64,000 bases of DNA from Thermoleptolyngbya sichuanensis A183 (GTDB lineage Bacteria; Cyanobacteriota; Cyanobacteriia; Elainellales; Elainellaceae), in NCBI RefSeq assembly GCF_013177315.1, contig NZ_CP053661.1, positions 5,394,001 through 5,458,000 on the forward strand, in the 5' to 3' direction. A program made the translations under genes and the position numbers. Positions 1-64,000 of this stretch are shown piece by piece; position 1 is the first letter of the stretch; every line of letters begins with the position of its first letter. The notes beneath the pieces are model-generated. The model was not told the DNA's origin and did no database searches. It worked only from the letters and a program-made list of their open reading frames with translations.

Positions 1-1
1 C

Positions 2-388
2 CATGTGGGGGTGTTTACCTTTTCTGCTGAAGAGGGAACCCCCGCCTTTAACCTGCCTAACCAACTGCCGCAAGCCGTGATGGATGACCGGCGCGATCGC
101 CTCATGCAGGTGCAGCAGCCGATTTCCCTGCGGCGCAACCAGGCTCAGGTAGGGCGTGTGGTAGACGTTCTCATCGAACAGGAAAATCCCGAAACAAACG
201 AACTGGTAGGGCGATCGGCCCGCTTCTCTCCCGAAGTGGACGGGCTGGTCTATGTCCAAGGCGATGCTCGGCTGGGATCAATGGCCACGGTAGAAATCAC
301 CGGAGCCGACGTGTATGACCTCTACGGGCAGATTGCCGATGCCCGCACCCAACTCAGAGGCGCGCTCAGCCGTGTCTCAGCAAACTGA
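2..388 (+). CDS. rimO: RimO, ribosomal protein S12 methylthiotransferase (3' end only)
   Basis: This is the C-terminal part of a radical-SAM methylthiotransferase that modifies an aspartate of ribosomal protein uS12. The reading frame is already open at base 2, so the start and the radical-SAM core lie outside the window. What remains is the end of the core, with the family sequence [18 protein letters not shown], then a TRAM RNA-binding domain ([10 protein letters not shown], then [11 protein letters not shown], ending in [11 protein letters not shown]). The helicase gene begins 19 bases downstream on the same strand. In Synechocystis rimO and crhR form a dicistronic operon, and the order here matches. 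Family assignment is firm; only the 5' end is missing. Confidence 0.88.
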
Positions 389-406
389 ACTCTTTAAGGA
401 GAACTA

Positions 407-1825
407 ATGACGCTTTCATTCACTAGTCTGGGTTTGTCTGAGGCGCGGGCGCGCCATCTAGAAAAAGCTGGATTTACCGCACCAACACCGATTCAGGCGC
501 AGGCAATTCCCCATCTGCTGTCGGGGCGCGACGTGGTGGGTCTGGCCCAGACAGGAACGGGCAAAACGGCGGCCTTTTCGCTGCCCATTTTGGAACAAAT
601 TGATGTCAACAACAACGCGGTGCAGGCGCTCATCCTAACGCCGACCCGCGAGCTAGCGATCCAGGTCTATCAGTCGATTCGGACACTGACGGACGATCGC
701 CGCCTGAAAATTTTGCCGACCTACGGCGGACAGTCCATCGATCTGCAAATCAACCGCCTCCAGCGGGGCGTGCAAATTATCGTGGGCACGCCCGGTCGCG
801 TGCTGGACTTGCTGAAGCGAGGCGACCTGAAGTTGAACAAGCTGGGCTGGCTGGTGCTGGATGAAGCCGATGAGATGCTGAACATGGGCTTTATTCAAGA
901 CGTGGAAAAAATCCTGAGCCAGTCGCCTCCAGAGCGGCAGACCGCGTTTTTCTCTGCCACGATGGATCCGTCGATTCGCGAACTGGCGGCCAAGTTTTTG
1001 CGATCGCCCGTCACCGTCAGCATCGAGCAGCCCAAGGCCGCCCCGACGCGGATTAATCAGGTGGTGTACATGGTGCCGCGGGGTTGGACGAAAGCCCGCG
1101 CCCTCCAGCCCATTTTGGAACTGGAAGATCCCGAATCGGCACTGATCTTCGTCCGCACGCGCAAAGCCGCCGCAGACCTGACCCGCCAACTGCAAGCCGC
1201 CGGGCACAGCGTCGATGAGTATCATGGCGACCTCAGCCAGTCTCAGCGGGAACGGCTGCTACTGCGCTTCCGGCAGCGTCAGGTGCGCTGGGTAGTGGCG
1301 ACAGACATTGCCGCTCGCGGTCTGCATGTGGACGATTTGAGCCATGTGATCAACTACGACCTGCCCGACAGCGTGGAAAGCTACGTCCACCGGATTGGTC
1401 GCACGGGTCGTGCGGGCAAAGAGGGCACGGCGATTACGCTGATTCAGCCGCTAGACAAGCGCAAGCTGCGGGACATTGAGCGGCACATCCGCCAGCAGTT
1501 GCAAGCGGGCACAATCCCGACCCGCGCCCAGATCGAAGCCCGCTATCTGGAGAAGCTCCAGGGGCAACTGCGGGAAGCGCTGGTGGGCGATCGCCTCGCC
1601 TCCTTCCTGCCGATTGTGACGCAATTGAGTGAGGAGTACGACATGCGGGCGATCGCCGCTGCGGCCTTGCAGATGGCCTACGACCAGACGCGCCCCGCTT
1701 GGATGCGTGGCGACCATGCCTACTCCGACGACTTGCCCGTGGAAGAGAGTCGTCCTCGCAGCGACTATAGCAGCGGGCCCAAGCCGAAGCCCATCAAGCG
1801 CTCCAAAACGTCGGTCAATGAGTAG
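407..1825 (+). CDS. crhR: DEAD-box ATP-dependent RNA helicase, CrhR/DeaD type
   Basis: This 472-residue helicase unwinds RNA duplexes and, in related cyanobacteria, is induced by cold and redox change. Helicase motifs appear in order: motif I AQTGTGKT (about 47-54), PTRELA, DEAD (152-155), SAT, and HRIGRTGRAG near residue 330. A CrhR/CsdA-like extension follows, with the charged stretch RDIERHIRQQ and a basic tail ending KPIKRSKTSVNE. An AAGGAG ribosome site at 393-398 sits eight bases before the ATG and supports this start. It follows rimO closely, matching the rimO-crhR operon of Synechocystis. Assignment to crhR rather than another DEAD-box paralogue rests on synteny and length. Confidence 0.9.
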   Translation: MTLSFTSLGLSEARARHLEKAGFTAPTPIQAQAIPHLLSGRDVVGLAQTGTGKTAAFSLPILEQIDVNNNAVQALILTPTRELAIQVYQSIRTLTDDRRLKILPTYGGQSIDLQINRLQRGVQIIVGTPGRVLDLLKRGDLKLNKLGWLVLDEADEMLNMGFIQDVEKILSQSPPERQTAFFSATMDPSIRELAAKFLRSPVTVSIEQPKAAPTRINQVVYMVPRGWTKARALQPILELEDPESALIFVRTRKAAADLTRQLQAAGHSVDEYHGDLSQSQRERLLLRFRQRQVRWVVATDIAARGLHVDDLSHVINYDLPDSVESYVHRIGRTGRAGKEGTAITLIQPLDKRKLRDIERHIRQQLQAGTIPTRAQIEARYLEKLQGQLREALVGDRLASFLPIVTQLSEEYDMRAIAAAALQMAYDQTRPAWMRGDHAYSDDLPVEESRPRSDYSSGPKPKPIKRSKTSVNE

Positions 1826-1835
1826 GCTGCCTGCG

Positions 1836-2126
1836 CTGACTGTCGCCTAGTCGCCTACTAGCGGTCGGTCAGCGCCAGATTCTTTGAGTGGCTCCAATAG
1901 CTCTACGGGCTTCTTCAAGCTTCTTCGAGAAGGCAGCCGGGGCAATCCAAGCCCGTCACCAAAAACTTTAGAGAACTTTTAGGGTGAGATGAGTAAATTT
2001 CGTCTTGCCCGGTTCTTCATATTTACGAAAACGGATAAAATCGCGCTTAGCGGCTTTTTTGGGTGTTTTGGTGTTTCTGTTGGCGTTTCGTCTGAACGTT
2101 CCATCTGAAAAAGATTCAAGGGCAAG
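1836..2126 (+). other. Intergenic region with two hairpins between crhR and the GGDEF gene
   Basis: The 300 bases between these genes hold two inverted repeats. The first, 1836-1872, closes with ctgac/gtcag and has an inner cgcctagt/actagcg stem; it lacks a T-run, so it is at best a weak crhR terminator. The second, 1905-1956, has perfect 8-bp arms (acgggctt/aagcccgt) around a nested cttct-tcg-agaag hairpin. It may belong to the leader of the diguanylate cyclase gene. I do not recognise a known riboswitch here, and nothing resembles the c-di-GMP-I consensus. Confidence 0.4.
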
Positions 2127-4520
2127 GTGGCTCAGGTTCAAATTTCTCGACAGCAGCTTTTTGCAGAGGGGGTTCTCCACCAGTTTCTCAGCGTAGAATC
2201 TGACACGGCGATCGCCCAAGTCATCCGCACCATGAGCGAAACCCGCAGCAGCTTTGCGCTGGTGCTTCGGGCAGGGCAACTAGTAGGAATCTTTACCGAA
2301 CGAGATGTGGTGCGGGCGATCGCCAGGGGTTCGCTCCAGCCCGCCGAGGCGATCGCCACTGTGATGGTGTCTCCCGTAATCACGCTGGCTGAAACAGACC
2401 TGGATGACTTGCTAGCAGTGCTGCAAATCTTTCGGCAACACCAAATTCGCCACTTGCCCATTCTTGGCAGCCAGGGCGAAGTGCTAGGAGTCATGACCCC
2501 GAATTCGATTCGCAATCTGCTCCAGCCCAGCGACCTGCTGAAATTTCGCCAGGTGTCGGATGTCATGGTTAGCCGCGTGGTCTCGGCTCTGCCCAGCACC
2601 TCCGTCACAGATCTGGCCCACCAAATGACGCAGCATCGGGTGAGTTGTGTGGTGATTGTGCCGACCTTGCCCCAATTGCCCGACGCACCCGAAAACCAGG
2701 CTGCCAAATCCGATCTGACCGACGGTTCCCAGGGCGATGTCGCTCCCCTGGGCATTGTGACAGAGCAAGACATTGTGCGATTCCAGGCAGACGGACTGAA
2801 CCTTGCCCAGACCTACGCGGGGGAAGTGATGAGTACACCCCTGCTGCAAACCAGCCCGCAGCAATCCCTGTGGAGCGCCTATCAGCAAATGCAGGAGAAC
2901 CGGATTCGGCGGCTGGTGGTGGTGGGTAGCCGGGGAGAACTGGTGGGGATTTTGACGCAAACCAGCGTTGTTCACATGCTCGATCCGCTGGAACTGTGCG
3001 AGGTGATTCGGGCGCTGCAATCGACCGTCACCCAAAAGAACGACGCATTGCACCAGGAAATTCGGCGGCGACAAGCGCTGACCGATGCCCTCGCCAGCAG
3101 CGAGGCCTTGCTCAGAGAAGCCCAGGCGCTCACGCACATGGGTAGCTGGGAACTAGATGTAGCGACTCAGACCGTCACTTGGTCTACCGAAGTGTTTCAC
3201 GTTTTTGGGCTTGATCCCACGCAGCCCGCTCCGACCTTGGCAGAAAATGAGCAGCAATATCACCCAGAAGATCGGCCCCGGCTACGGCGGATTTTGTCAA
3301 AGGCGATCGCTACTGGGCAGCCCTTTCGGTTTCAGGCCCGCATTATCCGGCCCGACGGCTCAATTCGTCATATCGAAGCCCGCGGCCGGGCCCGACAGTC
3401 CTCAGATGGCACCGTGACCAAGCTATTTGGCACGGCCCAAGACATTACCGAGCAAAAACAGCTTGAGCAATTGCTGCGATCGCAGGTGCAGCAGCAGCGA
3501 CTCCTGGCCTCTATGACCCAGCGCATCCGCCAATCGCTGGATTTAGATGCGATTCTCAGCACAACGGTTCATGAAGTCCGGCAGTTCTTTCAAGTTGACC
3601 GGGTGCTAATTGGGCAGTTTGGTGAAGACTGGCGCTGCGGCATCGCGGTCGAGTCCGTTGAGCCAGGACGTTCCCCAATGCTAGGCGCTAACATCACTCC
3701 GGAGCCAGGGGAAGATTGGCTCAAGTTTTATGTTCGGGGTCATGCCAAAGCGATTGATTGTCTGGAGCGAGCAAACCTCTCTGCGGAGGCGATCGCCTAC
3801 TGGCGGCAATTTCAGGTGCAGGCAGCGCTGACGGTGGGGCTATTGCAGGGCGATCGCCTCTGGGGGCTGCTTTCGGTGCAGCAGTGCCATCAGCCGCGCA
3901 CCTGGGAACGTGCCGAAATCGACCTGATCCAGCAGCTTGCTTCCCAGGTGGGCATTGCGATCCAGCAGTCGGAGCTATATCGCCAGTTGCAGTATGCCAA
4001 CCAGGAGCTAGCCTACTTGGCAACCCACGATCAGCTTACTCGCGTTGCCAATCGCCGCTATCTCGACGACTATCTCCAGCAGGAGTGGAACCGGGCCGCC
4101 CGTGAGGGCACGCCGCTGTCGCTGGTGCTGTGTGATGTGGATTATTTCAAGCAATACAACGACACCCACGGACATTTAGCAGGGGATGAGTGTCTGATGG
4201 AGATTGCCACTGCGATTGGGCGGGCCTTGCACCGTCCGGCAGATTTTGTGGCTCGCTATGGCGGCGAAGAATTTGCCATCGTGCTGCCCAACACAAACCG
4301 TTTGGGCGCGGTGCGCGTGGTGCAGCGGATTCAGAAGGAACTCCGAAACCTCACGAGCCTACCGCCCTCCCCCGTCACTCGCACCCCGTCCACCCTCAGC
4401 TTTGGCATCGTCAGCGTCATTCCGTCGTCCCTCAGTTCGCCGCTAAAGCTGCTCGACCAGTCCGACCGGGCGTTGTATCGGGCTAAAGCCCAGGGGCGCA
4501 ATCGCTATTGTATGGACTAG
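2127..4520 (+). CDS. Diguanylate cyclase with four CBS domains, PAS, GAF and GGDEF
   Basis: This 797-residue protein should make cyclic di-GMP from GTP under control of several sensor domains. Four CBS repeats (about 15-70, 78-130, 140-225, 230-285) could bind adenine nucleotides. A short coiled coil, a PAS domain (about 330-440) and a GAF domain (about 465-620) follow. The catalytic domain carries GGEEF at 712-716. An RPAD motif five residues upstream matches the RxxD inhibitory site, so product feedback is likely. The GAF lacks the cysteine expected of a bilin binder. No membrane segment is seen, so it is probably cytosolic. The start is GTG at 2127; the next ATG would cut into the first CBS domain. 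Ligands are unknown. Confidence 0.88.
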   Translation: MAQVQISRQQLFAEGVLHQFLSVESDTAIAQVIRTMSETRSSFALVLRAGQLVGIFTERDVVRAIARGSLQPAEAIATVMVSPVITLAETDLDDLLAVLQIFRQHQIRHLPILGSQGEVLGVMTPNSIRNLLQPSDLLKFRQVSDVMVSRVVSALPSTSVTDLAHQMTQHRVSCVVIVPTLPQLPDAPENQAAKSDLTDGSQGDVAPLGIVTEQDIVRFQADGLNLAQTYAGEVMSTPLLQTSPQQSLWSAYQQMQENRIRRLVVVGSRGELVGILTQTSVVHMLDPLELCEVIRALQSTVTQKNDALHQEIRRRQALTDALASSEALLREAQALTHMGSWELDVATQTVTWSTEVFHVFGLDPTQPAPTLAENEQQYHPEDRPRLRRILSKAIATGQPFRFQARIIRPDGSIRHIEARGRARQSSDGTVTKLFGTAQDITEQKQLEQLLRSQVQQQRLLASMTQRIRQSLDLDAILSTTVHEVRQFFQVDRVLIGQFGEDWRCGIAVESVEPGRSPMLGANITPEPGEDWLKFYVRGHAKAIDCLERANLSAEAIAYWRQFQVQAALTVGLLQGDRLWGLLSVQQCHQPRTWERAEIDLIQQLASQVGIAIQQSELYRQLQYANQELAYLATHDQLTRVANRRYLDDYLQQEWNRAAREGTPLSLVLCDVDYFKQYNDTHGHLAGDECLMEIATAIGRALHRPADFVARYGGEEFAIVLPNTNRLGAVRVVQRIQKELRNLTSLPPSPVTRTPSTLSFGIVSVIPSSLSSPLKLLDQSDRALYRAKAQGRNRYCMD

Positions 4521-4619
4521 GGGACTTGTATGGACTAAGAGATCTTGGGTTTTGGATTTTGCCCTAGCCTCTGGCCGCTTAGAGCTAATTTGTAAAGGAG
4601 CCTGAAAGCCTTGTTAATC

Positions 4620-4637
4620 AACTTTAGTTTGGACTAA
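4620..4637 (+). repeat. Left terminal inverted repeat of the IS
   Basis: This 18-bp sequence is an exact inverted copy of 6123-6140. It lies 74 bases before the transposase ATG. Confidence 0.85.
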
Positions 4638-4711
4638 TGGTGAAGAGGAAGGCAGTCAATGAGAAGCACCGACTGCCGTAAGGTCAATGAAGTACAACCA
4701 ACATTGACCCC

Positions 4712-6025
4712 ATGATTTTCAACGAACTTCAGCAATTTCGCCAAACGTTGTATGCCAGCTTGGGAAACGCCAGAGATGCCCTGTTTGATCTGATGGATGC
4801 CGTGTTAGTGAGTGCGTGCATCGTGTCGTTTGTGAGGCTATCGCAGAGTCCTGTCTTTCGTCGCCAGTGGTCGAGCACCTATGAAGCGTTGCGCGATAGC
4901 CGCCTACCCCGATCAAAGGTGCTGAAGCTGTTGGTGCAGCAGATACCGACTCAGCAGCAACCGTTGTTGGCAGGTGATGCGAGTCGGTGGAACCGTCCTG
5001 CTGCCAGGCGTTTGAAAGACCGCACCTTATCAGGCAGAACAGGACATGCCCCGATAGCCGGACAAAACTACAGTACCTTAGCCTGGATTGCTGAAGACAG
5101 GGGCAGTTGGGCATTACCATTGCGGCATGAGCGCATCACCAGCTTTGAAACACCCGCCAGTAAAGCGGCATTCCAACTCAAACAAGTGACTCGGCAGTTA
5201 GCGGTGCGTCCGTTGGCGATCTACGACCGAGGGTACGGCAATGCCAGTTTTGTCAACCAAACGGCAGGGATTGAGGCAGACTTGCTGCTGCGGGTTACAT
5301 CCAATCGATGTGTCTATGGCGCGCCCCCAGCGTATCGAGGGCGAGGCGCACCTGCCAAGCATGGACATAAGATGAAACTCAATGACCCTGACACTTGGAG
5401 TGTCCCGGTCGAAACCGTTGAAGTCGATGATCCCAACTGGGGACGAGTGCGGGTCAGTCGTTGGAGTGCATACCATTTCCGCAAATCCCCCAAACGGGCA
5501 ATGGAAGTGTTGCGCGTGGAGGTGCTGGAGACACAGAGCAGCACGCGACGCTTGGCTCCTTTGTGGTTAGTTTGGCTGGGTGAGCAGATGCCTCCGTTAG
5601 AAACCCTGTGGTTGCACTACCTCCGTCGCTTTGCCATTGAACACTGGTATCGCTTTGCCAAGCAGAGGCTATATTGGACACATCCCCAGTTCAGTTCTGT
5701 ATCGGCAACCGAACAGTGGAGCAGCCTGATGCCGTTGCTCAGTTGGCAGTTGTGGTTAGCGCGAAAGGACTGTACTGACCACCCCTTGCCCTGGCAGGCA
5801 CCGCAAGAAACGTTGACTCCGGGTCGGGTCGCACAAGCGTTTGCAGGCATTTTGGCAGCGATTGGCACCCCTGCTCCTGCGCCTAAACCTCGTGGTAAAT
5901 CGCCAGGACGAGGCAAGGGGCACAAGCCAACTCCTCGTCCCTGCTATCCGATGGTCAAAAAACGAGCCTCGAAACGCAAGACATCCGAACAATCCCTGAA
6001 CAGTCCGGTTGCAACAGCAGCTTAA
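4712..6025 (+). CDS. IS4-like DDE transposase
   Basis: This 437-residue DDE enzyme should cut and paste the element that encodes it. Likely catalytic residues are the aspartate in LLAGDAS (about residue 88), the aspartate in IYDRGYG (about 172) and the glutamate in YLRRFAIEHWYRFAK. That last motif fits the IS4 signature exactly: Y, two residues, R, three, E, six, K. The C-terminal tail is basic and proline-rich (PKPRGKSPGRGKGHKP), a plausible DNA-binding extension. The frame is intact from ATG to stop, so the enzyme may be active. Assignment to the IS4 or the related IS701 group is uncertain without an ISfinder comparison. Confidence 0.85.
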   Translation: MIFNELQQFRQTLYASLGNARDALFDLMDAVLVSACIVSFVRLSQSPVFRRQWSSTYEALRDSRLPRSKVLKLLVQQIPTQQQPLLAGDASRWNRPAARRLKDRTLSGRTGHAPIAGQNYSTLAWIAEDRGSWALPLRHERITSFETPASKAAFQLKQVTRQLAVRPLAIYDRGYGNASFVNQTAGIEADLLLRVTSNRCVYGAPPAYRGRGAPAKHGHKMKLNDPDTWSVPVETVEVDDPNWGRVRVSRWSAYHFRKSPKRAMEVLRVEVLETQSSTRRLAPLWLVWLGEQMPPLETLWLHYLRRFAIEHWYRFAKQRLYWTHPQFSSVSATEQWSSLMPLLSWQLWLARKDCTDHPLPWQAPQETLTPGRVAQAFAGILAAIGTPAPAPKPRGKSPGRGKGHKPTPRPCYPMVKKRASKRKTSEQSLNSPVATAA

Positions 6026-6122
6026 CTGCGAGCAGGATTGTATCCAATTCCTTAAGTTCAACTGTTATGAACGGTTGAGCAGATTCTTTATGGCATCCTG
6101 TTGAGCATTATTGTGATGCCAG

Positions 6123-6140
6123 TTAGTCCAAACTAAAGTT
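6123..6140 (-). repeat. Right terminal inverted repeat of the IS
   Basis: This is an exact inverted copy of 4620-4637. It lies about 100 bases past the transposase stop codon. Confidence 0.85.
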
Positions 6141-6381
6141 CCTGACATACTGCTTGTTTTGTTTGCCTCTGTAGAGCTTGTCATCCAGCCTTGGAGGAAG
6201 CTGGTCGAATGCTACAGTGCTAACAAAAAGACCCGCCCTCTAGCAAGCGCAAAATCCCCACCTGTGGATAAGGTAGGGACGACTGAACCTCAGAAAACTG
6301 AATTCCAGGAAAATTACTAACTAAAAAATACCGCCATACGCTAGCAGTCAAAGTATTTTGTGACTGGCCGGCTTTTGAAAG

Positions 6382-6705
6382 CTACAGATGCTTTTCAAGC
6401 GTGCTGGCGAGGGTCGTCTTGGGAACCGCGCCGACCACCATGTCTACACGCTGACCGCCCTTGAAAATCATCAGCGTGGGGATGCTGCGGATGCCATACT
6501 GAGTGGCAACGCTGGGGTTCTCGTCGGTATTCACTTTTACGACCTTTACCTGTCCCGCGTATTGCTCGGCAATCTCATCGACTACAGGAGCAACCATCCG
6601 GCAGGGGCCACACCAAGGGGCCCAGAAATCTACCAGAACGGGGACATCGCTATCAAGAACTTCTTGCTTAAAAGTGGAATCTGTAACTTGTGCGGCTGCT
6701 GACAT
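6382..6705 (-). CDS. trxA: Thioredoxin
   Basis: This 107-residue thioredoxin reduces protein disulfides in the cytosol and takes electrons from thioredoxin reductase or ferredoxin-thioredoxin reductase. The active site WCGPC lies in the context [13 protein letters not shown]. The cis-proline loop is in RSIPTLMIF and the C-terminal helix ends [10 protein letters not shown] start at [12 protein letters not shown] because this gives the normal length and has an AAGGA ribosome site about ten bases upstream; a longer in-frame start at 6750 adds 15 residues not seen in the family. The aspartate aminotransferase gene lies 140 bases upstream on the same strand. Confidence 0.93.
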
Positions 6706-6845
6706 GCCTAATAAGTCCTTCGCCTTCAATGTCAATGGAAATCTTACCACAGCGAACTCGTCTGCTTCAGCAGCCAGAGTCTTAATAGTGAGTTACATTT
6801 GGGCACTCAGCGCGTTGTGGGGATCGCTTGAGTCGATTGGGTCGC

Positions 6846-8045
<1,200 letters not shown>

Positions 8046-8213
8046 TTAGCTGAATGTAGCTCACTTCAGCCTACTGTGAATGCTGGCGCGGGTTGGAAAA
8101 TGTCAGGCGTTTTTTACAAAGTACGATTCTGCCAGAGGCAGCTTGGCCACAATGCTTTCGGGCAGGAAATTCACGCAGAACTCTTCAAGCCTCAAGTGAG
8201 ACGCAGGAAACGC

Positions 8214-8996
8214 CTAGAGCGTATCTGGGTCGATGCCGTGCGATCGCAGCTTGTCTCGCAACTCTGCAAGCTGCTGCTCGGCCGCTTTCTGCTGAGCCTG
8301 TGCCTCTGCGGACTGGGTTTGCAAATCGGCAATCTTTTGTTCTGCGTTTAGTCGAGCCTGCTCCGCTTCCTCATAGGTCAGCAGTTGTGCGCCCGACTGG
8401 GGATCAAACAGGCGCAGTTCACGGGCAATAGGCAGCAGATGGGCAATCGCGAGTGGGGCCTGAGGGGGCAACAGGCGCAGGTCTAACCCCAGCTTCTGGC
8501 TATGCAGCGACAGGCTTCCATCTGCCAGGGTTTCAGGGGCGATCGGCTCATATTGCCCATTGACCAAGCGCTGTCCCTTTAGCTGCGAGGGCAGATAGTC
8601 GCCGGTGGGGTCATATTGAAAATATTCTGGAATTTCCAGGCTGGCGTAGAGTTTAGGCTTGATTTCCTCGTCTTGTTTCTGAGTGGAAAGGGAGGTGATC
8701 TCTAGCACAAAAGACGGCAGTTTGCCGCCTTCCTGCCAGGTTTTATAGCTGCGTCGTTCTCGCTTGTTTACGCCAAAAATGACGAACACATCCGGCGAGA
8801 TACTCTTTTGTGGCTTTCCCTCTTCGTAGTAGATAAACAGATTTCCAGAAACGTATACCTGGGGGCGGCTCTGAAAAAACAGCCGCAACGCGCTGATGCA
8901 ATAAATCAGGTAGGCACGAGTTGCATCACTCTCGGTCATAGGCTGGCCGTCGGTTTCGGGATATTTAATCAAACTGGGTCGTGGCGTTTCCAGCAT
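8214..8996 (-). CDS. Uma2-family (DUF820) putative endonuclease
   Basis: This 260-residue protein belongs to the Uma2/DUF820 family, which is greatly expanded in cyanobacteria and adopts the PD-(D/E)XK nuclease fold. The expected acidic positions are in ISPDVFVIF and FVLEITSLS. The C-terminus (about 200-260) is a heptad-rich, Gln/Ala-rich coiled coil. No cellular role is established for most members. I prefer the ATG at 8996 to an upstream TTG at 9008. A pair of direct repeats (gttgcgatga) lies just upstream near 9021-9039. Confidence 0.75.
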   Translation of the reverse strand: MLETPRPSLIKYPETDGQPMTESDATRAYLIYCISALRLFFQSRPQVYVSGNLFIYYEEGKPQKSISPDVFVIFGVNKRERRSYKTWQEGGKLPSFVLEITSLSTQKQDEEIKPKLYASLEIPEYFQYDPTGDYLPSQLKGQRLVNGQYEPIAPETLADGSLSLHSQKLGLDLRLLPPQAPLAIAHLLPIARELRLFDPQSGAQLLTYEEAEQARLNAEQKIADLQTQSAEAQAQQKAAEQQLAELRDKLRSHGIDPDTL

Positions 8997-9284
8997 GACA
9001 TCGTGCAAGTGTATGGCAAGTTGCGATGAGTTGCGATGATCTTAACGTGGTTGCTCAAGTCCTTGGCGGATTGGGGGGAGATGAGGGTAAGGGCGATTGC
9101 CGCCAAACCGGTTTAGGAGTGATAAGGTGACGAAATACTAGCCGAAAGAGAGTGTCGCAGCATCCTCAGATTGCAGTAAGTTACACATCAGCTAGACCGC
9201 TCATTACGCTAATCCCTATTACGTCAGTCCCATTAAGCCAATCCCCATTCCGCCAAGACCCTAACCCCCTCTTCCCAAAAAAAT

Positions 9285-11435
9285 ATGCCCAACCACAGTC
9301 ACAACGGTCTGTATATTGCGCTGATCAGTGTGCATGGCTTGATTCGGGGTCAGAATATGGAGCTAGGGCGCGATTCTGACACAGGCGGCCAGGTGAAGTA
9401 CGTGGTGGAGTTGGCCCGCGCCCTGGCCCAGCAACCCGGCGTGGCAGCGGTCGATTTGTTTACCCGGCTGATTGCTTCGCCTGATGTGGATCAAGACTAT
9501 GGCGAGGACATTGAGCCGCTGGGCGGCAAGGCCCGGATTGTGCGAATTGTGGCGGGCCCGCCAGAGGAATACATCCCCAAGGAGCAACTGTGGGATCACC
9601 TGGACAGCTTTGTGGACAATATGCTGGCGTTTTTTCGCACGAGCGATCGCGTGCCAGACCTGATCCATAGCCACTATGCCGATGCGGGCTATGTGGGCAG
9701 TCGCCTAGCAAACTTCCTAAATGTGCCGCTGGTGCATACTGGGCACTCGCTGGGGCGGGTCAAGCGGACGCGGCTCTTGGCCAACGGGCTGTCGTCGCAG
9801 GATATTGACCAGCGCTACAACATGCTGCGCCGGATCGAGGCAGAAGAGCTAACCCTGGCAAGCGCTGAGTTAATTATCACCAGCACGCGCCAGGAGGTGG
9901 AAGAACAGTACGAACTGTACGACTGCTACCAGCCGGAGCGGATGCGCGTGATTCCCCCTGGCACAGACCTGACACTGTTCTACCCGCCCCAGGGGGATGA
10001 GTGGGAAACGGCGATCGCCCAGGATATTTGCCGCTTTTTGCGCGAACCCCAAAAGCCGCTGATCCTGGCGCTGTCTCGTCCCGATGCCCGAAAAAACATT
10101 GGGGCACTAGTGGAGGCCTATGGCAATTCCCCCCGCCTCCAGGAATTGGCCAACCTGCTGATCGTGGCGGGCAGCCGGAACAATGTTAAAGATATGGACG
10201 CAGGCGCTCAGGAAGTGCTGACAGAGCTATTCCTGGCGTTTGATTATTATGACCTCTACGGTCGCGTTGCCTATCCCAAGCGCCACAAAGCCGACGAAGT
10301 GCCCTATATTTACCGACTGGCGGCCCTATCTGGCGGTGTGTTTGTCAATCCAGCCCTGACAGAACCCTTTGGGCTGACGCTCATCGAGGCAGCGGCCAGC
10401 GGTTTGCCGATTGTGGCAACGGAAGACGGCGGCCCGCGCGACATCATCGGCAACTGCAACAACGGCATCCTGATCGATCCGCTAGACAGTGATACAATCG
10501 TTGCCGCGTTGCTGACGCTGCTAGAACACCCAGAAAAACGGCAGCTTGCTGTTGAAAACGGGCTGCGGGGCGTGCGCGAACACTATTCCTGGGAAGCCCA
10601 CGCATCCAGCTACCTGGAGGTGATTCGACCGCTGCTCGACAAGACCCAGGTAGTGGAGCGAGTGCCGCTGTCACGCCGTGCTATGGTCTACAACGATCGG
10701 GCGATCGTCACCAGCCTTGATCAAAACCTGCTGGGCAACCCGATTGATATTCCCTACTTTATCGAAGTGCTGCGCGAGAATCGCAAATCCACGGCGTTCG
10801 CTGTGGCCACCGGGCGGACACTAGAGTCTGCCCTGAAGGTGATGCGCCAGTATCACATTCCCGAACCCGATGTGCTAATCAGCAGCAGCGGCACGGTGAT
10901 TCACTATCGTCCAGATTTTACAGAAGATACCTGGTGGAAGCGGCATATCGACCACCGCTGGACACCTGGGGAGGTGCGGCGTGTTTTAGCCGATCTGCCA
11001 GGTCTGGAGTTGCAGCCCAGCATCCATCAGAGCCAGTTTAAAATCAGCTACTTCTATGATGCGGAGGTCGCGCCCGCGATTCAAGAAATCAAGAGCCTGC
11101 TCTATCAAGAAGATTTGGCAGTGAATGTGATCTTCTCCTTTGGGCAGTATCTCGACATCTTGCCCATCCGCGCCTCCAAGGGGCAGGCGTTGCGCTACGT
11201 TGCCGATCGCTGGGGCATTCCGCTAGAGCATATCCTGGTGGCGGGCGGTTCTGGAGCCGATGAAGACATGATGCGTGGCAATCCGCTGGCAGTCGTGGTG
11301 GCTAATCGTCACCATGAGGAACTGTCGCACCTGATGGATGGGGAGCGCATTTACTACGCCAAGCAGGCCCACGCGCTGGGCATTGTGGAGGCGATCGCCC
11401 ATTTCGACTTTTTCAACACCATGAAGGAAGTCTGA
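9285..11435 (+). CDS. spsA: Sucrose-phosphate synthase with degenerate HAD domain
   Basis: This 716-residue enzyme makes sucrose-6-phosphate from a sugar nucleotide and fructose-6-phosphate, the first step of sucrose synthesis. The N-terminal two thirds is a GT-B glycosyltransferase, starting YIALISVHGLIRGQNMELG with the SPS motif GRDSDTGGQVKY. The donor-site segment ALTEPFGLTLIEAAASGLP is present. The C-terminal part (about 460-705) resembles the sucrose-phosphatase HAD fold, but motif I reads SLDQN where an active phosphatase has DxDxT. The domain is therefore probably catalytically dead, as in other cyanobacterial SPS proteins, and a separate phosphatase would be needed. The ATG lacks a good ribosome site. 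Confidence 0.92.
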   Translation: MPNHSHNGLYIALISVHGLIRGQNMELGRDSDTGGQVKYVVELARALAQQPGVAAVDLFTRLIASPDVDQDYGEDIEPLGGKARIVRIVAGPPEEYIPKEQLWDHLDSFVDNMLAFFRTSDRVPDLIHSHYADAGYVGSRLANFLNVPLVHTGHSLGRVKRTRLLANGLSSQDIDQRYNMLRRIEAEELTLASAELIITSTRQEVEEQYELYDCYQPERMRVIPPGTDLTLFYPPQGDEWETAIAQDICRFLREPQKPLILALSRPDARKNIGALVEAYGNSPRLQELANLLIVAGSRNNVKDMDAGAQEVLTELFLAFDYYDLYGRVAYPKRHKADEVPYIYRLAALSGGVFVNPALTEPFGLTLIEAAASGLPIVATEDGGPRDIIGNCNNGILIDPLDSDTIVAALLTLLEHPEKRQLAVENGLRGVREHYSWEAHASSYLEVIRPLLDKTQVVERVPLSRRAMVYNDRAIVTSLDQNLLGNPIDIPYFIEVLRENRKSTAFAVATGRTLESALKVMRQYHIPEPDVLISSSGTVIHYRPDFTEDTWWKRHIDHRWTPGEVRRVLADLPGLELQPSIHQSQFKISYFYDAEVAPAIQEIKSLLYQEDLAVNVIFSFGQYLDILPIRASKGQALRYVADRWGIPLEHILVAGGSGADEDMMRGNPLAVVVANRHHEELSHLMDGERIYYAKQAHALGIVEAIAHFDFFNTMKEV

Positions 11436-11465
11436 GCAACCCAAGCTTCTGCAATTTCTGGGTTC

Positions 11466-12140
11466 CTAACCCCTCACTGCGCCGGCCATCATGCGCTGCT
11501 TTAACCGCTGCGGATCGCCCGACTCCACAATCCGACCTGCCTCCATAAAAAAGGCTCCGTCGGCGTAGTTCAGTTCGTCTAGGCGATGCGTCACCCAGAG
11601 CGCCGTCATGCCGCGTGTTTTCACCAGTTGCCGGACTTGATCGACCAGATCAAGCTGGCTGTCGGGGTCGAGCAGGGCAGTGGGTTCATCTAGCAGCAGC
11701 ACCTCACAATGGCGGGCGATCGCCCCTGCAATGGCCACCCGCTGCTTTTGTCCGCCGCTCAGCGCGTAAATGGGCCGTCGCTGCAAATGCAGCAGGTTCA
11801 CCGCCGCGAGCGCCTCTTGCACCCGCTGTCGAGTTTCAGCCGTAGACAAGTTTTCTGCCACCAGCCCAAAGGCCACATCTGCCCCCACGGTCGGCATCAC
11901 TAGTTGATGATCGGGATTCTGAAATACAAACCCGACGGGCTGCACGAGGTTGACCTGCCCCGACTGGGGAGCCAGTAACCCTGTCATCAGCTTTAGCAGC
12001 GTAGACTTGCCGCTGCCGTTCGTCCCCAACAGCATCCAAAATTGCCCCTTGGGGACATGCAGCGAACAGTTCTGCAACACTGGCGATTGCGCCGACCAGG
12101 AAAAGCTCACAGACTCAATGGCGATCGCCCACTCACTCAT
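11466..12140 (-). CDS. Energy-coupling factor transporter ATPase
   Basis: This 224-residue ABC ATPase is of the CbiO/EcfA type that powers vitamin or metal-ion uptake through an EcfT scaffold. It has Walker A GTNGSGKST, a Q-loop in GFVFQNPDHQL, the ABC signature LSGGQKQRVAIA, Walker B VLLLDEPTALLD and the switch histidine in WVTHRLDEL. An AAGGTGG ribosome site precedes the ATG. It has no S-component or T-component beside it. A CbiQ-type EcfT is encoded about 8.5 kb away at 20645 and may be its partner. Substrate is unknown. Confidence 0.85.
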   Translation of the reverse strand: MSEWAIAIESVSFSWSAQSPVLQNCSLHVPKGQFWMLLGTNGSGKSTLLKLMTGLLAPQSGQVNLVQPVGFVFQNPDHQLVMPTVGADVAFGLVAENLSTAETRQRVQEALAAVNLLHLQRRPIYALSGGQKQRVAIAGAIARHCEVLLLDEPTALLDPDSQLDLVDQVRQLVKTRGMTALWVTHRLDELNYADGAFFMEAGRIVESGDPQRLKQRMMAGAVRG

Positions 12141-12203
12141 CTAATCCACCTTCAATCACAGGAGCAGCCCCCGAGAGCATTCAGAAAATCCGCCTGCCTA
12201 CTG

Positions 12204-12476
12204 TCAGGACGGCTCCGTCAGTGCAAAAAATCCCGGCGGACGAGCCGTGCCGCTGGCTCCAGCTTTCTCCGACACCTGCACCGCCGAAATCTCGCTCACC
12301 AGCACGCCCAACTTCTTGTCCGGCTGCTTCTCACAGGTCAGCTCCAGCGCCACTGGATTGCCCGACCGAACCGCGTTCAAAATCTCTTGATACACCGCCT
12401 CCGCATCTTCTGCGGTCTTCCGCTGAATCGACAGCATCGACGGCGTATTTTTCAGCACAATGTCAACAATAAACAT
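12204..12476 (-). CDS. UPF0367 family protein
   Basis: This 90-residue protein resembles the cyanobacterial UPF0367 family in length and in its N-terminal half (FIVDIVLKNTPSMLSIQRK, then EDAEAVYQEIL). That family has no known function. The protein is soluble, with no signal or membrane segment. The C-terminal 20 residues are low in complexity and probably disordered. It is 63 bases from the ECF ATPase gene on the same strand and might share its transcript, though nothing indicates a functional link. Confidence 0.7.
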   Translation of the reverse strand: MFIVDIVLKNTPSMLSIQRKTAEDAEAVYQEILNAVRSGNPVALELTCEKQPDKKLGVLVSEISAVQVSEKAGASGTARPPGFFALTEPS

Positions 12477-12660
12477 CTAAATCCAGACCTTTACGCACAG
12501 AAACAAACGCTACCTCTTCAGTATCTCAGACAGACCTGATTTCAGGGGAAAGGACACAAAGCCGTCTCACGCCTAAATCCCCAAAATCCAAAATCCAACT
12601 CCTCCTCACCAATCCTTAAGCTAATCCGATCTCACCGATAGCTTTCCCAAAAACTATCTG

Positions 12661-12666
12661 TATAAT
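12661..12666 (+). promoter_or_regulatory. Candidate -10 element of psbD
   Basis: A perfect TATAAT lies 133 bases before the psbD ATG. No convincing -35 box is present at the usual distance, which is common for light-regulated photosystem genes. The implied leader contains a small gtgca/tgcac hairpin near 12717-12733. Confidence 0.4.
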
Positions 12667-12798
12667 GAGGGGGAAAGTAAAGAAACGTAAACTCTGCTCA
12701 TACTCCGTTGTCGATTTGTGCAGCTTTGTTGCACGATCGCTCACAGGTATAGGCAGAGCCTTTCAGTACTCGTACTTAATTCATTGGAGATCCGCGCT

Positions 12799-13857
12799 AT
12801 GACCATAGCAATGGGAAGAGCGCAAGCCCAGCGAGGATGGTTTGACGTTCTCGACGACTGGCTAAAGCGCGACCGATTTGTCTTCGTAGGATGGTCAGGC
12901 ATTCTGCTATTCCCCTGCGCCTACCTGGCGCTGGGAGGCTGGCTGACCGGCACCACCTTCGTCACCTCCTGGTACACCCACGGCATCGCCAGTTCCTACC
13001 TAGAGGGCTGCAACTTTTTGACCGCCGCCGTATCCACCCCGCCCAACAGCCTGGGACACAGCCTGTTGTTTTTGTGGGGCCCCGAAGCCCAGTGGAACTT
13101 CACCCGCTGGTGTCAACTAGGCGGCTTGTGGACCTTTGTCGCTCTGCACGGCGCATTCGGACTGATCGGCTTCATGCTGCGACAGTTTGAGATTGCCCGT
13201 CTAGTGGGCATCCGTCCGTACAACGCCCTGGCATTCTCCGGTCCCATCGCCGTGTTTGTCAGCGTATTTCTGCTGTACCCGCTAGGACAATCGGGCTGGT
13301 TCTTTGCCCCCAGCTTTGGCGTTGCCGCCATCTTCCGATTCATCCTATTCGTGCAAGGCTTCCACAACTTCACCCTGAACCCGTTCCACATGATGGGCGT
13401 GGCCGGCATCCTGGGGGGTGCGCTGTTGTGCGCCATCCACGGAGCGACCGTGGAGAACACCCTGTACGAAGACGGCGACAAGGCGAACACCTTCCGCGCC
13501 TTCAACCCGACACAGGCAGAAGAGACCTACTCGATGGTGACCGCCAACCGCTTCTGGTCTCAGATTTTCGGGATTGCGTTTTCCAACAAGCGCTGGCTGC
13601 ACTTCTTCATGCTGTTTGTGCCGGTCACGGGTCTGTGGATGGCGAGCATTGGGATTGCGGGCTTGGCGCTGAACCTGCGGGCGTATGACTTTGTGTCGCA
13701 GGAGATTCGCGCGGCGGAAGACCCGGAGTTTGAGACGTTCTACACCAAGAACATTCTGCTGAACGAGGGCATCCGCGCCTGGATGGCTCCGCAAGACCAG
13801 CCTCACGAAAACTTTGTGTTCCCTGAAGAGGTACTGCCTCGCGGTAATGCGCTGTAG
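12799..13857 (+). CDS. psbD: Photosystem II reaction-centre protein D2, solitary copy
   Basis: This is a full-length 352-residue D2, one half of the photosystem II core in the thylakoid membrane. Numbering aligns without gaps with ordinary D2: Tyr160 (TyrD), His189, His197 (P_D2 ligand), His214 and His268 (iron ligands), Trp253 and Tyr244. Residue 191 is Phe where D2 sequences I know have Trp, and residues 99-100 are Trp-Asn instead of Gly-Asp. The start MTIAMGRAQ is preceded by GGAGA; a 27-residue in-frame extension upstream is not real. psbC, which overlaps the main psbD copy in cyanobacteria, is absent, and a strong terminator follows. This is therefore probably the second, monocistronic psbD. 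Confidence 0.93.
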
Positions 13858-13918
13858 GGGATTTCAGCGAAGATTTCAATCTTTAGCTGATTTTTTGACA
13901 ATTCCATGACTATTCTTC

Positions 13919-13950
13919 ACGCCTTCACAGTTTTGTGGGGGCGTTTTTTT
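13919..13950 (+). terminator. Rho-independent terminator of psbD
   Basis: A 10-bp stem (acgccttcac with gtgggggcgt, two G-T pairs) closes a six-base loop and runs straight into seven Ts. It lies about 60 bases after the psbD stop. It supports a monocistronic psbD transcript. Confidence 0.8.
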
Positions 13951-13972
13951 GAACCTGATGCTCAACTACTTT

Positions 13973-14062
13973 AGGACTTACGCAGTTGGGCAATTTCTCG
14001 CGGGCTGCGCCCGCGAGAAATTGTCCAAAATCCAGGGAATTTATCGCAAATGCGTAAGTCCT
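13973..14062. repeat. Palindromic MITE-like repeat, copy 1
   Basis: This 90-bp element has perfect 12-bp terminal inverted repeats (aggacttacgca and its complement at 14051-14062). It encloses a 15-bp perfect hairpin (caatttctcgcgggc, 3-base loop, 13991-14023). Two further copies are at 31749 and 46850. It has no coding capacity and may be a non-autonomous element mobilised in trans. The resident IS4-type element has different ends and is not the obvious source. Confidence 0.75.
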
Positions 14063-14217
14063 GTACTTCTTTAGGAAAATCTTCTGAAGTCCCTGCTATC
14101 TCAGATGCTCAGCCGTTGGCTGTGCTATATTCTGAGGTAAGCCACAGGGAAAAGCCTGGCTTTTCAAATGCGGCGCTAATGCAGTCAATACTATTGAAAG
14201 AACAGGAGGTGTTGCCC

Positions 14218-14292
14218 ATGCAGGACAGCAGTAAACGTATGGGTCGTCAGGTTGAGATGTACTGGCTGTGCGCCGGGGCTGTTCTCTTGTAG
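14218..14292 (+). CDS. Possible 24-residue leader peptide or microprotein
   Basis: A short frame, starting MQDSSKRMGRQVEMYWL and ending CAGAVLL, follows an unusually good ribosome site (AGGAGGTG at 14204-14211, seven bases before the ATG). It ends one base before a heavily folded segment that finishes in a terminator, ahead of phhB. It could be a leader peptide, since it contains adjacent Tyr and Trp codons, or a microprotein with a short hydrophobic tail. I do not recognise a family. The strong ribosome site is the main support. Confidence 0.3.
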   Translation: MQDSSKRMGRQVEMYWLCAGAVLL

Positions 14293-14455
14293 CTTGACCC
14301 AGCTTCAATCAGAATCAAGTTTTCTGGGAGAGTCTGAGTTTGTTCAGAGTTCCTCCCGGCAGTCTAGGTCAATTTGAAGACCCGCTAGACCGCCCTTGCT
14401 ACTGGTGTTTTGGTTTCGACCGAAGGCACTGCCCAGCAGGGGCGGATAGTTTTTT
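14293..14455 (+). ncRNA. Candidate structured RNA or attenuator ahead of phhB
   Basis: Four inverted repeats follow one another. They are cttga/tcaag (14293-14319); a two-tier hairpin ctgggag/ctcccgg with inner tctga/tcaga (14324-14359); gtctag/ctagac (14362-14390); and a long two-tier hairpin at 14390-14445. The last has an 11-bp outer stem (ccgcccttgct/agcaggggcgg) and an inner stem of about 10 bp capped by ttcg. A six-T run at 14450-14455 follows. This is either a small RNA with its own terminator or a terminator-type leader controlling phhB, whose ATG is 62 bases on. I could not match it to a known family by eye. Confidence 0.5.
14390..14455 (+). terminator. Two-tier terminator hairpin upstream of phhB
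   Basis: The 11-bp outer stem contains one G-T pair and encloses a second stem with a single bulge. The T-run begins four bases after the stem. It is much stronger than an ordinary terminator and is positioned to interrupt readthrough into phhB. Confidence 0.65.
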
Positions 14456-14516
14456 AAGACACTTAGTTAAACATGTTGAGTCAACCCGACAAGCGCACCT
14501 CTGGAGGAAGTTCACC

Positions 14517-14795
14517 ATGTCCCAAAAACTAACCGACGCTGAGATTCAGACGCAACTGGCGCAAGTGCCCGACTGGACATTGGAGGGCGATCGCCTCCAA
14601 CGCACCTATCGGTTCAAAGATTTCGTAGAAGCGATCGCCTTCGTGAATAAATTGGTCGAACCCGCCGAAGCCGCTGGCCACCACCCTGACATTGCCATTT
14701 CCTATAACCGTGTCATCGTCACCCTCACCACCCACGACGCGGGCGGACTGACTCAAAAAGACTTTGACCTCGCCACACAAATCGCCAACCTCTAA
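14517..14795 (+). CDS. phhB: Pterin-4a-carbinolamine dehydratase
   Basis: This 92-residue enzyme dehydrates 4a-hydroxytetrahydropterin, recycling pterin cofactors. The active-site region EAAGHHPDIAISYNRVIVTL carries the paired histidines. A later THDAGGLTQKD supplies the third histidine and the aspartate typical of the family. A GGAGG ribosome site at 14503-14507 supports the ATG at 14517; the frame is open further upstream, but that stretch runs through the terminator hairpin and is not coding. No aromatic amino acid hydroxylase gene is nearby. Confidence 0.88.
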   Translation: MSQKLTDAEIQTQLAQVPDWTLEGDRLQRTYRFKDFVEAIAFVNKLVEPAEAAGHHPDIAISYNRVIVTLTTHDAGGLTQKDFDLATQIANL

Positions 14796-15093
14796 CTCCG
14801 AAATCCAAACCCCAACATCTTCCTCGCATAAGCCCTTCAGAACCACAGCCCTCGTTCTAGTCGTTCACCTTCATCGTTCCTTAACCCATCTACCCAAGCC
14901 AAACCGGAGATGACCTGCTACACTGAATGGTGTTTGAGTGAGTGCAATCTGTAAGGTTAGCAATTGTCGTTGTAAAAGATTTCTCACTGGCTACGCAGAT
15001 TTCTCCGTGTTGTTCGGGTAGAAGTCTTGAGCAGTCGATGTTATAACGATTATTGATTGCGAGTTCTTTATTTTAGGTGTGAGGACACAAGCA

Positions 15094-16698
15094 ATGCTGT
15101 CAAAGGTTCTTTGGAACTCTTTGCTGGTTACTCCAGCAGTTTTGGGAGCTGCACTGGTCTCTTCGATCGCCCCTGCCAGCGCTCAGGTTCAGTCTGAGCC
15201 TTCCGTGGCAACCCTCGATCAAGTGATGCAGTACAGCAACGAAGGTCGCAGCAGTGGCTCTCTGGCCCAGGTGACCTCGGTGACCGAGTTTTCTGATGTC
15301 AGCCCTGGAGATTGGGCCTATGAAGCGCTAGCCTACCTAGCGAACTCCGAAGCGCAAGGTGGTCTGGACTGCTTGGAAGGGTACCCCGATGGCACCTATC
15401 GCGGTGGTCGGGCAATGACCCGTTTTGAGTTCGCTGCGGGTCTGGCCTCCTGTTTGGATGCAGTGGTGGGTCGTCTGGAAAGCCTCGACCCGGAAGCGCT
15501 GGCCCGGATTGAAGCGCTTCAGCGTGAGTTTGCGGCTGAGCTAGCAGTGCTGCGCGGTCGCGTGGATGCCCTGGAAGCAGCGGTCGAAGAACTGCAAGCC
15601 AACCAGTTCTCCACCACCACCCGCTTGAACGGTCGAGCAGTTTTTGCCTTCTCGGACATCTTTGGCAGCAGCTCGATTGAAGACGCAAACAACACGGTAT
15701 TCCAAAGCCGCGTTCGTTTGAACTTTGACACTAGCTTTACGGGCAGAGATCGTCTGAGAACTCGTCTTCAAGGTGGAAACTTTGTTGACTTTAACGCAGT
15801 TCCTTCTGCTCAGATTTCTCCGGTTAGCCAAGACTTTACCGAGCAGACTGACTTCTCTTTTGACAGTGGCGGTAACTTTGCTGTGTCCGTCAATCGCTTG
15901 GAGTACTACTTCCCACTTGGCCCTGCGACTGTCTATCTGGGTGCCCGTAACCAAGGCATTTCTGACATCGTGACCTCGGTCAGTTCTTTTGATGATGGTG
16001 AGCAGGGTTCGCTGTCCTACTTTGGCTACAACCCGATTTATGACCTGGGTGGTGCCGCTCAGAACATCGGTTTTGGCTTGACCTTTGACTTGAGCGATGC
16101 CTTCCAACTGGGTCTGGGGTACCTGACAGGCGAAGGAAACAACCCCTCGAATGGTGCTGGTTTATTCAATGGCGATTACACCGCTTTCGGTCAGTTGACC
16201 TTCTCGCCTGGCGACCTGACGGTGGCGCTGACCTACGTCAACAGCTACATCTCTGAGCCGAATAGCCTGGGTGATTTCTCGCCCTCTGTTTATAACGGCT
16301 ATGGCATTAGCTTTGAGTTTGGTCTGTCGGATACCTTCACCATCGGCGGCTGGGGTATGTACGTCGATACTCGCACCTTTGCTGGCCCTCTAGCTTTCCG
16401 AGGGGATGGTGAAGCTTGGTCCTATGCTCTGACCTTGGGCGTTGGCGATTTGGGTGTAGAGGGTAGCTTGCTGGGTATCATTGCTGGCGTGCCTCCTTAC
16501 CAGGGTTCTTTCGGCAATTCTACCTTGGGTAACTTCTCTCCCTTCAATACTGGCACCTCGTTCCATGCTGAGGTGTTCTATCGCTTCCCGGTATCTGACA
16601 ACATCTCTCTGACTCCTGGTGTGATTTTTGTCAGCAACATCGCTGACACTGGTGATGATGCCGTCATTCCAGTGCTGCGGACTTCCTTCCGATTCTAG
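15094..16698 (+). CDS. OprB-family outer-membrane porin (iron-uptake porin) with SLH domain
   Basis: This 534-residue outer-membrane protein should form a general or iron-linked diffusion pore. It has a signal peptide ending in SIAPASAQ, an SLH domain (FSDVSPGDWAYEALAYLAN to AMTRFEFAAGL) and a short coiled coil (IEALQREFAAELAVLRG). An OprB-type beta-barrel follows and ends in phenylalanine (RTSFRF), the usual outer-membrane assembly signal. The SLH domain would anchor it to peptidoglycan-linked polymer. I use the ATG at 15094, with GAGGA about eight bases upstream, rather than the GTG at 15079. A terminator follows directly. Confidence 0.88.
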   Translation: MLSKVLWNSLLVTPAVLGAALVSSIAPASAQVQSEPSVATLDQVMQYSNEGRSSGSLAQVTSVTEFSDVSPGDWAYEALAYLANSEAQGGLDCLEGYPDGTYRGGRAMTRFEFAAGLASCLDAVVGRLESLDPEALARIEALQREFAAELAVLRGRVDALEAAVEELQANQFSTTTRLNGRAVFAFSDIFGSSSIEDANNTVFQSRVRLNFDTSFTGRDRLRTRLQGGNFVDFNAVPSAQISPVSQDFTEQTDFSFDSGGNFAVSVNRLEYYFPLGPATVYLGARNQGISDIVTSVSSFDDGEQGSLSYFGYNPIYDLGGAAQNIGFGLTFDLSDAFQLGLGYLTGEGNNPSNGAGLFNGDYTAFGQLTFSPGDLTVALTYVNSYISEPNSLGDFSPSVYNGYGISFEFGLSDTFTIGGWGMYVDTRTFAGPLAFRGDGEAWSYALTLGVGDLGVEGSLLGIIAGVPPYQGSFGNSTLGNFSPFNTGTSFHAEVFYRFPVSDNISLTPGVIFVSNIADTGDDAVIPVLRTSFRF

Positions 16699-16752
16699 AG
16701 TCTGAGCTTCATCAGAGAGTAATCTCTGATACATCGCTTGTATAACTATCTG

Positions 16753-16784
16753 AAAGGTTCCACCTTGGTGGAGCCTTTTATTTT
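16753..16784 (+). terminator. Terminator of the porin gene
   Basis: A 12-bp stem (aaaggttccacc/ggtggagccttt, one G-T pair) with a two-base loop is followed by a T-rich tract. It lies 55 bases after the porin stop codon. Confidence 0.75.
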
Positions 16785-16810
16785 GCGTAATTGAATCTGG
16801 AAAAGCCAAA

Positions 16811-16831
16811 ACCCCGGTGGAGAACCGGGGT
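16811..16831 (+). promoter_or_regulatory. Hairpin in the leader of the Rrf2-type regulator gene
   Basis: An 8-bp perfect stem (accccggt/accggggt) with a five-base loop lies 33 bases before the GTG of the Rrf2 gene. It has no T-run, so it is not a terminator. It could affect translation or be an operator. Confidence 0.35.
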
Positions 16832-16864
16832 ATACTGAAGGGAATACTGATTCTTGATTAGCTC

Positions 16865-17302
16865 GTGGAACTTTCCTGTAAAACTGAGTATGCCCTGCTG
16901 GCACTGCTGGAATTGACGAATCACTACAGCAGTGGAGAGCCGCTGCAAATTCGCCAAATTGCCGCAGAGCAAAACATTCCAGACCGCTATCTAGAGCAAC
17001 TGCTGGCCACGCTGAGGCGTGGGGGGCTGGTGCGGAGCCAGCGGGGAGCGAAGGGCGGTTATGTGCTAGCACGAGAACCCTGGAAGATTAGCTTACTGGA
17101 AGTGGTGAACTGCATTGAGGGACAGGACGCACAGACCACCGATGCAAGACGTGATACAAAAACCGTCGAGGGAATGGTGATTTGGGAGGTGTGGCAGGAG
17201 GCGGGGCAGGCTGCCGATGCAGTGTTGCAAAAACAGACCTTGCAGGATCTGGCTGACAAGCGCGAGGCTCGCCGCCGTTTAGACATTATGTACTACATCT
17301 AA
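16865..17302 (+). CDS. Rrf2-family transcription regulator, CymR-like
   Basis: This 145-residue protein has the Rrf2 winged helix ([53 protein letters not shown]). The three clustered cysteines that hold an Fe-S centre in IscR and NsrR are absent; only Cys5 and one near residue 81 occur. It resembles CymR of Bacillus, the cysteine-metabolism repressor that binds CysK, and like CymR it ends in a hydrophobic tail with a terminal isoleucine (MYYI). cysK follows 43 bases later, which fits that role. The start is GTG with a weak ribosome site. Regulatory targets are inferred. Confidence 0.82.
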
Positions 17303-17345
17303 TCCATCTCATTTAATCCATCTAAAACTTGGACTGAATCTAACC

Positions 17346-18311
17346 ATGCGAATTGCTCAGAACGTTACTCAGTTGATTGGTGGTACGCCGCTAGTGCGGT
17401 TGAACCGGATTCCTCAGGCGGAAGGGTGTGTCGCGCAGATTGTGGTGAAGCTAGAGGGCATGAATCCGTCTGCTTCAGTCAAAGATCGCATCGGCATCAG
17501 CATGATCGAGGCGGCGGAACAGGCAGGCAAGATTGAGCCGGGCAAGACCGTTTTGGTGGAGCCGACCTCCGGGAATACGGGGATTGCGCTGGCAATGGCG
17601 GCGGCGGCAAAGGGCTATCGGCTGATCCTAACGATGCCGGACACTATGAGTTCTGAGCGGCGGGCGATGCTGCGGGCGTTTGGGGCGGAACTGGAGCTGA
17701 CGCCCGGAATCGAGGGTATGAGTGGCTGCATCCAGCGGGCGCAGCAGATCGTCGCCATGTTGCCGGATGCCTATATGCTGCAACAGTTTAGCAATCCGGC
17801 GAATCCCCAAATTCATCGAGACACGACGGCGCTAGAAATCTGGCAGGACACCGATGGTGCGGTGGATATTCTAGTCTCTGGTGTCGGGACGGGCGGTACG
17901 CTGACGGGTGTGGCCGAGGTGCTGAAAGAGAAGAAGCCAGGATTTCGGGCGATCGCCGTTGAACCCGCCAACAGTCCGGTGCTGTCGGGCGGTCGCCCCG
18001 GCCCCCACAAGATCCAGGGCATTGGCGCGGGCTTTGTGCCGCAGGTGTTGAATACAGGAATCATCGATGAAGTGGTGACCGTAACGGATGAAGAGGCGAT
18101 CGCCTATGGTCGTCGGCTGGCCCGCGAGGAAGGATTGCTCTCTGGGATTTCCAGCGGCGCAGCGCTGGCGGCCGCAATCAAAGTGGGTCAGCGTCCCGAA
18201 AACGCCAACAAGCTCATTGTGGTGATTCAGCCCAGCTTTGGTGAGCGCTATCTCAGCACCCCCCTCTTCCAAGATCCAGAACTGGTTGCGTCTGGTTCAC
18301 TGAGCGCCTGA
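17346..18311 (+). CDS. cysK: Cysteine synthase A (O-acetylserine sulfhydrylase)
   Basis: This 321-residue PLP enzyme converts O-acetylserine and sulfide to cysteine. The cofactor lysine lies in [14 protein letters not shown]. The substrate loop is [12 protein letters not shown], the phosphate-binding glycines are in [11 protein letters not shown], and the late [11 protein letters not shown] is conserved. Length and motifs match the CysK rather than the CysM branch. The Rrf2 regulator directly upstream probably shares its transcript and may sense CysK occupancy. Confidence 0.93.
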
Positions 18312-18365
18312 GTCTCTACCTAAGTCGCTCAAGGACACGCCTTATACACGCCTTACAATAGGCGT

Positions 18366-19091
18366 ATGCAGCAGCAAGACCACTATAAAACTCTGGACGT
18401 TCACCAGACGGCGACCCAGGCTGAGATCAAGCAGTCCTATCGCCGTCTGGTAAAACAGTTTCATCCGGATCACAATCCCGAACTAGACGGACACGATCAG
18501 ATTGCAACCATCAATGCCGCCTACGAAGTGCTGGGTGATCCCCAGCGTCGCCGCACCTACGATCAGCAGTTGCACGATGCAGAACGGCTGAAAGCGGCGG
18601 GTTTTGACGTTTATGAAGAATCGACAAGCAGTCGCCAACAGCGCACCGCCGAGGCCCAGCGCCGCTATCAACAGCGCCAGACCGGGCAAGACGATGACGA
18701 GCAGATTAAGCAATGGCTCCACCGGGTTTATCAGCCCATCAATCGGCTATTATCTAAAATTTTGAATCCGCTTAAAGAGCAACTGGATGATCTTGCCTAT
18801 GATCCGTTTGATGACGAATTGCTAGAGGCATTTCAGGCGTATCTGGACGAATCCCGCGACTTGCTGCACAAGGCGCAGACTACGTTTAAATCTATGTCGA
18901 ACCCGCCCAGCACGGCAAAGGTCGCCGCTGATTTGTTCTATTGCCTGAGCCAGGTGGGCGACGGCATCGACGAGCTAGAGCGATTTGTCACTAGCTACAA
19001 CGAGCAGTATTTGCACACGGGTAAGGAATTATTTCGGATTGCCAAAGGGCTGAAGCGGGACGCGCAGGCAGCAGCAAAGCGAATTGGGTAA
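18366..19091 (+). CDS. J-domain (DnaJ-like) co-chaperone
   Basis: This 241-residue protein has an N-terminal J domain (about 5-72) with the HPD motif in FHPDHNPEL, so it should stimulate an Hsp70 ATPase. It lacks the Gly/Phe and zinc-finger regions of full DnaJ, making it a type III J protein. The rest is helical and charged, with no membrane segment. No ribosome site precedes the ATG. Instead a 6-bp hairpin (acgcct/aggcgt) containing TACAAT ends at the start codon, which may mean a leaderless transcript. Confidence 0.85.
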   Translation: MQQQDHYKTLDVHQTATQAEIKQSYRRLVKQFHPDHNPELDGHDQIATINAAYEVLGDPQRRRTYDQQLHDAERLKAAGFDVYEESTSSRQQRTAEAQRRYQQRQTGQDDDEQIKQWLHRVYQPINRLLSKILNPLKEQLDDLAYDPFDDELLEAFQAYLDESRDLLHKAQTTFKSMSNPPSTAKVAADLFYCLSQVGDGIDELERFVTSYNEQYLHTGKELFRIAKGLKRDAQAAAKRIG

Positions 19092-19271
19092 AAGCAAAAA
19101 TCAGGAACCCCCAGAGTTCCCCCTTGAGTCTGGTTTCGGGTCGATCGGTTTCAAGTCCGTAAGTCCTGACCCCTGATCCCCCGGTTGTGCGTCACAATAG
19201 AAAAGCTGTGTCAATTTGGGTTGCGGGATCAAGGCTGAACCAGTCCCTAACTGCCAACCCTGCTCCTTCCC

Positions 19272-20633
19272 ATGTCACTCCCGATTGTCGCCATTATTGG
19301 CCGCCCAAATGTGGGCAAGTCTACCTTTGTCAACCGACTGGCGGAGGTGCGGGATGCGATTGTGCATGATGAGCCAGGAGTAACGCGCGATCGCACGTAC
19401 AAGCCAGCCTTTTGGAATGACCGCGATTTTCTGGTGGTGGATACCGGCGGGCTGGTGTTTGATGATGATACAGAATTTTTGCCGCTGATTCGAGAGCAGG
19501 CCATGGCGGCGCTGGCCGAAGCGAGCGTGGCGGTGATGGTGGTAGACGGGCAGGCAGGCGTGACGGCGGCCGACGAAGCGATCGCCACCTGGCTACGGCA
19601 ACAGTCCGTTCCTGTGCTGCTGGCGGTCAACAAATGCGAGTCGGTGGAGCAAGGGCTGATTCAGGCAGCGGAATTTTGGAGCCTGGGGCTGGGCGAGCCT
19701 CATCCTGTGTCGGCGATTCATGGCAGCGGCACGGGGGATCTGCTGGATAAACTCATTACTTTTTTGCCGCCGACGGAGCAGATTGAAGAAACCGATGAGA
19801 TTCGGGTGGCGATTGTGGGGCGGCCAAATGTCGGCAAATCCAGTCTGCTGAATGCATTTGTGGGAGAAAAGCGGGCGATCGTCAGCCCCATTTCAGGCAC
19901 CACTCGCGACGCGATCGACATGCAGGTCGAGCGCAACGGACAGCGCTATCGACTCATCGACACCGCAGGCATCCGCAAGAAAAAGCAGGTGGAATATGGC
20001 CCAGAATTCTTTGGGATCAACCGGGCCTTTAAGGCAATTCGGCGGGCAGATGTGGTGCTGCTGGTAATCGACGCAATCGACGGCGTGACCGAGCAGGATC
20101 AGAAACTGGCTGGACGCATTGCCGATGATGGGCGAGCCTGCGTTGTAGTGATCAACAAATGGGACGCGATCGAAAAAGATTCCCACACGATTTACGAATA
20201 CCAGCGGCACCTGGAAGATCGGCTGCACTTTACCAACTGGGCAGAGACGATTTTTGTCAGCGCGATGACCGGGCAGCGGGTGGAGAAGATTTTGGAACTG
20301 GTGAACCGGGCTGCCGAGCAGCATCGCCGCCGCGTTTCGACCTCGGTGATTAACGAAGTGCTGGAGGAAGCGGGCAACTGGCACTCGCCGCCGACCACGC
20401 GCCAGGGTCGCCAGGGCAAGATTTACTACGGTACGCAGGTGAGTACGCAACCTCCGGCGATCGCCCTGTTTGTCAACGATCCCAACCTGTTTAACGACAA
20501 CTATCGCCGCTATATCGAGCGCCAGTTTCGCCAGTCGCTCGGCTTTGTGGGTACGCCAGTTCGCTTCTTTTGGCGAGGCAAAAAGCTGCGAGAAGTGGAG
20601 CGCGGCTCTGCAAACAGAGCGACGAAGGTGTAA
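19272..20633 (+). CDS. der: Ribosome-associated GTPase Der (EngA)
   Basis: This 453-residue protein has two tandem GTPase domains and a C-terminal KH-like domain, and it acts in 50S ribosomal subunit assembly. The P-loops are GRPNVGKST (about residue 9) and GRPNVGKSS (about residue 183). Each domain shows the later G motifs: DTGG then NKCE, and DTAGI then NKWD. The C-terminus ([20 protein letters not shown]) is typical. ecfT begins 12 bases after the stop, so the two genes are probably cotranscribed. Confidence 0.95.
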
Positions 20634-20644
20634 GCGGAACGGCT

Positions 20645-21580
20645 ATGGATCTGCTGCGATCGCTCCCCATCGGGCTATATCTGGAGCAACCCGTCACCTG
20701 GCTGCATCGGCTTGATCCCCGTGTCAAGGCGGCCTGGCTGATGGCGTTTGTGCTAACCCCGATCGCCGCGACCCCCTACTGGCGGCTATCGCTGGTGGGC
20801 TGGCTGCTGGCGCTGATGGTGAGTACGCTGCTGCCGCTGCGCGTCTGGAAGCGACAGGTCGGGCTGGCGGCGGGATTTAGCCTGCTGCTGTTTTTGGTGA
20901 CGCTGGTCGTGCCTGACGGGTTGACGGTTACTCATCAGCCGCGCACCCCTGCGGACGAGCTAAGCATCACGGTGCCTCCGTCGCCCTCATCTGCAACTCC
21001 GTCCGTCGGGGAGGATGCCCCTATAACGCTGAACCTGGGCAATGGCTATCAGTATGTGCTGCTTCAGGCAGGGCCGCTGCGCGTCACGCGGCGATCGCTC
21101 AATTTGGGCATCCGAGTCGGCACGCTGGTCTTCACGCTGCTGGTCAGTACGAATCTATTTTTGCTGACCACCGCGCCAGAAGAAATTACCGCTGGGCTGG
21201 AGAGTTTGCTAAGACCGCTAGGGCGGTTTGGCATTCCCGTCACCGAAATCGTGCTGACGCTGACGCTCTCGCTGCGCTTTATTCCGCTGGTGCTAGAGGA
21301 AATTCAAAACCTAATCCGCTCCGTGCGAACCCGCGCCATCAACTGGCGAAAGCTGGGGTTTCGGGGCAGTTCCCAAGTCGCCCTCACCGTCGCAGAACGC
21401 CTAGTGGACAACCTGCTGGTTCGCGCTACGCAGATTGCCAGCGCCATGCAGGTGCGAGGCTTTACCAGTCCCAACCGCCATCAGGTGAAGTGGCATCAGT
21501 TTCGCGTGTTTTGGCTCGACTGGCTGGCGATCGCTGCGTTGGTGCTATTTATCTTTGCCCGCATCCGCTGGGGCAGCTAA
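20645..21580 (+). CDS. ecfT: Energy-coupling factor transporter scaffold EcfT (CbiQ family)
   Basis: This 311-residue membrane protein couples ATPases to substrate-binding S components in ECF vitamin or metal transporters. Several hydrophobic segments are visible (AWLMAFVLTPIAATP, FSLLLFLVTLVV, LVFTLLVSTNLFLL, WLAIAALVLFIFARI). The coupling-helix motif appears as ATQIASAMQVRGF. The true start is the ATG at 20645, just after der; an in-frame extension overlapping der is not credible. An insertion of about 60 residues rich in Pro and Ser (HQPRTPADELSIT onward) lies between membrane segments. Its ATPase may be the one encoded at 11466. Confidence 0.85.
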   Translation: MDLLRSLPIGLYLEQPVTWLHRLDPRVKAAWLMAFVLTPIAATPYWRLSLVGWLLALMVSTLLPLRVWKRQVGLAAGFSLLLFLVTLVVPDGLTVTHQPRTPADELSITVPPSPSSATPSVGEDAPITLNLGNGYQYVLLQAGPLRVTRRSLNLGIRVGTLVFTLLVSTNLFLLTTAPEEITAGLESLLRPLGRFGIPVTEIVLTLTLSLRFIPLVLEEIQNLIRSVRTRAINWRKLGFRGSSQVALTVAERLVDNLLVRATQIASAMQVRGFTSPNRHQVKWHQFRVFWLDWLAIAALVLFIFARIRWGS

Positions 21581-21748
21581 CGGGGGCAGCTAACAGGGGC
21601 AGAGCGCCGAAACGTTAAGACAGGTCGCCAAGCTCTTGCGATCCCGTTTGCTAACCCCGTGAGAAATGTCTTAACCTGCCGATAAAAACTTAAAGAAAAC
21701 TTGTTTTTGTAGCAGCATTATACAAACTAGCATACAGTATTACTGTGA

Positions 21749-22186
21749 ATGCATTTTGAGGCACGATTGAACATCTCTCCAAACATCTCTCTAGGGACGG
21801 ACATTGTCCATATTCCTCGAATCAGGGCGTTAATTGACCGTTTTGGCGATCGCTTTTTGAAGAAGGTCTACACTGCTATCGAGCAGCAAGACTATTGGCA
21901 AGCCTGCGCCCAAGCCATCGAAAATCAGGTTGGCATTGCCAGACTGGCGGGACGATGGGCAGCAAAAGAGGCAGTCGTCAAAGCAATGGGCACGGGCTGG
22001 CGAGGAATTCGCTATACCGATGTCGAAATTCAGCGGCAAGGAAACGGTGCGCCAACGGTTTGTCTACACGGCACGGCAGCCCAATGGGCGGCTTGTGTGG
22101 GTGGCGGCAACTGGCAACTCAGCCTGAGCCATGATGGAGAGTATGCGATCGCCACGGCAATGTTTCTGGGCCATAGGGCGAAATAA
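21749..22186 (+). CDS. acpS: Holo-[acyl-carrier-protein] synthase
   Basis: This 145-residue enzyme transfers the phosphopantetheine arm of CoA to acyl carrier protein. The magnesium and CoA site motifs are present: GTDIVHIPRIR (about 17-27), RWAAKEAVVKAMGTG (about 69-83) and SLSHDGEYAIATA near the end. Length is slightly above the usual 120-140 because of a 16-residue N-terminal lead. No ribosome site is evident before the ATG. Confidence 0.9.
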   Translation: MHFEARLNISPNISLGTDIVHIPRIRALIDRFGDRFLKKVYTAIEQQDYWQACAQAIENQVGIARLAGRWAAKEAVVKAMGTGWRGIRYTDVEIQRQGNGAPTVCLHGTAAQWAACVGGGNWQLSLSHDGEYAIATAMFLGHRAK

Positions 22187-22565
22187 GGGGCATCGGGTCA
22201 ACGCTACCTGGTTAACATTACCTGGGCGGGTTTACTGAGCCAAAAGTCTTCACTTGGGTCTTGTCGTCAGCAGCGAAACCGTGCAGTTGGGCTGTCTGCA
22301 TCACCTGCTGTCTGCATCACCTGTAAGACAAGACTGTTGATGAGGCTTTTCGGTTGAGCGTTTGAGGCAGGATTTTTACCGAATCCCTTAAGCTAAAAGT
22401 CTTAGCCAAGACTCTCAGCCAAGGCTCTTAGCAGCCATCCAAAACCTCCTGAAAGTTGCGCTTCTCTGTCGTTCCGCACTCTGCTACTCTGCTGTCATCA
22501 TTTAACAATTTATGAAATTCGCTCAATCGCTATCCGCCCCGCCATCAGGAGCCAATGCAACTCGA
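22187..22565 (+). other. Intergenic region with 16-bp tandem duplication
   Basis: No gene is seen in this 379-bp gap before pipX. It holds an exact tandem duplication of 16 bp (ctgtctgcatcacctg, 22292-22307 and 22308-22323). It also has a short run of imperfect agtcttagcc-type repeats near 22400-22430. The pipX promoter should lie here but no clear box is visible. Confidence 0.5.
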
Positions 22566-22835
22566 ATGAGTCGCGAATCCTACCTGAATCACCCAACCTT
22601 TGGGCTGCTCTATCAAGTTTGCGAAGTTACCGCAAACCAAGATCTGTTCGCGACGCTCTACGCGCAGCGGCTGTTCTTTTTGGTGACAGCCTCGTCAGAG
22701 GGCTTACAGTTTGAGCCGATAGGTCGCTCAGATGCCCGCATTTTGCTGGAGAATCGTCTGCGGGGGCTGCGACGCAGCGGCAGTGAAGCGGAGTATGCGG
22801 CATTGCAACTGGTTTATAAACAGACCTTTCAGTAA
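22566..22835 (+). CDS. pipX: PipX, PII- and NtcA-binding coactivator
   Basis: PipX binds the nitrogen regulator NtcA as a coactivator when 2-oxoglutarate is high and switches to the PII protein when it is low. The Tudor-like N-terminal domain (SYLNHPTFGLLYQVCEV, LFATLYAQRLFFLVT, FEPIGRSDARILLENRL) and the C-terminal helices ending YKQTFQ match the family closely. Starting at the ATG at 22566 gives 89 residues, the family length, with AGGAG upstream. A longer frame from 22512 adds 18 residues without support. pipY follows 75 bases later, as in other cyanobacteria. Confidence 0.92.
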   Translation: MSRESYLNHPTFGLLYQVCEVTANQDLFATLYAQRLFFLVTASSEGLQFEPIGRSDARILLENRLRGLRRSGSEAEYAALQLVYKQTFQ

Positions 22836-22910
22836 TTCGCTCCGTTAACCCTGTGCGGAACCCCTGCAAATTTGCAGATTTGATGATTCCTTGAGTCCAC
22901 GTTAGAAGAG

Positions 22911-23603
22911 ATGGGCATGAGTGCTGCTGCGCCTGAGGCGATCGCCCAAACGATTCATCAAATTCGTCAAACGCTGCCCGATCGGGTGCGGCTGATGGCA
23001 GTTACCAAGCAAGTGTCTCCCGATGCAATGCGGGCGGCCTATGCCGCAGGCATCCGCGACTTTGGCGAAAGTCGGCTGCAAGAGGCGATCGCCAAACAAG
23101 CCGAACTGCAAGACCTGAGCGATGTAACCTGGCACCTCATCGGGCATTTGCAAAGCAACAAAGCCGCCAAAGTCCTCGACCATTTTCACTGGATTCACTC
23201 CGTAGACAGCCTCAAGCTGGCCCAGCGCCTCAATCAGCTAGCGGGCGATCGCCCCACCCGCCCGCGTGTCTGCCTCCAGGTTAAAATTCTCCCTGACCCT
23301 AATAAATTTGGCTGGACAGTTCCAGAACTGCTGGCTGACTTGCCCCTGCTCGACGACTGTCAGCATTTGGACATCGTGGGGCTGATGACAATTCCGCCCT
23401 ACGGACTCAATCCAGACGTGACAAAATCGGTGTTTTTGCAAACTCGCGAACTGGCCGAAAAAATTCGCCATCAAACCCTCAAAACGATCCGAATGGAAGA
23501 ACTGTCGATGGGAATGTCAGAAGACTATCCCCTAGCGGTCGAAGCCGGAGCTACCATCATCCGGCTGGGTCGGGTCTTGTTTGGCGAACGAACCGCAATT
23601 TGA
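22911..23603 (+). CDS. pipY: PipY, PLP-binding homeostasis protein (YggS/PLPBP family)
   Basis: This 230-residue single-domain PLP protein helps to keep the vitamin B6 and amino acid pools balanced. The PLP lysine is in LMAVTKQVS (about residue 33). DFGESRLQEA, WHLIGHLQSNKA, SVDSL and MEELSMGMSEDYPLAVEAG are all family landmarks, and the phosphate-binding end is IIRLGRVLFG. It is encoded directly after pipX, the conserved pipX-pipY pair. sepF, often next in cyanobacteria, is not present here. Confidence 0.92.
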   Translation: MGMSAAAPEAIAQTIHQIRQTLPDRVRLMAVTKQVSPDAMRAAYAAGIRDFGESRLQEAIAKQAELQDLSDVTWHLIGHLQSNKAAKVLDHFHWIHSVDSLKLAQRLNQLAGDRPTRPRVCLQVKILPDPNKFGWTVPELLADLPLLDDCQHLDIVGLMTIPPYGLNPDVTKSVFLQTRELAEKIRHQTLKTIRMEELSMGMSEDYPLAVEAGATIIRLGRVLFGERTAI

Positions 23604-23790
23604 GCATTGTGCTGCATCAATCCTCGCAATGAAACTGGGTCGGTGTCTCAATACAGATGTCTTATCTCAATACAGTCGAAAATGCGGTGATGCAAATAAA
23701 GGGTCTGGCCAGCGCTGGGTTGAATCTCAACAATGCCGAGGAGTCTACGTATTGACATATTGACTTGACATATTGACCGCTGTAGGGAGA

Positions 23791-23871
23791 TTAGCTGAGC
23801 GTGAGCGCTAGGAGGGCGGCTGGTACGATCAGCCAGAGAGCGATCGCCCGCTTTAGCGAAAACCGGGGCAT
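23791..23871 (-). CDS. Putative 26-residue single-span membrane microprotein
   Basis: The frame encodes a basic head (MPRFSLKR) and one hydrophobic segment (AIALWLIVPAALLALTLS), which predicts an N-in membrane span. An AAGGAG ribosome site lies eight bases before the ATG. Size and layout resemble the many tiny subunits of cyanobacterial photosynthetic complexes, but it does not match PsbT, PsbM, PsbX, PetG, PetL, PetN or PsaM as I recall them. It lies alone between pipY and fni, on the opposite strand. The function is unknown. Confidence 0.45.
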   Translation of the reverse strand: MPRFSLKRAIALWLIVPAALLALTLS

Positions 23872-24086
23872 AGGAATAGCTCCTTGTGTGAGAAGCCGTC
23901 TGAGAGCCGTAGACAAACGCTGTAAACAAAACAGTCCGTCTCAATCGATGCCCCCAGAGCAGTTTCTTACCCAGCGAGCGATCATATTTCGTTTTTCATG
24001 AAGATGCCAGTGGAAGGGCGATCGCATGGCACACTAGTGTCTGTAGCTAATGCAAAAGCTAATGCAAAAGCCGCATTCCATTCAGC

Positions 24087-25190
24087 ATGACGCGACCGAT
24101 TGATTCCCTTTCTCCTGCCCCTGCCCAAGCCCTCAGTGCCCCTTCCGAGCAAGCGATCGCCACTCAAGCCCGCAAAGCCGAACACATCCGCGTCTGCCTA
24201 GAGGAAAACGTCCAGTCGCACCTCACCACGGGGCTAGAGCGCTATCGGTTTACCCACTGCTGTTTGCCAGAACTGGCTCCGGCTGATTTGAACTTGCATA
24301 CAACCTTTTTGGGCAAAGCGCTGGCGGCTCCGCTGCTGATTTCCTCCATGACGGGCGGCACGGATCTGGCGCGAGTGATCAACCTGCGGCTGGCGGCGGC
24401 GGCACAGCGGCACGGGCTGGCGATGGGCGTGGGGTCGCAGCGCGTGGCCATCGAAAATCCAGAGGTGGTGTCTACCTTTGCCGTGCGCTCCGTCGCGCCG
24501 GATATTCTGCTATTTGCCAACTTGGGCGCGGTGCAGTTGAACTATACCTATGGTGTGGAGGAGTGTCTGCGCGTGGTGGACTGGCTCCGGGCAGACGCGC
24601 TGGTGCTACACCTGAACCCGCTGCAAGAGTGTGTGCAAACGCGGGGCGATCGCAACTTTCGGGGCCTGTTCGACAAAATCGCGGCGCTGTGCAACGCCCT
24701 GCCCGTGCCCGTGATTGCCAAAGAAGTGGGCAACGGCATCTCTGCGCGAATGGCGCAACGGCTTGTGGACTGTGGCGTTGGGGCAATCGACGTGGCGGGG
24801 GCAGGAGGAACCTCTTGGGCCCGGGTGGAGAGCGAACGCGCCCAAGACCCGCTCCAGCGGCGGCTGGGCAATACCTTTGCAAACTGGGGCATCCCCACCG
24901 CCGACTGCATTACCTCAATCCGGGCGATCGCCCCCCAGGTTCCCCTGATCGCCTCTGGCGGCCTGCGAAACGGGCTGGACGTAGCCAAAGCGATCGCTCT
25001 GGGGGCAGACCTGGGCGGACTTGCCCTCCCCTTCCTGCAAGCCGCCGCCGACTCCGACGCAGCCTTAGATGAACTGATCAAAGCCCTGATTGCAGAACTC
25101 AACACCGTCCTACTTTGCACGGGCAGCGCTGCATTGCGGGATTTGCGGGAGCCGGGGATCTTGGTCAAAGCGGGGGCGGGCATGGAGTGA
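24087..25190 (+). CDS. fni: Type 2 isopentenyl-diphosphate isomerase
   Basis: This 367-residue FMN- and NADPH-dependent enzyme interconverts IPP and DMAPP for carotenoid, chlorophyll and quinone synthesis. It is a TIM barrel. Landmarks are [15 protein letters not shown] at the N-terminus, [58 protein letters not shown] and the phosphate site [20 protein letters not shown]. The ATG at 24087 gives the family length. The gene converges on msrB 46 bases downstream. Confidence 0.93.
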
Positions 25191-25236
25191 TGCAATCCCC
25201 CTCAATTCCGCGGTTCCCCATTCCCACGCCGCGAAC

Positions 25237-25638
25237 CTACTCCGGCTTTTCTTCAAAGGTCAGCGAAGCGGAGTTGATGCAATAGCGCATTCCCGTGGGC
25301 GCGGGGCCGTCGTTGAAGACATGGCCGAGATGTGCGCCACAGGTTTCGCAGTGGACCTCGACCCGGCGCATAAAGAAGCTGTTGTCTTCTTCGTAGCCTA
25401 CGTTTTCGGCCGCCAGTGGGGCCCAATAGCTCGGCCAGCCCGTGCCAGAGTCAAACTTGGTTTCGGAGCTAAACAGCGGCGTGCCACAGCAGACGCACTT
25501 GTAAATGCCGGGAGCCTTGTTGTTGTGATAGGCCCCGGTAAAGGCGCGTTCGGTGCCCTTTTTGCGAGTGACGTGATACTGCTCCGGCGTAAGCTGCGCT
25601 TTCCACTCAGCGTCAGACTTGACGATTTTTTCTGCCAT
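25237..25638 (-). CDS. msrB: Peptide methionine-(R)-sulfoxide reductase
   Basis: This 133-residue repair enzyme reduces methionine-R-sulfoxide in proteins using thioredoxin. Two CxxC pairs ([10 protein letters not shown] and [10 protein letters not shown]) bind structural zinc. The catalytic cysteine lies in [11 protein letters not shown]. The expected GTGWPSYW and [11 protein letters not shown] motifs are present. A GAGGGA ribosome site precedes the ATG. No signal peptide is seen, so it is cytosolic. Confidence 0.94.
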
Positions 25639-25738
25639 AGCGATTCCCTCAATCCTGCTTCCATTGTAAAGCTGTGTAAAGCTTTCGGAGCAGGACTGGC
25701 TGCATCGAACCAGGGCAAACCGGATGTGGCGGGAATCC

Positions 25739-26815
25739 CTAGGCCGTGGCTACTGGCTCCAGACCGAGCGATCGCATCAGCCGCTCCAGATCAAAGTGGC
25801 TCTGCATCAACTGGCGAATATGCTGCACCTTGATGGATTCGTGCAGGCGCACCTGGCCAAAGGTGCGATCGATAATTTCCACCGTGGTCAGCGTGTCCAG
25901 ATCCACCGAGAGAATGGGCACCTCTAGGTCTTCGGCACGGCTGAGGACGGCAGGCGTGGGCGGAATTTGCCCCGTCAGGATCAGGCAGTGGGTCGAGGTT
26001 TCTAGCGCTGCAAGCTGAATATCCGGGCGATCGCCCCCAGTGACCACCGCCATATTGCGCGACTTGCGGAAATATTTCAGCGCAGCGTTGACGTTCATCG
26101 CGCCGATCTTCAAGCTTTCCACCATTAGATCCAGCCGATCCGGGCGACATAGCACTTCCGCATTCAGCTGATGCACCAGTTCCGCCACGCTGACGCTCCG
26201 CAGCAAGTCGCTCCGGGGCAACACCGCCAGCACTGGAATTCCCTTGCTTTCCAGAAATGAGCGGACGTTGGCATCTACTGCGTCTACCTGATCCAGCGGC
26301 ACGTCGTTTAGCAGCACCCCCTGGAGGCGATCGCCCAGCACCCGCTTCGAGGCCAGCAGCGAATCCACCACCAGGTCAGAGTGATAGCGAGACACCAGCA
26401 GCACAGGCGCACCCAGCACCTCCGCCATCTGCGGCAGCGTCAGGTCAAACAAAGAGCCTTCGTCCAGCGTTCCTGGCCCCTCCAGCAGCGCCAAACTGCC
26501 ACCCTGCATTCGTCCGTAGGCGGCCAGCGCCTGCTGATAGTGGGTAGAGTCTTCACCCTTAATGCGGCGGGCGATGGTATTGGGATCGAGCGAGAGCAGC
26601 GTGGGGCGCAATCGGCTTTCTGGCAGGTTCAGCGTCGCGGCAATAAACCGCACGTCTTCATCTAACGTGTCTGCCTCAGACTCGCTCAGGCAAGTCCCCA
26701 TTGGCTTGCCGTAGGCAATATCTACCCCTTTCTCTTGAAACAGGTGCGCCAGCCCCAGAATAATCGCAGATTTGCCACTATACGCTTCGGGAGACCCAAC
26801 GAGTAAATACTGCAC
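25739..26815 (-). CDS. AAA_26 (BioD-like) plus DRTGG domain protein
   Basis: This protein of about 358 residues has an N-terminal P-loop domain related to dethiobiotin synthetase ([17 protein letters not shown], then YGKPMGT and [11 protein letters not shown]). A C-terminal DRTGG-type domain follows ([27 protein letters not shown]). It corresponds to the non-catalytic half of long phosphotransacetylases and is often annotated as a phosphotransacetylase-family protein, but the acetyltransferase domain is missing. I prefer the GTG at 26815 (AAGGTGG upstream) over the GTG at 26848. Its real function is unknown. Confidence 0.78.
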
Positions 26816-26946
26816 AGACTCACCCACCCACCTTATTTTGAAAGACACAGGTATTCTGCAAGACCCATCCGCCGCTGCGGACTTCTCCTCATTGTAGAGG
26901 AGGTCTCTGCTTTCACAAGGGGGGGAGGCGAGTTCAGAAACCCTGC

Positions 26947-27327
26947 TTATTCATCCAAACGCAGCAGCTTGCGGTAGAAACCCTGCGAAAAGTCTGCTAT
27001 CCGGTTGGATTTGAAGTAAAAAATGACATCGATTAAAAAATCGACAAACTCAAAGTTTGCCAGCGTGACTTCATAGCTTAGCTCGGCGTTGCCATCGAAC
27101 TGCATCCGGCAGCGCGTTAGGTCAGCAGGCAGCGACGACACGCTCCAGCTGGCCACAAACGGAATGCTCTCTCCTCCCTCGATCTTGCGAGACCCTTCGA
27201 GGCTGCCCTTTTGATAAAGGCTGATGGCGAGGGGCAGGGCGTTGCGCTTGCGGCCCTGATAGTAGGGTGCGTACACGTTCACGTCGCGAGGATTTGCAGG
27301 TTGAAGGGTCTCGATGGACATGCTCAA
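26947..27327 (-). CDS. ebsA: EbsA-like type IV pilus assembly protein
   Basis: This 126-residue soluble protein resembles EbsA, a cyanobacterial factor that joins the type IV pilus motor complex and was found through biofilm self-suppression in Synechococcus elongatus. Supporting sequence includes DVNVYAPYYQGRKR, LPLAISLYQKGSLEG, LPADLTRCRMQFDGNAEL and FYRKLLRLDE. There is no signal peptide. Identification is from remembered family features and is less certain than for the housekeeping genes. A second ATG two codons later is equally possible. Confidence 0.6.
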   Translation of the reverse strand: MSMSIETLQPANPRDVNVYAPYYQGRKRNALPLAISLYQKGSLEGSRKIEGGESIPFVASWSVSSLPADLTRCRMQFDGNAELSYEVTLANFEFVDFLIDVIFYFKSNRIADFSQGFYRKLLRLDE

Positions 27328-28048
27328 ATCGTCCTTGGAGTCTCAATAGTTAGCAGGTGAAGCGTTGCAAACCAGCAGCGTGGGGATAGCAGGCTGGGCG
27401 ATCGCTAGGATCTAGCCAAGATTTGCACCTTCCCCAGCGGCTATAGATGGATAACGAGTAATGGATCACGACTAATGATTCACTACTGATTCAGTATGCC
27501 CTGTTCCCCCAGTTTGCTAGCACCGCCTGCGAGAAAAATCGCAGAGAAACCACACCGCGCCCTCAATCAGCGACTCTCCAGCTACGCCCTTTTCAGCAGC
27601 TCAAGTCAAGATGGGATCGCTCAAGGGACAGGAATCGATAAAGCGCAATAATCCCAAGGCAAACCAAAACTCTTGGCAGACTAAAAAAAAGTAAAAATGT
27701 ATTATAAATCACAATGAACCCTGGGCGACAACTTTAGCATGAGGGCTTCATGACCCGGATTAGCGCAAGGCTTTTTGCCAGCATTCGTGATTTTGAAGCA
27801 GCCCTATTTGTAGCATAGGGCACGTTTTGTCTGAGCTTGGTTCTGGGCTGAACGCAATGAGCTGAAGTGAAGGGGCTGAGGCACGTGCGCTTTCTCTCGA
27901 TTCCTTCACTTTCTAGGAGGCTCTTCTGTGAGGTTCTATGGGGCGATCGCCTCTCCGTTTCTCCTTCACCCTTGCGCTATCCAACCAATTTCTCAACCGG
28001 CGAAATTGCAACCAATTAGCACATCGTTAACGATAGGGAGTATCAACT
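27328..28048 (+). other. 721-bp intergenic region upstream of the purine permease
   Basis: No gene is seen in this divergent interval. It contains an A-rich promoter-like stretch near 27680-27715 (including tattataaatc), and a perfect 12-bp palindrome at 28023-28034 just before the permease ribosome site. I looked for the purine riboswitch core and for a strict NtcA box (GTA-N8-TAC) and found neither. Confidence 0.5.
28023..28034. promoter_or_regulatory. 12-bp palindrome overlapping the permease leader
   Basis: The sequence atcgttaacgat is a perfect palindrome 14 bases before the permease ATG. It touches the GGGAG ribosome site. Its position suits a repressor operator, but the regulator is unknown. 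Confidence 0.35.
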
Positions 28049-29482
28049 ATGGAGCCTGAGGTTCTCCAGTCGGAACCCAGACTGCCCACACCGCAATACA
28101 GCGGCATATGGGCAAAACTGGCAAACTTTTTTCGGTTCGACCAATACGGCACGAATTTTCGGACTGAGACGCTGGCGGGGTTCACCATTTTTATGACCAT
28201 GGCCTACATCCTGGTCGTCAACCCGCTGATCCTGTCGGACGCGATTTTCCTGCAAGAACCGCGAGATCTGTTTGGCGAACAGGTGTTTGCAACGGCAATC
28301 TCAGCGGCGATCGCCACGCTAGTCATGGCGCTGGTGGCCAACTATCCCTTTGCCCTGGCTCCTGGCATGGGTCTGAACGCCTTCTTTGCCTACTCCGTCG
28401 TGCTGACGCTGGGTTTTGACTGGCGGCTGGCCCTGGCGGCAGTGCTAGTGGAAGGCATCATCTTTATCATTCTGACCTTTACCAACATCCGCAAGCAGAT
28501 TGTCGATGCTATCCCGATGACGCTGAAAACAGCGACCTCTGTGGGCATCGGCTTTTTTATCGCCTACATTGGGCTAGCCGGCGACCCGGCCACGGGCGGC
28601 GCAGGGCTGATCGCTGCCAGTCCCGTCACCAAAACCACGCTGGGTACCCTGGGCAATCCCAATGCACTGCTGGCTCTGTTTGGCATTGCCCTGACGACGG
28701 CCTTCCTGGTGCGGCGGGTACGCGGGGCACTGCTCTGGGGCATTTTGGCAACGGCGGTGCTGGGCTGGATTTTGGGCGTGTCTCCCTGGCCCAAGGGCAT
28801 CGTTGGCGCACCCCAGTTTCCCGTCGATCTGTTCGGTAAGGCATTTAGCGGGCTGGGCATGGTCACGGGCAACAACTGGATTGATTTCCTGGCGGTGCTG
28901 CTGGTGTTTCTATTTGTGGATATGTTTGACACCGTAGGCACGCTGTCGGGCGTGGGCAAGCGGGCTGGCTTCTTGACAGAGACTGGCGAACTGCCCCGCA
29001 CAAATCAGGCGCTATTGGCGGATGCCGTGGGCACAACGGCCGGGGCGATCGTCGGCACTTCGACCGTCACCAGCTACGTGGAATCGGCGGCAGGTGTGGC
29101 CGAAGGTGGCCGTACGGGCTTTACGGCCCTGGTGACGGGTCTTCTGTTTGCCCTGGCGATTTTCCTGGTGCCGCTGTTTGAGGCGATTCCTGCCTACGCC
29201 ACGACTCCGGCCCTGGTGATTACGGGTGTGCTGATGATGGCAGGCGCGGCAGACATTCGCTGGGCCGACCCTGCCGAAGCCGTTCCCGCCTTCCTCACGA
29301 TCTTCTTCATCCCGCTGTCCTTCTCCATTGCCACGGGCCTTTCCCTGGGCTTCATTGCCTATCCCCTGGCCAAGACCTTCCAGGGCAAAGCCCATGAAGT
29401 GAGCCTGGCCACCTGGATTTTGGCGGCGGTTTTCGTAGCACGGTTTATCTTCATGACGCTGCGCTTTGGCTCAGCGGAGTAA
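28049..29482 (+). CDS. NCS2-family purine permease (AzgA-like)
   Basis: This 477-residue inner-membrane transporter should take up purine bases such as adenine, guanine or hypoxanthine with protons. It begins with the family motif FRTETLAGFTIFMTMAYILV. NPLIL, APGMGLNAFFAYSVV, the conserved DMFDTVGTL (about residue 290) and GTSTVTSYVESAAGVAEGG follow. About twelve hydrophobic segments are visible. XdhC, a chaperone for xanthine dehydrogenase, is encoded next, which fits purine import and breakdown. Exact substrate preference cannot be read from the sequence. Confidence 0.88.
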   Translation: MEPEVLQSEPRLPTPQYSGIWAKLANFFRFDQYGTNFRTETLAGFTIFMTMAYILVVNPLILSDAIFLQEPRDLFGEQVFATAISAAIATLVMALVANYPFALAPGMGLNAFFAYSVVLTLGFDWRLALAAVLVEGIIFIILTFTNIRKQIVDAIPMTLKTATSVGIGFFIAYIGLAGDPATGGAGLIAASPVTKTTLGTLGNPNALLALFGIALTTAFLVRRVRGALLWGILATAVLGWILGVSPWPKGIVGAPQFPVDLFGKAFSGLGMVTGNNWIDFLAVLLVFLFVDMFDTVGTLSGVGKRAGFLTETGELPRTNQALLADAVGTTAGAIVGTSTVTSYVESAAGVAEGGRTGFTALVTGLLFALAIFLVPLFEAIPAYATTPALVITGVLMMAGAADIRWADPAEAVPAFLTIFFIPLSFSIATGLSLGFIAYPLAKTFQGKAHEVSLATWILAAVFVARFIFMTLRFGSAE

Positions 29483-29593
29483 TCGGGTGATGGAGGAATG
29501 GGCGAAGGGGGAGTGGGACGATGGCTTTCTAGCACTCCCTAGCCCCCGGTGACTCCATGACTCCATGACTCCACCCCTTCCAGCACTGCTCCG

Positions 29594-30616
29594 ATGTCTA
29601 TCCAATGCTTTTCTCAACTCGCGATCCTTTTACAGCATCATCCGGTTGTCCTGGCAACGGTCATCCAGGTGCGGGGATCGGTGCCACGGGAGGTGGGGGC
29701 GCGGATGCTGGTTTGGGGAGATGGACAACTCTGGGGCACGATTGGCGGCGGGGCGGGTGAGGCAAAGGTGATTCGCGCCGCGCAAGCCGTCCTGAAATCG
29801 GGCGAAAAGCAGCGGGTGCAGATTGACCTGTCGGGTGCGCCAAACCGCGAAATTCAGGGCGTGTGCGGCGGCTGGATGCAGGTTTGGGTGGAGCGCTGGC
29901 AGGGGGAGGGAGCGATCGCCCTGGCCCAGTCCATCTGCGATCGCCTCCAGTCGGGACAGCCCGCCACCCTGGTCACGCCCCTTGCTATGGACCCTGCTAC
30001 TGACCTTGCTCCTGATCAGTCGCCCTACCTGGCCGATGAGTTGGGGAATGGACAGGCGATCGCCCTCAGCGAATCTGCCTTTGTCGAAACGCTACAGCCG
30101 CCACCTGCTCTGCTCATCGTCGGTGCAGGTCACGTTGGCGAACAGTTGGCCAAAGTCGCTGCTCTCATTGGCTTTCAGGTCATGGTGCAGGACGATCGCC
30201 CGGAGTGGGCCAACGCCGACCGCTACCCCCAGGCGACGCGCATCTTTGCCGAGCCGATTGCCAGCGCTCTGCGCCAGCTAGAGCCTTATCCCCAGCTTTA
30301 TGCCGCCCTGTTGACTCGCGGCTACCAATATGACCTAGAGGCGCTGGACTGTTTGCTAAGCCGCAATTTGCCCTGTTTCTACCTGGGTATGATTGGCAGC
30401 GAAAAGCGTGTGCGCCAGGTCTATCAGGCGATCGCCCAGCGCGGCATTGATCCTGGCAAATTGCAAACCATCTACGCCCCCATTGGGCTAGACATCGGTG
30501 CCCTCACTCCAGAAGAGATTGCCGTCAGCATCGCCGCTGAGCTAATCCTGGTGCGGCGCGGCGGCACAGGGCGATCGCTCTCCGCATCCCTCCGCCAGTC
30601 CGCCAACCCTCTTTAG
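29594..30616 (+). CDS. XdhC/CoxI-family molybdenum-cofactor chaperone
   Basis: This 340-residue protein belongs to the XdhC family, which binds and sulfurates molybdenum cofactor before its insertion into xanthine dehydrogenase-type enzymes. The N-terminal XdhC_CoxI domain contains VIQVRGSVPREVGARMLV and GTIGGGAGE. The C-terminal Rossmann domain has LLIVGAGHVGEQLA and the ending YAPIGLDIGALTPEEIAVSIAAEL. No xanthine dehydrogenase subunits lie in the window. It follows the purine permease by about 110 bases and is probably functionally linked to it. Confidence 0.85.
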   Translation: MSIQCFSQLAILLQHHPVVLATVIQVRGSVPREVGARMLVWGDGQLWGTIGGGAGEAKVIRAAQAVLKSGEKQRVQIDLSGAPNREIQGVCGGWMQVWVERWQGEGAIALAQSICDRLQSGQPATLVTPLAMDPATDLAPDQSPYLADELGNGQAIALSESAFVETLQPPPALLIVGAGHVGEQLAKVAALIGFQVMVQDDRPEWANADRYPQATRIFAEPIASALRQLEPYPQLYAALLTRGYQYDLEALDCLLSRNLPCFYLGMIGSEKRVRQVYQAIAQRGIDPGKLQTIYAPIGLDIGALTPEEIAVSIAAELILVRRGGTGRSLSASLRQSANPL

Positions 30617-30670
30617 CGTTCGCGTTTACGATTCCGTCCCTCTGCCACCCTGTCACCCCCTCGTGTCCTA

Positions 30671-31747
30671 ATGTCTTTCAACCCATCTACGCCCGCCCTC
30701 GCCAAATCGCCCATTGTCCTGGTTGCACCCTTCTTCTTTTTGGGGACGGCGATGGTGGTGATGAAATTTGTTCTGCCCCACACCACGCCGCTGTTTCTAG
30801 CAGGATTTCGGCTCCTGCCTGCGGGGCTGCTGGTGCTGCTGGTGGGGGCGATCGCCAAACTGCCGCAGCCTCAGGGCTGGAAAGCGTGGAGTTGGATTGC
30901 GCTGTTCGGTCTAGTGGATGGCGCACTGTTTCAGGGCTTCCTGAGCGAAGGGCTGGTGCATACGGGCGCAGGCCTGGGAGCCGTGCTAATCGACGCGCAG
31001 CCGATGATTGTGGCAGTGCTGTCGCGGTTCCTTCTGAACGACGTGATTGGGCTTTGGGGCTGGATTGGGCTGGCGATCGGGGTGCTGGGCGTAGCGCTGT
31101 GCGGTCTACCAGAGGCGGCGATCCAGTCCACCCTCCAGGGCAACCTCAGCCTGCCAAGCGGAGCCTTTAGCTGGGCGACGCTGATGCAAAGTGGCGAACT
31201 GCTGATGATCCTAGCGGCGCTGGCCATGTCCTTTGGCACAATCATCGTCACCTACGTCCGCAAACACGCCGATCCCATTGTGGGCACAGGCTGGCACATG
31301 ATTATCGGCGCGGTTCCCCTGCTGCTCTTGTCAGCGCTGACTGAGGCAGGTCAGGTGTCGGGGCTGAATCTGGGCGACTGGGCCGGACTGGGCTACACGA
31401 CGATTTTCGGCACGGCGATTACTTACGGCATGTTTTTCTACCTGGCGGCGACGGGCAATGTCACCAGCGTCAGCGCGTTGATTTTCCTGACCCCTGTTTT
31501 TGCTCTTCTCTTTAGCAATCTGACGCTAGGGGAACAGTTGACCCGACAAGAATGGATTGGTGTAGTGCTGACGCTGGTAAGCGTGTATCTGGTGAATCAG
31601 CGCCATGAGCTGGCAGCAAAATTTGCAGGGTCTAGCCCAGTCGTTGTCGCCCTCCGAGAGGGAGCAGTAGAAGCTGCCACGGTCAACTCCTCGGTTCATC
31701 CCTCAGTCAATCCGTCGGTTAATCCTCCGCCCCACTCCGATTCGTAA
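30671..31747 (+). CDS. EamA/DMT-superfamily transporter
   Basis: This 358-residue protein has two EamA repeats with roughly ten hydrophobic segments (for example FFFLGTAMVVMKFVLP, GFRLLPAGLLVLLVGAI, IGLAIGVLGVALCGLP and LIFLTPVFALLFSNL). It should export a small metabolite across the inner membrane; the substrate is unknown. The C-terminal 40 residues are a Ser/Pro/Asn-rich soluble tail with repeated NPSVNP-like units. The last codons and stop (tcgtaatag) abut copy 2 of the palindromic repeat. Confidence 0.82.
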   Translation: MSFNPSTPALAKSPIVLVAPFFFLGTAMVVMKFVLPHTTPLFLAGFRLLPAGLLVLLVGAIAKLPQPQGWKAWSWIALFGLVDGALFQGFLSEGLVHTGAGLGAVLIDAQPMIVAVLSRFLLNDVIGLWGWIGLAIGVLGVALCGLPEAAIQSTLQGNLSLPSGAFSWATLMQSGELLMILAALAMSFGTIIVTYVRKHADPIVGTGWHMIIGAVPLLLLSALTEAGQVSGLNLGDWAGLGYTTIFGTAITYGMFFYLAATGNVTSVSALIFLTPVFALLFSNLTLGEQLTRQEWIGVVLTLVSVYLVNQRHELAAKFAGSSPVVVALREGAVEAATVNSSVHPSVNPSVNPPPHSDS

Positions 31748-31748
31748 T

Positions 31749-31840
31749 AGGACTTACGCACTTGCAATTAAACTTTTTGGGTTTTGGACGATTTCTCGCG
31801 GGCTGCACCCGCGAGAAATCGTCCAACTGCGTAAGTCTTA
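31749..31840. repeat. Palindromic MITE-like repeat, copy 2
   Basis: The element has ends aggacttacgca (31749-31760) and tgcgtaagtctt (31828-31839), with one mismatch between the arms. A 17-bp perfect hairpin lies inside (31786-31824, 5-base loop). A 7-bp direct repeat, tcgtaat, flanks it at 31742-31748 and 31841-31847 and is a possible target-site duplication. The left copy includes the stop codon of the EamA gene. Confidence 0.75.
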
Positions 31841-31881
31841 TCGTAATTTTGCTTCGTAATCCTGACGAATAAATCGGTGGT

Positions 31882-31904
31882 GATCCCCAAAGAGGGATCG
31901 TTTT
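31882..31904 (+). terminator. Short terminator downstream of the EamA gene
   Basis: A 6-bp stem (gatccc/gggatc) with a six-base loop is followed by gtttt. It is modest in strength but correctly placed after the EamA gene and repeat copy 2. Confidence 0.5.
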
Positions 31905-32049
31905 GTGTCGCTTTACCCTGTCTTAACTTTTTGCAGGCTTAAATAGGGGAGGCGCTGGTGGCTATCGCTTCCTGAACGCAACTCCCTGCAAACGTCTCCA
32001 TTTTGTCTCCCTTTTTGATCGTTCTGTTTTGATAGTTCTGAGTCGGTCA

Positions 32050-32697
32050 ATGCTCATTTCACTGTCTGATTTCATCTCTCGAACGACCCCTACGGGCGCG
32101 GCACTGTTTCTGCGGTGGGAGGGGTATCACGTCTTTTCGATTCCCCGGAGAGAACTGACTCACGGCGGCGATCGCCTGCGGTTTTTTGGGGTAGGCGGCA
32201 AGCGGCGATCGCCCGACGAGTCTTGGACAGACTGCGCCCTGCGAGAAAGCGCTGAAGAAATCGGCGCGGTGGTTTCTGCGATTCACAGCGCCGAGCAGAC
32301 CTATTTTCTGAGTGCTGAAGGGGACGTGATCACGGTGCGCCTGCTGGAATCGGGCCTGCGCCCCCGGCTGATTTTAGAAAAGCGGGCCCACTCCAGCTAC
32401 GGCAGCCTGGCCAGCAGTCCGCAGACCTACTATTTGCTTGCCTTTGACGCATCTCTGCGGGCAAAGCCCCAGCCCAGCAGCGAAATCGCAGCACTTCTAT
32501 ACCTCAGTGACGAGCATTTGCTGCAAATGCAGACGGGCGATCGCCCCACCCTCGGACACCTGCTCAGCACGGGTGCAAAAATCGACCTGCAACCGGGCAT
32601 CCGGCTCAGCCCAGACGTGGTGTGTGTTCCCCACGGCACGGCGGCTTTTTTGACGCATCAGGGCGCGAGGGGTTGGGGCTTGGCAGTTGAGGGTTAA
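32050..32697 (+). CDS. Nudix-like hydrolase
   Basis: This 215-residue protein has a degenerate Nudix box, GGKRRSPDESWTDCALRESA followed by EEIG. The REx2EExG core is intact, but the spacing from the glycine to the first glutamate is one residue longer than the standard GX5E. Nudix enzymes cleave nucleoside diphosphates linked to other groups; the substrate cannot be predicted. I start at the ATG at 32050 rather than the in-frame TTG at 32029. No neighbours suggest a pathway. Confidence 0.65.
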   Translation: MLISLSDFISRTTPTGAALFLRWEGYHVFSIPRRELTHGGDRLRFFGVGGKRRSPDESWTDCALRESAEEIGAVVSAIHSAEQTYFLSAEGDVITVRLLESGLRPRLILEKRAHSSYGSLASSPQTYYLLAFDASLRAKPQPSSEIAALLYLSDEHLLQMQTGDRPTLGHLLSTGAKIDLQPGIRLSPDVVCVPHGTAAFLTHQGARGWGLAVEG

Positions 32698-32905
32698 GGG
32701 GGTGTTGCGCTACAGCGCCCACAGCAGCACCGGGTGACCGCTCAGGGCTGGCTTGCAACTTTCACAGGAAGCCCTGAGTTCACTGCATAGGCCAACCCAA
32801 AGCGCAGACCCAAATCACAAAGCCAAATCACAAAGCCAAAATCGAGAATTGAGAGCAAGCCGATTCCCCGATCGCCAATTTTCACCCTTTTCTAGGCGTG
32901 TGTCT

Positions 32906-33445
32906 CTAGGCGTGTGCTTCAAACTTGTGGGCGTAGGCTTTGAGCAGCGTACTGACCTGACCCAACACCTCGTCGCTGGCGCTCTTGCCCAAGGCCTGGC
33001 GTTCGGGATAGAAGTCGGGGCGGTTGACGCTGCGGGCGATCGCCTCTGCAACCTGTTCTGCAATCAGCGGTTGCAGGTCTTCGCGGGCACGGCTGCGCTG
33101 ATAGTCTGCGCCTTCCTCAGTCGTGGCATACATGGGCGGCAGTCGGTTCAGCGCATAGGCAGCAATGTCGCCCAAATCTAGCGTGCAATCGCTGGTGGCT
33201 TCGATTTCGGCAACGCGGGCGATCGCCTCTGTCAGCACCATTTCTTCCATCACGTTGATGAACTGCTTGCGGGGCACCGCGACCACCTCGCCGGTCAATA
33301 GCGCCCCCATGAGCCGATCGAGGGCCATATACTCTTCGATAGACAATTCGGAAGCCGTATCGCAAATGCGCCCAACCTCAGCTTCCATCGCGGGGGTGAG
33401 GTAGCCATCTTGAAGCGCTTGCTCGACGATTTTCTCAATGCTCAT
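32906..33445 (-). CDS. ComFB-family protein, likely c-di-GMP receptor
   Basis: This 179-residue protein has the ComFB domain in its middle, with the hallmark AYALNRLPPMYATTEEGADY (about 100-120) and flanking helices EEMVLTEAIARVAEIEA and LQPLIAEQVAEAIARSV. Cyanobacterial ComFB proteins (CdgR) are reported c-di-GMP receptors that influence cell size and type IV pilus-dependent behaviour. The window also encodes a diguanylate cyclase, an EbsA-like pilus protein and a pseudopilin. A GAGGG ribosome site precedes the ATG. It is cytosolic. Ligand binding here is inferred from the family. Confidence 0.8.
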   Translation of the reverse strand: MSIEKIVEQALQDGYLTPAMEAEVGRICDTASELSIEEYMALDRLMGALLTGEVVAVPRKQFINVMEEMVLTEAIARVAEIEATSDCTLDLGDIAAYALNRLPPMYATTEEGADYQRSRAREDLQPLIAEQVAEAIARSVNRPDFYPERQALGKSASDEVLGQVSTLLKAYAHKFEAHA

Positions 33446-33724
33446 GTTGCCCTCAAATCTTCACGGCAAAACGGAACGGGTCACTGGAGTCCACTAGGCT
33501 TATACCCATCTGGTTTAGTGTGCCCCGGAATTCCACAACTGCACCAACCCCATTTAACGATTGTGTGAAGATCTATCCGGATAGCGGCACGGATCTGGAC
33601 TGACCAAGGGTGCAATCTCTGGGTTTCATAATGGACTTGCAAACGATTCAGGCACGTTAAGAAAAATTACGGAACCTGCCCGTTCCAGACCGCCCTTGGC
33701 GACACAACCAGCCTGTTAAGGCTT

Positions 33725-33807
33725 AATCTGGCAAGGCTCAACCTGGCAAGGCTCAACCTGGCAAGACTGAATCTGGCAAGGCTCAACCTGGCAAGGCTCA
33801 ATCTGGC
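33725..33807. repeat. 15-bp tandem repeat, about 5.5 units
   Basis: Units of consensus aacctggcaaggctc begin at 33725, 33740, 33755, 33770, 33785 and 33800. They differ at only a few positions. The array overlaps the last codons and the stop of the minus-strand gene at 33798 and forms its immediate 3' region. Unit length is a multiple of three. Confidence 0.85.
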
Positions 33808-34307
33808 TCGACATAGCCCTGGATATTTTCTGGGTCAAATTGTTTCAAAATCTTCGTGGCCTGATTCGTCAGGTTGGGCTGTCCCTTCACCACGACCAGA
33901 TACTTCCCCGCCTTGAGGCGATTCCGATAGGGGAGGGCATCGCCCCCGCCAAAGACCAGCCCCGTGCCGCCGCCAACAAAGAAGCTGCCCATTGCTCCGG
34001 CGATCGCCCCCAAAACGCCACCGATGATCTGATTGCCCAGCACGCCCGCCGAGGGCACCAGTTGATACGCGGTCGCCAGGTTAAACGCCACCCCTGCAAT
34101 AAAGCCAAACGGCACCAGCCACGTCGCCATGAGCAACGCCTGCTTGCGGGCAGGCTTTTTAGGGTCGAGGAAGCCATATTCGTCGGCACTTTTGTAGCCG
34201 CGCCCCAAAATGCTGACCTGGCTCATGGGTAGGTTTGCCGCCTCCAGCGCCGAATAGGCCGCCTCTGCCTGAATGCGGTCAGGAAGAATTGCTACAACAT
34301 AATTCAT
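33798..34307 (-). CDS. Glycine-rich membrane protein with YflT-like N-terminus
   Basis: This 169-residue protein begins with a soluble alpha/beta segment (MNYVVAILPDRIQAEAAYSA, then LPMSQVSILGRG) like the general stress YflT/DUF1269 group. Two or three hydrophobic glycine-rich segments follow (ALLMATWLVPFGFIAGVAF, GGVLGAIAGAMGSFFVGGG). It ends in a short soluble domain (GKYLVVVKGQPNLTNQATK). The role is unknown; stress-related membrane proteins of this plan are common in cyanobacteria. The ATG at 34307 is preferred to a TTG at 34358. The stop codon lies inside a 15-bp tandem array. It is divergent from the cupin gene. Confidence 0.65.
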   Translation of the reverse strand: MNYVVAILPDRIQAEAAYSALEAANLPMSQVSILGRGYKSADEYGFLDPKKPARKQALLMATWLVPFGFIAGVAFNLATAYQLVPSAGVLGNQIIGGVLGAIAGAMGSFFVGGGTGLVFGGGDALPYRNRLKAGKYLVVVKGQPNLTNQATKILKQFDPENIQGYVEPD

Positions 34308-34478
34308 GACGATCGCACTCCGTGCCTTGTCTGCAACGTTGACTTGCAAGGTTTCCAACTGCTGGTTCCATTATCGGCTGAGATGGCGGCGCAAGCGTCG
34401 TTCGCAGGGTCAGGTGCAAATCTGCCGATTAGGATGAAGATAGAGAAATTTAGATGCTGGCTCGGAGGACACGGTTCG

Positions 34479-34988
34479 ATGGCATTGCAACAAGATTCAC
34501 GCCAAGCAGCCCAGGCAGAGCAGGTGAGCGATGAGGGCATGAGCGGGGCAGACACCACCGCTCCCCAGCCCAACGACGGCGAAATCATTACCGTGCGTCC
34601 CGATGCAGAAACCCTGACGCGCCAGCGGTTGCCCTATTTCGTCGGCATTTCTGGCAACACCGCAGGGACGCAGGGCATCTCCATGAACCTGGTGATTATT
34701 CCGCCGGGAGCCTCTGCCGAGCCGCATTTCCACCGCGACTACGAAACCGCCATCTACATCCTAGAGGGGCGCGTCGAAACCCGCTATGGGCTGGGACTTC
34801 GGCAGTCGGTCATCAACGAAACAGGCGATTTCCTATTTATTCCCCCTGGCGTTCCCCACCAGCCTCACAACCTCAGCCAGACCGAACCCGCCCGCGCCCT
34901 AGTTTCCCGCAACGACCCCAACGAGCAAGAAAACGCCGTCCTCTACAACCCGACAGGTGATACTCCCGCGAGTGACGCACCAGAATAA
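34479..34988 (+). CDS. Cupin-domain protein
   Basis: This 169-residue protein has one cupin barrel (about 55-150). The metal-binding motif 1 is PHFHRDYETAIYILEGRVE and motif 2 is ETGDFLFIPPGVPHQPHN. Cupins of this size include dioxygenases, isomerases and storage-type proteins, so the reaction is not known. A GGAGG ribosome site ten bases before the ATG at 34479 supports this start over upstream in-frame options. The N-terminal 40 residues are polar and probably disordered. Confidence 0.78.
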   Translation: MALQQDSRQAAQAEQVSDEGMSGADTTAPQPNDGEIITVRPDAETLTRQRLPYFVGISGNTAGTQGISMNLVIIPPGASAEPHFHRDYETAIYILEGRVETRYGLGLRQSVINETGDFLFIPPGVPHQPHNLSQTEPARALVSRNDPNEQENAVLYNPTGDTPASDAPE

Positions 34989-35038
34989 AAGCATTCTCTT
35001 CGTTCTTCCCTCTTCGTTCTTCCCTCTTCGTTTTTCGT

Positions 35039-38000
35039 TCACCAGCCCAACGGCGTTGGCGCGACGGGCGCAATCTCTGGGCGATCGCCCCCCACCTGGC
35101 AAGTTTGCAGCACCCAAATCTGTGCGCCCTGGTTGAGAAACTGGCGGGCAATGGTTTCGCAGGCGAGGCGGGGCAGCAGCGTCCGCCAGCTAATCAGCCC
35201 GACGGTGAGATTATAGAGAATTTCGCTTTCGGGGCTAACGCCGAGAGTGCTGTCGTTCGTTTTCCAGTCGGCGCGGGCCGTGCCCAGCGGCAGCATCTCG
35301 CGTTTAATAAAGCGCCCCAACTGCACCAGTTGGTCAAACCGGGCTGCTTGGTCGGGCTGTTCATCCAGCCAGGCTTTGAGTTCCGGCATCCGGTTGAGCG
35401 CGTCGCCCAGATTTTTCACCGCTGCGTAGAAGGCCTGATTGGAGTCTTGCGAACAGTTGTGGGCTGGGCCGACGTAGGTTCCGCCTGTGCCGTCGCCAAT
35501 GCGGTAGCGGGCGGTCATGATTTCAAGCTGGGTCACGAGTCCGTCTAGCGCCGAGGCTTTTACGCCGCCAAAGTCGAAGGGGCTGGTGAACGGATCGTAT
35601 TGAATCAGTAGGTCGCACACTGGTCGCACACCCAGCCAGCCAAACTGGCGATCGCCCAAAAATCGCTGCCAGGATAGCGTTCCCGCAATCACCCCGTCGG
35701 TGTTGTGGGTATAGACCTGGTGGTAGTGAATGTCGAAGATTAGCTCGTCGGCCAGTGGTTCGCGCACCACGGTCGCCACGCCGTAGGCAAAATGCCCAAA
35801 GTATAGCGGGCCCTGCGCCTGGGGTTCTGCCATTGCGCCGCCGATGCCGCCGTAGAGGTGAATCACCAGCGCCCGGGAGCCTTCGGCAAAGGGTGGGGCA
35901 TTGGCGGGCGCAGGGGCATCCGGGGGAGCATTCGGAGAATCAGCCAAGTTCTCGTTTAGGGCATTTAGGAGCAGCGTCGAGCGGACGTTGCCCTTCAGCG
36001 TGGCAATGTCTTCCCAGATACCGCGCCGGAGGAACTGCCCCGCCTCGCGGCGATCGCCAATGGTTTGATCCGGCTGCAAGCGCAGGAGCGCACGGGGGGC
36101 GATCGCCTGCACCACAAACCGACCCGCTGCGTCCTTTGCGCCATAGAGATACCAGCCATCGCGCCCCGCAGGAGACAGCTCCAGTCCCCGATTCCCGGCA
36201 GGCGGCAGGTTGTTTGCATCGGGAATAACCGGGGGAAACCGCGCAATTTCTGTGGGCCCGTCAAACTGGCGCGTGGCGCGGTTGAAATGCTGAATGCGGA
36301 AAAATTCTGGCGCAGACTCGTCGGAAGCGGGCAGGGGCAATCCCTCGGCATCGACGGGTTCCAGAAGCCTGGCCAAGGCATAATAGCGACCCGTGATCTG
36401 CACAGGTTCTCGCGTGATGGCGAGGAGCGATCGCCCTTCGCCGCCGATCTGGACATCTTTCACCTGCGGCTCGTCCAGCATCACCAGCACATCGTCGTAG
36501 GGGCGGCTGCCTGCCAGCGACTCTAGCGGATCGACCCGCTGCCAGCGGTCAATTCGCAGCGGATGCACCAAGCCCTGGCAAATGCTGTATTCCGTCTCTT
36601 CGCTAAAAAAGACATCGCGGGTGGTCTGCTGCAAAAAGAACTGAATCCCCGGCGTTTGCTGCCAGCGCAGCACAGCCACCTGACCCACCAGATGGGCATA
36701 TTCTGGCGGCGCGTGATGCACCTCAAACCACACGCCGCGCACCTGCCGCCGCTCGTTCGGTTTGGGCAAGATCAGCCGGCCCATCCAGGGGGCGATCGCC
36801 CGATACAGGCCTGAGTCTACGGTTTGATCCAGCGGATAATAGTCGGGTCGGTTAAACTCGGCTTGCCAATAGCGCTCGTAGTTGCTAGGTTTGGCGACTT
36901 GCATTTTGCTCACCAGCGCCGACTTGCCCTGCAAAATATCGGACACAGCGCGGACGGTTGCCTCTAGGTGCGTGCGGCCGTCGGGCAAGCGCTTAGTGAC
37001 GCTGTAGGGGCCGTCGGCTCCGTTGTGCCCCATCGAGCCGAGGGAAGAAATGGTGATCTTGCGGCGCTGGCGGGCGCGGTTCCAGGGCGACAGCGGAAAC
37101 AGCCGCCAGCGCTGGGGAAACAGGACTGCACCTTCTTTTTCAACCCAGTCGCGATCGCCCACCAGATGATAGAGATGCTCCAGTTCCAACAGGTTGTGAT
37201 TGCCGCTGACCACGCCCGCTAGCGAGATCACGTCGATGGGCGCTTTCAGCAGTTGCTTTAGCGTCAGCGCCGCCCGCAGCGCCACCTGCGCCCCGCCGCT
37301 ATAGCCCAGCAGCGTCACCGGAACCCCGCTATTAGGCTGATAGCCGTAGTGGGTCAGGCTGTTGAAGATGACCTGCGCTGTGCCCTGGCCGTAAATCGGG
37401 CCGTAGCGCTGATCGGCAGTCACGGCGACTACCAGCACGTTGCGGATGTTAATCAAAAACGAGAGCAACAGCCCAAAGATGCCGCTGGAGGGCGACATTT
37501 GCAGCCGATCGACGATGCGCCAGAAAAATGCCAGCATCCGCCGTTCGGTGAGCGATCGATTCATCACGGAGTAGGACATGATGCCCTGGATCAGCACGAT
37601 GTCATCGGGCATGTCGGCTGCCAGCGTGGCCAGGAATTCCTCTACGTCGGGCAGGTAGGTATACTTTCCCTGGGCAATGCCATCCAGATAAATGACGTAG
37701 CGAGTGATGGTGCCGGGTTCGGGCAGCGGTTCTGCCAGTGTTCCCGGTGCTTCCAGGGTTTGCAGATCCTCACCATACCAGCCTGCCCACCAGCCCAGGG
37801 CCTCCAGCGGGGCCAGCAAACTGGCAACCAAGACCGCGATGCCGCCCACCAGCAGCAGATCTTTGGTAATGCTGAGGGTGGCCGCCAGCACCAGCAGCGT
37901 GTGCGAGAGCCAGCCGCTGAACGCCGGAATCAGCGTGGACGATGCGGCTAGAACTGCGGCCAAAACCGTGCCTGCGATACTGGCGACTCTCCAGGGCGCT

Positions 38001-38059
38001 TTCCAGGGCGATCGCCCTCGTTTGGCAGCACGGGTCTCGGTCGGGCTGGGCTGTTCCAT
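35039..38059 (-). CDS. Large membrane-anchored alpha/beta-hydrolase-like protein (1006 aa)
   Basis: This 1006-residue protein starts with two or three membrane segments (about 25-90). An alpha/beta-hydrolase-like region follows, with the nucleophile-elbow sequence VTLLGYSGGAQVALRAAL near residue 250. The central third is of unknown fold. The C-terminal region has conserved-looking Cys/His elements (FDIHYHQVYTHNTDG, LGVRPVCDLL, VGPAHNCSQDSNQAFY) that could form a second active site of cysteine-peptidase type. I do not recognise a named family. Similar long proteins occur in other cyanobacteria as conserved hypotheticals, to my recollection. Substrate and role are unknown. Confidence 0.7.
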   Translation of the reverse strand: MEQPSPTETRAAKRGRSPWKAPWRVASIAGTVLAAVLAASSTLIPAFSGWLSHTLLVLAATLSITKDLLLVGGIAVLVASLLAPLEALGWWAGWYGEDLQTLEAPGTLAEPLPEPGTITRYVIYLDGIAQGKYTYLPDVEEFLATLAADMPDDIVLIQGIMSYSVMNRSLTERRMLAFFWRIVDRLQMSPSSGIFGLLLSFLINIRNVLVVAVTADQRYGPIYGQGTAQVIFNSLTHYGYQPNSGVPVTLLGYSGGAQVALRAALTLKQLLKAPIDVISLAGVVSGNHNLLELEHLYHLVGDRDWVEKEGAVLFPQRWRLFPLSPWNRARQRRKITISSLGSMGHNGADGPYSVTKRLPDGRTHLEATVRAVSDILQGKSALVSKMQVAKPSNYERYWQAEFNRPDYYPLDQTVDSGLYRAIAPWMGRLILPKPNERRQVRGVWFEVHHAPPEYAHLVGQVAVLRWQQTPGIQFFLQQTTRDVFFSEETEYSICQGLVHPLRIDRWQRVDPLESLAGSRPYDDVLVMLDEPQVKDVQIGGEGRSLLAITREPVQITGRYYALARLLEPVDAEGLPLPASDESAPEFFRIQHFNRATRQFDGPTEIARFPPVIPDANNLPPAGNRGLELSPAGRDGWYLYGAKDAAGRFVVQAIAPRALLRLQPDQTIGDRREAGQFLRRGIWEDIATLKGNVRSTLLLNALNENLADSPNAPPDAPAPANAPPFAEGSRALVIHLYGGIGGAMAEPQAQGPLYFGHFAYGVATVVREPLADELIFDIHYHQVYTHNTDGVIAGTLSWQRFLGDRQFGWLGVRPVCDLLIQYDPFTSPFDFGGVKASALDGLVTQLEIMTARYRIGDGTGGTYVGPAHNCSQDSNQAFYAAVKNLGDALNRMPELKAWLDEQPDQAARFDQLVQLGRFIKREMLPLGTARADWKTNDSTLGVSPESEILYNLTVGLISWRTLLPRLACETIARQFLNQGAQIWVLQTCQVGGDRPEIAPVAPTPLGW

Positions 38060-38198
38060 AGACTCTCAGGGCTGAAACTCAGGGTTGGCGTTCTGGCTCT
38101 ATCGTCCAAGATTACGGCCCGGTGAGGTGTCTCAGCAAGCTTGAATCCCCTTGGCGGGATGGCTACTCTAGGGGCAAACAGCATGGCAGGATGGGCAG

Positions 38199-38936
38199 AT
38201 GCAAATTATCAAGCGGAATGTGGAACTGCGGGTGGACGATAGCCTGATGCGGGTGTACGTGGCCGCGCCCAAGCCAGAGGGTCGATATCCCGGCATCGTC
38301 TTCTTTTCAGATATTTATCAACTGGGTGGCCCGATTACGCGGCTGGCGGATCGGCTGGCAGGCTATGGCTATGTGGTGGCCGCGCCAGAAATTTTTCATC
38401 GGCTGGAACCTGTGGGCACGGTGATCGAACCTAGCGACCTGGGACGGATGCAGGGGAATGATGATGCTCGACGAACGGCGATCGCCCACTACGATGCCGA
38501 CACCCGTGCCGTCCTCGATTTTCTCAAGTCTGAAAGCAGCGTGTTGCCCAACAAACTGGGCAGCATGGGCTTTTGCATCGGCGGACACCTTGCCTACCGC
38601 GCTGCCTTCCAGCCAGAGGTGAAAGCCACCGTCAGTTGCTATCCCACGGGCATCCCCATCGGCAAACTGGGCAAAGGCGTGGCTGACACGCTCCAGCGCA
38701 CGGGCGAAATCCACGGTGAGCTGCTGCTCGTCTTTGGCACGCTCGACCCGCATGTGAAAGAACCCGATCGCCACACCCTCGCCCAAACCCTGGAAAAGAC
38801 TGGCGTAAGGCATCAGATCTTGATCTACGAGGCCGACCACACATTCATGCGCGACGATGGCCCCCGCTACGACCCCGCCGCCACTGATGCTGCCTGGAAT
38901 GAACTCATCTCGTTCCTGAAGCGGGTAATTGGTTAG
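38199..38936 (+). CDS. Dienelactone hydrolase family protein
   Basis: This 245-residue alpha/beta hydrolase has the dienelactone-hydrolase nucleophile Cys126 in MGFCIGGHLAYRAAF. The acid is likely in LLLVFGTLDPHVKEPDR and the histidine in EADHTFMRDDGPRYD. Members cleave lactones or related esters; the physiological substrate is unknown. It is cytosolic, with no signal. Its stop codon lies only four bases from that of the convergent ABC permease gene, so the two transcripts must overlap. Confidence 0.85.
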   Translation: MQIIKRNVELRVDDSLMRVYVAAPKPEGRYPGIVFFSDIYQLGGPITRLADRLAGYGYVVAAPEIFHRLEPVGTVIEPSDLGRMQGNDDARRTAIAHYDADTRAVLDFLKSESSVLPNKLGSMGFCIGGHLAYRAAFQPEVKATVSCYPTGIPIGKLGKGVADTLQRTGEIHGELLLVFGTLDPHVKEPDRHTLAQTLEKTGVRHQILIYEADHTFMRDDGPRYDPAATDAAWNELISFLKRVIG

Positions 38937-38940
38937 CGCC

Positions 38941-39756
38941 TCACTGCGACTGGCGGCGCGAGGTGTAGTTGTAGGCGGCGATCGCTAGCAGAATCATGGC
39001 AAAGGAAAACAACGTCGTCAGCGTGCCCAAGGCATAGAGCGCAGGCGAGGTAACGTTGGTGGTCATGCCGAAGATTTCCAGCGGCAGCGTGTTCTTTTGC
39101 CCCGACACCAGCGACGTGCGCGTAAATTCGTCATAGGACAGCGTAAAGCCCAATAGCCCAATGCCGATCAGCGCGGGCAGAATCAGCGGAAACACAATCT
39201 CCCAGAAGGTTTTGGTGTCGTTTGCGCCTAGGTCGCGGGAGGCCTCTTCGTAGGACGGGTTAAATCGGTTGAAAATGCCCAGCATGATCAGAAAGGCAAA
39301 GGGAACCGTCCAGGTCAGGTGTGCGCCCAGACCCGACGAGAACCAGTTCGTTTCCAGATCCAGCACCTGAAACACAATGCCGATGCCTAGAGAGATCAGC
39401 ACGCTGGGCACGATCAGGCTGGCAATCGTCAGATAGAACAGGGTCCCAGCCCCTTTGAACCGCTGCCGGAAAGCCAGGGCAGACATGACCGTGACAATCA
39501 CCGACAGCAGGGTCACCAGCAGCCCCAACAGGAGCGATCGCCAGAAGGCATCCGTAAAGTTGCCCACGCGCTGTTCCTGGAAGACCTGCCCCAGCCAGTA
39601 GAAGCTAAAGCCTTTCATCGGAAACGTCAGCGTGCCCTCTTCGCCTTGCAGCGACAGGATAAAGATCGCCAGCATGGGGCCGTAGAGAAACAGGACAAAT
39701 AGCCCAAAGAAGCCTGCCAGCAGGTAGTAAGTCAGGGAGCGTTTCTGTTGCATCAC
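38941..39756 (-). CDS. ABC transporter permease, PotC-like
   Basis: This 271-residue inner-membrane permease belongs to the spermidine/putrescine (PotC) subfamily. Six hydrophobic segments are visible, and the cytoplasmic coupling motif is EEASRDLGANDTKTFWEIVFPLILPALI. It overlaps the PotB-like gene by four bases, indicating translational coupling. It is the last gene of a four-gene operon: ATPase, solute-binding protein, permease 1, permease 2. The substrate could be a polyamine or another small cationic or nitrogenous compound. Confidence 0.88.
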   Translation of the reverse strand: MMQQKRSLTYYLLAGFFGLFVLFLYGPMLAIFILSLQGEEGTLTFPMKGFSFYWLGQVFQEQRVGNFTDAFWRSLLLGLLVTLLSVIVTVMSALAFRQRFKGAGTLFYLTIASLIVPSVLISLGIGIVFQVLDLETNWFSSGLGAHLTWTVPFAFLIMLGIFNRFNPSYEEASRDLGANDTKTFWEIVFPLILPALIGIGLLGFTLSYDEFTRTSLVSGQKNTLPLEIFGMTTNVTSPALYALGTLTTLFSFAMILLAIAAYNYTSRRQSQ

Positions 39757-40610
39757 AACTCCTTGCGGATATCGACCACGCGCAAAATTGCCATGACCAG
39801 CAGCAGCGTCACCAGCAGCAAAATCACCGCGTTTGCCGCCGCCAGCGGATACTGCAAGCTGCCGATTTGGGTCTGAATCATCTTGCCGACGGAGGCCGCC
39901 TGCCCGCCGCCCATCATCCGCACAGTGACGAACTCGCCCATCACCAGCGTCACCACAAAAATAGAGCCGATGGCAATACCCGGAGCCGCTAGCGGCAGAA
40001 TGATTTCTTTGAGAATTTGAAACCCGGATGCGCCCATGTCTCGTGCGGCAGTGATCAAGCTGCGATCGATCCGCATGAGGCTATTGAAAATAGGCGCAAT
40101 CATAAAAAAGTTGTACAAATGCACCATGCCCAGCACGATGGCAAAATCTGAAAACAGCAGCCACTCCAGCGGTTGATTGATTAGCCCCAGGCGCATCAGC
40201 GTGCTGTTTACCAGACCCTCCCGCCCCAGCACGGGCACCCAGGAAATCATCCGGATAATGTTTGAAGTCCAGAATGGCACTGTACACACTAAGAAGAGGA
40301 TGATTTGCCACTTTTGGTCTTCGATGAAGAACGCTAGAAAGTATGCCACGGGAAAGGCGATCGCCAGGCAAAAGAACCACACCAGGAACACATACTTGAA
40401 CGTGTTCAGGTAGGTTCTCAGCGTCACATCGGACGTGAAGATACTTTTGTAGTTATCCAGCGTAAAGCCGGGAATCATCTGAATGCCGTCGAACTGCCAA
40501 AAGCTGACAATAAAGATCATGAGGATTGGCAGCACCAAAAATAGCAGCAGCACGAACGTTTGGGGGGTCACCAGTGCGTAGGGCTGAATGCTTTTCCAGG
40601 ATTTCAGCAT
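39753..40610 (-). CDS. ABC transporter permease, PotB-like
   Basis: This 285-residue permease pairs with the PotC-like protein. It shows six membrane segments and the coupling motif AARDMGASGFQILKEIILPLAAPG. It is separated from the binding-protein gene by about 100 bases containing a strong hairpin, which may lower permease expression relative to the binding protein. Confidence 0.88.
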   Translation of the reverse strand: MLKSWKSIQPYALVTPQTFVLLLFLVLPILMIFIVSFWQFDGIQMIPGFTLDNYKSIFTSDVTLRTYLNTFKYVFLVWFFCLAIAFPVAYFLAFFIEDQKWQIILFLVCTVPFWTSNIIRMISWVPVLGREGLVNSTLMRLGLINQPLEWLLFSDFAIVLGMVHLYNFFMIAPIFNSLMRIDRSLITAARDMGASGFQILKEIILPLAAPGIAIGSIFVVTLVMGEFVTVRMMGGGQAASVGKMIQTQIGSLQYPLAAANAVILLLVTLLLVMAILRVVDIRKEL

Positions 40611-40630
40611 TGCAAGTTACCTGAATAGGC

Positions 40631-40666
40631 GCGGCTTTTTGAGGGGATTGGCGCTCAAAAAGCCGC
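40631..40666 (-). promoter_or_regulatory. Intercistronic stem-loop between binding-protein and permease genes
   Basis: A perfect 13-bp inverted repeat (gcggctttttgag and its complement) surrounds a ten-base loop. It lies 47 bases past the binding-protein stop and 20 bases before the PotB-like start. No T-run follows on the transcribed strand, so it is more likely an mRNA-stabilising or processing element than a full terminator. Confidence 0.7.
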
Positions 40667-40713
40667 AATGGTTAGAGCATGAATGGGAACGGGACGAGAT
40701 AAGGGGGCGATCG

Positions 40714-42027
40714 CTACGACGCAATAAACTCATTCCACTTTTGCACCAGGTACACGTTCTCCTTCATTGTGGAGTTCCAGCACACAATGTTGCCGAAGCG
40801 ATCCTTGAAGGAGCCGCCATCCCGCACTGCGCCCTTCTTCTCTAGCGTCTTGCCGAAGGGGTCTACCATGTCTTCGGCGGCGGGCTTGCCTTCATACCAG
40901 AAGTCCCACTCTGCCTGAGACATGTACTTCTTGGCGTTTTCTGGTGCAGCGCTGTAGTAGCCCTGGCGACCCAGGAAGGAACCGACCCAGCCCTCCAGCA
41001 TCCAGTTGATGTATTCGTAGGCTGCGTCAAGCTGAATGCCCGACAGATTCTTGGACAGGCCGATGCCGCCGCCCCAGCCGCGATAGCCCTCCTTCAGCGG
41101 CGCATAGATACACTGCGTTCCCTTGGCCTTCACCGCCGTCACCGCAGGCGACCACATAGATTGCAGCACCACCTCGCCCGCATTCATCAGGTTCACCGAT
41201 TCATCAAAGGTCTTCCAGAAAGCCCGGAACTGACCCGCCCGCTTCTGTTCCTTAAGAATGTTGGTAATCTGGTCGATTTCTTCGCGGGTCATGTTGCCCT
41301 TGTCGGCAAATTTCATCAGCCCCAGCGACTCGGCCACCATCGCCGCGTCCATAATGCCGATTTGGGGAATGTCCAGAATCGAGGTCTTGCCTTTGAATTC
41401 AGGATTAAACAGTTCGCCCCAGGTTTCGATCTTGCGGCCCACGAGGTCAGGACGGTAGCCCAGCGTGTCTGCGTTGTACTGGAACGGAATTAGCGTGGCG
41501 TAGTCGGTGGGGGTTGGTGAAAACTCCTTGGAGTCGGGCCCGGTGACGTATTGCACCTTGTAGGGCGCAGTGCCTTGGGACTGCTCTACGGGCATTCCCT
41601 CAAACTTGCCCTGAGTAAAGAAGGGCACAATCTTGTCGTAGTCTTTCACTTTGTTGACATCGATGGGCTGGAGGTTGCCCGACGGCACCACCAGCGGCAG
41701 GCTGAAATATTCCCCGTCAAAGATGTCGTACTGCCTGGGTTGGGTAATGGCAATCTGGTTGTTTTCTTCGGTGCTGAGGGCGCGCATGTCCAGCTTAAAG
41801 CCGAGATCTTGCTGGGCTTTATCGCGAATTTCATTGATTTGCGATACGCCAGTACCAATTAGCCGCAGAGTCACGTCCTTGGTCTGGTTAATGTTCACCT
41901 CTGGGCCCGTAGCCGGGTTGTTGGGGGTGCCGACGGGGGCTTCGCTGCGGGCGCAGCGGGTCGCAGCCAGCGCGGCTCCGGCGGCGAGTCCAGTGCGGAT
42001 GACCTGACGACGAGAGATTTTAGCCAT
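40714..42027 (-). CDS. ABC transporter solute-binding protein, PotD-like, Tat-exported
   Basis: This 437-residue periplasmic binding protein starts with a twin-arginine signal (SRRQVIRTGLAAGAALAATR). The following RCARSE also offers a possible lipobox-like cysteine. The mature part has the type 2 periplasmic-binding fold, with segments such as YDIFDGEYFSLPLVVP, LIPFQYNADTLGYRP, LVGRKIETWGELFNPEFKGK and AYEYINWMLEGWVGSFLGRQGYYSA. It is encoded between the ATPase and permease genes. Tat export suggests that it folds in the cytoplasm first. The ligand is unknown; PotD-like proteins bind polyamines, but related ones bind many other compounds. Confidence 0.87.
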   Translation of the reverse strand: MAKISRRQVIRTGLAAGAALAATRCARSEAPVGTPNNPATGPEVNINQTKDVTLRLIGTGVSQINEIRDKAQQDLGFKLDMRALSTEENNQIAITQPRQYDIFDGEYFSLPLVVPSGNLQPIDVNKVKDYDKIVPFFTQGKFEGMPVEQSQGTAPYKVQYVTGPDSKEFSPTPTDYATLIPFQYNADTLGYRPDLVGRKIETWGELFNPEFKGKTSILDIPQIGIMDAAMVAESLGLMKFADKGNMTREEIDQITNILKEQKRAGQFRAFWKTFDESVNLMNAGEVVLQSMWSPAVTAVKAKGTQCIYAPLKEGYRGWGGGIGLSKNLSGIQLDAAYEYINWMLEGWVGSFLGRQGYYSAAPENAKKYMSQAEWDFWYEGKPAAEDMVDPFGKTLEKKGAVRDGGSFKDRFGNIVCWNSTMKENVYLVQKWNEFIAS

Positions 42028-42095
42028 AGTGCCTAGATGTGTAGAAAATAGTAGGTAAACGTTGCGGTGCTGTTTGACTCGCTGCTAACGCGACG

Positions 42096-43289
42096 TTAAT
42101 GCGACAAGAACACACAGTCATCAGCCAGCCAGCTTAGCGCCACGACTTGCCCTTCCTGGAGCGCTTGGCTCACCCAATCGGTGCTGCGGACTTTGTACAG
42201 CACCTCCTGTCCGGTTTTCTCTAGCGCCAGGGTGACGCGAGTGACATAGCCTGTGAATTCAATGGCTACAATTCGTGCCGTCACCTGATTCACCAGAGCG
42301 CGGGGCGACGTGTCCGCAGCCGACAGCGGCTCCACCTTCACCCGGTCTGCCCGCACCGAGCAAGCGGCCTCTGCGCCAACCTGGGCATAGTCGCCCCGGC
42401 AGAGGAGCGTTCCCAGCTTTGGCACCTCCATCTGCACCCGATAGCCCTCGGCATCTTGGTCGGCGCGGCAGACGGTTCCTTTGAAGATGTTGTTGTCGCC
42501 TGTGAATTTTGCAACGAACTGGGAAATTGGCTTGACGAAGATTTCCTGGGGCGTGCCTACCTGATCAATCCGCCCGTGATCCATGACCACGATCATGTCT
42601 GATAGGGAATAGGCTTCGTCCTGATTGTGCGTTACCTGGATGAAGGTCATGCCAAACTGCTTTTGCAGACGGCGCAGTTCGCCCCGCGTTTTTACCCGCA
42701 GGTTTTCATCGAGGGCGCTGAGGGGTTCGTCTAGCATTAGCACCTGGGGACGAGTGACGAGCGATCGCGCTAGGGCCACCCGCTGCTGCTGTCCACCGCT
42801 CAACTGGGCGGGTTTGCGGCTGGCAAACTGGCTCAGCCCGACGATTTCCAGGATTTCGCCGACGCGCTGGTCGCGTTCGGGCTTGGGAATATCGCGCATC
42901 CGCAGCCCAAACTCGACGTTTTGCCAGACCGTCTTGTGGGGGAACAGGGCGTAGTTTTGGAACATCATGGCGGTGCTGCGCTGGGCAGGCGGCAGGTCAT
43001 TCACCCGCAGGTCGCCAATGTATACGTCGCCCTGAGTAATGTCCTCATGCCCTGCAATCATTCGCATCGTGGTGGTTTTGCCGCAGCCGCTCGGCCCCAG
43101 CAAACAGCAGTAGGAACCGGGCGGGATGTCGAGGGTAATATTTTCAACTGCCGTCACGGGGCCGTATTTTTTGGTGACCGAGCGGAGAGATACGCCTACG
43201 GTCGTGGATGGAATGTCATAGGGAATTGGTGCAACTCCGCCCCCATCGACGGTCGGCGAAGCTGACGCTGAGACAGATGAGTGAGTCAT
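42096..43289 (-). CDS. ABC transporter ATPase, PotA-like
   Basis: This 397-residue ATPase has Walker A GPSGCGKTT, a Q-loop in MMFQNYALFPHKTVWQNV, the signature LSGGQQQRVALARSL, Walker B VLMLDEPLSALDENLR and the switch histidine in QVTHNQDEAYSL. A TOBE regulatory domain follows (about 300-395). An N-terminal lead of about 33 residues, rich in Ser and Pro, precedes the ATPase fold. It is the first gene of the four-gene importer operon. Confidence 0.88.
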   Translation of the reverse strand: MTHSSVSASASPTVDGGGVAPIPYDIPSTTVGVSLRSVTKKYGPVTAVENITLDIPPGSYCCLLGPSGCGKTTTMRMIAGHEDITQGDVYIGDLRVNDLPPAQRSTAMMFQNYALFPHKTVWQNVEFGLRMRDIPKPERDQRVGEILEIVGLSQFASRKPAQLSGGQQQRVALARSLVTRPQVLMLDEPLSALDENLRVKTRGELRRLQKQFGMTFIQVTHNQDEAYSLSDMIVVMDHGRIDQVGTPQEIFVKPISQFVAKFTGDNNIFKGTVCRADQDAEGYRVQMEVPKLGTLLCRGDYAQVGAEAACSVRADRVKVEPLSAADTSPRALVNQVTARIVAIEFTGYVTRVTLALEKTGQEVLYKVRSTDWVSQALQEGQVVALSWLADDCVFLSH

Positions 43290-43752
43290 TAAAACATCCC
43301 CAAAAAGCCTTGAAAAAGCCTTGCAGCCTGGACGGCGGCGACGTGAGTCAGGTGATCCCCCGGATTCAGCAAGCGATTCTGAAAGGATTTATCTGAAAGG
43401 TTCTACGGGATTAAAGTCGCACTTGGCGGCTTTGCACTTGGCGGCCCTGTGGTTCAGATTTGCAATTCAGATGCCAGATGCCTTAATGCCGAAGGAATGT
43501 CATCTATCAAAAGGCTTTAAAGATCTACACGTTGTATCTGACGCTACATTCATAACCCTCCGCAAACCCTAGAGCTTTTAGGCGCAAGTCATGGAAAATT
43601 TTAGAAAAATGTCGATTCCTGGAATTTCATTGAATTTTCCGGTGGTTTGCGACTCTTTATCCCAATTGGGCCTGCAAAAATGGCCGCGAAAGACTTTCCA
43701 CGGCCGCTGAACGGGTTCTACTAAGGCTCTCTATAGGCCTTTTTGAGGCCTT
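43290..43752 (-). other. Intergenic region between importer operon and amidohydrolase gene
   Basis: No gene is seen here. The right end holds a terminator for the amidohydrolase gene (43676-43706), and the rest should contain the importer promoter. Short direct repeats (gcacttggcgg) occur near 43421-43444. Confidence 0.5.
43676..43706 (-). terminator. Terminator of the amidohydrolase gene
   Basis: Read on the minus strand, a stem of about 11 bp (ggccgtg/cgcggcc plus inner aaag/cttt, with a bulge) is followed by atttttg. It lies 47 bases past the stop codon and separates the amidohydrolase transcript from the importer operon. Confidence 0.55.
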
Positions 43753-45000
43753 TTAGGCATAGATCGGGTCGAGCTTGATCAGCGTATGCAGCAGCACGTC
43801 CGCGCCCTGGGTGCATTGCTCTGGCGAGGTGTATTCCATGCCGGAGTGGCTGAGTCCCTCTTGGCTGGGCACGAAGATCATGCCCATGTCGGTAAAGCGG
43901 CCCATCTCCATTGCGTCGTGGCCGGCGCGGCTGGGCATGTAGAGGTAGCTCAGGTTAAGGTCTTGCGAGACGGCTTCAATCGCTGCCTGGACATTGAGAG
44001 AGGCCAGCGTCGGCTCCACCGTAAGGACGGGCGCGATGTCGATGCGGGTGTGGGTGGCGATCGCAATCTCGCACAGGGTCTGCTTCAGCTTCTCCAGCAT
44101 TTGTTCTAGCACCACCTGCGACAGGTCGCGCATATCGACCGACAGTTCTACGGTTCCCGGCACAATGTTCATCGCGTTGGGGGCGACGGTGAGATAGCCG
44201 ACAGTGGCGACGGGCTGGCTGGGCTGCTCTAGAGCGATCGCCTGCACCGACAGAATGACCTTTGCGGCGGCAATCAGCGCGTCTTGGCGCATGTCCATGG
44301 GGGTGGTGCCTGCATGGTTGGGCTGGCCATGAATCGTGATCAGATGCCGCTGCATCCCCACTACGCCCTGCACCACGCCAATCGCCTGGCCCTTGCGCTC
44401 CAGCACGCAGCCCTGCTCCACATGCAGTTCCACAAAGGCGGCAATGTCGGCGCGGGTGCGGCGGGCGCTGGGCAGTTGGCTCCAGTCGCCGCCAATTTTC
44501 TCTAGGCACGACTCAATCGGCTGGTCGATCTTGGGCAAATAGCGCTCTGGCTGATCTAGCAACACCGTCCCGGCGATCGCCTGCCCGCCGATCATGCTGC
44601 TCTCCTCATCGGTAAATACAATGACCTCAATGGGATGCCGCAGCCGCAGGCCGTTCTCCTTCAGCGTCCGCACGACTTCAATGCCGCCCAGCACGCCCAG
44701 CGCACCATCAAACGGGCCGCCAGAGGGCACGGTGTCGATGTGGGAACCCGTGGCCAGGGCGGGTGCGTTGGGGTCGGTGCCCTCGTAGCGGCCGATCAGG
44801 TTTCCGGCAGCGTCCGTCCGCACGGTCATACCAGCCTCGATCATCCACTGCTGCACCAGATAGCGGGCCTGCAAATCTTCTGGCGAGAAGGCCAGGCGGC
44901 AGATGTCGCCGTTGGGCTGCCGTCCGATTTTGGCCAGTCGATCAATGGACTGCATGAGGCGATCGCCATTGACTGCAAGCTGTTTAGAAAGAACTACCAT
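43753..45000 (-). CDS. M20-family amidohydrolase (allantoate amidohydrolase / N-carbamoyl amino acid hydrolase)
   Basis: This 415-residue metal-dependent hydrolase belongs to the hydantoinase/carbamoylase (AllC) branch of the M20 peptidases. It would release ammonia from allantoate, ureidoglycine or an N-carbamoyl amino acid. Metal ligands are visible in ATGSHIDTVPSGGPFDG, FTDEESSMIGG, ELHVEQGCVLE and GLSHSGMEYT. The dimerisation lid contains NHAGTTPMDMRQDAL. The ATG at 45000, preceded by GGGGGATGG, is better than the GTG at 45051 and gives the family length. The neighbouring importer, and the purine permease and XdhC 15 kb away, suggest ureide or purine nitrogen use. The exact substrate is not settled. 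Confidence 0.85.
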   Translation of the reverse strand: MVVLSKQLAVNGDRLMQSIDRLAKIGRQPNGDICRLAFSPEDLQARYLVQQWMIEAGMTVRTDAAGNLIGRYEGTDPNAPALATGSHIDTVPSGGPFDGALGVLGGIEVVRTLKENGLRLRHPIEVIVFTDEESSMIGGQAIAGTVLLDQPERYLPKIDQPIESCLEKIGGDWSQLPSARRTRADIAAFVELHVEQGCVLERKGQAIGVVQGVVGMQRHLITIHGQPNHAGTTPMDMRQDALIAAAKVILSVQAIALEQPSQPVATVGYLTVAPNAMNIVPGTVELSVDMRDLSQVVLEQMLEKLKQTLCEIAIATHTRIDIAPVLTVEPTLASLNVQAAIEAVSQDLNLSYLYMPSRAGHDAMEMGRFTDMGMIFVPSQEGLSHSGMEYTSPEQCTQGADVLLHTLIKLDPIYA

Positions 45001-45165
45001 TCCATCCCCCAAACATTGATTTTCTGTGATTTCAGCGTCAACACGGGTCACTGAGGCGAATTTCCATCCCAGGTTTGATCCTGTCGGTGGCGTTGCGTCC
45101 TGGAAGATCGGCGAATCAGCACACCCCCCAAGTTATCCAGCATAAATCGGTTCTCATATGCATAC

Positions 45166-45173
45166 TGTATACA
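45166..45173. promoter_or_regulatory. TGTATACA palindrome upstream of the amidohydrolase gene
   Basis: This 8-bp palindrome lies about 165 bases upstream of the ATG. Adjacent catatg makes the stretch locally palindromic. It resembles half-sites bound by some GntR-family repressors, but is short enough to be chance. Confidence 0.2.
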
Positions 45174-45321
45174 AAGATGCGGAAATCGCAAACTCTTGGA
45201 GTCGCGGGTTATTGCCGCCATCACTAAAAGGCGCTAAGAGGCAACTGTTCAGAGGTAGCAGTGATCCGGCAGTGAACCTGCAACAAACCCGCAGCGCTCT
45301 GCCGATTTCCCCCTTTCCCCG

Positions 45322-46101
45322 TCACCCTCTATACACCACTGCCCGCCATGCAAACTGCGGCAGCGCCAGCATTCGTCGCCAGCGCCACGGTTCTTGATAG
45401 AGTCGATAGACCCACTCTAGGTTGTTGTTGCGGAGCCAGCCCGGGGCGCGGGTTTTGGTGCCCGACCAGATATCGAAGCTGCCGCCCACGCCGATCCAAA
45501 TTGCATTGGGGCAAACATGGCGGTGTTGGGCAATCCAAAATTCTTGTCGAGGAACCCCCAACCCCACCAAAATTAGGCGCGGCTGGAGTTCTCGGAGCCG
45601 TTCCAGCAGCGGGGCTTGCTCTTCGGGCGGGAGGTAGCCGTGCTGCACCCCGGCGATCGCCAGTCCTGGCACGTTTTCTTGCCACACCCGCGCCGCTTCA
45701 TCTGCGACCCCAGGCGCACCGCCAAAGAAAAATAGCGAGTAGGGCGCGCCGGGCAAGGCTGGGTCGGCAGACGCTCGAATCACGCACTCCGATAGCTCAA
45801 TGCCCGGACAGCGGTTGACGCGATATCCCCGCAAGCGCAGATACAGCACCACGCCTGCACCATCGGGAATCACCAATTCTGCTTGCCGGATTACTGCTGC
45901 CAGCGCGTCGTTTTGCTCTGCCTGCATGGCCATTTCGGCATTTAGCGTGACCACATGCACGCCGCGATTGCCCTGTGCGAGTTGCGCCAGCAGCCAGTCG
46001 CCATAGTCCGGCAGCAGGTGAATCGGCAGCCCCAGCACGTCTGCCATTGCAGGTTGCAGATTGTCTGGCAGCGCGTCGATTACGTCAGGCATGTTGAGCA
46101 T
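45322..46101 (-). CDS. WecG/TagA/CpsF-family glycosyltransferase
   Basis: This 259-residue GT26 enzyme transfers a sugar such as N-acetylmannosamine(uronic acid) to a lipid-linked carrier in polysaccharide synthesis. Family motifs are VVTLNAEMAMQAEQND, LVIPDGAGVVLYLRLRG, RCPGIEL, YSLFFFGGAPGVADEAA, LILVGLGVPRQEFWIAQHR and IWIGVGGSFDIWSGTKTRAP. A GAGGA ribosome site precedes the ATG. It acts at the cytoplasmic face of the membrane. The glycosyltransferase and pilin genes that follow are on the opposite strand. Confidence 0.88.
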   Translation of the reverse strand: MLNMPDVIDALPDNLQPAMADVLGLPIHLLPDYGDWLLAQLAQGNRGVHVVTLNAEMAMQAEQNDALAAVIRQAELVIPDGAGVVLYLRLRGYRVNRCPGIELSECVIRASADPALPGAPYSLFFFGGAPGVADEAARVWQENVPGLAIAGVQHGYLPPEEQAPLLERLRELQPRLILVGLGVPRQEFWIAQHRHVCPNAIWIGVGGSFDIWSGTKTRAPGWLRNNNLEWVYRLYQEPWRWRRMLALPQFAWRAVVYRG

Positions 46102-46269
46102 GTTTCCTCAAAACCACCGCTGATTATTATGCCCCAACGGGTCGGCCCTGATGGTTTTCTCCTGGGAGGGCGCATCAGAGGGAATGTGTCGATAGGCGAT
46201 CGCCACCGTAGGGAATTTTATTTTAAGCACAGGTTGGCTGGTGCATCTCTCACACTCTGATAAATCTCT

Positions 46270-46809
46270 ATGAAAGCTTTAACTCGTTTTGGGGCAGAGT
46301 CTTTGCCCCTCCGGTTCGAGCGCGACGTGGCGATGGGGTTTACGCTGATCGAGAAAATTGCGGTCGTGGCGATCGTTGCGGTTCTGATGGCGATCGCCGC
46401 CCCTAGCTGGATTACTTTCTTTAGCGCCCGCAGTCTCAACGCAGCCCAGGATGAAATCTTTCAAACCATGCGGCTGGCCCAGTTTCGGGCAGAGCAGACC
46501 CGTTCCACCTGGCAGGTCAGCCTGCGGACAGACTCCTACGGCTTTGTGCAAGTTGCTGCCCATCCGATCAACACCCCCATTGAACAGATTTTGTGGCGCG
46601 ACCTCGACCCCAGTATTCAGCTTCATCCCACAGAAATGACGCTGTATCAAACGGGTGGGTTGTATCGCGTTCAGTTTAATCATCAGGGTCGAGTCCTTGG
46701 GCAATTGGGGCGGGTGACGCTGATCCGGCAGAACAACCTCCAGATGAAACGATGCGTTACGGTATCTACATTGATCGGAGTCGTTCGCAAAGGTTGCCCC
46801 CAGCCATAG
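46270..46809 (+). CDS. FimT/GspH-type pseudopilin
   Basis: This 179-residue protein has a prepilin cleavage site GFTLIE after a 22-residue leader, then a hydrophobic helix (KIAVVAIVAVLMAIAAPS). A GspH/FimT-like globular domain follows, ending with a likely disulfide pair (RCVTVST and RKGC). It would be processed by the prepilin peptidase and join a type IV pilus or pseudopilus tip. It is a single gene with no other pilus genes adjacent. The third residue after the glutamate differs from the usual pattern, but the helix is intact. Confidence 0.82.
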   Translation: MKALTRFGAESLPLRFERDVAMGFTLIEKIAVVAIVAVLMAIAAPSWITFFSARSLNAAQDEIFQTMRLAQFRAEQTRSTWQVSLRTDSYGFVQVAAHPINTPIEQILWRDLDPSIQLHPTEMTLYQTGGLYRVQFNHQGRVLGQLGRVTLIRQNNLQMKRCVTVSTLIGVVRKGCPQP

Positions 46810-46849
46810 TCGGGCGCATGGCTAGATGCAGGGTTAAACGCAGACAGGG

Positions 46850-46935
46850 CCTACGCACTTGCGATCAGTTTTCTAGGTTTTGGATGATTTCTCGCGGGCT
46901 GCGCCCGCGAGAAATCATCCAACTGCGTCAGTCCT
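46850..46935. repeat. Palindromic MITE-like repeat, copy 3
   Basis: This copy has a degraded left end (ggcctacgca) and the right end tgcgtcagtcct (46924-46935). The inner hairpin is the best preserved of the three copies: 18-bp perfect arms (ggatgatttctcgcgggc) with a three-base loop at 46882-46920. It lies between the pseudopilin and the GT2 gene and keeps an open frame into the GT2 gene. Confidence 0.75.
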
Positions 46936-46993
46936 CGCAGAATTGAACGAAACCTGTCTTGGAGCCTTGGAACGTGCTTTTGAGGTTTGCCAA

Positions 46994-47908
46994 ATGTCGC
47001 CGCGTATTTCTGCCATTATCTGTACGCATAATCGGGCTGGTTATTTGGCTGGGGCGATCGCCAGTCTGCTGCGTCAGGAGTTCAGAGAACCCTACGAGGT
47101 TTTGGTGGTAGACAACGCCTCCACCGATGACACGCGGACTATAGTGGAGCCGTTTTTGCAGGATTCTCGGCTGCGCTATGTGCCAGAGCCGACGCTGGGG
47201 CTATCCGTCGCCCGCAACACTGGAGCCACCCACGCCGCCGCGCCCCTGCTGGCCTATTTGGATGACGATGCGATCGCCTCTCCACAATGGCTGCGAGTGC
47301 TGTCCGAAGCGTTTCAGGCAGACGAGAACCTGGCGATCGCAGGCGGGCGCGTCTTGCTGGATTGGGAAGGGCGGCTGCCCCCCCGCTGGCTTTCGGCAAA
47401 CCTGGCCAGCAGCCTCGGCGCATACGACCTGGGCAATGCGCCAGTCAAGATTCAGCAGCCGGGGCAAACGCCACGCGGCGTGAACTATGCCCTCCGGCGC
47501 GACTTTTGGGAATCAGTCGGCGGCTTTTCGGAGCAGCTTGGGCGCGTGGGCAACACGCTCCTATCCAACGAAGAACTGCACCTGACAGAACTGGCGCTGC
47601 GTCAGGGCAGAACGGTTCAATACTTGCCCGATGCCGAAGTTACTCACCGGGTCGCGCCCGAACGCCGCCACCAGGGGTGGTTTCTGGAACGAAGCTGGTG
47701 GCAGGGCGTGAGCGAATATCAGCGGGAACGCCTGACCGGAAAAGCCGGACTGGGGCAGGTGCGGCGGGGGGGCGATCGCCTCCTGCGGGGACTATACCAC
47801 TCGCTGCGATACGGCAATGACCCCGCCCTGCGGTTCGATAATTTGGTCTACGCTTACGGACAACTGAGCTATCTGGGGCTAGCACTCCGACACTTAGTCT
47901 GGCGCTAG
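46994..47908 (+). CDS. Family 2 glycosyltransferase
   Basis: This 304-residue GT-A enzyme starts MSPRISAIICTHNRAGYL. It has VVDNASTDDT for nucleotide-sugar binding, the DxD-type LAYLDDDAIAS, and a later EELHLTELALRQG. It should add a sugar to a surface polysaccharide; donor and acceptor are unknown. The open frame extends 38 codons upstream, but that part is read through palindromic repeat copy 3 and is not homologous to glycosyltransferases, so I start at 46994. It has no membrane segment. Confidence 0.83.
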   Translation: MSPRISAIICTHNRAGYLAGAIASLLRQEFREPYEVLVVDNASTDDTRTIVEPFLQDSRLRYVPEPTLGLSVARNTGATHAAAPLLAYLDDDAIASPQWLRVLSEAFQADENLAIAGGRVLLDWEGRLPPRWLSANLASSLGAYDLGNAPVKIQQPGQTPRGVNYALRRDFWESVGGFSEQLGRVGNTLLSNEELHLTELALRQGRTVQYLPDAEVTHRVAPERRHQGWFLERSWWQGVSEYQRERLTGKAGLGQVRRGGDRLLRGLYHSLRYGNDPALRFDNLVYAYGQLSYLGLALRHLVWR

Positions 47909-48198
47909 TAATCCGTCGCTAATAGTCCGGCGCTAGTAACACAGTGCCAAGCGCCAACAATAATAATGACGTAGCTGTAGTCATACAGCCTTATGAATAG
48001 GGCGCTAAGGTTAGCACAGGGCTAATCTCATTCCCGCAAACCGCGCTACAGGTGAAAACGCTGCACGCCTCACAGAGACTCGACCCGTAATCCAAAATCG
48101 CCAATCTAAAATTGCCAATCCAAAATCCAAAATCAATATAAGTTTGGTATGGCGCGAATGGTGATGGCACTCACGTTATAGCACTTGACGACCCGTTG

Positions 48199-48243
48199 AT
48201 GGATACTGGAGCAATGGATACCGGGGCGATAGATACCGGGGCG
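48199..48243 (+). repeat. 15-bp tandem repeat at the start of the permease gene
   Basis: Three units related to atggataccggggcg begin at 48199, 48214 and 48229, encoding MDTGA, MDTGA and IDTGA. The third grades into a HIP1 octamer. Successive units offer alternative start codons. Confidence 0.75.
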
Positions 48244-49029
48244 ATCGCCCCCCGCCAAACGCAGCGCCGCCCTTGGGCCTTGGGGCTGTGGGCAATGCTA
48301 GTGTTTGGCTTTTTGTACTTGCCCATCGGCGTGCTGGTGCTGATGAGCTTCAACAACTCGCGCATCCTATCGCTGCCGTTTCAGGGCTTTACCCTGCGCT
48401 GGTATCGCATGGCCCTGGAAGATGCAGCGATGCGCGTGGCGCTGGGCAACTCGATTCGGGTGGCGGCGGTGGCGACGGTGCTGGCATCTATCTTTGCGCT
48501 GCTGGCGGCCTTTGCCATCTATCGCTACCAGTTTTGGGGCAAAAACGCCTTTCGCATCGCGCTGAATCTGCCCATCTTGCTGCCGGGAATCGTGACGGGT
48601 GTGGCAATGCTGGCCTATTTCTCGGATCTCGGCCTGCCGCTGTCGCTGTGGACCGTGATTTTGGGACATGCCATCTTTGGGCTGCCTGTAGCGTTGGGGC
48701 CGATGCTAACGCGCCTGGGCCAGTTTCCCCGCAGCCTGGAAGAAGCCGCCTACGACCTGGGAGCCACGCCCGTTCAGGTGTTTCGAGACGTGCTATTTCC
48801 CTACCTTCGCAGCGCTGTGGTTGCCGGAGCCTTGCTCGCCTTCACGCTATCCTTTGATGAAGTCGTCGTCACCATTTTCCTCACCGGCCGCGACAACACC
48901 CTGCCGATGGAGATTTGGGGTCGCCTCCGCACCAACATCACGCCAGAAATTGCGGCGATCGCCACACTGATCCTCACGGTGAGTACCGTCCTGGTGCTGC
49001 TGAGTCAACAAGCGCAGCGGGACGGGTGA
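48199..49029 (+). CDS. ABC transporter permease, PotC-like (orphan pair)
   Basis: This 276-residue permease has six hydrophobic segments and the coupling motif EEAAYDLGATPVQVFRDVLFPYLRSAV. The extreme N-terminus is a triplicated MDTGA-type pentapeptide encoded by a 15-bp tandem repeat (48199-48243), so any of several start codons is possible. The cognate PotA-like ATPase follows, but no binding protein or PotB-like partner lies beside it. These may be encoded elsewhere, or the pair may borrow the partners of the 39-43 kb operon. Confidence 0.85.
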   Translation: MDTGAMDTGAIDTGAIAPRQTQRRPWALGLWAMLVFGFLYLPIGVLVLMSFNNSRILSLPFQGFTLRWYRMALEDAAMRVALGNSIRVAAVATVLASIFALLAAFAIYRYQFWGKNAFRIALNLPILLPGIVTGVAMLAYFSDLGLPLSLWTVILGHAIFGLPVALGPMLTRLGQFPRSLEEAAYDLGATPVQVFRDVLFPYLRSAVVAGALLAFTLSFDEVVVTIFLTGRDNTLPMEIWGRLRTNITPEIAAIATLILTVSTVLVLLSQQAQRDG

Positions 49030-49141
49030 TGGCGTGAAGCAGCCGTCTATCTCCCCAGCAACCCTGATCCCCAGCAACCCTGATCCCCAGCAGCCCGTTC
49101 CCTTTCCAACTCTTCAACTCCTCCATGCCTAACCCCTCTCC

Positions 49142-50221
49142 ATGCCTTCCCAACCCATTGTGTCTCTCGATCGCGTCAGCAAAATCTACGGCAGTGGACA
49201 AAAGGAAGTCTACGCGGTGAAAGACGTGACGCTGGCGGTGCAGCCGGGGGAGTTTTTTTCGCTGCTGGGGTCGAGCGGGTCGGGCAAAACGACAACGCTG
49301 CGGCTGATTGGCGGGTTCGAGATTCCGGAGTATGGGCAGGTTTGCCTCGGTGGCGAGGACGTGACCACCCTGCCGCCCTACCGACGGGCCGTGCATACGG
49401 TGTTTCAGAGCTATGCGCTGTTTCCCCACATGACGGTGGCGGAGAATATTGCCTATCCGCTGCAAATTGCAAGCGTGGCGCGGGCGGAGGCAGAACCGCG
49501 AGTGGCAGAGGCGATGCGGATGTTTCGGATTGAGGGGCTGGGCGATCGCCGTCCGTCGCAGCTTTCGGGCGGGCAACAGCAGCGGGTGGCGCTGGCGCGG
49601 GCGCTGATTAGCCGGCCCAAGGTGCTGCTGCTAGATGAGCCGCTGTCGGCGCTGGATGCCAAGATCCGAGAGGAGGTGCGGCAAGAACTGCGGGAGCTTC
49701 AGCGCGAGACGGGGCTGACGTTTATCTACGTGACGCATGACCAGGAAGAGGCGCTGGCCCTGAGCGATCGCATCGCCGTGATGCACAGCGGCCAGGTGCA
49801 GCAGTTGGGCAGCCCAAAGGACATTTACAATCGACCCGCCTCGCATTTTGTGGCGCAGTTCATTGGCAAGGCAAATTTTCTGCAAGGCATGGTGCAGGCG
49901 ATCGAGGGCGACCAAGCGGCGATCGCCCTCAATGGCTTTCCGCTTCGAGCGCTGGTCACCGGAACCGGGCTGACCGTGGGCGATGCGGCGACTATCATGC
50001 TGCGGCCAGAGCGGGTGCGACTGGTGGCGACGGATGCACCGGGGGCGATCGCCGCGACGATTCGCCAGGTCACCTACATCGGCCAGGTCTGGGAATGCAG
50101 GCTAGACACGCCGCTGGGGCCCCTGATGGCGACGCAGCTTGGAGGACAAGTCGCCCCGGCTGAGGGCGATGCCTGTGGGGTGGTTTGGGAAGAGGGCGCG
50201 TGCATTGTGCTGCCACATTAG
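49142..50221 (+). CDS. ABC transporter ATPase, PotA-like (orphan pair)
   Basis: This 359-residue ATPase has Walker A GSSGSGKTT, a Q-loop in VFQSYALFPHMTVAENI, the signature LSGGQQQRVALARAL, Walker B VLLLDEPLSALDAKIR and YVTHDQEEALAL. A C-terminal TOBE domain is present. It would energise the PotC-like permease encoded 112 bases upstream. The reversed permease-ATPase order and the missing binding protein distinguish this pair from the complete operon. Confidence 0.87.
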   Translation: MPSQPIVSLDRVSKIYGSGQKEVYAVKDVTLAVQPGEFFSLLGSSGSGKTTTLRLIGGFEIPEYGQVCLGGEDVTTLPPYRRAVHTVFQSYALFPHMTVAENIAYPLQIASVARAEAEPRVAEAMRMFRIEGLGDRRPSQLSGGQQQRVALARALISRPKVLLLDEPLSALDAKIREEVRQELRELQRETGLTFIYVTHDQEEALALSDRIAVMHSGQVQQLGSPKDIYNRPASHFVAQFIGKANFLQGMVQAIEGDQAAIALNGFPLRALVTGTGLTVGDAATIMLRPERVRLVATDAPGAIAATIRQVTYIGQVWECRLDTPLGPLMATQLGGQVAPAEGDACGVVWEEGACIVLPH

Positions 50222-50640
50222 CAGGGGCGATCGCTAGGGCGATCCAGAGCGACACTACTTAGCCTGTTTAGATCTATTTAGATCAGGCGCTTAATAGGAT
50301 TGAGACACACAGACGCACCCCATAGACACTTCCTCTCCTGAGATAGGATTGGAAACACAAACTCTATCCAACTTTATAAGCTTTAGGCTCTATCAGCCAT
50401 AGACTCCATCAGTCTTAATCTATATAGACTCTACAAGCTTTACGAAGAGGACTTCATGCCAGACATGTCCAGAATTTTCAGGGCTACAGCATTTTTTACT
50501 TTATTCTTCCAAAAAGTTACTAATCTTTAAAAAGTTACTAAAAGTATTGACCTTCTCGGCGAGGGTAACGTTTTCGGGCTTTTTGGGATCTTTTCGAATT
50601 CATTAAAGCAAGCCTGCTCCTGAGGGGTTCTGGCTGCAAG
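50222..50640 (+). other. 419-bp intergenic region upstream of the histidine kinase
   Basis: The region is AT-rich, with no gene. It holds short direct repeats: aaaaagttacta twice near 50512-50543, and two aggattg(a/g)-type motifs near 50297 and 50347. The kinase promoter is probably near 50540-50580 (ttgacc is present), but no firm -10 box is visible. Confidence 0.45.
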
Positions 50641-53031
50641 ATGGTTGTTAACGCGCTTATGCCATTTGATGTTCAGCCCTTTTGGGCCCTGTTTGATGAG
50701 TCTCTAGACGGGGTTGTGGCGATTGATGCCACGGGCTGTGTCGTGGGCTGCAATGCATCGGCTTGCGGGCTGTTGGGGCGATCGCGCGAGATGTTGGTCG
50801 GGCAACCTGCTGCAAACGTGCTGCCTGCCTCTCTATGCCTCGATTTGCAGCGGAGTCAAGCGTCCCGACAGGCTTCGACGGAACCGCTCCAGGGCAAGCT
50901 GGATCTGTTTGCCGAAGACGGCACCGCTCGACAGGTGGCCTACGGAATCGCAAGTCATGCGCTGCCCGACCTAAGCTTGGTCACACTGCGCGAAGTCGGT
51001 CACGCCGGGGCGAATTTTCCTGAAAACTGCCAGCAGATAGAGGAACTGCTGCGCCAGCAAGCCCAGCGCGAACGCGTCCTGCGGGACATTACTCAGCGCA
51101 TCCGCCAATCGCTGAGTGTGGAAACGATCTTGTCTACGGCCGTAGAGGAGGTGCGGCGGGTGCTACGGGTTGATCGAGCGCTGATCTTTCGGCTGATCAG
51201 CGCTGAAGCGGGCGTAGTGATCCAGGAATCGGTAAATCCGGCCTATCCGCTGACCCTAGAGATGAAGCTGGAAGATCGGTGCTTTGGGGGCAGTTGTCGT
51301 GCCTTTTATCAGCAGCACAAGACGCGGTTGGTTCCCGATGTGTATCAGGATGCCTGGGCTGGGTGTCTGGCGGACTATATGCAGCAGTTTCGCGTCAAGT
51401 CCAAAATGGTGGCGGCGATTTTGCAGCGCCGCTCTCTCCAGTCCCCAGATCAGACAACCAATGGTGGAAATGCGGCTGAGGGTGTTGGCGATGCAGGCAA
51501 TGTTCCAGAGATGCCCATGCTCTGGGGGCTGCTGATTGTGCATAGCTGCGAGACGCATCGCCAGTGGCAGACCAGCGAGGCAGATCTGCTCCAGCATATT
51601 GCTGATCAGTTGGCGATCGCCCTCCAGCAGGCAGAACTTTATAACCAGGTGCGGCAGCTAAACCTGAACCTGGAAGACAAGGTGCAGCAGCGCACGGCAG
51701 AACTGGAGCGATCGCTCAACTATGAAGCCATGCTGCGCCGCATTAGCGATCGCCTGCGCGACAGCCTCGACGAGCATCAGATTTTGCAAACGGCGGTGCA
51801 AGAACTCGCCGAGCAACTTCATCTGTCTAGCTGTGAAGTCGGCTTCTTTAGTGATGATGATAAAACCTATCAGATCGCCTACGAGTTTCCGATTCATTTG
51901 CCCCCGGTTCGAGGTCTAGAGTTTCGCTGCGAAGACCATCACGACCTACAGGCTTGCATCGATGCCCAATCCTATACCCATATCTGCGGCCAGCACCCGC
52001 TGGCGGACTGGGTCGGCCTGTTTCGCTGCCCCATTGCCGATGAGCAGGGCAACCTGGGCATTTTGACGCTGGTGTGTCCGGCGGAGCGTGTGTTTACGGA
52101 GCAAGACATCCGTCTGGCAGAACAGGTCGCCATTCAGTGTGCGATCGCCATTCGTCAGGCCCGTCTGTTTCAGGCTGCCCAAGCTCAGGTCACCGAGCTA
52201 GAACGCCTCAACCAGCTTAAGGACGACTTTCTCAATACGGTGTCTCATGAGCTGCGAACGCCCTTGTCGAATATCTCGATGGCGACGCAGATGCTCGAAA
52301 TCACCTTGCGCGACATGACCAACAGCGTGACCGAGCCGCTAGCCGTGCAACTGCTCCAACACGCCGCCCCCTTTGTGCAAATTCTGAAAGAAGAAAGCCT
52401 CCGGGAGACTAGTTTAATTAACGATCTGCTTGAACTGGCCCGCGTAGACTCAGAAACGGAGCCGCTTCTGTGGACGACGGTAAACCTGCGGGATATTCTG
52501 CCTCACATTGCGGAGCCATTTCTGCAATATGTCCACAACCAGCAGCAACACCTGGAAATTCAGGTTCCAAACGACCTGAAGCCATTGACCACCGACCTCA
52601 GCTACCTAGAGCGCATTCTTTCGGAACTGCTGCACAATGCCTGCAAGTACACGCCTGCGGGCGGCGAGATTCAAGTCCGCATCGAACAGGATATTGAGGA
52701 TATTAAAGCTGAACAGACTGGGGGCGGGGCTGAAGCGATATCGGTTCCCAGGCAACTGCGGATTTGCGTGACGAATACGGGGGTAGAAATTCCTGCCGAG
52801 GAGCGCGATCGCATCTTTGAAAAGTTCTATCGCATTCCCAACAACGACCCCTGGAAATATGGCGGCACGGGGCTGGGCCTGGCGCTGGCTCGAAAACTGG
52901 CTGTTCTCATCGGCGGACAGTTGTCGGTCAAGAGCGCCTCGGGGCAGACGACTTTTGTGCTAGCGTTACCGCTGGCTGGGCAGCCCCACGATGTCATCAC
53001 CGCTATCCGCGACACCCACGCCAACGCATAA
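50641..53031 (+). CDS. Sensor histidine kinase: PAS, two GAF domains, HisKA, HATPase
   Basis: This 796-residue cytosolic kinase has an N-terminal PAS domain (about 10-120), GAF1 (about 155-335), a coiled coil, GAF2 (about 370-515), HisKA with phospho-acceptor His536 in TVSHELRTPLSN, and an HATPase domain with NACKYTPAGG and GGTGLGLALARKLA. GAF1 contains a DRCF sequence (Cys214) and a second cysteine (Cys242) exactly 28 residues later, the spacing of DXCF cyanobacteriochromes. The usual histidine after the second cysteine is leucine. No receiver domain or response regulator is adjacent, so the partner is unknown. Confidence 0.88.
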   Translation: MVVNALMPFDVQPFWALFDESLDGVVAIDATGCVVGCNASACGLLGRSREMLVGQPAANVLPASLCLDLQRSQASRQASTEPLQGKLDLFAEDGTARQVAYGIASHALPDLSLVTLREVGHAGANFPENCQQIEELLRQQAQRERVLRDITQRIRQSLSVETILSTAVEEVRRVLRVDRALIFRLISAEAGVVIQESVNPAYPLTLEMKLEDRCFGGSCRAFYQQHKTRLVPDVYQDAWAGCLADYMQQFRVKSKMVAAILQRRSLQSPDQTTNGGNAAEGVGDAGNVPEMPMLWGLLIVHSCETHRQWQTSEADLLQHIADQLAIALQQAELYNQVRQLNLNLEDKVQQRTAELERSLNYEAMLRRISDRLRDSLDEHQILQTAVQELAEQLHLSSCEVGFFSDDDKTYQIAYEFPIHLPPVRGLEFRCEDHHDLQACIDAQSYTHICGQHPLADWVGLFRCPIADEQGNLGILTLVCPAERVFTEQDIRLAEQVAIQCAIAIRQARLFQAAQAQVTELERLNQLKDDFLNTVSHELRTPLSNISMATQMLEITLRDMTNSVTEPLAVQLLQHAAPFVQILKEESLRETSLINDLLELARVDSETEPLLWTTVNLRDILPHIAEPFLQYVHNQQQHLEIQVPNDLKPLTTDLSYLERILSELLHNACKYTPAGGEIQVRIEQDIEDIKAEQTGGGAEAISVPRQLRICVTNTGVEIPAEERDRIFEKFYRIPNNDPWKYGGTGLGLALARKLAVLIGGQLSVKSASGQTTFVLALPLAGQPHDVITAIRDTHANA

Positions 53032-53635
53032 ACGCTGATTGACACTGCCTTTGGGGTGGACGAAAACACAGCGCTGGTGGTGACAGACACCGACATGGAG
53101 GATGTCAATTGCACTGGGTCAGAATGGCGTGTTCATTGCTAACCTGACTGGCGCGGAGCCGGATGAGAAGAGCGGCAACTGGACGATTTCTGGCGTAAAA
53201 GCCACCTACCTAACTGAAGGCGACACCTACGACCCGCTGATGAAAACGGCAACCTTTGGCGGCAAAACCTCGCTCAAGGGCAGCGAGGTTCCGGGCGAAA
53301 TTCCCAACACGGAAAACGCCTTTAGCTATTTTGACGACGATCTGGGCAACTGGACCAACCAGCGAGCCTTTACCAACACGGCGATCGCCCTGTTTGGCAG
53401 CACCAGCACCATGGCCACGGGCACCAGCCTAGAATCCGACCCGACCTACGGCGTTGCCCTAACCAAGGGGCTGGGAGCGGAGGGCTTCTCTGGAGTCGAT
53501 GGACTGGGGCAGACTCGCGTGTCCTTTAAGGATCTGGACGTGGCGATCGCCCCTACTCCTGAACCCTCCAGCCTGCTGGGGCTGGTCGGCGCAGGCGTGT
53601 TGGGGGTTGGCCTGCGCCGCAAGCGACAGCAATAG
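53032..53635 (+). pseudogene. Decayed cyanophycinase-like (S51) PEP-CTERM protein gene
   Basis: Directly after the kinase stop codon, and in its frame, comes a fragment that reads FGVDENTALVV, the hallmark GxGIDExTA region of cyanophycinase-type S51 peptidases; it stops at about 53139. The continuation lies in another frame from 53102 (NGVFIANLTGAEPDE, then KATYLTEGDTYDPL). It runs through a Ser/Thr-rich part to a PEP-CTERM sorting signal (PTPEPSSLLGLVGAGVLG, then RRKRQQ). The 5' two thirds, with signal peptide and catalytic serine, is missing. I read this as a 5'-deleted, frameshifted remnant. An alternative is a real 177-residue protein, but it would lack the signal peptide that PEP-CTERM proteins need. 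Confidence 0.65.
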
Positions 53636-53716
53636 ACCTCGCGAATCCAGCGCCAACAGTGTAGACAGCTAAAACAGAGTTAAGTAGGTGGACATTAATA
53701 AACATAAAACCCAAAG

Positions 53717-53767
53717 ACCCTGCGCCGCTCGCTGCGCGGGCGGCGCAGGGTTCAGGATCTGTTTTTT
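53717..53767 (+). terminator. GC-rich hairpin after the PEP-CTERM remnant
   Basis: A perfect 12-bp stem (accctgcgccgc and its complement) has an 11-base loop. A T-run begins ten bases after the stem, so termination strength is uncertain. It lies between convergent genes and could serve either. Confidence 0.45.
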
Positions 53768-53811
53768 AATCTGGTCTATCTACTTAGATAGCTAAATAGA
53801 CCGCTAAACCA

Positions 53812-55185
53812 TCACGCGCCACAGCGCCCCGTCGTGTACTCAAACGCATCCAGCACCACGGGCGGCTTTCCATCGCCTTTCAAGCCGTAAGTCTTGACCT
53901 GCAATCGCTGATCCGGCGTAAAGTGAAGCTGCGTAAACACATGCATCGTGTTGTTGCGGTAGGCAGTCCAGGGGGGCGCAGTGTCGCTTTGAAAGATTGA
54001 AAACGAACCGCTCTTGTTGCTCTCTTTGCCTCCAGGACTGACCTTTAGCCAAGTCACGCCATCTTCCAGGGTGTAGCAAGATTTGGAAGTAGAGGTTGCG
54101 GTGATGGACTGGGGCACATTGACCAGCGGGTAGGTTCGCTCATAGGCCTGGTCATGGGAAGAGACAATCAGCTTCACGCCGTACTTTTCCAGCAGTGGCC
54201 CAAGCTGCGCCCGCAGCGCCAGGTTGGATGGGTGGCTCTTGCCCTCGGCAAAGGCCGACACATGGGTAAACGGAATAATCCACCGTTTGCCCGCGGCTTG
54301 CGCGGCCTGAATGTCTTCCTCCAGCCACTTCAGGGTTCCGTTGGAAACGCCCTGCTCCTCAAAAATCGTGAACAGAGAGATAAAGTGGACGTTGCCCACA
54401 TCAAAAGAGTAGTTGAGGTTGTGGTCAAACCCAGCGGGCGTGGGAAAGCGCTGCGACCAAAGATCGACGCTTTCCTGCAACATGGCTTCGTGATTGCCAT
54501 AGGTTGGCATCAGCGCTGCTTTGCTGGCCACAGGCATCATTTGGTTAAACCAGGCATCGATCGCCCGATCGAGCGGCCGATAGCGTTTGTCGCCATCGTA
54601 GTAGGCGTAATCACCGCCACCCAGCACAAGCAAAGGATTCAGCTTGGCAATTTCGTCGATAATCTGCTGGGTTCCGGTCGAGAGTCCGTCTTTGCGCCCC
54701 ACCAGCCCCGTGTCGGCAACGTATACTACGTCAAACTCACTTGCGCCCCCCGCTGGAGCGGTTCGGAACGTGTAGGGGTCGCTCCAGACTGACCAGTAGT
54801 CACCTTTCACTCGGTATTCGTATTCGGTGTTGGGGGAAAGGTCTTCAAGGGTAACTTCGTGCAACGTGCCCCCTGTGCCAGAAGGACGGTGGACTCCTAC
54901 CCACTCTTGCCATGCCTCAGTGCCCTTTGGACGATATTGCACGTAGGAGGGGGTGTAGCCCCGGTAGGTGCGCCAAACGATGGTCATGGTCGTCGCTGGA
55001 TCTTTAATCCAAGCGAGATGCACCTGATCAGGTGGGCGACGGCGGTGTGCTTTGTAGGCAGAGTAGGCAACCGTTGCGCTGAAGAAGAGAAACAGCAGCG
55101 CCAGCCCCAGCGCAATGAGCCATTTGGGAAGGGACTTGCTGACAAACCGCCAGCGTGGAACCGATGGAGTTCGATGACGAGCCAT
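53812..55185 (-). CDS. Membrane-anchored purple-acid-phosphatase-like metallophosphoesterase
   Basis: This 457-residue protein has an N-terminal membrane anchor (LIALGLALLFLFFSATVAYS), a fibronectin type III-like domain (about 55-150) and a calcineurin-like phosphoesterase domain. Metal ligands are in VVYVADTGLVG, LGGGDYAYYDGD, TYGNHEAML, PFTHVSAF and VSSHDQAYERTYP. The layout matches bacterial purple acid phosphatases, which act on phosphomonoesters outside the cytoplasm. It is the last gene of the minus-strand surface-polysaccharide block, about 150 bases from the GT4 gene. It may serve phosphate scavenging rather than polysaccharide synthesis. Confidence 0.83.
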   Translation of the reverse strand: MARHRTPSVPRWRFVSKSLPKWLIALGLALLFLFFSATVAYSAYKAHRRRPPDQVHLAWIKDPATTMTIVWRTYRGYTPSYVQYRPKGTEAWQEWVGVHRPSGTGGTLHEVTLEDLSPNTEYEYRVKGDYWSVWSDPYTFRTAPAGGASEFDVVYVADTGLVGRKDGLSTGTQQIIDEIAKLNPLLVLGGGDYAYYDGDKRYRPLDRAIDAWFNQMMPVASKAALMPTYGNHEAMLQESVDLWSQRFPTPAGFDHNLNYSFDVGNVHFISLFTIFEEQGVSNGTLKWLEEDIQAAQAAGKRWIIPFTHVSAFAEGKSHPSNLALRAQLGPLLEKYGVKLIVSSHDQAYERTYPLVNVPQSITATSTSKSCYTLEDGVTWLKVSPGGKESNKSGSFSIFQSDTAPPWTAYRNNTMHVFTQLHFTPDQRLQVKTYGLKGDGKPPVVLDAFEYTTGRCGA

Positions 55186-55335
55186 GATGGTTTCGGTAGA
55201 GAGATTTTACAAGGGTTTGCAGAATCCAGAGCTTTCGCAATTGGGAGAAAAACGACCCGATAGCGTGTGTGAGGTCAGTCTCTAGAAAAGCACTGAGAAC
55301 ACTAGTTTCGGGGCTGTTGAGTGTAGTCTATTGGT

Positions 55336-56430
55336 CTATCGTTTTGCGGCGATCGCCCGTTGATAGATTTCCACGGTGCTTGCCGCAATATTGGACCAGT
55401 TCAGGTCAGCCTGGCAGCGGGCCAGACCGGCGGTGGCAAAGCGCTCTTGTAATGCGCGATCGCCCAACAGGCGAATAATTGCGTCTGCTAGGGCGCGGCT
55501 GTCTCCGGGGGGAACCAGCAGCCCGTCTTGCCCCTGGTTGACCATTTCTGCCAGCCCGCCAATATTAGAGGCGATCACAGGGGTTCCCATCGCAAACGCC
55601 ACAGCCGCCACGCCACTTTGGGAAGACTCGACATAGGGCAAAACCGCCACAGTGCTGCGCTGAAATAGCCCTGCCACCGCCTTGAGGGGAATAAACTCGT
55701 TCAAAATTTCAAACTGGCGGGGGTCCGGTTCCCCAGAAAAATACTGGCTCAGGTTTTCCCCCCGCCCCGCAACAATCAGCCGCACATCGGGGAAACGCTC
55801 TGCCACCAGCGGCATGGCTTCCACCAGATACTTCAAGCCCTTATAAGGCCAGATGCGACCAAAAAACAGCAGGGTGTAGGGTTCGCGCGGCAGATGCACG
55901 CCATCCGCCCATTTTTGGAAAAAGCTGCCAATCTCGCCGTGGGGCAATACCGAGATGCGATCGCCCGGCACTCGAAACTGGTTCACCAAGGCTTCTTTGA
56001 GCGGATTGGCATGGACGATCAGCGCCTGCGACTTGTAGAACGCGATGCGGCGGGTATGTTCAGACCCCCACACATTGTCGCGATCGCCCGGATGTCGAAA
56101 CACATCGTGAATCGTGGTCACCAGCGGCGGCATCGAGTTGAAGAACAGCGTCAGGTCATACCAAAAGTCGTTTGTCTCCTGCACATGCAGCACATCGGGT
56201 TGAGCCTCCCGAATCAGCCGCATCATCTCCGCCATTGCAAACACATTGCGCGGATTGCGAATCCGAGGCTTGGCAAACGTCCGCACCTTGACGCGCGGAT
56301 CGAGCGCTTTTCGACAGTCCGCAGAAATCTTTTCTGGATGAATCAACGTTAAATCAACATAATTCGCCAATCCATTGGCCAGCCCAACGGTATATTCCGT
56401 AAAACAAAAGTGTAATAGAACAACCTTCAT
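55336..56430 (-). CDS. Family 4 glycosyltransferase
   Basis: This 364-residue GT-B enzyme has the C-terminal GT4 signature FGRIWPYKGLKYLVEAM, LIVAGRGENLSQYF, and VAAVAFAMGTPVIASNIGGLAEMV with the catalytic-region E. The N-terminal half contains DVLHVQETNDFWYDL and TTIHDVFRHPGD. It probably extends an exopolysaccharide repeat unit at the cytoplasmic membrane face. It lies 12 bases downstream of the flippase gene and is likely cotranscribed with it. Confidence 0.85.
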   Translation of the reverse strand: MKVVLLHFCFTEYTVGLANGLANYVDLTLIHPEKISADCRKALDPRVKVRTFAKPRIRNPRNVFAMAEMMRLIREAQPDVLHVQETNDFWYDLTLFFNSMPPLVTTIHDVFRHPGDRDNVWGSEHTRRIAFYKSQALIVHANPLKEALVNQFRVPGDRISVLPHGEIGSFFQKWADGVHLPREPYTLLFFGRIWPYKGLKYLVEAMPLVAERFPDVRLIVAGRGENLSQYFSGEPDPRQFEILNEFIPLKAVAGLFQRSTVAVLPYVESSQSGVAAVAFAMGTPVIASNIGGLAEMVNQGQDGLLVPPGDSRALADAIIRLLGDRALQERFATAGLARCQADLNWSNIAASTVEIYQRAIAAKR

Positions 56431-56442
56431 CAGTGACCCTGC

Positions 56443-57873
56443 CTATTTCTGCAACAGCTTTGTGTAAACTACTCTGACTCCACCCGCCTGAAACGTCACC
56501 ATCGCACCCACGAGCAAAAGATAAACCACAGTTGAAATAGTGGTAATCTTCAAAATTTCTTGAACATGGCTTTCGAGAACCCAAAATACTAGCGTCATCA
56601 GCGCTGTAATCAAAAGGGGACGCTTGAGGGACTTCCAAAATCGAACTGAGAATAAGTTAAACGAAACGCCATAGACATACTGTCCAAGACTGATGAATCG
56701 CATGAGCAAAACGCAAACTGCCGCCCCCATTAGTTGAAACTGGGAAATCAAAATAATGCCCGTGATACCTGTTAGCGTGGTGGTTACCATCACCTCGCGC
56801 ATATTGATATGTTCGAGGCGATTGGCAACCAGAAGATAGCTCAGAGGGCGAATATATGAAGATGCAATCAGCCCCAGCGAAACAATAGCTAGGGGAACTG
56901 CAGCATTTCCAAAATCAGGTCTGTGATAAACCAGGTTTAGCAACTCTTTGCCAAAAAAGATCAGCGCCGTGACCAAGGGCAAAGACACCATCAGCAGCAT
57001 CTCCATGCTCATTTCAGCAAGCTGTCGCTGCTTGTGTTGCCCAAGATCCACCGCCTTTGATATGCTCGGAAAAACGCCGACCGTGAGGCTAGTCGATAAA
57101 ATATCGAAGGGCTGCATTAATTGCATAATGGCCCCGTAAAGACCAACGATAACCTCTCCGCCTAGCACCGAAAGAATCAGGATTTGCATCCGAGCGTTGA
57201 TCACTGAAACGCCTTCAATTGCAACAAACGTCCGCACCGACTGCACCGATTGTCGGATAAATGCTCGATCAATCTTCCAGCAGGGCATGACCGATCTCAG
57301 CAACAACCCCCACTGAAAAAATAAGATGAGTATTTCCGAGAAAAACATCACCAAGCTCAGCCCAACAACCCCGTACCCTGCCTGCATTGCCCAAATCATC
57401 ACGGGCAGCCGCAAAATGTAAACCGGAACCGTAGTAGCAGTAATCAGATACATCTTCTCTTTGGACTGGAAGATAGCCTCTGATATGTTTGACAAAGAGA
57501 ATGGGAAAATGGTTAGCCCCATGACGTAACACACCAGCGTTGTGTTGTCTTGATAGGGCAGAAAATACACAATGAGCACCAAAACCGCGTAGGCAATGGT
57601 GCTGAATAAAAGTTGCAGGAGCGTGCCGCTAACTAGGTAGGTAGGCGTTTGTTCTGGATGGCGAGAAAGCTCTCGCGTGAATAAAACTTTGACCCCCTGC
57701 GAGGCGAGGCTCATGAAGATAAAATAGTATCCAAAAGCAAGGAGGTATTGACCCAGCTCGTATGCACCTAATAAACGGGCAATGAAAGCGCTGAGCGCGA
57801 ACGTTGTAATACTTTGAGTTAGGCGCGTGACGAAAATGGAGAATGAATTCCCAAGCAGTCGCTTTCCCATCAT
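56443..57873 (-). CDS. Polysaccharide flippase (Wzx/MOP superfamily)
   Basis: This 476-residue protein has about twelve to fourteen hydrophobic segments and the N-terminal pattern of oligosaccharide flippases (NSFSIFVTRLTQSITTFALS, FIARLLGAYELGQYLLAF). It would move lipid-linked repeat units across the inner membrane. The start is MMGKRLLGNSF at 57873; the frame stays open to a TTG at 57933, but those residues are polar and unlike the family. It is followed closely by the GT4 gene and preceded by a GT2 gene on the same strand. GC content is lower than in flanking genes, as is often seen in surface-polysaccharide loci. Confidence 0.83.
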   Translation of the reverse strand: MMGKRLLGNSFSIFVTRLTQSITTFALSAFIARLLGAYELGQYLLAFGYYFIFMSLASQGVKVLFTRELSRHPEQTPTYLVSGTLLQLLFSTIAYAVLVLIVYFLPYQDNTTLVCYVMGLTIFPFSLSNISEAIFQSKEKMYLITATTVPVYILRLPVMIWAMQAGYGVVGLSLVMFFSEILILFFQWGLLLRSVMPCWKIDRAFIRQSVQSVRTFVAIEGVSVINARMQILILSVLGGEVIVGLYGAIMQLMQPFDILSTSLTVGVFPSISKAVDLGQHKQRQLAEMSMEMLLMVSLPLVTALIFFGKELLNLVYHRPDFGNAAVPLAIVSLGLIASSYIRPLSYLLVANRLEHINMREVMVTTTLTGITGIILISQFQLMGAAVCVLLMRFISLGQYVYGVSFNLFSVRFWKSLKRPLLITALMTLVFWVLESHVQEILKITTISTVVYLLLVGAMVTFQAGGVRVVYTKLLQK

Positions 57874-58019
57874 CAAGAGCGATCCTCTTTTGGATATATC
57901 GAAATCGAATCTTTGCTGCGATCGCCCTTCCAATCTCCCTACTGAGATTCCTTAGATAGAAGGCTTTGGCCAGGATCGCGATTGGCTGAGTGATTGAAAC
58001 TATTGAGAATTATTGAGAA

Positions 58020-59012
58020 CTATTGATTGGATAAGCGAGTTTCGTAGGCCAGCGTATTTTTTTGGAAATAGTAGCGCCAGCGTCTTTGCAGAATGTTGCT
58101 AATCTGCCCTGCAAAATGCACAAAGAAATAGGGATTTTGCACTGCGGCAAGCAAGGCTTTGAAATACTGCTGTTGCTTCAGTGGTTCAACGACCCGATAG
58201 TAGGCTCGGTTGCGCTTGAAGACAGCAAGATTGTGAGAGAGCGATCGCACAAGACGAGGATTACTCCTGACCTGCTCCTTTTGCAAGAAGCTTTGTGCTG
58301 CGCGGCAGTAGCCGTCTAGTCGAGCAATTTTGCTCTGCTTGACCAAGGAGTTGGGGCGGAAGCGGTAATAGTAATATGGCTCTGGCACGAGAAAATAGCG
58401 TGCGCCATTGATCAGGCAGTTCATATACAGCCAGAAGTCTTGCCCAAGGCGCAGCGAGAGGTCATACTCAATGCCGTGTTTAATCAAGAACTGACGGCGC
58501 ATGAGTGGCTTGCTCAAGCCTAGATGTAGCCCCTGCTGTCCGTAGACATCGGTTTCCACAAAGAAAACTGGATCAACTCGGCGGATGTCTGTAATTGTGT
58601 GTCCGCTTCCTTGAATTAGCGTGCTTAAAGGGGTGTCACTGCCATCCTGCACATAGTAAAGATCGTCGGCTACCATATCTGCCTGCTCTGCTTGGGCAAC
58701 CTGGAGAAGACGTTCTAGGCGCTCCGGGGCGTACCAATCATCAGAGTCTAGCACGGCGATCCAGTTGCCTCGGGCTTCTCGCAAAGCGCGATTGCGAGCG
58801 CCCGCTGCCCCCATATTTCGGTCATTCACAAAGACCCGAACCCGCTCATCTTGAAAGCGTCTGGCGACCTCTGCTGTGCTATCGGTCGAGGCATCGTCTA
58901 CTACGAGAACCTCGATGTTGTGCAAGGTTTGGTCGAGGGCTGAGGCGATCGCCCGTGCGATATACGCCTCAGTGTTGTAAGCAGGGATGATAACAGAGAC
59001 TTCGGGATTCAT
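58020..59012 (-). CDS. Family 2 glycosyltransferase
   Basis: This 330-residue GT-A enzyme has VSVIIPAYNTEAYIARAI, VLVVDDASTDSTAEVA, the DxD-type WIAVLDSDDWYAPERL and LGQDFWLYMNCLINGARYF in the acceptor region. The C-terminal 80 residues are basic, with an aromatic stretch, and could touch the membrane. It probably initiates or extends the polysaccharide exported by the adjacent flippase. The ATG at 59012 is preferred to a GTG at 59021. Confidence 0.84.
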   Translation of the reverse strand: MNPEVSVIIPAYNTEAYIARAIASALDQTLHNIEVLVVDDASTDSTAEVARRFQDERVRVFVNDRNMGAAGARNRALREARGNWIAVLDSDDWYAPERLERLLQVAQAEQADMVADDLYYVQDGSDTPLSTLIQGSGHTITDIRRVDPVFFVETDVYGQQGLHLGLSKPLMRRQFLIKHGIEYDLSLRLGQDFWLYMNCLINGARYFLVPEPYYYYRFRPNSLVKQSKIARLDGYCRAAQSFLQKEQVRSNPRLVRSLSHNLAVFKRNRAYYRVVEPLKQQQYFKALLAAVQNPYFFVHFAGQISNILQRRWRYYFQKNTLAYETRLSNQ

Positions 59013-59140
59013 AGGAAGCACTGGGGTAGATCTGCAAAATCGATTGCTTATGAGGCAGAACGGGCTGCAAGTGCGACGATATCGCCTCCACAGCCCGCGC
59101 CTCGATTCATGAATGTGGAAGTCTGGATGATGGAAGCCTG

Positions 59141-60805
59141 TTACCGAATAGCCGCTGATCGGACGGAGGACACTTCCAGCAGCGGCGTTCCATCCAGGCG
59201 ATCGGGAATGGGCGCACCCAGCAGACCCAAAATCGTCGGCGCAATATCGAGTGCCTGACCGCGCTCAATGCTGGAATTAGGAGCAATACCCGGCCCCTGA
59301 GCCATGAAGAATCCTCTAGACCGATGCCCACCTGCCCGGAAGTGGGGAATGGGGCCAATTCGCCCAAAGTCGGGGCTGTCTACCACATCGGTAATCACTT
59401 CTTCCCAGACCACCACAATATCTGCATCCGAGAGATTGCCCTCGTCAAACGGCGTGCGGCGAGTGCGAGAAATTTGCCGCACGATGGACTTGCCGGTTCT
59501 GGCATCTTTGAGCTTCCACAGCTTTTCGATCACCTCTTCACAGACGGCATCATATTCAGACGGCGGCACAATGCCACTGCCCTCGCGCCCCTGGACGTTG
59601 ATGCGAACGTGGCCATCGGCAAAGTAGGGCAGCGCGAAGGCCCGCATCTGCGACCACAGCGGGCGATACCACATGGCCGGCATCCAGAACAGCGGCGCGT
59701 TTTGCTCCATTAGCACGTAGGGCGATTCCAACCCATTCAGGCGATCGCGCAGAAGCTTGCTGGGCAGATAAGGACGCAGCGCCCGCTTAAGCGGATTTTG
59801 CTCATGGTTCCGCGCCCACATTTCACCCATCCAAGACTTGCGGAACGGATGGCTGATGATTGGGCCTGGCTCTTCGCTGGGGTTTCCTGGGGCGATCGCC
59901 GCCTTGCCAAAGTTAAAGCGATACATCATCTCCGGCAGCACGGCCATGCTTAGCAAGTCCGTGTAGTTTGCGCCCATGCCGTGGGGCGAAAAGAGCGTAA
60001 TGTAAGCATTTTCTGGTGCAGCATCCAAAATCTCGCCGACTGCCCGGTCGATATGCTCAAACGCCTCCAGCATCAGCAGGCCCGCAGGCTTGCCGTGGAA
60101 TTCGTATACGGGATGATCGGGATGGGTATACCAGAGGTCATGCCCAGCGGTATGCGCTTCTCCAAACCCAACAAAGAAGAAATCCCAATCCTCTTTCTTG
60201 AGATAGTCGCGGCAAACCTGGGCACGCTTCTCTACGCTCTCTTGAATTGCGCCGGGAACCCACTTTTCGTAAGCCTTGTCCCACCAGATGCCATCGTCTT
60301 TGTAGAGAACCGGATTTTCCCCATATTCCCGATTCATTTCCGGCAGCACCTCTGCGGGAACAGACACACTGGGAGTAAAGGGATAATGTCCGCCCCATGC
60401 GAGAACCTGAAGCCCGTTGACCTGGCTCGACAGTCCCGAAGTCGGCGGGTCTAGCACGAATACGCGATAGTCTTCGCCAAGGGCATAAAAGGGAGGATTC
60501 TGCTCAAAATCGCAGCCGACCTTGAGAATGTCTCGGTCAATGCCGTAGCTTTCGGGATAAAACTTGGACGTGCCCCAAAAGCCTGTCTTGTCAGGCATAC
60601 AGCCTGTCCAGGTCATCGCCCACAGCCGCTCAGTCGAAGCAGCGGGTGTCGGCACACCGCAATAGTTCACCATGTTTTCTAGGCGACCGTAGACCCCCTG
60701 CTCACGGACACGACTGAGATTCTTGAGATGCCCCTGAGACATCCACTCCTCGAGAACCACTGGGTCAGCAGCATCTAATCCAATCGCAACTACGGGAGTT
60801 TTCAC
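59141..60805 (-). CDS. Alkaline-phosphatase-superfamily phosphodiesterase/phosphotransferase
   Basis: This 554-residue protein has the alkaline phosphatase superfamily core. The N-terminal metal aspartate is in VVAIGLDAADPVVLE, TERLWAMTWTGCMPDKTG stands where the nucleophile Ser/Thr occurs, and further metal ligands are in GHDLWYTHPDH, FSPHGMGANYTD and PHFRAGGHRSRGFF. The C-terminal LDIAPTILGLLGAPIPDRLDG is typical of type I phosphodiesterases and nucleotide pyrophosphatases. There is no signal peptide. The GTG start at 60805 follows GGAGGA; a TTG at 60832 is less likely. In this locus it might tailor polysaccharide with phosphate-linked groups, an inference from context only. Confidence 0.8.
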   Translation of the reverse strand: MKTPVVAIGLDAADPVVLEEWMSQGHLKNLSRVREQGVYGRLENMVNYCGVPTPAASTERLWAMTWTGCMPDKTGFWGTSKFYPESYGIDRDILKVGCDFEQNPPFYALGEDYRVFVLDPPTSGLSSQVNGLQVLAWGGHYPFTPSVSVPAEVLPEMNREYGENPVLYKDDGIWWDKAYEKWVPGAIQESVEKRAQVCRDYLKKEDWDFFFVGFGEAHTAGHDLWYTHPDHPVYEFHGKPAGLLMLEAFEHIDRAVGEILDAAPENAYITLFSPHGMGANYTDLLSMAVLPEMMYRFNFGKAAIAPGNPSEEPGPIISHPFRKSWMGEMWARNHEQNPLKRALRPYLPSKLLRDRLNGLESPYVLMEQNAPLFWMPAMWYRPLWSQMRAFALPYFADGHVRINVQGREGSGIVPPSEYDAVCEEVIEKLWKLKDARTGKSIVRQISRTRRTPFDEGNLSDADIVVVWEEVITDVVDSPDFGRIGPIPHFRAGGHRSRGFFMAQGPGIAPNSSIERGQALDIAPTILGLLGAPIPDRLDGTPLLEVSSVRSAAIR

Positions 60806-61880
60806 ACTATCCTCCGACAAAACAATGCACAACTAATGAACTGAAATCAGGCGAAGACGTGCCCAGCCTTGGGAAACCGAGAGCAGATAACGAAAGCTAC
60901 TGCCCACCGTCGGGAACTGGCAATGCATGAACGAGTGCTGTGAACTTAGTGCAGACTGATTCCCTGGCGATCGCCCGCTCTAAAAACGCTTGCCTAAAGA
61001 CTTGGCGATCTGCCCCAACACCCATCCGAAAGATTCGGAAACTGCTCAAGCGCACGCCTTAAGCGCGATGCAAAAACTTTGTGAGAAAAACTCGCAAGCC
61101 AAAACCAATCCCAGTCTAAAACTATGTGAAATCACGGAGCTTTATACTGTGTTGCTCGAAATCATAGTCAAATTACGGACGGGCTTCTAGCCTTCACTGA
61201 GAACTTTATGGAAACTTTGTCTAGAATCTGAAATTCTCTCCTTTTTTGTAAGGGATAGTGAAGCTCTCGATTCAGTAAGTTTCTGACTTATACCGCTTTA
61301 GACATAGTTTTGGAGTCACACATAGCAGTTCGTGAATTCATGGACAGCCAGATTGGGTTTGCCTTTCAGAGCGAGATCCGGGTTATTTACAGGTGTTGAT
61401 TGTAATGTCTTGATTAATTTTTTGAAGGACAACAAACCTAAACTGATAGGAGGAATTGATAAACCAGTTTTTTCTCCAGGATGATTCTTTAGAGAGTCTT
61501 TAAACGGTCTTTAAAGACTCTTCAAATATGCATCTAGCACAATTTCATTGTCTGTATTTTGAGGCAGATAAGGTTCCTTTTTATACGGCAATCACACTTT
61601 CTTGCGATTAGACTCAAACTTCAAAACAAAACCACTATGTAATCTGCGTACAGACTGGCTGTATAAAGTTGGTTTTGTTGAAATCCGACTTCATAGCTTG
61701 GTTCTCAGGCCAGCGTTCACAAAGTTCACAAATCTGTGGGCGATCGCCCTTCCCAGGGCTTACGCATCCGCACAGCGCTAGCATGGCAATTGTGCGAACG
61801 AGAGAACTACGTAACAATTCAACGTATGCCCACCCGACTCAACGCGACTCAACGCGATTCAATGCCTGTGATGGCTCGTC
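60806..61880 (+). other. AT-rich 1.07-kb intergenic region
   Basis: This is the longest non-coding stretch in the window. I found no convincing gene: a 66-codon frame at 60990 lacks a ribosome site and recognisable sequence. It contains a perfect 12-bp inverted repeat at 61493-61521 and, just before it, an ideal ribosome site followed by a 15-codon TTG frame. The base composition is clearly lower in GC than the neighbours. Confidence 0.5.
61493..61521. repeat. Perfect 12-bp inverted repeat
   Basis: Arms agagtctttaaa and tttaaagactct enclose a five-base loop. No T-run follows on either strand. The left arm contains the end of a possible 15-codon leader frame. Confidence 0.5.
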
Positions 61881-62477
61881 ATGCTTGAAGTTTTGGCTAT
61901 CCTTTCGATTTCAGCCGCCACAGGGATGCGGATTGCGTTGCCGCTGCTGTTGATTGGGCTGTTGCAGCGCGAGTCGCTCTGGTCATCGGTGCCGCTGCTG
62001 TCGCAGGTGCCACCGCCGCTGGTGTTGGGAGTTTTGGTGAGCTGGTCGCTTGTGGAACTGCTGTTTTCTAAAGACCGACTTGCCCAACGACTGTTGCAAA
62101 TTGTGGAACTGGCGTGTAGCCCGGTGGTGGGGGCGATCGCCGGAATAACAGTCGCCCGCCTCATGCAAACGAGCCAAGAGCTAGTGCCCGTGGCGGCGCT
62201 GGTTAGCGGGCTGCTGGCGCTGGTGTTTCAGTTGGTGCAGGTGGGCTGGTTTTATCGGCTGCGGGGGCTGCCGCTCTGGGCCATTTTTCTGCAAGATTTT
62301 CTCTGTGTGCTGCTGGTGCTATTTGCCTTTGATGCGCCGCGCCAAGGGGGGCTGATTGCGCTGCTGTTGCTGTGGCTGGCGATTCGCAGCACGGCAGAGT
62401 GGCGGCAGTGGTATCAAGCCCAGGCCAACGCGGGCGATCGCCGGTTTCCCCGACGCGGCAAACAAGACCCAGATTAG
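61881..62477 (+). CDS. DUF4126 membrane protein
   Basis: This 198-residue protein has about five hydrophobic segments and begins with the DUF4126-like ISAATGMRIALPLLLIGLLQ. Other parts are LLQIVELACSPVVGAIAGIT and FLQDFLCVLLVLFAFDAP, and it ends in a short basic tail (DRRFPRRGKQDPD). The family is widespread, and function is unknown. The ribosome site is weak. The downstream DALR-domain gene is on the same strand. Confidence 0.72.
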   Translation: MLEVLAILSISAATGMRIALPLLLIGLLQRESLWSSVPLLSQVPPPLVLGVLVSWSLVELLFSKDRLAQRLLQIVELACSPVVGAIAGITVARLMQTSQELVPVAALVSGLLALVFQLVQVGWFYRLRGLPLWAIFLQDFLCVLLVLFAFDAPRQGGLIALLLLWLAIRSTAEWRQWYQAQANAGDRRFPRRGKQDPD

Positions 62478-62511
62478 CCACATATTTAGCTACATGGGTT
62501 AGCTGAATAGA

Positions 62512-63525
62512 ATGTGCCAGATAGAATGTGCCATGCAGCATGAATTGAACCAGGGGCAGACTGGGCTGGCGGGCATGTGGAGTGTGCGATCGCGCCTAGA
62601 AACTGCGCTAGCGACCTGTTGGCAAGCAGCAATTGTCCACCCCGCGCTTCCCAATGTGCCGGACTTGCAGAGCCAAATCGCCCTGCGCCGGGTAGACGCG
62701 CCGATGGGGGTGGTCTACAGTTCGGCGATCGCCCCCCGACTGGCGGCGAACCTGGGCATTCCGGCCGAAGACCTTGCCATCCGGCTGGCTCAAAGCTGGC
62801 CAGCATCGACTGCGGACATGGCAGACTGGGCCGATAGCCCGCTCCGGGTTGTCCAAAAGCATCTGGTGCAGGTTCACCTGGGCGATCGCCTGCTGGCAGC
62901 ATGGTTGCAGCAATTTACTAGACCTGCCGAGTGCCAGCCGCCCAAGCCTTTCCCTGAGCCTGAGGCAGACCTCGCTATCTGGAACTCAGCCCCGCTGACC
63001 CATGTCCAACGGTCTCCAGGACGGTTTCAAGACGAAAGACTTCAAGACGAAAGGCCTCAAGCCCAATTTCTTCAAGACAAATTGCCTCAAGACCAATGTT
63101 TTGAAATGCAGGCGGCCCATGCCCGATGCTGCAACCTCTTGGCCCTGGCAGAGCGGGTCGGACTGGTTCGCTTTGAGGTGTCAGGAGCAATCGAGGGTGA
63201 ACTGGCGTGGCCCATGTCCATGCCCTGGCTCACGGCGGAAGGAACGCTCCGCACCCAAGCGCCCGCCGAGCAGCGGCTAATCGGGCACTTGCTGGACAGC
63301 GTAGATGCGCTGGGTTCAATCCAGCATGGTTCGGCGATCGCCCTGGCTCAGTCCCTCAGCCGCTGCGTGTATGACTTTGATGCAAGCTGCCGCATCTTTG
63401 GCGACGTAGCGGTTCACCAACTAGAACTGGCGCAGGCGCGGCTGGGGCTGGTGCGAGCCGCACAGCAGACGTTGCGCTGGCTGCTGGAAAGGCCGTTGCA
63501 GGTAGCGGCTCCACCCTCCCTGTAG
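62512..63525 (+). CDS. DALR anticodon-binding-domain protein (ArgRS-related, no catalytic core)
   Basis: This protein of up to 337 residues has an N-terminal segment like the arginyl-tRNA synthetase additional domain (YSSAIAPRLAANLGIPAEDLA). It has a C-terminal all-helical DALR-type domain (AHARCCNLLALAERVGLVRF, AEQRLIGHLLDSVDALGS, LGLVRAAQQTLRWLLERPLQ). The Rossmann catalytic core, with HIGH and KMSKS motifs, is missing, so it cannot charge tRNA. A Gln/Asp-rich linker in the middle is encoded by imperfect ttcaagac-type DNA repeats. The N-terminal start is uncertain: a 13-bp direct repeat (atagaatgtgcca) offers ATGs at 62512, 62527 and 62533. Confidence 0.72.
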   Translation: MCQIECAMQHELNQGQTGLAGMWSVRSRLETALATCWQAAIVHPALPNVPDLQSQIALRRVDAPMGVVYSSAIAPRLAANLGIPAEDLAIRLAQSWPASTADMADWADSPLRVVQKHLVQVHLGDRLLAAWLQQFTRPAECQPPKPFPEPEADLAIWNSAPLTHVQRSPGRFQDERLQDERPQAQFLQDKLPQDQCFEMQAAHARCCNLLALAERVGLVRFEVSGAIEGELAWPMSMPWLTAEGTLRTQAPAEQRLIGHLLDSVDALGSIQHGSAIALAQSLSRCVYDFDASCRIFGDVAVHQLELAQARLGLVRAAQQTLRWLLERPLQVAAPPSL

Positions 63526-63586
63526 GGATTTTTTTGTAGAAAGGAAAGTGTAGACTGTGACAATCATAGGAATTGTTAATCATTGG

Positions 63587-63731
63587 CACTGAGGCGCTGA
63601 CAAGACCGGGAAGGGTCTGATATATTTTCTTCAGTGTGAGGAGCGAACCAGCAAGGGCATCGAGACGAAACACGGTCAGTCGCCGGTGCCCTTCCTGATT
63701 TCTAAGCTTCAGCTTCTCTAGATGAGAAGCT
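63587..63731 (+). ncRNA. Folded 3' region or candidate small RNA
   Basis: Four inverted repeats lie in a row: cactga/tcagtg (63587-63636) enclosing agacc/ggtct; a 10-bp aagggcatcg/cggtgccctt stem (63653-63693); and agcttctc/gagaagct (63711-63731). No frame in the region looks coding. It ends at a strong terminator at 63776. It could be a long structured 3' UTR of the DALR gene or a separate RNA. I could not match it to RNase P, tmRNA or SRP RNA by eye. Confidence 0.4.
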
Positions 63732-63775
63732 CGATATTACCTGCTAAGGCTTTTGGAATTTTGAATAGTTTGGAT

Positions 63776-63838
63776 ATCACCGAGCGATGCCTCTTGTTAT
63801 CTCTCTTCTCAGAGGCAATCTCAGCTTGGTGATTTTTG
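63776..63838 (+). terminator. Two-tier terminator hairpin
   Basis: The outer 10-bp stem (atcaccgagc/gcttggtgat, one G-T pair) encloses an inner 7-bp stem (tgcctct/agaggca). Five Ts follow. It ends the plus-strand transcript coming from the DALR gene or the folded region. Confidence 0.65.
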
Positions 63839-63933
63839 CTTGTAATTTGTGACTTGTGGGTCGCGCTGCGTTGCGCTGGTGCTTGGGGTAAGGATAGGCG
63901 GCCTGTATTACCCCATGCTGCGGAGATCGCGCC

Positions 63934-64000
63934 CTATCCCAGGATGAACTTTTCGATGGCGATCGCCGCTCCGTCTTCTTCTACGGAAGGGGCAACCCAA
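63934..64000 (-). CDS. C-terminal end of an unidentified protein
   Basis: On the minus strand a frame entering from the window edge reads WVAPSVEEDGAAIAIEKFIL, then glycine and a TAG stop. The residue mix and HIP1-containing codons look like genuine coding sequence, but 22 residues are too few to name a family. It converges with the plus-strand transcript that ends at 63838. Confidence 0.45.
   Translation of the reverse strand, partial: WVAPSVEEDGAAIAIEKFILG

Follow-up and report, generated by a model that had tools for sequence, protein, structure and literature searches.

A candidate small stand-alone RNA gene, with a short open frame and a conserved fold, in most cyanobacteria searched

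A small gene unit between psbD and phhB

The window analyzed here is a 64,000-nucleotide stretch of the genome of Thermoleptolyngbya sichuanensis A183. Between a psbD-like gene and phhB, it holds what looks, from comparison of sequences, like a small stand-alone RNA gene that folds on itself and is found in most of the cyanobacteria searched. The features of this element and its two syntenic neighbors are as follows.

12799 to 13857, + strand: psbD-like gene upstream of the element; syntenic neighbor, named by sequence recognition
14121 to 14131, + strand: extended -10 promoter element TGTGCTATATT, with a predicted transcription start near 14138
14204 to 14211, + strand: Shine-Dalgarno (SD) sequence AGGAGGTG, complementary to the 3' tail of 16S rRNA
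14210 to 14220, + strand: SD edge and start codon, which form the 5' strand of the predicted start hairpin, with the partner at 14238 to 14249
14218 to 14292, + strand: open frame MQDSSKRMGRQVEMYWLCAGAVLL, 24 codons, ATG at 14218 and TAG ending at 14292
14238 to 14249, + strand: switch strand within the frame (about codons 7 to 11), with predicted alternative pairing
14241 to 14287, + strand: second half of the frame, serving as the 5' strand of the long helix; alignment A1 has 34 pairs between it and the 3' strand
14346 to 14383, + strand: box B, the 3' strand of the long helix by alignment pairing, directly before the terminator
14384 to 14455, + strand: terminator, GCTA..CCGCCCTTGCT / AGCAGGGGCGG.TAG and then six T's, with a 2x1 internal loop
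14517 to 14795, + strand: phhB, pterin-4a-carbinolamine dehydratase (Pfam PF01329, Pterin_4a, E = 5.7e-35); syntenic neighbor

We presume the psbD, OprB, Rrf2, and cysK genes of the window to be such by recognizing their sequences; only phhB was named through a family search.

The promoter element at 14121 to 14131 is the sole exact match within the window. Among relatives, 95 of 127 sequences have TGTGYTA within the 140 nt that precede the frame, compared with a mean of 2.65 (highest, 8) in letter shuffles and 4 on the opposite strand. Sequence comparison found both the promoter element and the terminator to be conserved. The short transcript envisaged by the first-pass annotation of this DNA is plausible. 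Because the 16S tail of this genome is GGATCACCTCCTTT, the SD sequence of the window matches it over 8 bases, and the match spans 8 to 12 nt in 126 of 128 nonredundant sequences. For comparison, the 50 long stop-to-stop open reading frames (ORFs) of the window, not all of which are genes, reach 7 nt at most. The first-pass annotation had described a near-ideal SD sequence, a 24-codon frame ending at 14292, a terminator stem with six T's, and phhB shortly behind it, and all of these were recovered. The terminator stem pairs 14390 to 14400 with 14435 to 14445, the T's occupy 14450 to 14455, and phhB starts 61 bases past the last of them.

Other features were seen near the element. A further terminator-like hairpin with a T run lies behind psbD (13919 to 13950), overlapped by a subthreshold match to the suhB model (23.3 bits; cutoff, 41). 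Two short MITE-like elements (13973 to 14062 and 31749 to 31839) carry AGGACTTACGCA-like ends that face inward; with up to one mismatch, this end motif has 7 matches in the window where 0.19 were expected.

Conserved fold, distribution, and gene neighborhoods

Relatives of the element were collected in two ways. A DNA search with positions 14190 to 14516 matched 46 of 60 genomes, counting its own, and the matches fall mainly into two blocks, one comprising the SD sequence and frame and the other at about 14346 to 14400; it detected no second copy in its own genome, where the next match covered 21 bases (E = 0.097). A scan with an exact pattern of 29 bases, reaching from the SD sequence into the frame, matched at least 117 contigs, and 113 cyanobacterial contigs and 4 titled Chloroflexi or Anaerolineales/Anaerolinea were among the matches listed. 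The 46 loci from the genome search and the 113 cyanobacterial loci among the scan matches listed make up a set of 159. In most of the loci numbered L001 to L048 the frame was picked by a script that filtered on length and motif, and L016 and L040 were added by motif; in the 113 scan loci the frame is unconstrained past its first 16 bases. Four loci without the terminator string (L042, which ends in a different terminator, L109, L133, and L136) were left out. The remaining 155 were reduced to 147 by removing identical sequences and to 128 by removing near-copies, and 83 of the 128 form alignment A1.

Judged by this alignment, the conserved fold is one long helix (14241 to 14287 with 14346 to 14383) followed by the terminator. 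Over the 49 pairs of both structures, 95.3% of cells in A1 are standard pairs, compared with 88.7% in shuffled alignments and 33 to 52% when the strands are slid. Double changes occur in 32 of the 49 pairs (17.1 in shuffles) and fill 324 cells (71.9 in shuffles). In the terminator alone, 97.3% of cells are paired, with double changes in 8 of 15 pairs. Over the helix and terminator together, 47 of the 48 lettered pairs are standard in the window. The terminator starts at 14384, directly after the last base of the long helix (14383), and both are kept in the same sequences. Most sequences have CUA:UAG as the lower stem of the terminator, which the 2x1 internal loop sets off; L054 has CCA:UGG there, and four loci of family f2, judged by eye, have CGA:UCG.

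This covariation agrees with the structured RNA with its own terminator that the first-pass annotation had proposed, and the conservation of stems in relatives, which it had named beforehand as a test, was found. The details of its fold were revised. The four successive hairpins it described give way to the long helix and terminator, and its gtctag/ctagac stem is not the conserved pairing: GUCUAG has its partner within the frame, at the UGG codon, and the partner of CUA is the UAG that precedes the T run. Nor are the neighboring Tyr and Trp codons it pointed to conserved. Trp alternates with Arg at a codon whose first base pairs with the 3' strand, and these changes go in step with box B (columns 68:234 hold CG in 59 sequences, UA in 21, UG in 2, and another combination in 1).

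The minimum free energy (MFE) of the predicted transcript has a z score of -2.52, with 1 of 100 shuffles as good. The MFE structure of the window's predicted transcript is without the long helix, which counts against the role we favor below. Conservation and covariation are stronger evidence than the MFE.

A covariance model, R1, built from the 83 sequences of A1, matched 281 of 388 genomes of the class (its own included) and 137 of 157 genera; many R1 members come from genomes that were searched with it, and such genomes match by construction. There was one match per genome in 279 of the 281 matching genomes and two matches in the other two. Among the 20 genomes listed from the 107 without a match, 9 belong to family f2 and 6 to genus g37. 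When 15 genomes without a match were searched with laxer filters, one clear match appeared (G096, E = 2.9e-7), the next best having an E value of 0.018.

The model matches little past the 5' part in five loci (L216, L218, L219, L222, and L223), which again weighs against the favored role. Another four (L206, L207, L208, and L211) retain the frame together with part of box B and are without the usual GCGGATAG terminator, which an ordinary hairpin and T run replace in L206 and L208. An out-of-class match in one genome (G450, E = 2.5e-6) has a hydrophobic frame and was set aside, as it looks unrelated. Outside the class, positions 1400 to 1540 of locus L246 hold an SD sequence (AAAGGAGGTGATGCC), a hydrophobic 23-residue frame, and then a hairpin, and look like a type I toxin or holin-like gene.

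The Rfam comparison suggested in the first-pass annotation was run, and the window has no match in Rfam 15 at the gathering score. Four subthreshold matches in the 741 bases around the element all fall outside it, and among 11 loci, divergent ones included, no model matched the element, the one match being to a tRNA. We therefore rejected identity with a small RNA known to Rfam, as no Rfam model matches the element. A search of full-text literature, with most subscription journals outside its scope, yielded no description that we recognized as the element, and searches of the literature with its peptide and DNA letters returned no paper.

Neighbor counts were taken on loci including near-copies. 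Where the available sequence reaches far enough to tell, phhB is the next gene (79 of 136 loci), an OprB-like porin follows in 45 of 57 loci with enough sequence, and psbD lies upstream in 33 of 91 loci with enough sequence. The order psbD-element-phhB-OprB-Rrf2-cysK recurs among relatives, and the farthest phhB starts 1,389 nt from the ATG of the element. In the window, a gene recognized as an Rrf2-type regulator adjoins cysK (16865 to 18311), a pair that we take to be reminiscent of CymR-CysK. Homologues of the pair stand behind the porin in many relatives and directly behind the element in L092. In Nostoc 7120, the element presumably lies near alr4550.

In 28 loci, neither phhB nor the porin was found. 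The first ORF of at least 150 amino acids lies on the opposite strand in 16 of these (two of them, L040 and L141, on the same contig), and the terminator string is kept in 15 of the 16. Seven of 10 opposite-strand ORFs tested have a Pfam domain, YchF, Tab2, a P-type ATPase, an ABC transporter, and a transposon-type protein among them.

The short frame and a predicted switch at its start

The frame is kept in 159 of 159 loci, and its length changes are all multiples of 3. From the ATG to the conserved GGGT motif the distance is 23 in 153 loci, 26 in 5, and 32 in 1, and from GGGT to the stop it is 46, 49, 40, and 28 in 150, 6, 1, and 2 loci, respectively. The spacing between the stop and box B leaves all three remainders (56, 52, and 38 of the 146 measured); thus, distances outside the frame are not constrained. 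All 145 frames of 23 codons have Asp or Glu as residue 3, with all four letters occurring at the third base of its codon, and Ser-Ser and LCAGAVL are strongly conserved in the peptide.

Across 118 sequences, variability at the three codon positions is 0.63, 0.59, and 0.55 in codons 2 to 8, with no third-position excess, and 0.43, 0.52, and 0.65 in the helix, where the third position is mildly the highest. Substitution scores relative to expectation in the three frames are +0.54, +0.49, and -0.10 for the helix and -0.29, -0.71, and -0.65, all below expectation, for codons 2 to 8. By these scores, frame 0 is the best of the three yet is hardly singled out, and amino acid selection on the peptide looks weak on this sequence evidence. 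Because the frame is kept while the codon-position and substitution signals are weak, selection for being translated appears to exceed selection for the peptide. Two loci, L054 and L121, have only 17 codons but retain box B and the terminator; they lack the C-terminal half and are two of the three loci titled Thermosynechococcus, the third of which, L132, has it. In loci of other lineages (L209, L210, L215, and L217) the peptide is strongly divergent. The nearby cysK had raised the idea of cysteine-codon sensing, which we rejected, as the Cys codon changes to Arg, Ser, or Trp.

The first-pass annotation had also raised the possibility of alternative folds, and two competing partners are indeed predicted for one strand of the frame. 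The switch strand has two possible partners: the SD edge with the start codon, or 14375 to 14383, the latter for its part from 14241 onward. In the start hairpin, 89.4% of cells are paired, compared with 29 to 47% when slid; it is without covariation, as shuffles also reach 89.4% and the 5' strand is nearly fixed. Measured against letter shuffles in Cyanobacteria, its duplex energy has a mean z score of -1.5, and 43% of 128 sequences fall at or below the 5% level; two other segments gave z scores of +0.55 and +0.19.

Folding predictions with a 34-nt leader put the openness of the AUG at 0.17 for the frame only, 0.52 for the full RNA, and 0.17 with a shuffled 3' part. The native 3' part is predicted to open the AUG above the shuffled control in 115 of 128 sequences (114 of 128 without the leader), and in 123 of 128 the frame strand is predicted to go to the long helix. 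The window departs from this pattern: its frame strand is predicted to prefer the closed hairpin (0.77 versus 0.22). With the leader, its AUG openness is 0.08 for the full RNA, 0.25 for the frame alone, and 0.007 with shuffled 3' parts; without the leader, the prediction rises from 0.66 for the frame alone to 0.86 for the full RNA. A switch is thus predicted in most sequences, but not clearly in the window. Sequestration of the SD sequence by CCUCC of box B was considered and rejected, since the match has only five bases and, by eye, is broken in several loci.

Five Chloroflexi-type loci have a stretch from the SD sequence to codon 5 that is like the cyanobacterial one: L058, L062, L095, and L149, so assigned by title, and L251, whose genome belongs to the class of L149. 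Their helix and box B letters are unrelated to the cyanobacterial ones. None of 200 shuffles matched the duplex energy of the start hairpin in any of the five. Folding pairs the frame with a strand after the stop in four; the predicted fold of L058 retains the SD hairpin, and a similar frame pairing is possible there by eye. The full RNA is predicted to open the SD sequence clearly in L062, partly in L058, and not in the other three, a further point against the favored role. The likeness is no proof of common origin, because the pattern forces the first stretch and matches only 2 of the 199 genomes of L149's class, one of them L149's own.

Possible roles of the element

The gene unit, its frame, the long helix, and the terminator are established by comparing relatives. 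As to its role, the reading we favor, at about an even chance of being right, is a structured mini-mRNA, stand-alone and usually present in one copy, that controls access to its own ribosome site, with folding and translation in competition. During synthesis, a local hairpin formed by about codons 7 to 11 would shut off the SD edge and start codon. The finished box B would then take the frame strand into the long helix and the start would open, so that ribosomes would load on the completed RNA. A translating ribosome would unwind the long helix and free box B, and ribosome occupancy and RNA fold would therefore report on each other. The act of translation, rather than the exact peptide, would be what is selected. 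A partner RNA, a protein, an RNase, or a ligand might read this state. In favor of this reading are the wide and mostly single-copy distribution, the covariation of the long helix and terminator, the kept frame with its free spacing to box B, the promoter element, the pairing of the start hairpin relative to slid strands, the predicted opening of the AUG by the native 3' part, the opposite-strand neighbors, the lack of a third-position excess in codons 2 to 8, and the 17-codon frames of L054 and L121 that retain box B and the terminator. Much more tentatively, we postulate an ancient, single-copy "ribosome gauge," tuned from the SD sequence to about codon 5 for tight 30S binding. Its helix would start at an almost constant distance (in 153 of 159 loci, GGGT lies at offset 23 from the ATG), and its fold would report ribosome initiation or occupancy. 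Such a gauge would be present in Cyanobacteria and also in some Chloroflexi, where the helix letters are unrelated.

We think it rather unlikely that the product is a microprotein of roughly 23 residues, its mRNA being structured for stability or expression control. The universally kept frame, the acidic residue 3 despite a free third base, the conserved Ser-Ser and LCAGAVL, the variable third position in the helix, and the positive frame 0 score there would all suit such a product. However, frame 1 of the helix scores nearly as high, codons 2 to 8 fall below expectation in every frame (least so in frame 0) without a third-position excess, the Trp/Arg changes track base pairing, and the peptide loses its C-terminal half in L054 and L121 and diverges strongly elsewhere. 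An unlikely role is that of a trans-acting small RNA in which translation of the frame, as a control device, exposes box B to target mRNAs. Box B changes in step with the frame instead of staying constant, and it is unrelated in sequence in the Chloroflexi-type loci, even though the element looks stand-alone, with a promoter and terminator, and many loci have CCTCC or CCTTCC in box B, which would complement letters of the SD type.

A leader-peptide attenuator acting in cis on phhB or the OprB porin operon, the former suggested by the first-pass annotation, would explain why these genes so often follow and why the gene order recurs. Attenuation was rejected as a general role because opposite-strand ORFs, mostly with recognizable domains where tested, often follow the element; the distance to phhB can also be long, and the long helix and terminator are adjacent and compatible, with no antiterminator seen in a nonexhaustive look. 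We regard it as quite improbable. Least probable of all, and very much so, is a type I toxin mRNA of the hok/AapA sort. The tiny frame, extreme SD sequence, predicted nascent start hairpin, and frame-to-3' pairing resemble aapA3 as described in PMC6733600, but none of 128 peptides has a 15-residue window with a mean hydropathy of at least 1.6, nearly all matching genomes have a single match, the gene order recurs, and box B pairs with the frame instead of the SD sequence.

Several known systems share parts of the favored design. In aapA3 mRNA of Helicobacter, nascent hairpins that close the SD sequence are replaced by a long-distance interaction on completion (PMC6733600). The element resembles aapA3/IsoA3 in its small frame, its start-closing nascent hairpin, and its later long-distance pairing, the last two as predicted. 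According to PMC6733600, the full-length RNA of that system is inert, and the system includes an antisense RNA and a toxic peptide, whereas the full-length fold of the element is predicted to open the start in most sequences and its peptide is not hydrophobic. The dual-function RNAs SgrS/SgrT and SR1/SR1P (PMC5126843) likewise combine a stand-alone small RNA with a short frame, but in the element the frame itself is the structured part. Leader-peptide attenuators also have a short frame, alternative pairing, and a terminator; they differ in that the element often has no codirectional gene behind it and its terminator is compatible with the helix.

Among cyanobacterial RNAs, Yfr1, Yfr2-5, and Yfr6 are likewise free-standing small RNAs (PMC1242208). 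That source reports that the yfr6 locus may also encode a 33-residue peptide and that Northern blots of four strains detected Yfr6 in two. Identity with Yfr6 was rejected, as yfr6 lies in other gene neighborhoods there and the element has no matching Rfam model. In Escherichia coli assays, Yfr1 repressed alr4550, a gene for an OprB-like porin (PMC6974561).

The gene unit thus occurs in 137 of 157 sampled genera without an Rfam entry, and ordinary protein annotation would miss so short a frame. With its two competing folds, it offers a direct and testable example of mutual control between folding and translation, and, if expressed, the element would be open to probing in ordinary laboratory cyanobacteria.
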